From IMG/VR virus record IMGVR_UViG_3300039191_000701, positions 1-26,023 of that record: 26,023 nt of DNA; one strand, given 5' to 3'. The stretch is from a virus. Made by a program: the position numbers and the translations under genes. Below are positions 1-26,023 of the stretch, in pieces. Under the pieces are notes generated by a model that did no database searches, was not told the origin of the DNA, and saw nothing but the letters and a program-made list of their open reading frames with translations. Each line of letters starts with the position of its first letter. The first letter of the stretch is position 1.

Positions 1-121
1 GGCCAAGCCAAGGAGCCATTACCAAACCGCGCCCGACGGCGTCATCTCGGGGTGATCGGATACTCCGGAATGGCTGATCATATGTCGTCGGAACACCTGA
101 TCGGATGTGTCGGAATGCGCA
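1..121. mobile_element. Terminal part of an IS21-like insertion sequence
   Basis: Three related repeats of about 22-23 bp start at 53, 75 and 98. Each begins TGATC and ends near CGGAA, and the last runs into TGTCGGAATGCGCA at 108-121. Serial repeats of this size at the tip, with a terminal CA (TG on the other strand), are typical of IS21-family ends. The phage protease reading frame stops resembling its family exactly at about position 121, which fits the insertion junction. The rest of the element lies to the left of the window. The family assignment rests on terminus architecture only, because no complete transposase is visible. Confidence 0.6.
2..55 (+). CDS. Possible C-terminal tail of an insertion-sequence gene (partial)
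   Basis: One plus-strand frame is open from the window edge to a TGA at 53-55 and encodes 17 residues ending APDGVISG. The stop falls exactly where the terminal repeats begin, as expected for the last gene of an insertion sequence (istB or a transposase). The stretch is too short to assign a family. It could be chance. Confidence 0.25.
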   Translation, partial: AKPRSHYQTAPDGVISG

Positions 122-896
122 CTCCACGACCATCGGCGACGGTCTGGGCGAAGAGCAGGCGCAAATCCTCGAGCTCGCGCTGCATGAGATTGCCCACGGT
201 CTCCGGCAGAGGTTGGTAGGGATTGGCGTCGATCTTGTGGATACCGGCATGGATCAGCGTGACGGCGATGCCCTTCTGGTCCAGCGCCCCGCTCATGTCG
301 GTGTGCAGGGCCACGACGCCAATGCTGCCGACCGCCCCGGTGCGCGGCAGGATAATCCGGTCGGCCTGGGAGGCCAGAACGTAGCCAGCGGACAGGGCAT
401 GTTCGGCGACGAAGGCCTGCACCGGCTTTTGCGCCCGCGCGACCCGGATGCGGTCGGCCAGATCGAAGGCCCCGGCGACCTCGCCACCAAAGCTGTCGAT
501 GTCCAGCGCGATGCCGAGCACTGCAGGATCCTCGATCGCTGCGTCGATCTGAGCAGCAATACCCTCATAGGAGGTAAGGCCCGAGGATTGCCCGATCCAC
601 GCCCCGCGATGTACCAGAGTTCCGGCGATTTCGACCACCGCGATGCCGTTGACCACCGCGTAGGGCTGGTTTCCATTCCGTTGGTGGCGCTGGATGAGGT
701 CAGTGCCGAACAGCGAGGCGCGGGCGGGAAGAGCGGCTGCGCCCCGATCGGGAATGTCCGCGTCCAGACCTTGGAAGGTGATGTTCTGGCCAGTGATGCG
801 CGGTCCCAGCCCAGACAGGAACGCCAGAGCCTTGGCGGGGTCCACCATCAGCGGCGTGTTGAAAGCGCGCTGGGCGATTTGCGCGTGGTGCATCAT
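78..896 (-). CDS. S49-family head maturation protease, C-terminus cut off by an IS
   Basis: This is the phage counterpart of SppA/lambda gpC, the serine protease that processes the prohead scaffold. Residues about 85-250 form the S49 fold. The serine nucleophile lies in HALSAGYVLAS (about 165-175) and the partner lysine in GIHKIDANPYQPL (about 220-232). Family members continue well past the VADGRG segment with further helices and often a scaffold part. Here residues from about 260 on (RIPTHPIRCSDDI, then stop) are read from the inserted IS end, so the protein is shortened to 272 aa. The ATG at 896 overlaps the portal stop in an ATGA, so the pair is translationally coupled. The catalytic residues are kept, but function is doubtful. 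Confidence 0.85.
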   Translation of the reverse strand: MMHHAQIAQRAFNTPLMVDPAKALAFLSGLGPRITGQNITFQGLDADIPDRGAAALPARASLFGTDLIQRHQRNGNQPYAVVNGIAVVEIAGTLVHRGAWIGQSSGLTSYEGIAAQIDAAIEDPAVLGIALDIDSFGGEVAGAFDLADRIRVARAQKPVQAFVAEHALSAGYVLASQADRIILPRTGAVGSIGVVALHTDMSGALDQKGIAVTLIHAGIHKIDANPYQPLPETVGNLMQRELEDLRLLFAQTVADGRGVRIPTHPIRCSDDI

Positions 897-2389
897 GGGT
901 CATCCTTGGGGTTGGACTCGTCTTCAGTGTCTTCCGGCGCACCGTCGCCTTCCGCGCCATCCTGCTTGTTGTCACTGCCGCCCGCAGTTCCCGGCCCCTG
1001 CGCTGGGGATCCCGGACGGCGGAAGTCGAGGCCCAGCGCCAATTCGCGTTTGCGCTCGGCGGCAATCTCGCGGTCGACCTGTTCGGCGTCATAGCCGCGC
1101 TCGGAAATTGCCTGCGTGCGGGATTTAAGGCCCGCTTCGATCTGCAGTATTTCCGCCGAGGCGTCCTTCATCGGATCGACCCAGTCCCATTTCGTCGGCA
1201 GCCAGGCGCAAGCCTGATACTGCCGCCGCTGGCTGTCGTAGCCGGGCAGATCGAGCGCGCCCGAGAGCACGGCGGTATCCATCCAGCGGGTCCAGACCGC
1301 GCGGCCCATCTGATAGACCATCACACTGTGCTGGAAGGCCGAGATGCGGCGGCGGAACTCGATGAGCGATATCCGGGTGTTGGAGAAGTTGCCCTTCGCC
1401 GTGTCGCCGGTCAGATAGCCATAGGGGATGCCCAGCGCCGCCGCGATCTGCAGCAGCGTGCGGTACTGGAACGGCTCATAGGTGCCGCCGGAATCCGGCG
1501 TCGCTGGGGTGGACACGTCCTCACCGGGATCAAGGCGCACCACCTGACCGGGCTCGACCTCCAGATCCTCTTCGGTCGGTTCCAGCGGTGTTTCCGGGGC
1601 GGGCGAGGTAATGAACATCGCGAACATCGCCGCGATCTTCTTCCGCTCCAGTTCGGCATCGTCGTAGAGGTCCAGCGTGAACAGCTTGACGATCGCAGCG
1701 GAAAATCGCGACACCCCGCGCAGCTGACCTGCTTCGACCGGGTCGAGGACATGGATCACCTCTGACGCTGGCACCCGTGTCGTCTCGCCCGCAAGCCCCG
1801 GATCGGTCATGTCACCGGGGTGGCGGCGCAGGAAGTGATAGGCGACGCGGCGGCCGATGCCGTCGAACTCAATCCCCTGCCGGATCAGGCCGACGCCGGG
1901 CAATTCGCGGCTCATGTCCAGCGGCAGCATTTCGGCGGGCAGCATCTGCAATTGCAGCGGCACGGTCAGCCCGTCCTCGGCCCGGCGCGGCCGGATGCGG
2001 ATGAACACCTCGCCCGACAGGAACACTTCGCGCGCCGCGCGGCGCTGCAGCCCGTAGAAATCGGTCAGCCCTTCGGCGTCGGCGTCGTCGGTCCAGGCCA
2101 GCCAAAGCGCCTGCAACTCTTCCTTCTTTGCGGCATCGGCAATGGTGGACGAGGGCTTGATGCCATCTCCGACCACATTGCTGGCGAAGGATTCCACGGC
2201 ATTGGCCGCATAGCCATTATTACGAACCAGCCAGCGGGCGCGCGCGGTGATGGTGTCGCCCGAGGCCGCGATCAATGTGTTCACATGGGCGCGGCTGGCC
2301 CGGAAGCCCCGCAGGCGACGGTGGGCCTGCGCCGCGTCAAACCCGCCGATGATGCTGCCGATCCGTTGACGGAACGCTTCAAACGCCAT
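893..2389 (-). CDS. Lambda-family phage portal protein
   Basis: The 498-aa product matches the lambda gpB portal family in length and pattern. It has an N-terminal arm (RGFRASRAHVNTLI), then ARWLVRNNGYAANAVE near residue 55, and a central YLTGDTAKGNFSNTRIS stretch near residue 325 that is typical of this family. The C-terminus is charged and low in complexity (DGAEGDGAPEDTEDESNPKDDP from about 477). The portal ring forms the DNA entry vertex and docks the terminase. The gene lies 3 bp after the gpW-like gene and overlaps the protease start by 4 bp, so it is part of one head operon. The start is the first ATG after the gpW stop. Confidence 0.93.
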   Translation of the reverse strand: MAFEAFRQRIGSIIGGFDAAQAHRRLRGFRASRAHVNTLIAASGDTITARARWLVRNNGYAANAVESFASNVVGDGIKPSSTIADAAKKEELQALWLAWTDDADAEGLTDFYGLQRRAAREVFLSGEVFIRIRPRRAEDGLTVPLQLQMLPAEMLPLDMSRELPGVGLIRQGIEFDGIGRRVAYHFLRRHPGDMTDPGLAGETTRVPASEVIHVLDPVEAGQLRGVSRFSAAIVKLFTLDLYDDAELERKKIAAMFAMFITSPAPETPLEPTEEDLEVEPGQVVRLDPGEDVSTPATPDSGGTYEPFQYRTLLQIAAALGIPYGYLTGDTAKGNFSNTRISLIEFRRRISAFQHSVMVYQMGRAVWTRWMDTAVLSGALDLPGYDSQRRQYQACAWLPTKWDWVDPMKDASAEILQIEAGLKSRTQAISERGYDAEQVDREIAAERKRELALGLDFRRPGSPAQGPGTAGGSDNKQDGAEGDGAPEDTEDESNPKDDP

Positions 2390-2392
2390 GGA

Positions 2393-2608
2393 TCACAGGC
2401 CCTTCGTGGCGACGGTGCCCCAGCGACGGCGACGCGGTGCGCCGGAGGTGGCCGTCGCTATGCGGGTTTCCAGGTCACTGATGGCAGTCGCCAGTTCAGC
2501 GTCTGAGCCATAGTTGATCGACTTGCCGTCGTAGCTGACCGAGCGGACGCCCGCGTAACGCGCCTCTTGCAGTGCGGCCAGCAGGGCGCGCATCCGTTCC
2601 AGATCCAT
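2393..2608 (-). CDS. gpW-like head-tail joining protein
   Basis: This 71-aa protein sits between large terminase and portal, the position of lambda gpW. Like gpW it starts with a helix (MDLERMRALLAALQEAR), has a short beta turn with a SYDGKSINY segment, then a second helix (ELATAISDLETRI), and ends in a basic tail (PRRRRWG). gpW stabilises packaged DNA at the portal and prepares the tail attachment site. It follows the terminase stop by one base and precedes the portal ATG by three. Function is inferred from size, secondary-structure pattern and position. Confidence 0.8.
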   Translation of the reverse strand: MDLERMRALLAALQEARYAGVRSVSYDGKSINYGSDAELATAISDLETRIATATSGAPRRRRWGTVATKGL

Positions 2609-2609
2609 C

Positions 2610-4679
2610 TCAGTCCCTCATGAAGTTCGGTGTGTAGACCCGGCGCTTGCTGCGCGGGGTGGTCGGTGTTCCGGCCTTGGGCGCAGCGGGTTCTTGCGGG
2701 TCGGGAGCGGCGGCCGATTGCGGTGCCGGGCGGGTTTCGACCCCGGCCTGTTCTTCAAGCCGCCGCCACGTCGCCTCGTCCCAGCGATCCGCGCCAAGGA
2801 TCCACGCGGCCGCCCTTGCATAGACCCGGCAATCCAGCGCCTCGTTCCTCTCGCGCATCTTCTGCCATTCGGGATGGGCATAGCCGCGCTTGTTACGCAC
2901 CGTGACCAGCTGTTCGGCTACCAGCTGCTTCAGCCATTCGGTGTCGATCCAGTCGGGCAGATGGACGGTGCCCGGCGCATCGCACACGCCCAAGCTGCGA
3001 TCCTCGTCGCTGGGCCGTTCCAGCCGCAGGAAACGATAGGTCTCGGTCTTGAACGTCGCCGTGGCGATCGACCACAGCCGTGCACCCCGGCGCAGACGCT
3101 TGCCGCCGATGGTGGCGTCGACAAAGGTCGGCCCCGACACCGGCGTCGCGCGGTTGAAGCCTTCCAGCCCCTTGATGGGCGAGACCTGCTCGAAGCCCTG
3201 CGCCCGCGCCCAGGCATAAACCGCCGCTGCCTCATAGCCGGTGTCGATGGCCAGCTTGGCGACGGGCATGACCGCGCCGTTGGCATGGGGCCAGGTGCGA
3301 CCGAGCAGCGCCGTCAGCTTATCCCAACATTGCGGATCATCAGGTCCACCGGCGATGACGATGTGATCGACCAGCCAGCTTTCCAGCCCTCTACCCCAGG
3401 CCCAGACATCGACCTCGATGCGGTCCTTTTGCACATCGACGCCAGCGGTCACGAACAAGCCGCCCTCGGGGATTTGCGCTGCGAACGCCTCGCGCCGCTC
3501 CGCCAGCCGCTGCCATTCCGGCGCATCGCCAGACTCGACCCAAGTTTCCCCGAGCAGCGTGTTGCGCGCCGCGCGCAGCATCTCTTCCGAGCCCTGCGCC
3601 GCTAGCCAGTCCCGCGCGATCTGCGCCCAGCTTTTCCAGCCCAGCGGCGAATAGAGCGCCGAGAGGTGGAAGCCGATGGAATGCGGATCGGCTGATACTG
3701 CGGTGGCTCGCCATTCTCCCATTTCCAGCATCTGCGTCTTGTGATGCTCTGCGATGGGTTTTTCGCAGCCCTCGCAGTGATAGGCGGCCGTGTCAGGTTG
3801 CCCCTTGTCCCAGCGCAGCCGTTCGAACTGCAGCCACTGCATCACTCCGCAATGCGGACAGGGCACAAAGTACCGGCGCTGGTCTGACGCCTCGAACTCC
3901 CGCTCGATCCGGGAAAGCCCCCGGATCGTTGGCGTCGAGACCATGAACACCTTGCGACGATGCGAAAAGGTGGTGGTGCGCGCCTCCGCCAGCGTGACCG
4001 GATCACCTTCTTCGTCGGCGGAAGCCGGATAGGCGTCGACCTCATCGAGAAAGATGTAGCGTGCGGGCATCGACCGCAGGCCGGTCGCCGAGTTGGCACC
4101 GGTCAGCACCAGAATGCCGCCGGGAAATTCCTTGGACAGCATCGAGTTGCCCGCATCGCGCGACCGGGCCGGATTGACCCGTTCGCGCAAAGCGGGACTT
4201 TCCGCGATCAGCGGATCAAGCCGCCCGCGCGAGGTGCGTTTGGCCATTTCCACCGTCGGCAGCACCGCCAGCATCGGGCCCGGTGCATGATGGATGACAA
4301 AGCCGATCCAGTTGTTGCCAGCCTCTGTCGCCCCGACTTGTGCGGCTTTCATGAAGCTGATCCGCTGCGCCGGGTGGCGGGGCGACAGCGCATCCATGAT
4401 CTCGCGCAGATACGGTGTGCGCGCGGTGCGGTACTGCCCCGGCTCCGCGCTGGCGCGCGACGACAACTTGCGGTGTTGATCGGCCCATTCCGACACCGTC
4501 AGGTCCGGATCGGGCCGAATGCCGCGCCGCCAGGACCGCAGGATGTCCTCGGCCCCGTCAAACCCGAGGTCGAGCCCGTCCGCCAGCTGATCTTCGGTCA
4601 GATCGGTGTCGGTTGTATCGTCGCCGTTATCCGAGGCTGACCCGGAGATCGGCAAGGGCGTCGAGTTGCGCTCTGACAT
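2610..4679 (-). CDS. Phage terminase large subunit, GpA family
   Basis: This 689-aa DNA-packaging motor has the GpA (lambda-type) layout. The Walker A-like segment KAAQVGATE lies at residues 111-119 and the Walker B IFLDEVD at 209-215. A CPHCG...CEGC cysteine pair follows at about 273-306. The nuclease domain starts at GVDVQKDRIEVDVW (about 414), with a second acidic site LAIDTGYEA near 480. It translocates DNA into the prohead and cuts the concatemer. The C-terminal 60 residues are rich in Pro, Ala and basic residues, the expected portal-binding tail. The start at 4679 overlaps the small-terminase gene by 53 bp. A later start is possible but would remove part of the N-terminal arm. Confidence 0.95.
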   Translation of the reverse strand: MSERNSTPLPISGSASDNGDDTTDTDLTEDQLADGLDLGFDGAEDILRSWRRGIRPDPDLTVSEWADQHRKLSSRASAEPGQYRTARTPYLREIMDALSPRHPAQRISFMKAAQVGATEAGNNWIGFVIHHAPGPMLAVLPTVEMAKRTSRGRLDPLIAESPALRERVNPARSRDAGNSMLSKEFPGGILVLTGANSATGLRSMPARYIFLDEVDAYPASADEEGDPVTLAEARTTTFSHRRKVFMVSTPTIRGLSRIEREFEASDQRRYFVPCPHCGVMQWLQFERLRWDKGQPDTAAYHCEGCEKPIAEHHKTQMLEMGEWRATAVSADPHSIGFHLSALYSPLGWKSWAQIARDWLAAQGSEEMLRAARNTLLGETWVESGDAPEWQRLAERREAFAAQIPEGGLFVTAGVDVQKDRIEVDVWAWGRGLESWLVDHIVIAGGPDDPQCWDKLTALLGRTWPHANGAVMPVAKLAIDTGYEAAAVYAWARAQGFEQVSPIKGLEGFNRATPVSGPTFVDATIGGKRLRRGARLWSIATATFKTETYRFLRLERPSDEDRSLGVCDAPGTVHLPDWIDTEWLKQLVAEQLVTVRNKRGYAHPEWQKMRERNEALDCRVYARAAAWILGADRWDEATWRRLEEQAGVETRPAPQSAAAPDPQEPAAPKAGTPTTPRSKRRVYTPNFMRD

Positions 4680-5166
4680 GGGTTTCCAGCACCCTCTGCA
4701 GGATCGCGGCCTCGATCATCACCGGTATGCCGGATTGTTTTTCCACCTCCGCGGCCACGTCCGCCGCCATCAACGCCGCGACCCTGCTGGGCCAGGTCAC
4801 CCAGACGTCGCGTTCCTGCCGCGCCAGGCGAAACACCAGCGTTTCCGCCCGGGCCCGATCCACCAGCGTGCCCTTCTTCTTCTGGATGCCAAGCTGCTTG
4901 TCCTGCGCCTGGTAGACCGTCAGCGCGGTTCGGGCCTTCAGATACGACGAGCTGTCGGCGGGGCCGCTGAAGCTGCTATCGCCGCCGCCAGTGCTGCGGC
5001 GCTGCTGGTCGGGGTCGGTCATGTCGGCCCGGCGCACATCAGACGCCGCCGCGTTGATCGACCCGTCGCTGTAAACCACCAAGCGGCTGGCCTTGCGTGC
5101 CTTCTGGATCGCCCCGCGCGAGAGGCCAGAATGGGCGGAATACTCGCGTTCGGACATACCTTCCAT
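4627..5166 (-). CDS. Small terminase subunit-like DNA-packaging protein
   Basis: This 179-aa protein lies directly upstream of the large terminase. The N-terminus SEREYSAHSGLSRGAIQKARKASRLVVYSDGSIN (about residues 5-38) looks like the small winged-helix/HTH of Nu1-type packaging proteins. A linker rich in Ser and Asp follows, and then long amphipathic helices (about 75-175) of the kind used for oligomerisation and large-subunit contact. The first ATG at 5166 has no good ribosome site close by and the ATG at 5157 sits only one base from GGAAGG, so the exact start is uncertain. The role is inferred from position and domain pattern. Confidence 0.8.
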   Translation of the reverse strand: MEGMSEREYSAHSGLSRGAIQKARKASRLVVYSDGSINAAASDVRRADMTDPDQQRRSTGGGDSSFSGPADSSSYLKARTALTVYQAQDKQLGIQKKKGTLVDRARAETLVFRLARQERDVWVTWPSRVAALMAADVAAEVEKQSGIPVMIEAAILQRVLETHVRAQLDALADLRVSLG

Positions 5167-5216
5167 GGCGGTTGCATTAACCTCAAGATACTGGAATTAA
5201 ACGGAAATAGCGATTT

Positions 5217-5234
5217 TAATCAGTTGATTACACT
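5217..5234. promoter_or_regulatory. Palindromic operator-like site in the terminase/small-gene divergent region
   Basis: TAATCA-GT-TGATTA at 5217-5230 is a perfect dyad and runs into TGATTACACT at 5225-5234. The same ten-base word occurs inverted at 6265-6274, and nine of its bases recur at 6331-6339. The site lies in the AT-rich 140-bp gap between the minus-strand terminase genes and the plus-strand small genes. It may be a shared repressor or activator site for that cluster; the binding protein is unknown. Confidence 0.4.
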
Positions 5235-5306
5235 CCGCGATAGAGCGATTCATGGTGCAAGGCAAACGGGTGCATCGCACCCCTTACATGAGGATCGGAG
5301 ACCACA

Positions 5307-5525
5307 ATGCGCGCACAGGAAAAGATGGGACACAGCTCGATGAGCGACGGATGGCGGAGCCACACCAGCCCCGCGCAGGAGCGGGTGAACTGGGTGATGG
5401 ATGAAGTCATGTCGGGGCGGATGAGCCAGGCCGACGGGATGGTCGAGATGGCACGCGCCCACGAGATGATGCGCGAGGAAGCCCGCGCGCAGACGACCCA
5501 CCCCGAACACCGCTGGGAGGAGTGA
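5307..5525 (+). CDS. Small hypothetical protein, Met-rich, helical
   Basis: First gene of a plus-strand cluster opposed to the late operon. The 72-aa product is not a family I recognise. It is unusually rich in methionine (ten, with MSGRMSQADGMVEMARAHEMM in the middle) and reads as two amphipathic helices with a polar tail ending HPEHRWEE. A GGAG ribosome site lies 7 bases before the ATG. The stop codon region carries the ribosome site of the next gene. Function unknown; small early or anti-host proteins are common in such positions. Confidence 0.6.
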   Translation: MRAQEKMGHSSMSDGWRSHTSPAQERVNWVMDEVMSGRMSQADGMVEMARAHEMMREEARAQTTHPEHRWEE

Positions 5526-5527
5526 TC

Positions 5528-5737
5528 ATGGCCAAACGCAAACCCACCCCCGAGGCCGCCCGCGAAGCTTTGATCCTCGATATCGCCCAGCGCCGGTTCT
5601 TCATCGAAACGCTGGAGACCCGCAACCGCGACCGGCTCGACTTCCATGATGTGGCCGTCTGGGCGATCCGCGATGCGCTGGAAGAGGCCTTTGAAGCTGG
5701 CCGCAGCACTGGCACTGGCGCCGCAACCCAACCCTGA
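5528..5737 (+). CDS. DUF6900-like small protein
   Basis: The product starts AKRKPTPEAAREALILDIAQ and continues RFFIETLETRNRDRLDFHDVAVWAIRDALEEAF. The DRLDFHD...WAIRDALEEAF pattern resembles the short DUF6900 proteins found on alphaproteobacterial phages and plasmids. I chose the ATG at 5528 over the in-frame GTG at 5522 because the ribosome site GGGAGGAG (5515-5522) would overlap the GTG. The 69-aa protein is one helical domain. Function is unknown. Confidence 0.7.
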   Translation: MAKRKPTPEAAREALILDIAQRRFFIETLETRNRDRLDFHDVAVWAIRDALEEAFEAGRSTGTGAATQP

Positions 5738-5749
5738 AAGGACACGATC

Positions 5750-5965
5750 ATGACCACCACCACCATCCGCATCGACATCGCCACGCTGCCCGACCATCTG
5801 GACCGTTCGCGCCTGAACAGCGTCGCCGCGGGTATCGAGGACGCGCTGAAGGAAGCGGGGATCAAGGCCGATTGCTCAGACCTGTTCTCGCACATCAAGA
5901 TCGACCTGCCGACTGCGCAACTGGCTGCCGCCAGCGCCGTGCTGGTCGAGCTTCAGCTGATCTGA
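5750..5965 (+). CDS. Small hypothetical protein (71 aa)
   Basis: The gene follows 12 bp after the previous one, with an AAGGA ribosome site 8 bases before ATG. The product begins with a Thr-rich strand (MTTTTIRIDIATLP) and alternates strands and helices to IDLPTAQLAAASAVLVELQLI, giving a compact alpha/beta pattern. No Cys, membrane segment or known motif is visible. It is probably co-transcribed with its neighbours. I do not recognise a family. Confidence 0.65.
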   Translation: MTTTTIRIDIATLPDHLDRSRLNSVAAGIEDALKEAGIKADCSDLFSHIKIDLPTAQLAAASAVLVELQLI

Positions 5966-5974
5966 GGCGGGCAG

Positions 5975-6271
5975 ATGAGCACCCGCGCGCAGATCGCCAT
6001 CCAGATCGGCCCCGATGAATGGGCGCATGTTTACGTCCACTTCGACGGCTATCCCGCCCATATGCTGCCCGCGCTGGCGCGCTGGCAGCCCGAGGACATC
6101 CTCGCCGCGGGCGAGATCCGGCAGGTCACGGCCGAGGCGCTGGACTGCTTCAGCCCGCCCCGTGATCCGCGCATCCTGCCGCGCCCGACGCAGGAGTTTG
6201 CCCACCTCTACATGTGGATCGGATGCCAGTGGGTTGCGGTCAAACCGAAGGATGCTGCGACCAGAGTGTAA
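5975..6271 (+). CDS. Conserved-looking hypothetical protein (98 aa)
   Basis: The product starts MSTRAQIAIQIGPDEW and contains HVYVHFDGYPAHMLPALARW and a closing MWIGCQWVAVKPK. The 'R-x-Q-I-x-I ... W x H V Y x H x D G Y P x x M L P x L' pattern is familiar from short proteins on alphaproteobacterial mobile elements, but I know of no assigned function. A GAGG ribosome site precedes ATG by about 8 bases. The gene ends just before a nested dyad that may end or reset transcription in the cluster. Confidence 0.65.
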   Translation: MSTRAQIAIQIGPDEWAHVYVHFDGYPAHMLPALARWQPEDILAAGEIRQVTAEALDCFSPPRDPRILPRPTQEFAHLYMWIGCQWVAVKPKDAATRV

Positions 6272-6308
6272 TCATAAAGCAATGATATTGCTTTGAATCA
6301 CCTACACT
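6265..6308. promoter_or_regulatory. Nested dyad between small genes, likely operator
   Basis: AAAGCAAT-GAT-ATTGCTTT at 6276-6294 is a perfect inverted repeat with 8-base arms. It is flanked by AGTGTA (6265-6270) and TACACT (6303-6308). The left flank extends to AGTGTAATCA, the inverse of TGATTACACT found upstream of the cluster at 5225. The 100-bp AT-rich gap breaks the otherwise tight gene spacing, so it probably holds a second promoter and operator. There is no T-run, so a Rho-independent terminator is less likely. Confidence 0.45.
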
Positions 6309-6374
6309 AGCAGCCCTGCCGGAGCGATGGTGATTACACGAAAACGATGCAACTCAGCCAAGGAAACCCTCGCC

Positions 6375-6605
6375 GTGACCACCCGCCGCGCCCGCACCGA
6401 CAACACCAAAGCCCTCGACGCCTTCATGACCACCAAGTTCCAGATCGACGCGATGCTGGAGCGCCTGAAGGACCTGAGCGACGATCATTTCAACACCCAC
6501 CCCGACGAGATCAACTGGGGCGATGTCGGCGCCTTGAACCACTACGCGAGCCTTCTGCGCCAGATCACCGACGCGGCCTTCAAGGAGGGCGAACATGCCG
6601 ATTGA
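6375..6605 (+). CDS. Small hypothetical protein (76 aa)
   Basis: I prefer the GTG at 6375, giving (M)TTRRARTDNTKALDAF, because AAGGAAA lies 8 bases ahead. The in-frame ATG at 6327 has only a GGAG two bases away and would add residues with no family-like pattern. The product is helical, with HFNTHPDEINWGDVGALNHYAS in the middle, ending AAFKEGEHAD. The type is common in small-gene clusters of Rhodobacteraceae phages and plasmids, without a known function. Its last codons carry a strong AGGAGG site for the next gene. Confidence 0.65.
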   Translation: MTTRRARTDNTKALDAFMTTKFQIDAMLERLKDLSDDHFNTHPDEINWGDVGALNHYASLLRQITDAAFKEGEHAD

Positions 6606-6819
6606 TCCCGCCCAGCGCCACCAGATCGAACAGGATGCGATCACCGCCGCGTGGGAGGCAGACCGCCTCGCCGCCTGCGACGACGCCATCGCCCTGCTGC
6701 GCGAGATCGCCGATCTGGACCGCGACGACGATGGCGACGTGATCATCGGCGCGGATGCCGACGGCCACAAGGATCTCATATCGCGCATCACCGCCTTCCT
6801 TGCCACGCACGACCAATAG
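6595..6819 (+). CDS. Small acidic hypothetical protein (74 aa)
   Basis: The ATG lies inside the end of the previous gene (11-bp overlap) behind a strong AGGAGG, six bases away. The product is clearly acidic, with a DLDRDDDGDVIIGADADG stretch near residues 40-58 between two helices. The DxDxDG spacing resembles an EF-hand-like loop but may be chance. An acidic small phage protein could also be a DNA-mimic type inhibitor; this is only speculation. No family is recognised. Confidence 0.65.
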   Translation: MPIDPAQRHQIEQDAITAAWEADRLAACDDAIALLREIADLDRDDDGDVIIGADADGHKDLISRITAFLATHDQ

Positions 6820-6830
6820 AGGAACCCGCC

Positions 6831-7097
6831 ATGACCAAACTCACCGATACCCAGACGATCATCCTCAGTGCCGGGGCCCAGCGCCCCGACAACATCGCCC
6901 TTCCGCTGCCCAAGGGACTGGCCGGTGCGGCGGCGAAGATGACCGTCTCCAAGATGATCGAACACGGCTGGCTGCAGGAGGTCGATGCCGACCTGCGCAA
7001 GTGCGAACCCCTTTGGCGCGAGACTGGCGATGGCCACGGGACCACGCTGATCGCCACCGAAGCCGGGCTTGGATCGTTCTGGCTACCTTGCCGTTAG
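6831..7097 (+). CDS. DUF3489-like protein, C-terminally truncated
   Basis: The product begins MTKLTDTQTIILSAGAQRPD and continues LALPLPKGL-type (here IALPLPKGLAGAAAKMTVSKMIEHGWLQEV), matching the N-terminal half of DUF3489 proteins. Those are usually about 150-200 aa with a second winged-helix part that binds DNA. Here the match ends at IATEAGL (about position 7068), followed by a seven-residue unrelated tail and stop. The remaining half is missing, and lower-GC DNA starts at this point. The ATG has GAGG 8 bases ahead. I read it as a gene remnant cut by insertion or deletion. Confidence 0.7.
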   Translation: MTKLTDTQTIILSAGAQRPDNIALPLPKGLAGAAAKMTVSKMIEHGWLQEVDADLRKCEPLWRETGDGHGTTLIATEAGLGSFWLPCR

Positions 7098-7111
7098 GTC
7101 AAAAAAATCCA

Positions 7112-7534
7112 TCAGAACCTGCCAGTCAAGGCAAGCGGCGCGCTTTCCTGTATACCGACATCTTCGGGAACGGCCTCAAGCCGCGGCTGGCCGACCAAAA
7201 CACCGAAACCGATCGAGCATCTTACATAGGAGGTCTGGCCTTGTTCAACTGTCACCACTGTTTGCCGCCGCACTTCAGTTGACGTAGAAACCGTGCGCTG
7301 CCCCTGCGCTACATCGACAGTGAACGCTCCGTTAGGTTGACACTTGCCTCGTTCGACACCGTCGATCAAAACGGTCGGTTGAATAGCGGTTCCCATGATG
7401 CCTGTGCGGTAAACGACGATACGCCCTTTATTCGCGGGAATAGCAGAGGTCCCAGCCTCTAACTCCTGCATGGATGGGCCACTTGCACAAGCCGACAAAG
7501 ACCCTATCAAAAGAATGGGGAGTAATTTTCTCAC
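7112..7534 (-). CDS. DUF2846-like outer-membrane lipoprotein
   Basis: A 140-aa lipoprotein with signal MRKLLPILLIGSLSACASG. The lipobox LSAC gives lipidation at Cys16. The mature part (about 36-120) has GRIVVYRTGIMG, then VLIDGVERGKC, and STSTEVRRQTVVTVEQGQT with YVRCSIG. This is the strand-rich DUF2846 pattern. The start is GTG at 7534, with AGGA seven bases ahead. It lies convergent to the truncated DUF3489-like gene in DNA of clearly lower GC than the phage. It looks like a moron-type or host-derived cargo gene rather than a phage core gene. Function unknown. Confidence 0.75.
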   Translation of the reverse strand: MRKLLPILLIGSLSACASGPSMQELEAGTSAIPANKGRIVVYRTGIMGTAIQPTVLIDGVERGKCQPNGAFTVDVAQGQRTVSTSTEVRRQTVVTVEQGQTSYVRCSIGFGVLVGQPRLEAVPEDVGIQESAPLALTGRF

Positions 7535-7783
7535 GCTATTTTCCTTGTTCTAAGCAAAAACTCTCGAGTGGGACGCTCAATGAGCTAACCATTGCCCAGA
7601 TCGTTGACGATATCAAGACTCCGAATGCCGGAAAGAGAAAAACCCTCCTGTAGCGGCGTCCTTAAAAGACAGGCTATTTGATGGGAATGTTCATGTTCAG
7701 AACGAACACTCAAAAAAAGGGTTTTTCGGCATCCCATGAAGCCACCTTGCATCGTGGCGAATGAAGGGGTGCCCGATATCCGG
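7535..7783. other. Lower-GC gap with no convincing gene
   Basis: This stretch upstream of the lipoprotein has long A/T runs and roughly 35-50 percent GC, against about 60-65 percent in the phage genes. A minus-strand frame across 7585-7845 lacks coding character and overlaps the methyltransferase end. The lipoprotein promoter probably lies here. I see no RNA gene or clear terminator. Confidence 0.4.
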
Positions 7784-9112
7784 TCAGGCGGCCGTTCGTT
7801 CCCCTTCCTTTCCCGTCGCCATCTCCCACCGCCGCACCGCCACATCGCAATAGACCGGGTCCAGTTCCATCGCGAAGCATCGCCGTCCGCTGCGTTCGGC
7901 GGCGACCAATTGGGTGCCAGAGCCGCAGAACGGCTCGTAGATCAGGTCGCCTGGATCGCTGAACGCTGTCAGCACCGCCTCGACCAGCGCCACGGGAAAC
8001 ACTGCCGGGTGCGATCCTGCAGCGCCCAGCCCGCCCTTGTGGCGCATGATGCGCAACACAGAGTCAGGGATGCGATGGCTCTGGATCGCGTTGCCGGTGC
8101 CGGTCTTGGCGTGGACGGTGCCGTCTGCGCCGCGCAGTCCACCGCCGCCCAAAGTTTCGCCCGCGTGCTTCGATGGCACCGTTTTGTGCGGTTTGCGGGG
8201 GCTGCGGTTGAAGTGGAAAATGAACTCGTGCGACGGGGCCAAGCGGCCGTTCCAATCGCCCGGCAGGCCCGGGCCCTGATCCCACACATACCAACCAAAG
8301 CTTCGCCAGCCAGAGCTGCGCATCCATTCCACCCATCCTTCCCAATAGGGCATCCATTCGCCGTCGCGGTGCACGAGGCCAAGGTTCACCAGAAGCTGGA
8401 CGTCGTCCGTGACCGGGGCCGCTGTGAACACGCCCTGCATCAACGCATCCCAATCGCCAACCTTTTCCTTGGCCGCGCCATAGTCGCGCTGCTGGGCGTA
8501 GGGCGGCGAGGTGAACATCAGCGTCGCTTGTTCACCCTGCATCAGCTTGGCAACGGCGACGGGATCCGTTGCATCGCCGCAGCACAGGCGGTGTTTGCCC
8601 AGCGCCCATATATCGCCCGGGCGGGTGATGGGATCGGCTGGCGGTTCGGGAATGGCATCGGCGTCGTCATCAGAAATCACCGAACGGTCGTCGGCGTCAG
8701 CCAACAGGGCGTCCAGTTCATCCTCGGGGATCCCAATCAACCCGAGGTCGAAATCCTCGGCCAGCAGGGCCTGCAATTCTTGAAGCAGCAGGGCCTCGTC
8801 CCAGCCGCCCAGTTCGGTTAATTTGTTGTCGGCGATGCGATACGCCCGGCGCTGCGCCTCGGTCAGGTGGCCAAGAATGATGACTGGCGCTTCGGTCAGG
8901 CCGAGGTGGGCAGCCGCCAGGACGCGACCGTGGCCAGCAATCAACTCGCCGTCGGCCGCGACCAGCACCGGAACGGTCCAGCCGAACTCGGCCATGCTGG
9001 CGGCGATCTTTGCGACCTGATCGGCATCGTGAGTCCTGGCGTTCTGGGTATACGGCTTCAACTGGGCGAGGGGCCAATGTTCAATCCGCCCGGGAAGCAG
9101 GGGCGCGTTCAT
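7784..9112 (-). CDS. ParB-domain DNA methyltransferase fusion (TSPPY type)
   Basis: A 442-aa two-domain protein. Residues about 10-135 form a ParB/sulfiredoxin-like domain (DGELIAGHGRVLAA at 54-67, YRIADNKLTELGGWDE at 91-106). The rest is a beta-class amino-methyltransferase with catalytic TSPPY at 201-205 before the AdoMet-binding EPFCGSGT at 393-400. SPPY is often seen in N4-cytosine enzymes, so m4C is possible but not proven. Phages use such orphan methyltransferases to mask their DNA from restriction. Its start overlaps the end of a related gene by 4 bp. The N-terminal 170 residues are closely related to those of that neighbour, which suggests tandem duplication. Confidence 0.9.
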   Translation of the reverse strand: MNAPLLPGRIEHWPLAQLKPYTQNARTHDADQVAKIAASMAEFGWTVPVLVAADGELIAGHGRVLAAAHLGLTEAPVIILGHLTEAQRRAYRIADNKLTELGGWDEALLLQELQALLAEDFDLGLIGIPEDELDALLADADDRSVISDDDADAIPEPPADPITRPGDIWALGKHRLCCGDATDPVAVAKLMQGEQATLMFTSPPYAQQRDYGAAKEKVGDWDALMQGVFTAAPVTDDVQLLVNLGLVHRDGEWMPYWEGWVEWMRSSGWRSFGWYVWDQGPGLPGDWNGRLAPSHEFIFHFNRSPRKPHKTVPSKHAGETLGGGGLRGADGTVHAKTGTGNAIQSHRIPDSVLRIMRHKGGLGAAGSHPAVFPVALVEAVLTAFSDPGDLIYEPFCGSGTQLVAAERSGRRCFAMELDPVYCDVAVRRWEMATGKEGERTAA

Positions 9113-10368
9113 CCCGCCAGCCTCTTCGCCTTCAGTTCGGCGAAGGTTTCGCCTGTGTCTGCCAGCACGGCATTGGCGCCGGTGAACTGCTGCCAGCGCT
9201 CGATGGCGACATCGACGTAAACCGGGTTCAACTCGATCCCGAAGCAGACGCGGCCGGTGGTTTCCGCCGCGATCAGCGTGGTTCCAGATCCCATGAAGGG
9301 TTCATACAAAGCCTGACCCGGGCTGGAGTTGTTCAGGATCGGGCGGCGCATGCATTCGACCGGCTTCTGGGTGCTGTGGATGGTGGTAGCGTCCTGATCC
9401 TTGTTGGCGATCTTCCACAGTGTCGTCTGCTTCCGGTCACCCGCCCAGTGGCCCTTGCCGGTCTTCTTAACCGCATACCAGCAGGGCTCATGCTGCCAAT
9501 GATAGTCGCCACGGCTGAAAACGAGGCTGTCCTTGGCCCAGATGATCTGCGACCGCACGTTAAACCCGGCCGCCATCAGGCTCTCGGCCACGGTCGCGGC
9601 GTGCAGCGCTCCGTGCCAGACATAGGCCACGTCGCCGGGGAACAGCGCCCACGCTTCCCGCCAATCCGCCCGATCATCGTTCAGCACCTTGCCGGTGCGC
9701 TTGGTCTTTGCCGCGCCAGCTTGGTTGCGCCAGGAGGGATCGTATTCGACGCCATAGGGTGGATCGGTTACCATCAGCTGCGGCTTCACCTCGCCCAGCA
9801 GCCGCCCGACCACATCGGCGGATGTGCTGTCGCCGCAGATCAGCCGGTGCGATCCCAGCTGCCAAAGGTCGCCCGCAACCGAGACCGGCGTGACCGGCGG
9901 TTCGGGAATGTCGTCCTCACCCTCAACAGCCCCGCCTTCCACCTGATCTGGATCGCGCAGCAGGGCGTCCAGATCCTCGTCGGTGATCCCGAGCAGCGAC
10001 AAGTCGAAATCATCGGCCAGCAGCCCCGCGATCTCGTCGCGCAGCATGGCCTCGTCCCAGTCGCCCAGCTCGGTCAATTTATTGTCGGCGATGCGATAGG
10101 CGCGGCGTTCCGCCTCGTCGAGGTGGCTGAGCCGGATCACCGGCACGTCCTTCAGCCCGAGCATGACCGCCGCCAGCACCCGGCCATGGCCCGCGATCAA
10201 CTCGCCATCGTCGGCCACCATGCAGGGCACGGTCCAGCCAAACTTGGCCATGCTGGCGGCGATCTTGGCGACCTGGTCCGTGCCATGGATCTTGGCGTTG
10301 CGGGCATAGGGGCGCAGCCGATCAATCGGCCACGTCTCGATCTGGCTCGGTGCGAAGACCAGGTCCAT
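9109..10368 (-). CDS. ParB-domain DNA methyltransferase fusion (DPPY type)
   Basis: A 419-aa protein with the same layout as the next gene: a ParB-like domain (about 10-135, DGELIAGHGRVLAA at 54-67) and a beta-class methyltransferase. The catalytic motif is TDPPYG at 201-206 and the AdoMet motif EPFMGSGT at 356-363. DPPY is the usual adenine-N6 form. The family protects phage DNA or marks it for regulation. It is the first gene of a two-gene operon, with a sigma70-like promoter at 10509-10538 about 140 bp upstream. The ParB-like domain could bring sequence specificity or self-regulation, but this is inference. Confidence 0.9.
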   Translation of the reverse strand: MDLVFAPSQIETWPIDRLRPYARNAKIHGTDQVAKIAASMAKFGWTVPCMVADDGELIAGHGRVLAAVMLGLKDVPVIRLSHLDEAERRAYRIADNKLTELGDWDEAMLRDEIAGLLADDFDLSLLGITDEDLDALLRDPDQVEGGAVEGEDDIPEPPVTPVSVAGDLWQLGSHRLICGDSTSADVVGRLLGEVKPQLMVTDPPYGVEYDPSWRNQAGAAKTKRTGKVLNDDRADWREAWALFPGDVAYVWHGALHAATVAESLMAAGFNVRSQIIWAKDSLVFSRGDYHWQHEPCWYAVKKTGKGHWAGDRKQTTLWKIANKDQDATTIHSTQKPVECMRRPILNNSSPGQALYEPFMGSGTTLIAAETTGRVCFGIELNPVYVDVAIERWQQFTGANAVLADTGETFAELKAKRLAG

Positions 10369-10508
10369 GGGCGGTTCTCATTTGGGGTGGGGCGGACGTG
10401 CCGACGCGCGCGGGCAACATGGCCAGCAACAGGATCGGGGTCCGCGATGTGGGGGAAACGAAAATGCACGCGAGGGGTTACCTGCGGGCACTATTCTTCG
10501 ATGATCAA

Positions 10509-10538
10509 TAGGTAGGTCAAGGGGGGCAGCTTTGTCAA
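10509..10538 (-). promoter_or_regulatory. Sigma70-like promoter of the twin methyltransferase operon
   Basis: Read on the minus strand, a perfect -35 TTGACA (10538-10533) is followed after 18 bases by TACCTA (10514-10509) as -10. A second TTGACC lies inside the spacer and could form an overlapping promoter with AGAATA farther downstream. Both point at the methyltransferase start at 10368. The repeat array at 10553-10735 lies directly upstream. Confidence 0.5.
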
Positions 10539-10552
10539 ATGAAAAAATGACG

Positions 10553-10735
10553 TGGATTCAATGGCTTCTTACGGGGTGGCTTCCGCTGGCTGGCTTCCGG
10601 CAGGGTGGCTTCCACAAACTGGATTCCTTGGATTCCGAAAATAATCCAGCAAGCCAAGATCGTGATTCCGCAAGTCTTTGATAATGAGTCGCTTTTTCCA
10701 AAATAGAGCGGCAGGTGGATTCCGCCTGGATTCCC
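10553..10735. repeat. Cluster of TGGMTTCC repeats, 14-15 bp spacing
   Basis: The word TGGATTCC or TGGCTTCC (one base off in the first two) starts at 10553, 10562, 10577, 10591, 10606, 10620, 10629, 10716 and 10728. The steps are 9, 15, 14, 15, 14 and 9 in the dense part. A partial TGATTCC sits at 10663 and an inverted-looking AATCCAGCAAGCCA near 10645. The array occupies the gene-free DNA upstream of the methyltransferase promoter. It may be a multi-site operator or a degenerate minisatellite. The minus-strand frame across it is not credible as a protein. Confidence 0.6.
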
Positions 10736-10797
10736 CGGTGAAAGTGCCTGTCGCTAGCGAAATGCCGCGCTGCGCCCCCCCGTATACGTTTTGGGGC

Positions 10798-10825
10798 CGG
10801 GAGGAACCATGCCAAGGGGGGGTCA
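10798..10825 (+). other. Ribosome site and start of a lost gene (MPRGG...)
   Basis: GGAGGAACC at 10800-10808 is followed by ATG at 10809 and codons for M-P-R-G-G. This is a frequent start of phage small-terminase and DNA-binding proteins (MPRGGxRPGAGRP type). The match ends at once in a G-run that runs into the stop of the exonuclease-BRCT gene on the other strand. It may mark the edge where the cargo block replaced a phage gene. The evidence is short and could be coincidence. Confidence 0.25.
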
Positions 10826-11833
10826 GCTCACCTTGGCGTTGGCAACAAGAGTCTTGAATTCGCTTTCGCCAATGATGCGGATTGGGTGCCCGGCGCCCTG
10901 CATTTCCTCTGCCCTTCGGTGCTTGCTGCTTTTGGTATGCCCAGCAAGGACTGTCAGGTCCTGGTCGCCGACGACCAGATGCGTTGTCTGCTTGGTCACT
11001 CCGGCCTTTACGGTCATGCCGACGCAGGCCGCGAGTTCAGCGGCCTCGCTCCGGGACATGCCAAGCGCACCCGTGAAGACCACCACGGAACCGGCCAGCG
11101 CACCGGCAGGGTCGCCGTCCAAGGTGATTGCAGCCGGAAAATTCCTTCTGGGGGCAGGCTTGATTAGTTCCTCAAAGGGAAGCCGAAGATGAGCTTCGGC
11201 TTGCAGCACGACCATCGCCGCCGCGCGCGCATCCTCGCCAGCGTCATGATGATGAAACTCAAGGTTCAGCGTGCGCTTCAGGTTCGCCAGCCCGTGTCCG
11301 CCGTTCCCCTTCAACTCGGGCCACGCGCGCCGCGCAATCCTGACGCTGTCGCTCCAGCGAAGGTCCGGGGCGGCAATGCCGCAGAAACCACAGGCAGCAT
11401 TCATTGCCCGCTTGTCGAAGTTGCTGTGCTGGACGAGGTGATGATTTGTCAGCAGCTGCAGCAGCGACTCCAAAGCATCGGGGAAATGCGGCGCATCCGC
11501 GACATGATCAGGGCCGATTCCGTGCAGCTGTATGTTGAACGGGTCAAACCGTGTGCGTGGATTGACCAGCATCGAGAAGGTCTGGATCTGGTTGTCGGGC
11601 TGAACGCAGGCCAGGCCGATCTGGCAGATGCTGGCCACATCGCTGCAGGCGGTTTCAACGTCCAGCGCGATGAAGCGGAAGCTGCCCTCCGGGACCCGGT
11701 CTGCGTGGGCGAATGCCGGTCTAGCAGGAGGGCGGACGGTTTCCGGCGTCCGGTGTCCGGCAGCAGCAGGTTGAGGCTGGTTTCGTTGAGACGGTTCCGG
11801 AGTGCGGCCGAACAGCCAATCAAAAAGCGCCAT
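10823..11833 (-). CDS. DEDDh 3'-5' exonuclease fused to a BRCT domain
   Basis: A 336-aa fusion. After a Pro-rich N-terminal linker, residues about 52-215 form a DnaQ-like exonuclease: DVE in FIALDVETA (D58, E60), the second acidic site in VQHSNFDKRAM (D140), and the third motif H196-D201 in HHHDAGEDARAA. Residues about 246-330 are a BRCT domain (LAGSVVVFTGAL, TTHLVVGDQD). Such proteins are annotated as DNA polymerase III epsilon-like and act in repair or nucleic-acid clean-up. A free-standing one next to restriction systems may be a defence or host-repair accessory. It has its own 99-bp upstream gap and need not be in the restriction operon. Confidence 0.88.
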   Translation of the reverse strand: MALFDWLFGRTPEPSQRNQPQPAAAGHRTPETVRPPARPAFAHADRVPEGSFRFIALDVETACSDVASICQIGLACVQPDNQIQTFSMLVNPRTRFDPFNIQLHGIGPDHVADAPHFPDALESLLQLLTNHHLVQHSNFDKRAMNAACGFCGIAAPDLRWSDSVRIARRAWPELKGNGGHGLANLKRTLNLEFHHHDAGEDARAAAMVVLQAEAHLRLPFEELIKPAPRRNFPAAITLDGDPAGALAGSVVVFTGALGMSRSEAAELAACVGMTVKAGVTKQTTHLVVGDQDLTVLAGHTKSSKHRRAEEMQGAGHPIRIIGESEFKTLVANAKVS

Positions 11834-11932
11834 GGGACAACCTCTCTGAAAAATATCGCAACAGGCAGTTTGGATTCGGACAATCTTCTGTTCTCGCTCC
11901 AGAACCTGGGCGTGTGCGTGCCAGATTGATGT

Positions 11933-12316
11933 TCATGGGGCGCACAGCTTCGCATCCTCCAGCGTGCTCGCGTAGATCAGGCAGGTTTCCACGTCCTCCA
12001 GCCGCGCCGCCATTCCCCTCGCGATTTCGAGGTTCTCGTTGAATTTGTCGACCAGATCATTGTGCTTTCTCAGCAGCGTGTCATGCGCCTCGGCGCATTC
12101 GGTCACGTTGGATTTGCAGGTGAACCCTTCATAGTTGCATTGGTAGCTGTCGAAACAGGCAGCGCTCTCATTCACGCATTTGCCCGAACTGGAACAGACC
12201 GTATCGCCATAGCCAAGGCAGGCGCCGCGGTCACCGTAGGAGCAGGTGAAGCCCTGTTGCGCGAACGCGCCTGACGGGATCAGCGCTATGGTGAGGAGCA
12301 GCGTTTTGATTCTCAT
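11933..12316 (-). CDS. Secreted Cys-rich protein coupled to the Type ISP enzyme
   Basis: A 127-aa protein with a clear signal peptide (MRIKTLLLTIALIPSGAFA, cut before QQ). The mature part has ten cysteines, eight in its first 55 or so residues (SYGDRGACLGYGDTVC, GKCVNESAACFDSYQCNY) and two near the end. A charged helix or coiled coil of about 35 residues lies between them. It is probably a disulfide-bonded periplasmic or surface protein. Its ATG overlaps the stop of the restriction enzyme gene (ATGA at 12316-12313), so it is translated from the same message. Similar small Cys-rich proteins seem to occur without restriction genes, so the link may be local. Function unknown. Confidence 0.8.
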   Translation of the reverse strand: MRIKTLLLTIALIPSGAFAQQGFTCSYGDRGACLGYGDTVCSSSGKCVNESAACFDSYQCNYEGFTCKSNVTECAEAHDTLLRKHNDLVDKFNENLEIARGMAARLEDVETCLIYASTLEDAKLCAP

Positions 12317-15300
12317 TCCGGGAGGTCCAATTTCGGCAGGGCGCGGACGATCTTCATCGTCTTCAAGCTCACCGTGATGACGCGTTGGAACAGTTCCAGC
12401 GGATAGGCCGGGTTGTTCATCGTCTCAACGGCATAGGCGTTGGCGTCGTTGACGATGCCGCTGGCCTTGTCCGTTTTCACCACCTGGCGTTCCATCACCC
12501 ATTCCAGCGCGGGCTTGCCGTTGACGACGTAATCGTAGGCCTCCAATGGCACGTCGGTCATGGTGATGTTGGCGTTGTAGATCACCGTGGTCTTGTCGGT
12601 GTCGCCCCGCTTGCCCGCGAACTTCATCTTGGTCACGCGGTAGAATGTCTGCGCGTCCTTGACGACCCAAGTGCGCGGATCGCCCTGCTTGTAGGTGACC
12701 GGATAGGGCTCCACCGTTTCGTAGTTGACGTGAAGATCGCCCAGCGCGCGACCGGCGTCCGAAAAGGCGCGAAAGTCAGCGTAGGTCTTCACGCCCGGGA
12801 TGCGGGGCAGTTCCTTGGTCAGGTTGTCGGCGTAGCGGTCGCGGTAATCGGGGGAATGCAGCAGGCCGTAAACGTAGTAGAAGATGTCCTCCTTGGTGAT
12901 CGCCTCGCCCGGATAGGCCGTCTGGAAATGCGCCAGCCCAGCATCGGTAATCGCATCACGGCGCTGGAGGCCCGAGGACTGACCTTCGAAGAGGTTGTCG
13001 GACACCTCGTCCTGCTGATCGTAGAGGTAGAGGGGGAAGCACTGGGTGCCGCCGTCAGATTGAAGTTCAATCGGCGCGTCGCTCATCAGTGCGAGGTTTC
13101 CATCTCCTGACCATCGCAATTTAACTACGATTATCCGATTATCGAGCGATGCATCAGGGAAGAACCTTGGCATCTTGCCTATGTCGCTGACTAGAGAGCG
13201 ATCAAAGTAAAGCCATTGCTTTGAGTATGGACGATACAAGCTTTTTCGGAGCGCGCTCTGATCAAACGTCAGTTCAACGTCGCTACCGAGGCGCCGAAGT
13301 AAAGAACGGTTCCAACTGATTTTTTTGGCGTCGTAGGCAACGTATTCAGATGGGTCCGAGGGCCGGTTGGTGTCGTTGTGAAACCGACGTCTCTCGGAAT
13401 TATAGACTTTCAACAAACTGCTGATTTTGGAACCCAGCGTTGAAGGGCTTGGGTTGAAACACCAAGCGTCTCTGTTGGTTTTGCTGCCACCTGAAAATTC
13501 TACGAAGAGCTTTTCGCGCTCCCCGCGGTCTCTATCACCAATTTTGTAAAAGGCATCGAAGCTGGCATCTCGTTGGTTGACCCAGTCATTCTGATCGTCC
13601 GGCATGATCCGTTCCCAGCCGTTCGCATTACTGATTCCATTCACAGCAGCGAAATCGCGGATAATCGAGAGCTTCTGCTTCTGGTTTAGGTAGTCGCCAA
13701 TGTCGTGAAAGAAGATGCGGCCATGTTCCGCCGCATCCGGGTTCTTGACGAAGACGCTAATGGCGATGGGCGCGCGGCTGCCTGAGCCGAAAATCTTGCC
13801 GCCTTCCTTGCGCGACCGCTCTCCGCTGGTGCGCTGGTTGCCACGAAGGTGGAAGATGTAGAGGTCGGTGAATTCTTCGGCAAGACAGGCGCGCAGCCCG
13901 TCCGCCGCGTTGCCATCGACCCAGCCTGCATTCGTGACATAGGCCACGATCCCAGCATCCCCAATCCGGTCAGACGCCCAACGGATTGCCCGGATATAGC
14001 TGTCGTAGAGGGAGTTTTTTAGCGTGGCCGTAGACCGCTCTGCGTAGGTTTCACCGATGCGCCCATCCAGCCCCGGATAGCCGACGTTCGCATTGTTGTC
14101 GTTGGCACTGTTCTGCCCCGAGGAATACGGCGGGTTGCCCACGATCACGCGGATATCCACCTCCTTCTGCCGCTTCCGGCGTTCAGAGTTGTCGGGCATG
14201 TAGAGCGCCAGTTCGTCGTCGCCCTCATACATTTGGAAGGTGTCGGTCAGGCAGATCCCCTCGAAGGGCACATATTCGTGGCTCTCGGTGATCCCCTGAT
14301 AGACCGCCTCGATGTTGATCGCGGCGATGTAATAGGCCAGCAGGACGATCTCGTTGGCGTGGATTTCGTTGCGATACTTGTGCTCCAGCTCCTCCGGCGC
14401 GATCAGGCCTGATTGCAGCAGCCGGGTGATGAAGGTGCCCGTCCCGGTGAAGGGGTCGATGATGTGGACGCCCTTGGACCCCAGCGTCTGGCCGAAATGC
14501 TCCTGCAACATCTCGTTGACCGAGTGCAGGATGAAATCGACGATCTCGACCGGCGTATAGACGATGCCCAGCTTTTCGGTGGTGCGGGGGAAGGCGTTGC
14601 GGAAGAACTTGTCGTAAAGCTCGACGATGAGCTTTTGCTTGGCCTGCGGATCGGTGATGCCTTGCGAGCGCATCTTGACGCTGGCGTAGAACTTTTCGAG
14701 GTCTTTGGATTCCTTGTCGAGGTTGGCCTCGTTCAGCACATCCAGCACGCGCTGCATGGCGCGCGACACGGGGTTTTCGGCGGTGAACTTGTGACCTTCG
14801 AACAGGGTCTCGAACACGGGACGCGTGATGATGTGCTGGGCCAGCATCTCGATGGCGTCGCCTTCGGAGATCGTGTCGTTCAGATCATCACGCAGTTCCG
14901 CCAAGAAGGCATCGAAGGCTTTGCGGGATTCGGTGTTGGGGTCTTTCAGCAGTGCGGTCAGGCGGGTGATGTGGCTCTTGGCAATCTCGGCAATGGAGGT
15001 CGACCAGTCCTCCCAATAGTCGCGCGTGCCGCATTTCTTGACGATCTTGGCCATGATGGCGCGCGAGAATTCGTCGATGGAGAAAGTCATTTCGGTTTGG
15101 GTCGGTCCCGGCCCCTCGATGACGTCATCGCCGTTGCCACCGCTGCCCGAGCCGATGCCCGAACCGGCGGCCTTGGTCTTGGTGGGCAGCTTGTCGACAA
15201 CAGCGGTGACGGAGCGAAGTTCTTCGGACTCGGCGTTGATGCCGACGATTTCAACCCTGTCCGAAATGTCTTGCCCGAGGGAGGCCTTGTTGATGGTGCT

Positions 15301-17208
15301 GTCGAAGCGTTCATCATGGGCGCGCAGCGCGTTCAGGATCTGCCAGACAACGCGGTAGCGTTCATTGTCGGCCAGCGCTTGTTCGGGCGGCACACCGGCG
15401 GGTACGCCGACCGGCAGGATGACATAGCCCATTTTCTTGGTGTCAGTCTTGCGCATGACGCGGCCGACCGATTGCACCACGTCGATCTGGCTTTTGCGCG
15501 GGTGCAGGAACATGATTGCATCGAGGGCGGGCACGTCGACGCCTTCGGACAGGCAGCGAGCGTTGGTCAAGATACGGCAAGTATTCTCGCCTGCATCGGC
15601 CTTCAGCCAATCCAGCAGAGCGCTGCGAGTCTTGGCGTTGAAGGTGCCATCGACGTGTTCGATTTCACATTGGAGGTGATCCGAGGGCGCATCGTTTTCG
15701 ACTAGGTTGTCCAGCCCAAGATACTCATCGACCACGGCCGAGAACTCGTCCCGGATCAGTTTGGAGCTGCGAATGTCCTTGGCGAACGCCAGCGCACGCT
15801 GCATCGGATGGGGATCGGCGGTGACGTCGGTCTTGAGGTCGATCTTGGTTAGCGCCTTGTAACAACCGATGATCTTGGTGGCATCGTCCAGCACCAGTTC
15901 GCTGCCCGCATCGCCGAGCCGTTTTTGCACTGCGGCACTGACCAACCCCTCGTCCATGGCCAGGACGATGACCTTGTAATCGGTAAGCAGACCGTTCTGC
16001 ACCGCCCAGCCGAAGCCCCTGTAAAACAGGGTTTCGCCAAAGAGGTCGGGGTTGTCCATTGACGCCAGTTCGGCGCCAACTTCATCCGCCTTGCTTCGAA
16101 CGTTGTCCCCGAAGATCCGGGGTGTCGCCGTCATGTAGAGGCGCTTGCGGCCCTCGACATGATCATCACTGTGGATTTTGACGAAGTTCGACTCTTCCTC
16201 GCCTCCAAGCGTCGCGCCGGTCGTTCGATGTGCCTCGTCACAGATGATTAGGTCGAATGCAGGAAGGCCTGCCTCCTGCGCACGGGTCAGAGTGACGATG
16301 GATTGATAGGTCGAGAAGATGACCGTCATCCGTTCGGGATCGTCCTCACCTGCCTTTTCGGCAACCTTGGCCGGATCCGTGGTGGCTGGAAACGCCAGAT
16401 CGTGGATTTCGATTTCGGCGACATCATCAGTGCTTTTGCGGCGCTTGCCGACATGGGCATCCGAGCAGACGGCAAAGGCCCGGATCGGCGTTTCGGTGTC
16501 ATTGGTCCATTCCCGAACCGTCTGGGACATCAGCGCCAGCGAAGGCACCATGAACAGAACGCGCTTGCCCTTGCCTGCGATGGCCTCGGCGATCTTCAGT
16601 GAGGTGAACGTTTTGCCAGTGCCGCACGCCATGATCATTTTGCCACGATCAGCCGCAGTCAAACCGGTTCTGACGTCTGCAAGTGCATCGTGCTGATGCT
16701 GCATAAGGGTTTTCTTGGCCGCCAAGACGATCTCGCCCCGTGCCTCGAAGATCGTCCAGTCGATCCGGCTTTCCCGCAAATCGGTCAATCCAATCCGCAC
16801 AACTGGGATCGCCTGACCGCGGATCATCTCCTCGGCATTTGTCCCCCACTCTTGCTCTGTCGTGTCGAGAACGACCCGCCGACGAAACGGCTCCTTGCCG
16901 GAGGCCGAGATGAAGCTATCGATATGCGATTTCTGGATCCGGGTATCGGCGGCGTAGAATTTTGCCTGGATCGCAGCGAAGCCGTCCTCATTGCGCAGTT
17001 TGGCGACCAGATCGATCCCTACATCTTTGCCATCCCAGCCGTTAGCTTTGGCCCAGTCGCTCCAGGTCCAGACAGCGTCATATTCCTCAACCTGAACCGG
17101 ATCATTCATGAAGAACGCAAGTGCGAGGCGTTCGAAGTACGTACCTTTCTCGCGTTCGGTAACAGCTGCGTCGCGATAAGATTGCAGGATGCGGTCAATT
17201 GCGGTCAT
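12313..17208 (-). CDS. Type ISP restriction-modification enzyme (nuclease-helicase-methyltransferase)
   Basis: A single 1631-aa polypeptide combining restriction and modification, in the LlaGI/LlaBIII layout. Residues 1-160 form an Mrr-like nuclease (D66, then Q81 and K83 in AIQAKFY). The SF2 translocase follows: ACGTGKT 194-200, DEAH 324-327, TATPR 360-364 and QSVGRVMRK 579-587. After a Gly-rich linker near 682-692 comes a helical coupler, then the N6-adenine methyltransferase with DPFTGTGTF at 918-926 and NPPY at 1025-1028. The rest is the target recognition part. Length is close to the usual 1570-1620 aa. All catalytic motifs are present, so it is probably active against unmodified phage or plasmid DNA. 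The DNA for residues about 1170-1375 is markedly AT-richer, as if the recognition part was exchanged. Confidence 0.92.
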   Translation of the reverse strand: MTAIDRILQSYRDAAVTEREKGTYFERLALAFFMNDPVQVEEYDAVWTWSDWAKANGWDGKDVGIDLVAKLRNEDGFAAIQAKFYAADTRIQKSHIDSFISASGKEPFRRRVVLDTTEQEWGTNAEEMIRGQAIPVVRIGLTDLRESRIDWTIFEARGEIVLAAKKTLMQHQHDALADVRTGLTAADRGKMIMACGTGKTFTSLKIAEAIAGKGKRVLFMVPSLALMSQTVREWTNDTETPIRAFAVCSDAHVGKRRKSTDDVAEIEIHDLAFPATTDPAKVAEKAGEDDPERMTVIFSTYQSIVTLTRAQEAGLPAFDLIICDEAHRTTGATLGGEEESNFVKIHSDDHVEGRKRLYMTATPRIFGDNVRSKADEVGAELASMDNPDLFGETLFYRGFGWAVQNGLLTDYKVIVLAMDEGLVSAAVQKRLGDAGSELVLDDATKIIGCYKALTKIDLKTDVTADPHPMQRALAFAKDIRSSKLIRDEFSAVVDEYLGLDNLVENDAPSDHLQCEIEHVDGTFNAKTRSALLDWLKADAGENTCRILTNARCLSEGVDVPALDAIMFLHPRKSQIDVVQSVGRVMRKTDTKKMGYVILPVGVPAGVPPEQALADNERYRVVWQILNALRAHDERFDSTINKASLGQDISDRVEIVGINAESEELRSVTAVVDKLPTKTKAAGSGIGSGSGGNGDDVIEGPGPTQTEMTFSIDEFSRAIMAKIVKKCGTRDYWEDWSTSIAEIAKSHITRLTALLKDPNTESRKAFDAFLAELRDDLNDTISEGDAIEMLAQHIITRPVFETLFEGHKFTAENPVSRAMQRVLDVLNEANLDKESKDLEKFYASVKMRSQGITDPQAKQKLIVELYDKFFRNAFPRTTEKLGIVYTPVEIVDFILHSVNEMLQEHFGQTLGSKGVHIIDPFTGTGTFITRLLQSGLIAPEELEHKYRNEIHANEIVLLAYYIAAINIEAVYQGITESHEYVPFEGICLTDTFQMYEGDDELALYMPDNSERRKRQKEVDIRVIVGNPPYSSGQNSANDNNANVGYPGLDGRIGETYAERSTATLKNSLYDSYIRAIRWASDRIGDAGIVAYVTNAGWVDGNAADGLRACLAEEFTDLYIFHLRGNQRTSGERSRKEGGKIFGSGSRAPIAISVFVKNPDAAEHGRIFFHDIGDYLNQKQKLSIIRDFAAVNGISNANGWERIMPDDQNDWVNQRDASFDAFYKIGDRDRGEREKLFVEFSGGSKTNRDAWCFNPSPSTLGSKISSLLKVYNSERRRFHNDTNRPSDPSEYVAYDAKKISWNRSLLRRLGSDVELTFDQSALRKSLYRPYSKQWLYFDRSLVSDIGKMPRFFPDASLDNRIIVVKLRWSGDGNLALMSDAPIELQSDGGTQCFPLYLYDQQDEVSDNLFEGQSSGLQRRDAITDAGLAHFQTAYPGEAITKEDIFYYVYGLLHSPDYRDRYADNLTKELPRIPGVKTYADFRAFSDAGRALGDLHVNYETVEPYPVTYKQGDPRTWVVKDAQTFYRVTKMKFAGKRGDTDKTTVIYNANITMTDVPLEAYDYVVNGKPALEWVMERQVVKTDKASGIVNDANAYAVETMNNPAYPLELFQRVITVSLKTMKIVRALPKLDLPE

Positions 17209-17420
17209 GAAAATTCCTCGTCTTTTGACCGCAACTTAGCCGCGTTTTCCACACCGGGCGACCCCCTATCGTCGGATGGCGAAGCCAAGCACCTGTCGCG
17301 CTACATCGAGAAATATTTAGTCTTAACTGGCCCTTGCCCCGGAAACCTAGCTAACCCTGCGTGACTCTTAGGGCGCGATCTCATAGCGTCGCGTCTGAAT
17401 AGTGGTTTGGGAGACACGGG
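17209..17420. promoter_or_regulatory. Divergent control region of the Type ISP and DUF262 genes
   Basis: The 212-bp gap separates two outward-reading defence genes. A GAGG site lies 7 bases before the Type ISP ATG and a GGGAG site 8 bases before the GTG of the DUF262 gene. The middle holds the AT-rich stretch AAATATTTAGTCTTAACT (17311-17328), a likely promoter core for one or both directions. I see no clear operator dyad. A plus-strand frame here gives a protein-like fragment (SSDGEAKHLSRYIEKYL) but has no start or family. Confidence 0.4.
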
Positions 17421-19478
17421 GTGAAGGCAGCAGAGACCAAGGTTGATCGTTTTCTGGCCAGCAATGAGACGTCTTTCGCGATTCCTGTCTATCAGCGTAA
17501 TTACGACTGGGCGAAGACGCAATGCGCGCAGTTGTTCAAGGATATTCTGGAAGTTGGGGGCAATGACGATCTGTCCGGGCATTTCATTGGCAGCGTCGTT
17601 TACGTTCATGATGATGTTTACACGGTCTCAGGACTTCGCGAATTTACGATCATTGATGGCCAGCAGCGCCTGACCACCCTGACGCTGATCTACATCGCCA
17701 TTTTCCGTTACCTGGTTGCCGCGGGCGAAGAGCGCGAAGCCCAGCGCGTCTACAAGACATTCCTGATCAACGAATTTGCAGAAGACACCGAGAAGCTGAA
17801 GCTGAAACCTACCGACAACAACAAGGCCGCGCTGGCTCAGCTAATGGATCCACAGGAAGCGATTAAGGTCAGCGGGTATTCGCGGTTGGTCGAGAATTTC
17901 CGCTTCTTTCAGACCAGGATCGACGCGTCCAACGTGGCAATTGTCCTGAAGGGATTGTCCAAGCTCATCTTTGTCGACATTGCGCTGGACCGCCAGAAGG
18001 ACAACCCGCAGCGCATCTTCGAGAGCCTGAATTCGACGGGTCTGGAGCTTTCGCAGGCTGACCTGATCCGCAACTACATTCTTATGGGATTGCCGCGCAA
18101 AGAGCAGGAGCAGGTGTTCCGCAAGTTCTGGGAGCCAATCGAGCGCAATGCGCGCAATCTCGAGGTGAATGAAAGCCGCGTATCAGATTTCATCCGAGAC
18201 TATCTGACGCTGAAGCAGAAGGACATTCCTAACAAGGGCGCGGTGTATGCGAAGTTCAAAGAGCGCTTTCCCACACCAAACTCGCCCGAGCTGATGGATG
18301 CTCTTGTCGAAATCCGCGAACTGTCGAACGTCTATGCGCGCCTGCTTAATCCTGATCTGGAAACGGACGCCGTGATCGCGCGCGAACTCGGCTATATCCG
18401 CACACTCGAGATCAACGTTTCCTATCCGTTCCTGATGCCGGTCTATCGGGATTTCCAAGACGGGGTGATTTCCCGAGACGACTATGCAGCAGTGCTGCGT
18501 CTGGTTCAAAGCTATGTCTGGCGTCGCGCCATCTTGGGCCTACCTACCAACGCGCTGAACAAGATCTTTATGGGCCTTTACGATCGGGTGGAACCCGAGG
18601 AATACCTCAAGTCGATCCAGCGCGCGCTGATGCAGCGTGGCGGCACACAGCGTTTCCCGCGCGACCCCGAGGTGCTGGCGGTCCTCAAGGAGAAGGACAT
18701 GTACAGCGTAAAGGGGCGCACGCGCACCTATTTCTTTGACAGGCTCGAGAACCACAACAACCGAGAGATCGTCGATGTCACGGTGCCCGGAATCACGGTC
18801 GAGCATATCTTCCCGCAAAACCCTGATCCGGAATGGCGCAGCATCCTAGACGAGGACGACTATGCGGCGATGGGAGAGCACTTCCTCAACACGATCGGCA
18901 ACCTGACGCTGTCAGGCAACAACGGTCGACTTGGTAACAAGACATTTACCGCAAAGCGGGACATGAACCACGATGGTGCTGAACAAGGCTACCGCTACAG
19001 TCGGCTCTGGCTGAATCGCGACCTGCAGACCCTTGATCATTGGAATGTGGAACAGATCGAAGCGCGGGCAGAGCGCATCGCACAGCGGTTTCTTGAGGTC
19101 TGGCCCGCACCCAGCGTGGACGTGCTGGTCGGCTCAGATGTTGATGAGGTCAATATCTTCGAGGCGGAAGAGCCGAAGTTCAAAAAATTGGAATATGCGG
19201 TTTTCCTCGGAAACCGGCTCTGGGTGACGCAGGTCAGCCGTCTTTACGTCGAGGTCATCCAGCGTCTGCTTTCTGAGCAACCTGACGCTTTCCACGGTAC
19301 GAAGCTTGGTGATCGCATCCAACTGGCCGCCGATCCCGCCAGCTTGCGCCAATCGGTTCAGGTCGCGGAGGGCTATTTCGTCGAGGGCAACATCGATTCG
19401 ACGACCAAATTCGAGAGGATGAAATTCACCCTGTCCGAACTGGGTCTTGAGGATGAGCTGTTCATCAAGTTCGCATAG
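17421..19478 (+). CDS. DUF262/DUF1524 (GmrSD-type) restriction protein
   Basis: A 685-aa protein. The N-terminal DUF262 part has IPVYQRNYDW at 21-30 and the nucleotide-binding DGQQRLTT at 79-86, and continues to NSTGLELSQADLIRNY near 205-220. The C-terminal DUF1524 part is an HNH-type nuclease with VEHIFPQNP near 459-467 and NTIGNLTLSGNN near 488-499. GmrS and GmrD activities are joined here, as in many single-chain members that cut modified phage DNA in a nucleotide-dependent way. About 110 extra residues follow the nuclease. The start is GTG at 17421. It lies divergent to the Type ISP gene, so the two may cover unmodified and modified invaders. Confidence 0.88.
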   Translation: MKAAETKVDRFLASNETSFAIPVYQRNYDWAKTQCAQLFKDILEVGGNDDLSGHFIGSVVYVHDDVYTVSGLREFTIIDGQQRLTTLTLIYIAIFRYLVAAGEEREAQRVYKTFLINEFAEDTEKLKLKPTDNNKAALAQLMDPQEAIKVSGYSRLVENFRFFQTRIDASNVAIVLKGLSKLIFVDIALDRQKDNPQRIFESLNSTGLELSQADLIRNYILMGLPRKEQEQVFRKFWEPIERNARNLEVNESRVSDFIRDYLTLKQKDIPNKGAVYAKFKERFPTPNSPELMDALVEIRELSNVYARLLNPDLETDAVIARELGYIRTLEINVSYPFLMPVYRDFQDGVISRDDYAAVLRLVQSYVWRRAILGLPTNALNKIFMGLYDRVEPEEYLKSIQRALMQRGGTQRFPRDPEVLAVLKEKDMYSVKGRTRTYFFDRLENHNNREIVDVTVPGITVEHIFPQNPDPEWRSILDEDDYAAMGEHFLNTIGNLTLSGNNGRLGNKTFTAKRDMNHDGAEQGYRYSRLWLNRDLQTLDHWNVEQIEARAERIAQRFLEVWPAPSVDVLVGSDVDEVNIFEAEEPKFKKLEYAVFLGNRLWVTQVSRLYVEVIQRLLSEQPDAFHGTKLGDRIQLAADPASLRQSVQVAEGYFVEGNIDSTTKFERMKFTLSELGLEDELFIKFA

Positions 19479-19495
19479 GGTTTAGGATACCCTCA

Positions 19496-20170
19496 TCATT
19501 CACTGACTGGCGAGCTTGCAGCCCAAGGTCGCACTTTCGGCATCGCGGCCGTCACCTCCACCTCCCGCAGCATCCCGCCCACCACCAACCCATCGCGCAC
19601 CCAATCCAACGCCTGCCACCAATCCTCATAGCCGCGCCGGGCGGAGGCGATCTGTTCCGGGTGCGGCCGCCAGGTGATCGGGCAGGCCATAACCTCGACC
19701 GTGCGCCATTTGCCTCGGGTCAGCACCTGTTCGGTGCCCACAACTTCCGTCACGGCCCGAACACCATGCTGATTCTGGCGCGTTTCCACCGGCACGCAAC
19801 GCGGCACCACGCCGGGCATCCAGTCGGGGGTCAACCCGGCGCGGGACAGTTCCGCCACGCGGATCGCCATGCGGATGCCGCCGAGGCTGTCGGGCATTCC
19901 TGCAACTGTGGCGGCGATGACCTCGGCGTCCGCGTGGGTATAACTGCCCATCTTGTGCTGACCACCGTCCACTTTGCAGCCCAGCGCGGCGCGTTGCATC
20001 AGGACATATTCCAAGCCAAACCCAAAGCCTTCTTCGACCACGTCCCTCGGAGGGGGCAGTTCCAGCTGTGCCTTTTCCACCCGAAACGCCCATTCCAGCG
20101 CCGCCTGAACGCCCAGCGCGCGTTTCATCTTTGCACCACCGGCGCGGCCGATCCGTCCCTGCATGCTCAT
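19496..20170 (-). CDS. Conserved phage hypothetical protein (about 224 aa)
   Basis: I do not recognise a defined domain. The product opens MSMQGRIGRAGGAKMKRALG, continues with LEWAFRVEKAQLELPPP and ends with WWQALDWVRDGLVVGGMLREVEVTAAMPKVRPWA. It resembles uncharacterised proteins next to C5 methyltransferases in Rhodobacteraceae prophages. I prefer the ATG at 20170: GAAGGA sits about 8 bases ahead, and this ATG forms an ATGA with the stop of the upstream frame ending at 20167. The ATG at 20179 is an alternative. It faces the DUF262 gene tail to tail across 17 bp containing a short AGGGT/ACCCT inverted repeat. Confidence 0.7.
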   Translation of the reverse strand: MSMQGRIGRAGGAKMKRALGVQAALEWAFRVEKAQLELPPPRDVVEEGFGFGLEYVLMQRAALGCKVDGGQHKMGSYTHADAEVIAATVAGMPDSLGGIRMAIRVAELSRAGLTPDWMPGVVPRCVPVETRQNQHGVRAVTEVVGTEQVLTRGKWRTVEVMACPITWRPHPEQIASARRGYEDWWQALDWVRDGLVVGGMLREVEVTAAMPKVRPWAASSPVSE

Positions 20171-20928
20171 GGCAGCCATCCTTCAAAGAGGTTCATCTGC
20201 GCTGGGCCCTCCGGCTCGTCCGTTGGCCGCCAGATCCACAGACCCGAGGCCATGGGCAGCTGCGAGAGAGCGCCACGCATGTGCCGCTGCCAGAGGATGA
20301 ACTCCGTTGCCGAGCAGGCGCAGAGCGCGTGCCCGATGGGCCAGCCCATCAGCCATCCGACGAAGAGCGGATTGAGCCGCCGCCGTGCCCGGGCTTTCAG
20401 GATGCGCCGCGAGACGACCCGCCCATGCGAGGCAATCATTGAAGCCCAGAGCGGGCGCGAGATCGGGGCGTGCGGCGAGGATTGCTGCCCATGCATCCCG
20501 ATCACCGGGTCCGGGCGGGTGAAGCCCAGTTCTGCCCGATAGTGCAGAATATCCATCCGGGACTTGCCATCCGCCCGCGTCACACTGGCCGGGCTGCTGC
20601 CCTTCCAGTTCTGTGCCGCTGGTGTCGGCCACCGGAGCGCCTGCGCGCTCAGCTTGGGCTCGCCCCGGCTGTTGATCTTGCCGCGCAGCCGGTCGACCTG
20701 ATCGTCCGCCACCGGGGTCTGCCATTGCGCCGCCTGCGCTGGCAGGGGAGGCATCCCGCCCGAGCCGTAATTCTGGCCCGGCCCACCCTTCGCTCCGTCT
20801 GTCGCCTTGGGTGTCGACCAAGTGCTGATGCCCAGCGCCAGCGCCTCGGCCTTGCGGGTAAAGTCGCTGTTCCCGGCCGGGTTGTAGGTTGCCGTGCCGG
20901 GATGCAGGCTCATCGGTGTGGGCCAGGA
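20167..20928 (-). CDS. C-terminal half of the C5 methyltransferase in the second frame
   Basis: This frame, one base downstream of the catalytic frame, encodes the repeated WPTP/STP-type segments seen in many phage C5 enzymes: SWPTPMSLHPGT, WSTPKATDGAKGG, QTPVADDQ and RWPTPAAQNWKGS. It ends with RRRLNPLFVGWLMGWPIGHA and HMRGALSQL. By eye its third codon positions are nearly all G or C, whereas the catalytic frame in the same DNA is about half. Its TGA overlaps the next ATG (20170-20167), as elsewhere in this operon. No good start exists nearby (ATG at 20913 lacks a ribosome site). So it is read either by a frameshift from the catalytic frame or is a remnant. Confidence 0.55.
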   Translation of the reverse strand, partial: SWPTPMSLHPGTATYNPAGNSDFTRKAEALALGISTWSTPKATDGAKGGPGQNYGSGGMPPLPAQAAQWQTPVADDQVDRLRGKINSRGEPKLSAQALRWPTPAAQNWKGSSPASVTRADGKSRMDILHYRAELGFTRPDPVIGMHGQQSSPHAPISRPLWASMIASHGRVVSRRILKARARRRLNPLFVGWLMGWPIGHALCACSATEFILWQRHMRGALSQLPMASGLWIWRPTDEPEGPAQMNLFEGWLP

Positions 20929-21424
20929 TGAAGATGCGCAACCGCTGGTGCGGCGCGCCGACTTCTGCCGCGCTGAACAGGCCCGCCGCAGGCGTGTAGC
21001 CCATGTCCCAAAGCTCTCGCAGCACGGCTTCAAGGCCGAGGGTGACGTGACCGGGGACGTTCTCCAAGAAGACCCACTCGGGAGCGCATTCTCGGACGAC
21101 GCGGGCGACCTCTGGCCAGAGGTGGCGGGGATCATTGGCACCGCCGCGCTTTCCGGCGGCGCTGAAGGGCTGGCAGGGATACCCGGCGAGGATTGTGTCG
21201 AAAGCACCGCGGAAGGGGCGGGCTTTGAGGCTGCGCAAATCATCCCAGATTGGCGCGGGGGCGAAATACCCTGCGCGCTGGGCGGCAATGAGGACGGCGC
21301 GGGGCCAGTCCTCCCATTCGACAAAGGCGCGGGTGTGATAGCCGGGCTCGGCGAGCATGAGGCCCAGATCAAGGCCTCCGCCGCCTGCGCAGAGGGACAA
21401 TCCGTGCCGGGGACGTGACACCAT
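20183..21424 (-). CDS. C5 cytosine DNA methyltransferase, catalytic frame
   Basis: From ATG 21424 this frame encodes 413 aa with the C5 motifs in order: I LSLCAGGGGLDLGL (about 8-21), IV with catalytic Cys AGYPCQPFSAAGKRGG (about 72-87), VI FLENVPGH (about 114-121), VIII GAPHQRLRIFIL (about 154-165). Beyond about residue 166 (position 20928) composition changes to Gly/Ala/Arg-rich, although ALRLLGNGVHPLAAAHAW near the end looks like motif X. A second frame over the same DNA (20928-20167) looks like protein too. The enzyme would mark cytosines in phage DNA. Either this frame is complete, or the gene is frameshifted near 20928. The start lies 5 bp after the replication gene stop. Confidence 0.8.
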   Translation of the reverse strand: MVSRPRHGLSLCAGGGGLDLGLMLAEPGYHTRAFVEWEDWPRAVLIAAQRAGYFAPAPIWDDLRSLKARPFRGAFDTILAGYPCQPFSAAGKRGGANDPRHLWPEVARVVRECAPEWVFLENVPGHVTLGLEAVLRELWDMGYTPAAGLFSAAEVGAPHQRLRIFILAHTDEPASRHGNLQPGREQRLYPQGRGAGAGHQHLVDTQGDRRSEGWAGPELRLGRDASPASAGGAMADPGGGRSGRPAARQDQQPGRAQAERAGAPVADTSGTELEGQQPGQCDAGGWQVPDGYSALSGRTGLHPPGPGDRDAWAAILAARPDLAPALGFNDCLAWAGRLAAHPESPGTAAAQSALRRMADGLAHRARALRLLGNGVHPLAAAHAWRSLAAAHGLGSVDLAANGRAGGPSADEPL

Positions 21425-21429
21425 GCCAT

Positions 21430-22398
21430 TCACCGCACCCCCCGCTGACGCAGCCTGTCCGCCGTCACCAGCCCGCGCGCCAGCATCGCCTCGCACATGG
21501 CGTTGCTGATCATGCCATTGGGCAGGTATTCGTCTGAATTGACCTTGGCGGCGTAGAAGTTCGCCAGTTCATCAGGGCTGGGTGGAGGCTTTCCTTGGGC
21601 CTTGCGGCTGTGCTTGGATTTCAGGGCGCTGGAATTGTCTGCGGCCCCCTGCGCATCTCGCCGGGCGGCGCGCTCCATGAAGCGATCCAGCGCCTTTGGG
21701 CCGTCGGGCGGATTGGGGTGATCGGCCCGTGAGGCGCGGGCCACTTCGAGGATCTTATCCTCAGACAACCCGAGGTCATCGATCCAGCGGCGAACGTGCG
21801 ACCGCGCTGGCCAGCCCTGCCACCAGGCAGGGAGCGTGGCATCGGAGGCGAAGCCCAGCGCGTCGAGCAGTTCTGCAAAGAACCGATCAAAATCGGCATC
21901 GCGCGCAGCCGCGTCCTCCTCCTCCTTTACAGGTTTACTTAGGGGTTCTCTTACAAGGTTAATCTCCGGATTCCGGAGATGGCTTTGGGCAAAATCAGGA
22001 GATGGCTTTGCCGAAAATCCGGAGATGGCTCCATGTCCGGAAACTGGAGTTGGATCGACATTCTGTTCTTCTTCCGTTCCTGCAATTCCATCTCCGGTTT
22101 TCGGAGTTGGCTCTGGTGGAAACCCATCCTCGAACCCCAAGATGTAGCGCGTTGCTTTGCGCTTGTGGGTGCGCGGATCATAGCTGCGAACCCGGTGGAT
22201 CAGGCGCAGCTCCTCAAGCTTGGTGAGGTGGTTGTTCAGTGCTGAGACCGACATTTCCGCGTCGTCGGCCAATCGTACCTGCGTCGGGAAACAGCCGAAG
22301 TCCGGATTGTGCCGGTCACAGAGGAACCAGAGCACGATCTTGGTCGCAGGCTTCAACCCGCGTTGCTGGATGGCCCAGACGGTTGCCTTGTGACTCAT
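21430..22398 (-). CDS. Winged-helix phage replication protein (lambda O-like role)
   Basis: A 322-aa protein with an N-terminal winged helix-turn-helix (about 1-88: PTQVRLADDAEMSVSALNNHLTKLEELRLIHR), a polar linker (about 90-165) and a C-terminal domain (DFDRFFAELLDALGF ... WRWIDD-like HVRRWIDDLGLSEDKILEVA), ending with RLRQRGVR. This order matches phage initiators that bind repeats inside their own gene. The linker DNA indeed carries an iteron-like array. The gene overlaps the nuclease gene by 4 bp and is followed at once by the C5 methyltransferase. The role is inferred from architecture; a plain transcription regulator is the alternative. Confidence 0.7.
   Translation of the reverse strand: MSHKATVWAIQQRGLKPATKIVLWFLCDRHNPDFGCFPTQVRLADDAEMSVSALNNHLTKLEELRLIHRVRSYDPRTHKRKATRYILGFEDGFPPEPTPKTGDGIAGTEEEQNVDPTPVSGHGAISGFSAKPSPDFAQSHLRNPEINLVREPLSKPVKEEEDAAARDADFDRFFAELLDALGFASDATLPAWWQGWPARSHVRRWIDDLGLSEDKILEVARASRADHPNPPDGPKALDRFMERAARRDAQGAADNSSALKSKHSRKAQGKPPPSPDELANFYAAKVNSDEYLPNGMISNAMCEAMLARGLVTADRLRQRGVR
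21962..22112. repeat. Iteron-like array and dyad, candidate phage replication origin
   Basis: The core GGAGATGGCT occurs at 21975, 21998 and 22021, exactly 23 bp apart, each with AT-rich flanks (AAAATC before the second and third). Looser copies GGAGTTGGAT at 22046 and GGAGTTGGCT at 22103 follow. At one end lies a perfect 19-bp palindrome, ATCTCCGGA-T-TCCGGAGAT (21962-21980). A moderately AT-rich stretch (about 21925-21962) adjoins it. The array lies in the linker of the winged-helix gene, as lambda iterons lie in gene O. Confidence 0.6.
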
Positions 22399-22787
22399 GA
22401 TGCAACCCTCCGCGCTGGGCGGACACGGGTGGTGAAGCTATGATCGGCCAACGCGCTCAGCGCGTCATCGAGCGAGCGCACGAGCGCCCAGCCGAAGCCC
22501 TGCGCAAGCACGGCATCGCGAAACGCCTCCTGGTTCGGGCGCAATCGGCCCTTCGGGGCCTTCAGCTCCAGAAACAGAATGCGCCCGTCGCAGAGCACCA
22601 TCAGGTCGGCAAAACCCGCATGCACGCCCATGCCGACGAGGATCGCCTGGCGCTTTGCGCCGCGCGGCCCGGCCTCGGTCACCTCATTGGCGCAGTGATG
22701 GATGATGGCGGTGCGGGGCAGAATGAGCCGCAACGTCTGCACGACCGCGCGCTGCAGATCGGCCTCGGGGGTTCCACGCCGCGTCAT
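22395..22787 (-). CDS. VRR-NUC domain nuclease
   Basis: A 130-aa single-domain PD-(D/E)XK nuclease. The active site reads D61 in GFADLMVL, E74 and K76 in LFLELKAPKG, followed by Q86 in LRPNQEAF, the standard VRR-NUC order. Short stand-alone VRR-NUC proteins are frequent in phage replication modules, where they probably resolve branched DNA or act as Holliday-junction nucleases. It overlaps both neighbours by 4 bp (22395-22398 and 22784-22787), so it is translationally coupled in the early operon. The length fits the phage type. Confidence 0.88.
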   Translation of the reverse strand: MTRRGTPEADLQRAVVQTLRLILPRTAIIHHCANEVTEAGPRGAKRQAILVGMGVHAGFADLMVLCDGRILFLELKAPKGRLRPNQEAFRDAVLAQGFGWALVRSLDDALSALADHSFTTRVRPARRVAS

Positions 22788-23014
22788 TGCGCGCCCCTCC
22801 CATCTTGATCCCGCTGCGGGGCGGTTCGGGTTGGCTGCCGTGCGTCGATGACCACCAGCAGAACGCGGGCGTCTTCGCGTTCCTGTTCCGTCTCGCCATG
22901 CTGAGCGAGCACATTGCAGGCAAGCCAGACTAGGTGGTCGCTGTGATGCGCGACATCGGCGATCACGGCGCGGGCTTCCGCGAGGCGGTCAGCGGGCCAG
23001 GTTGACTTGTACAT
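22784..23014 (-). CDS. Small hypothetical protein (76 aa)
   Basis: The ATG at 23014 overlaps the last base of the HTH gene stop (TGATG), and its own stop overlaps the nuclease ATG, so it belongs to the early operon. The product begins MYKSTWPADRLAEARAVIAD, has a central HSDHLVWLACNVLAQHGE helix, and a basic C-terminus (TAPQRDQDGRGAQ). The open frame extends upstream to 23593 but that part is Arg/Pro-rich shadow over the HTH gene and the control region. No family is recognised. Confidence 0.65.
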   Translation of the reverse strand: MYKSTWPADRLAEARAVIADVAHHSDHLVWLACNVLAQHGETEQEREDARVLLVVIDARQPTRTAPQRDQDGRGAQ

Positions 23015-23271
23015 CACCGGCGCCCTCCGGCACGGCGGCGCCGCGGGGCGGCCTGCTCCTGTTCCTCCAACCAGTCCTCGACTGCGGCGCGGCGGTAATA
23101 GACCTTGCGCCCGGCGCGCACGCAGGGCGGGCCGGTGCGTTGGGCCTCCCAGCGGCGCAGAGTGTCGACTGACAGGCCGAGTTCCAGCGCCAGGTCGAGA
23201 CGGCTGATCCAGCCGACCAGCAGCTTGCGGGCTTTTTCCTTCGATTCTGGCATCGATCCGAGATGCGGCAT
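23014..23271 (-). CDS. Excisionase-like HTH DNA-binding protein
   Basis: An 85-aa protein with a MerR/AlpA-type helix-turn-helix: ISRLDLALELGLSVDTLRRWEAQRTGPP (about 22-49), then the wing VRAGRKVYYRRAAVEDWL, and a basic tail (PRRRRAGGRR). This pattern is shared by excisionases and phage regulators. It is the first gene of the early operon and is divergent from the integrase, the usual place for Xis. GGGAG lies 6 bases before ATG 23271; the ATG at 23253 is a weaker alternative. It may both assist excision and control the 66-bp leaders upstream. Confidence 0.75.
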   Translation of the reverse strand: MPHLGSMPESKEKARKLLVGWISRLDLALELGLSVDTLRRWEAQRTGPPCVRAGRKVYYRRAAVEDWLEEQEQAAPRRRRAGGRR

Positions 23272-23347
23272 GGGTGTCTCCCTGTTCTGGCCCCGTGACT
23301 GGTCGTGTCGGGGGGCGTTTGCAGAGATCAGTGAGCGCAGAGGCGAA

Positions 23348-23413
23348 GGGGTGGCGGCGAGGCGCAGGGTGGCGCAAAGGCGGGCCCCTTCGTGCCACCC
23401 CTTGTTTTATTGG
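23348..23413 (-). repeat. 66-bp leader repeat, arm upstream of the HTH operon
   Basis: Read on the minus strand it matches the segment at 23730-23795 at 59 of 66 positions. It begins CCAATAAAACAAGGGGTGGC and ends GCCGCCACCCC. It lies 76 bp before the HTH gene start and has the same orientation to that gene as its partner has to the integrase. It probably holds a shared promoter or binding site. Confidence 0.7.
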
Positions 23414-23729
23414 GTTATCTTGAGTTTTACGGGTCAGGTGGGGCGAGCCTTCGCTGCGCGGCCTGTGGTTGTGGGGGATGCGAAACGCAGGCCGAAGCTG
23501 CAAACACCCGCGAACACCGGGATTTACAGGTGATTTACCGGCATTGGCGGGCAAAGAGGGGGTGGCACCCGGCATGGCACCCCTGCCACCCACTGAATTT
23601 GTTGGAGATTTACAAAATCGGCGGGTTCCGGGGCGTTGATTCCGGGTCTTTCGGCATCGTTTAGCGCGCGTCAGAGGTCAGTGGTCGCAATCGCTATTTC
23701 CGACGACCGCCCCGCCCAGCGCCAGATGG
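23414..23729. other. Control region between integrase and early operon, no gene
   Basis: I see no credible gene in these 316 bp. They hold an inverted pair GGGTGGCA (23560-23567) and TGCCACCC (23584-23591), with another TGGCACCCC between, repeating the word found in the 66-bp arms. GATTTAC occurs at 23521, 23532 and near 23612. A 17-base segment at 23672-23688 matches 23322-23338 at 14 positions. These could be integrase arm sites, excisionase sites or operators. Confidence 0.5.
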
Positions 23730-23795
23730 CCAGTAAAACAAGGGGTGGCACAAAGGGGGCGACCTTTCCGCCACCCTGCGCCTCCCCGCCACCCC
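23730..23795 (+). repeat. 66-bp leader repeat, arm upstream of the integrase
   Basis: Inverted partner of 23348-23413, with 59 of 66 bases equal. It begins CCAGTAAAACAAGGGGTGGC and ends CCCGCCACCCC. It lies 69 bp before the integrase start, nearly the same distance as the other arm to the HTH gene. The pair thus gives two divergent genes the same leader. Confidence 0.7.
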
Positions 23796-23864
23796 GTCCT
23801 CCATGCTTGCCTTGATAGTACGGCGAAACCACGCCTCATGTCGGATGCAAGGAGGACAGAACAC

Positions 23865-25130
23865 ATGGCCGAACGCACCAAGCTGACCGAGAAAGTACTC
23901 CGCGAAGCCGTGCCCATCGTTGGGCGCGATTACCAGATTTTCGACACCGACGTGCGCGGGTTCGCGGCCTGCATCTATCGCGGCGGCGGGCGGGCCTTCA
24001 CGCTCGACTATCGCCACGCCGGGCGGCAGCGCCGGATGACCTTCGGGCGCTGGCCGGAATGGCCGGTATCGGCGGCACGCGAGCGGGCCAAGGAAATCCG
24101 TCGCGAGATCGATGCCGGGGCTGACCCGTTGGCCCAGCGCGGGGCGCTGCGCGAAGCGCCGCGTGTGAACGATCTGATCGAGCGCTACTGCGCCCAGCAT
24201 CTGCCAAAATTGGCAGAACGCAACGCCGCCGACCAGCGCGCCTCGCTGGCCAAGCTGGTGGCCCCGGTCTGGGGCCGGAAACTTGTGACGGAAATCACCT
24301 CGACCGACGTCGACAAGCTGCTGAACAAGGTGGCTGAGGGCAGAGCGCGACCGCACAAGGAAAAACCCAACAACCGGGCGCGAAAGCTGCAGCCCGCAAA
24401 GCCCACGCCGGTGCGCGCCAACCGGATGGGAGAGGTGTTGCGCAAGATGTTCACGCTGGCGGTGGAATGGGGCTGGTGCACCGACAACCCCGCCCAGCGC
24501 TTTCACCGCCGCATTGAGACGCCGCGCGAGCGATTCCTGTCCAAGAAGGAAATCACCAGTCTGGGAGCCGCACTGGATGCGGCGGAGGACCGGCGAGCTG
24601 CCGACATCATCCGGATGTGCATGCTGACCGGCGCGCGGCTGGGCGAGGTGCGGCAGGCGCGGTTCGAACAGTTCAACCTTGAACATCTGAGCTGGTCAAA
24701 ACCACCGATGATGACAAAACAGCGCCGTGCGCATCGCGTGCCGATCTCGGATGAGACCGCCGCCATCGTGCGCCAGCGCCAGCTGTCGGTGCCAAGCGGG
24801 ACACCGTGGCTGTTCCCCGGTGATACGCCCGGCCAGCCGGTGCAGGAGGTGCGGCGGTTCTGGGCGCAGATCCAGAAGCAATGCGCGCTGCAGGACGTGC
24901 GGATCCACGACCTGCGCCACACCTTTGCCTCCCTGCTGGTCAGCGGCGGAGCTTCACTGGAAATGATTGGTAAACTGCTGGGCCACAGCCAGACGCAGAC
25001 CACGCTGCGCTATGCGCATCTGATGGATTCGCCCCTGCGCGCGGGGGTTGATGCCGTCGCCAGTGCGTTCCGGCCGAAGCCACGGCTGGTTCATGGCGCG
25101 GATGAGCCGGGTGACAAAAAGTCGGCCTGA
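23865..25130 (+). CDS. Tyrosine-type site-specific integrase
   Basis: A 421-aa phage integrase. Residues 1-90 form an arm-binding/DUF4102-like N-terminal domain (IFDTDVRGFAACIYRGGGRAF, FGRWPEWPVSAARERAKE), followed by a core-binding domain. The catalytic domain shows R in LTGARLGEVR (about 258), HDLRHTFAS (about 347-355), LLGHSQTQTTLRY with the nucleophile Tyr near 383. I chose ATG 23865 because GGAGG lies 9 bases ahead. The longer open frame from 23745 is the control repeat read as protein. It catalyses integration and excision. The attachment site is not identified. The gene ends 25 bp before a convergent hypothetical gene, with a GATCCGGATC palindrome between. Confidence 0.93.
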   Translation: MAERTKLTEKVLREAVPIVGRDYQIFDTDVRGFAACIYRGGGRAFTLDYRHAGRQRRMTFGRWPEWPVSAARERAKEIRREIDAGADPLAQRGALREAPRVNDLIERYCAQHLPKLAERNAADQRASLAKLVAPVWGRKLVTEITSTDVDKLLNKVAEGRARPHKEKPNNRARKLQPAKPTPVRANRMGEVLRKMFTLAVEWGWCTDNPAQRFHRRIETPRERFLSKKEITSLGAALDAAEDRRAADIIRMCMLTGARLGEVRQARFEQFNLEHLSWSKPPMMTKQRRAHRVPISDETAAIVRQRQLSVPSGTPWLFPGDTPGQPVQEVRRFWAQIQKQCALQDVRIHDLRHTFASLLVSGGASLEMIGKLLGHSQTQTTLRYAHLMDSPLRAGVDAVASAFRPKPRLVHGADEPGDKKSA

Positions 25131-25155
25131 CGCGGCTCGGCACGGATCCGGATCA

Positions 25156-25755
25156 TCATGCATCCTCTCGTCGCAGGGCTCTCCAGATCGGTGTGATCCG
25201 CCGCCGAATGCTGCGGCTGTCGGGCATCTTCTTGCCGTCCGTCTGATCCGCGAACCAGTCCTGCATCTCGGCCACCAACTCGGCTTGGGTCGCGGGCAGC
25301 CCGTGGTCGTGAATGCGCAGCATCAAGGCAACCGTCATCCCCTCCCAGTCATAGGATTTTGACGCGCCAGGCCCAGCCGCCACGCGCCGAACCATATCGT
25401 TTTCCTCTTCAAAGGCATGGACCTCCTCAGCCAGGATCAGCATGTCAGCCAAACCAACGGAGAGTCCGTCTGGGGGATCCGTAATCAGCATCCAGTCGTG
25501 GCGGGCCAGAGGCTGGATGCGTCGCATGACGCCTTCAGAAGGGCCGGTGCCACACCGACGGAATAGCGGGAGCAGTTCCATAGGCGACAGCACGACCATG
25601 TCTGCAATGATTTCTTCGCCACAGCGAACAGGGGCGATCCCTGTCAGGATGCGGAATCTGCCTGTATGTGCCCAACCGGCGATGTCAGCGATATTGCAGC
25701 CCCAGCGTGCTGAGGCTTCCTGAAGGGTGAAAAATACGCGGGGCGGCAGGGCCAT
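25156..25755 (-). CDS. Hypothetical protein with HTH-like N-terminus (199 aa)
   Basis: The N-terminus FFTLQEASARWGCNIADIAGWAHTGRF (about 9-35) has the look of a MerR-type helix-turn-helix. A strand-rich middle (MVVLSPMELLPLFRRCG, RHDWMLITDPPDGL) and a C-terminal helical part (LPATQAELVAEMQDWFAD, SRSIRRRITPIWRAL) follow. A strong GAGGAGG lies 8 bases before ATG 25755. Such proteins occur beside integrases in alphaproteobacterial genomes, but no function is known. It may belong to the prophage or be the first host-side gene. Confidence 0.7.
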   Translation of the reverse strand: MALPPRVFFTLQEASARWGCNIADIAGWAHTGRFRILTGIAPVRCGEEIIADMVVLSPMELLPLFRRCGTGPSEGVMRRIQPLARHDWMLITDPPDGLSVGLADMLILAEEVHAFEEENDMVRRVAAGPGASKSYDWEGMTVALMLRIHDHGLPATQAELVAEMQDWFADQTDGKKMPDSRSIRRRITPIWRALRREDA

Positions 25756-25968
25756 GGCTGAAACCTCCTCAAAATGAACCGAGGATGATCTGAGCTCAAA
25801 CCGCCTGCAGCCCGCGACGCGACGGCGCAGGGTAATTGTCTGGGTGGAACGACCTGGCGGGCGTTAACGCGCCTCTAGCGGCCGAAATTGTTTTTCCGAT
25901 ATACCGCGAGTCCTCGGGAAACCGGATTTTGAGTTGACGCTGGCAGGCCATGCGATTCATGTGGGGCC

Positions 25969-26023
25969 ATGATACGTCCCGGTTTTCTGTCCCAAGCAGA
26001 TCGTCGCACCCTTGAGGCTTGTG
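25969..26023 (+). CDS. Start of an IS630-family transposase (partial)
   Basis: From ATG 25969 the frame reads MIRPGFLSQADRRTLEAC and runs off the window. This matches the usual N-terminus of IS630-family transposases (LSQADRRDLEACVRRQ type), an HTH segment that binds the element ends. The IS end must lie shortly upstream, possibly near the GAGTTGACGC at 25931, but I cannot fix it without the other terminus. The 175 bp between the hypothetical gene and this point hold nothing else I recognise. Confidence 0.7.
   Translation, partial: MIRPGFLSQADRRTLEAC

Follow-up and report, generated by a model that had tools for sequence, protein, structure and literature searches.

The window analysed here is an entire IMG/VR viral record of 26,023 bases. 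On its minus strand, a stretch that reads as protein in two frames is flanked by an O-like replication-initiation gene and a gene of unassigned function. The first-pass annotation had described a C5 methyltransferase whose catalytic frame (A) carries motifs I-VIII and stays open to a motif-X-like end, and a second frame (B) with WPTP repeats and a stop overlapping the next ATG. Both frames were found as described, with B in the +1 frame of A. The features, all on the minus strand, are as follows:

21430..22398 (-), upstream gene, replication-initiation O-like protein (phrog_345, E 1.7e-24); its TGA overlaps the start of A
21427..21433 (-), GTGAATG start junction
20183..21433 (-), frame A, a C5 methyltransferase carrying motifs I-VIII plus X and proposed to be the alpha subunit
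20167..21429 (-), frame B, proposed beta subunit: 420 aa from the ATG at 21429
20936..21400 (-), catalytic motifs I-VIII in frame A, as indicated by fourfold-site divergence; B is mostly free linker here
21362-21400 (-), motif I of frame A, LSLCAGGGG
21161-21184 (-), GYPCQPFS of frame A
21056-21070 (-), FLENV of frame A
20936-20959 (-), GAPHQRLR of frame A
20536..20925 (-), WPTP-repeat region of frame B, likely the target-recognition region; frame A is open and unconstrained here
20914, 20809, 20713 and 20620 (-), the repeats WPTP, WSTP, WQTP and WPTP of frame B
20332..20376 (-), motif-IX-like block of frame B, LNPLFVGWLMGWPIG, of the LNPxFVxWLMGxPxG type
20273..20356 (-), motif X region of frame A, MADGLAHRARALRLLGNGVHPLAAAHAW; it overlaps the motif-IX block of B by 25 nt
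19496..20179 (-), downstream gene, function unassigned (phrog_9306, E 9.4e-56)

Frame A is 416 aa long from the GTG at 21433 and 413 aa from the ATG at 21424. At the start junction the TGA of the upstream gene (21432-21430) overlaps the GTG of A (21433-21431) and is directly followed by the ATG of B (21429-21427). Frame B is open far upstream, to this ATG, so that the second frame spans the whole gene and reaches beyond the C-terminal half. At the other end, the stop of B (TGA, 20169-20167) shares an ATGA with the ATG of the next gene, which lies inside the downstream gene at 20170.

Other modification and restriction genes are present in the window. A single-chain Type ISP restriction-modification enzyme is encoded at 12313-17208 (-) of this phage record, with an Mrr-like nuclease, a helicase, a coupler, an N6 methylase and an ISP specificity domain. 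A GmrSD-family restriction endonuclease (type IV, directed at modified DNA) lies on the opposite strand near the C5 methyltransferase (17421-19478, +), and at 7784-10368 (-) there are two neighbouring paralogous genes, each encoding an N6/N4 DNA methyltransferase with a fused ParB-like domain.

The catalytic half of frame A is well preserved. Pfam PF00145 covers residues 33-197 (E 1.4e-31, above the curated cut-off), phrog_363 spans residues 33-415, and the catalytic PCQ, the E of FLENV, RxR and GN are invariant across 68 aligned homologues. Close to the end of the frame stands LLGNGVHPLAAAHAW. In the AlphaFold2 model the large domain has pLDDT above 90, with a confident catalytic domain at residues 1-170; residues 171-310 are disordered, the motif-X helix (377-390) has pLDDT 78-94, and the small domain is missing from the model. 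A Foldseek comparison of this model with M.HhaI aligned 174 of the 327 M.HhaI residues and no more. The one-chain organization of PF00145 enzymes, in which a single polypeptide joins motif IX and the recognition domain to motifs I-VIII and X, was thus not found in frame A. Motif IX was likewise absent from frame A in all 160 loci retrieved by scans in which the catalytic half was the query and B played no part.

Frame B was matched over its full length by phrog_27243 (E 1e-143) and also by phrog_1008, a 'DNA methyltransferase' family matched by 60/60 aligned B proteins. Profile searches with B against PDB, Pfam (including PF00145) and NCBIfam returned no credible match, and AlphaFold2 run on B alone gave a model of low confidence (pLDDT 59). 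The motif-IX label of its C-terminal block is based on hhalign comparison with single-chain relatives and on position; direct comparison with solved C5 methyltransferases gave no significant match.

Which of the two frames is constrained was seen from a codon alignment of 53 sequences. Across motifs I-VIII, substitutions fall mainly at third positions of A; just past LA/HT they move to first positions of A, which are third positions of B, and third positions of A hardly vary; from motif X on, substitutions follow the A pattern again. Fourfold-site divergence follows the same course, with 0.2-0.46 for A (0.33-0.46 in the larger part) against 0.04-0.12 for B over most of the catalytic region and 0.01-0.13 for A against 0.23-0.51 for B in the WPTP region, and over LLGNGVHPLAAAHAW the value for B drops to 0.005. 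Constraint rests on A over the catalytic motifs and again over motif X, on B in the recognition region, and on both frames around the overlap of motifs IX and X. The frame change placed near 20928 by the first-pass annotation was borne out by this switch, which lies close by, right after motif VIII; the high third-position GC it had noted also holds in the family (B 0.84; A in the overlap 0.60). In both further families described below, variation at B wobble positions is raised in the WPTP region, and third-position variation of A is near zero over the WLMG block.

Stop avoidance was evaluated by synonymous shuffling. Sequences within a family are related, and the per-sequence P values given here cannot be multiplied but are to be read as a consistent pattern and not as independent trials. 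In phages of 38% GC, some 298 codons are free of stops in A and B alike, and the third frame has 19-27 stops. When A was shuffled synonymously in the low-GC members, 2.5-6.2 stops in B were expected and none was observed (each P 0.043 or less, most of them under 0.01); when B was shuffled, 6-15 stops in A were expected and again none was observed (P at most 0.001). For the phages of 38% GC the expected numbers were 3-6 stops in B and 10-15 in A. The same stop avoidance was seen in 14 named phage isolates, with a single test keeping A not below 0.05. These results show that purifying selection acts on both frames. It could be argued that only A is real and that B is open simply as a consequence of the codons A uses at high GC, since alternative frames are often open at 67% GC and the per-sequence shuffle P values in the window's own family are modest (0.02-0.3). 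However, substitutions in the WPTP region fall at B wobble positions and not at A wobble positions, the opposite of what A alone would produce, and the pattern persists at 38% GC, with around 20 stops in the third frame. This explanation is very improbable and is ruled out by the codon-position data.

The two-frame arrangement is widespread. IMG/VR scans with either frame as query each returned about 77 loci. In 57 of these, the window's copy included, both frames are retained and their stops are separated by exactly 16 nt, although the central part of the gene varies in length. Two remote B sequences, from Escherichia phage EcoPhCCP1 and Acinetobacter phage ABMM1, served as further queries and gave 159 additional loci; in 139 of them a catalytic A frame is paired with a long B frame. 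Two remoter families also retain both frames, at identities reaching down to about 25-30% and GC contents as low as 38%. Isolates with this layout include phages of Rhodobacter, Komagataeibacter, Synechococcus, Acinetobacter, Escherichia, Salmonella, Klebsiella, Vibrio, Stenotrophomonas, Pseudomonas, Paenibacillus and Mycobacterium; among loci from bacterial genomes of several phyla, 16/18 are dual, with the catalytic motif and motif X both in A. As a guard against sampling bias, two scans used the catalytic half as sole query; 69/80 and 57/80 loci (126/160 together) were dual under a strict pattern, and those failing it were mostly pattern misses or truncations. In the reverse direction, standalone B genes without A were looked for with the two distant viral B queries and in the phage and genome collections, and none appeared save in truncated or broken loci. 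Hundreds of related phage and bacterial genes share the arrangement, and one frame is usually annotated.

A recent frameshift, one of the three explanations offered by the first-pass annotation, or a sequencing error could have broken a single-frame gene. Frame changes of the indel type do occur in a few metagenomic loci (L233, L237, L291, L306), but hundreds of loci share the two-frame layout, as do named isolates that infect many different hosts. Such an accident is the least probable of all the explanations considered, and it is ruled out by the conserved architecture of the relatives. More than chance is indicated by the 57 relatives in IMG/VR with their constant 16-nt spacing of the two stops, and by the frame switch in the substitution pattern after motif VIII.

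Several individual loci showed peculiarities. In three phage records the annotated gene is frame B (L005, 2090-2881; L003, 1895-3010; L002, 2519-3127), named as a DNA methyltransferase or a hypothetical protein, and the catalytic A frame at those positions is unannotated. At L254 (2000-3600) an HNH-nuclease-like open frame is apparently inserted between the motif-IX block and motif X, which resumes downstream in the frame of B. In L239, L246, L250 and L266 the overlap has about 50% GC against 38% across the locus, which could perhaps be a cost of coding in two frames.

Frame B also has a beginning of its own. Its ATG lies 4 nt after the start codon of A, and M[ASPV]WC[HFY]V is encoded from an ATG at a fixed offset in 57/60 close relatives. 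The N-terminus M[AST]W[CLH][HFY] occurs in 57/60 close relatives, 48/59 members of family 2 and 8/8 distant relatives; in family 3 (L160-L237) the M.W start motif was found in 0/61. In distant relatives the start motif M.W[LCIH] sits at four different distances from motif I, and the residues of A at that place are not conserved. Upstream of the switch, across the catalytic half, B is open in 168/170 loci; shuffles of A over this half gave zero stops in B in about 8-26% of trials per family. Because B has its own conserved start 4 nt past that of A, it is regarded as a separately initiated protein and not as a frameshift product.

The first-pass annotation had also proposed a programmed +1 shift. 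Shifting past motif VIII would yield one trans-frame chain, with motifs I-VIII of A and the recognition region and motif IX of B, beside unshifted A. The sharpness of the constraint switch right after motif VIII would agree with such a shift, as would the few metagenomic loci in which the two halves are fused in one frame (L291, L306). However, a shift requires neither the upstream openness of B nor its conserved start and N-terminus, the shifted chain would be without motif X, and no shared slippery sequence was noticed in an unsystematic look. In a frameshift gene, initiation of the downstream frame depends on the upstream frame; here the start of B is conserved and its upstream part is kept open. 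Programmed shifting is accordingly unsupported and considered quite unlikely.

Relatives with other layouts indicate what B may contribute. In Mycobacterium phage YungJamal, gp7 carries motifs I-VIII, and gp6 carries a B-like domain followed directly by an A-like motif X; a single polypeptide here unites the B domain with A's motif X in canonical order. The B block of the window aligned with gp6 in hhalign with a probability of 98% (E 5e-15); the match of gp6 to A's motif X is weak taken alone. In Gordonia phage Rabbitrun, LIPQFEEWMMGFPPGW shares a chain with motifs I-VIII and X, and LNPLFVGWLMGWPIG of B was aligned with it by hhalign at a probability of 91%. This Gordonia segment is collinear, though not significantly, with residues 273-306 of M.HhaI, KLHPRECARVMGYPDSY. 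Judged from these alignments, B most likely supplies the recognition region and the motif IX missing from A.

Motif X has shifted to the B frame, in an AquI-like split, in L319 (YungJamal gp7/gp6) and L342, and probably in L463, L473 and L418. In L233, L237, L291 and L306, A-type and B-type segments lie in one frame by way of apparent indels; these loci may be natural fusions, decayed copies or assembly errors.

A further possibility is that both frames are coding and B is unrelated to methylation, for instance a regulator or an anti-defence protein overprinted on an enzyme gene. The lack of any Pfam or PDB match for B would be consistent with this. However, A is accompanied by B throughout the loci examined, motif IX is missing from A at every locus of the B-blind scans, the B domain abuts motif X in YungJamal gp6, and its motif block is found inside a single-chain methyltransferase in Gordonia phages. 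An independent function of B is therefore unlikely.

Based on these results, the overlapping genes probably encode two subunits of one heterodimeric C5 methyltransferase, a reading to which we assign a probability of about 0.8. Two near-full-length overlapping genes would give two proteins off the same DNA. The alpha subunit (frame A) would consist of the AdoMet-binding and catalytic domain with motifs I-VIII, a floppy linker and motif X; the beta subunit (frame B) would consist of a short conserved N-terminus, a free linker facing the catalytic motifs of A, the WPTP region and the LNPxFVxWLMGxPxG block. The full set of C5 methyltransferase parts would be present only in the two chains combined, which would explain why motif IX is missing in A, as it would be supplied by B. 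Most likely, both chains would be co-translated from the terminating upstream gene and then assemble, and the heterodimer would methylate cytosine in phage DNA with beta as its small DNA-reading domain. The first-pass annotation had not considered two subunits from overlapping genes. Its view that the family evolved by switching frames comes closest, as in some relatives a single frame encodes the B block together with motif X, and its observation of two frames stands. It was also right in seeing both C-termini as natural-looking and, probably, in deriving two proteins from one stretch of DNA.

Long same-strand overlapping genes have rarely been established in DNA phages or bacteria, and the present pair is conserved over distant phages and several bacterial phyla, with both frames proposed to serve one enzyme. 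We consider it likely that obligate two-subunit enzymes, encoded by a near-complete same-strand overlap, make up a very large proportion of the C5 methyltransferases of phages and of their prophage counterparts in many bacterial phyla. The linker of each chain would lie opposite the conserved domain of the other, the DNA-reading module would be encoded in a second frame, which is usually overlooked in annotation or taken for the enzyme itself, and the pair would be among the most widespread long overlapping pairs in bacterial viruses. Databases call either frame 'DNA methyltransferase' or 'hypothetical protein', so that the annotation of phage methyltransferases would routinely cover half of the enzyme, and the annotated reading frame expressed alone may yield an inactive protein. 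The locus also offers a clean test case for the origin of overprinting and for whether a swap of the B frame alone might alter sequence specificity.

Two-part C5 methyltransferases are known from other systems. M.EcoHK31I has the specificity YGGCCR, and its two genes overlap in different frames. Its larger polypeptide carries motifs I-VIII and X and the smaller one motif IX only (Lee, Kam and Shaw 1995, as described in PMC3404938), and the predicted recognition domain has been assigned to the large subunit (PMC3404938). The gene pair of the window resembles it, compared by description, in that the large chain (A) carries I-VIII and X; a candidate for motif IX would lie on a second polypeptide (B). 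However, the constrained recognition-like region of the window lies in the other frame (B) and not in the large subunit, B is a near-full-length overlapping frame whose start adjoins that of A, and the gene stands by itself within the replication cluster of a phage, whereas M.EcoHK31I belongs to a restriction-modification system; the breadth of the arrangement is a further difference. M.AquI is a split C5 methyltransferase of two polypeptides with motifs IX and X on the small subunit (PMC3404938). There, too, two polypeptides complete one enzyme, but motif X of the window is in frame A, as the fourfold divergence of 0.005 for B over this motif indicates; the M.AquI layout is present in relatives such as YungJamal gp7/gp6. 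In Paenibacillus phage Redbud (genes 50/51), frame B has been annotated as 'g50 internal gene', and both frames are open and stop-avoiding; the annotation offers no function and no tie to a subunit role. The origin of phrog_1008 and phrog_27243 in the +1 frame of a methyltransferase gene is unrecorded, and no report of phage methyltransferases with overlapping frames was found in the open-licence PMC literature. Novelty is not claimed for the individual mechanism; what appears to be new is the full-length, multi-phylum overprinting and the recognition domain in the hidden frame.
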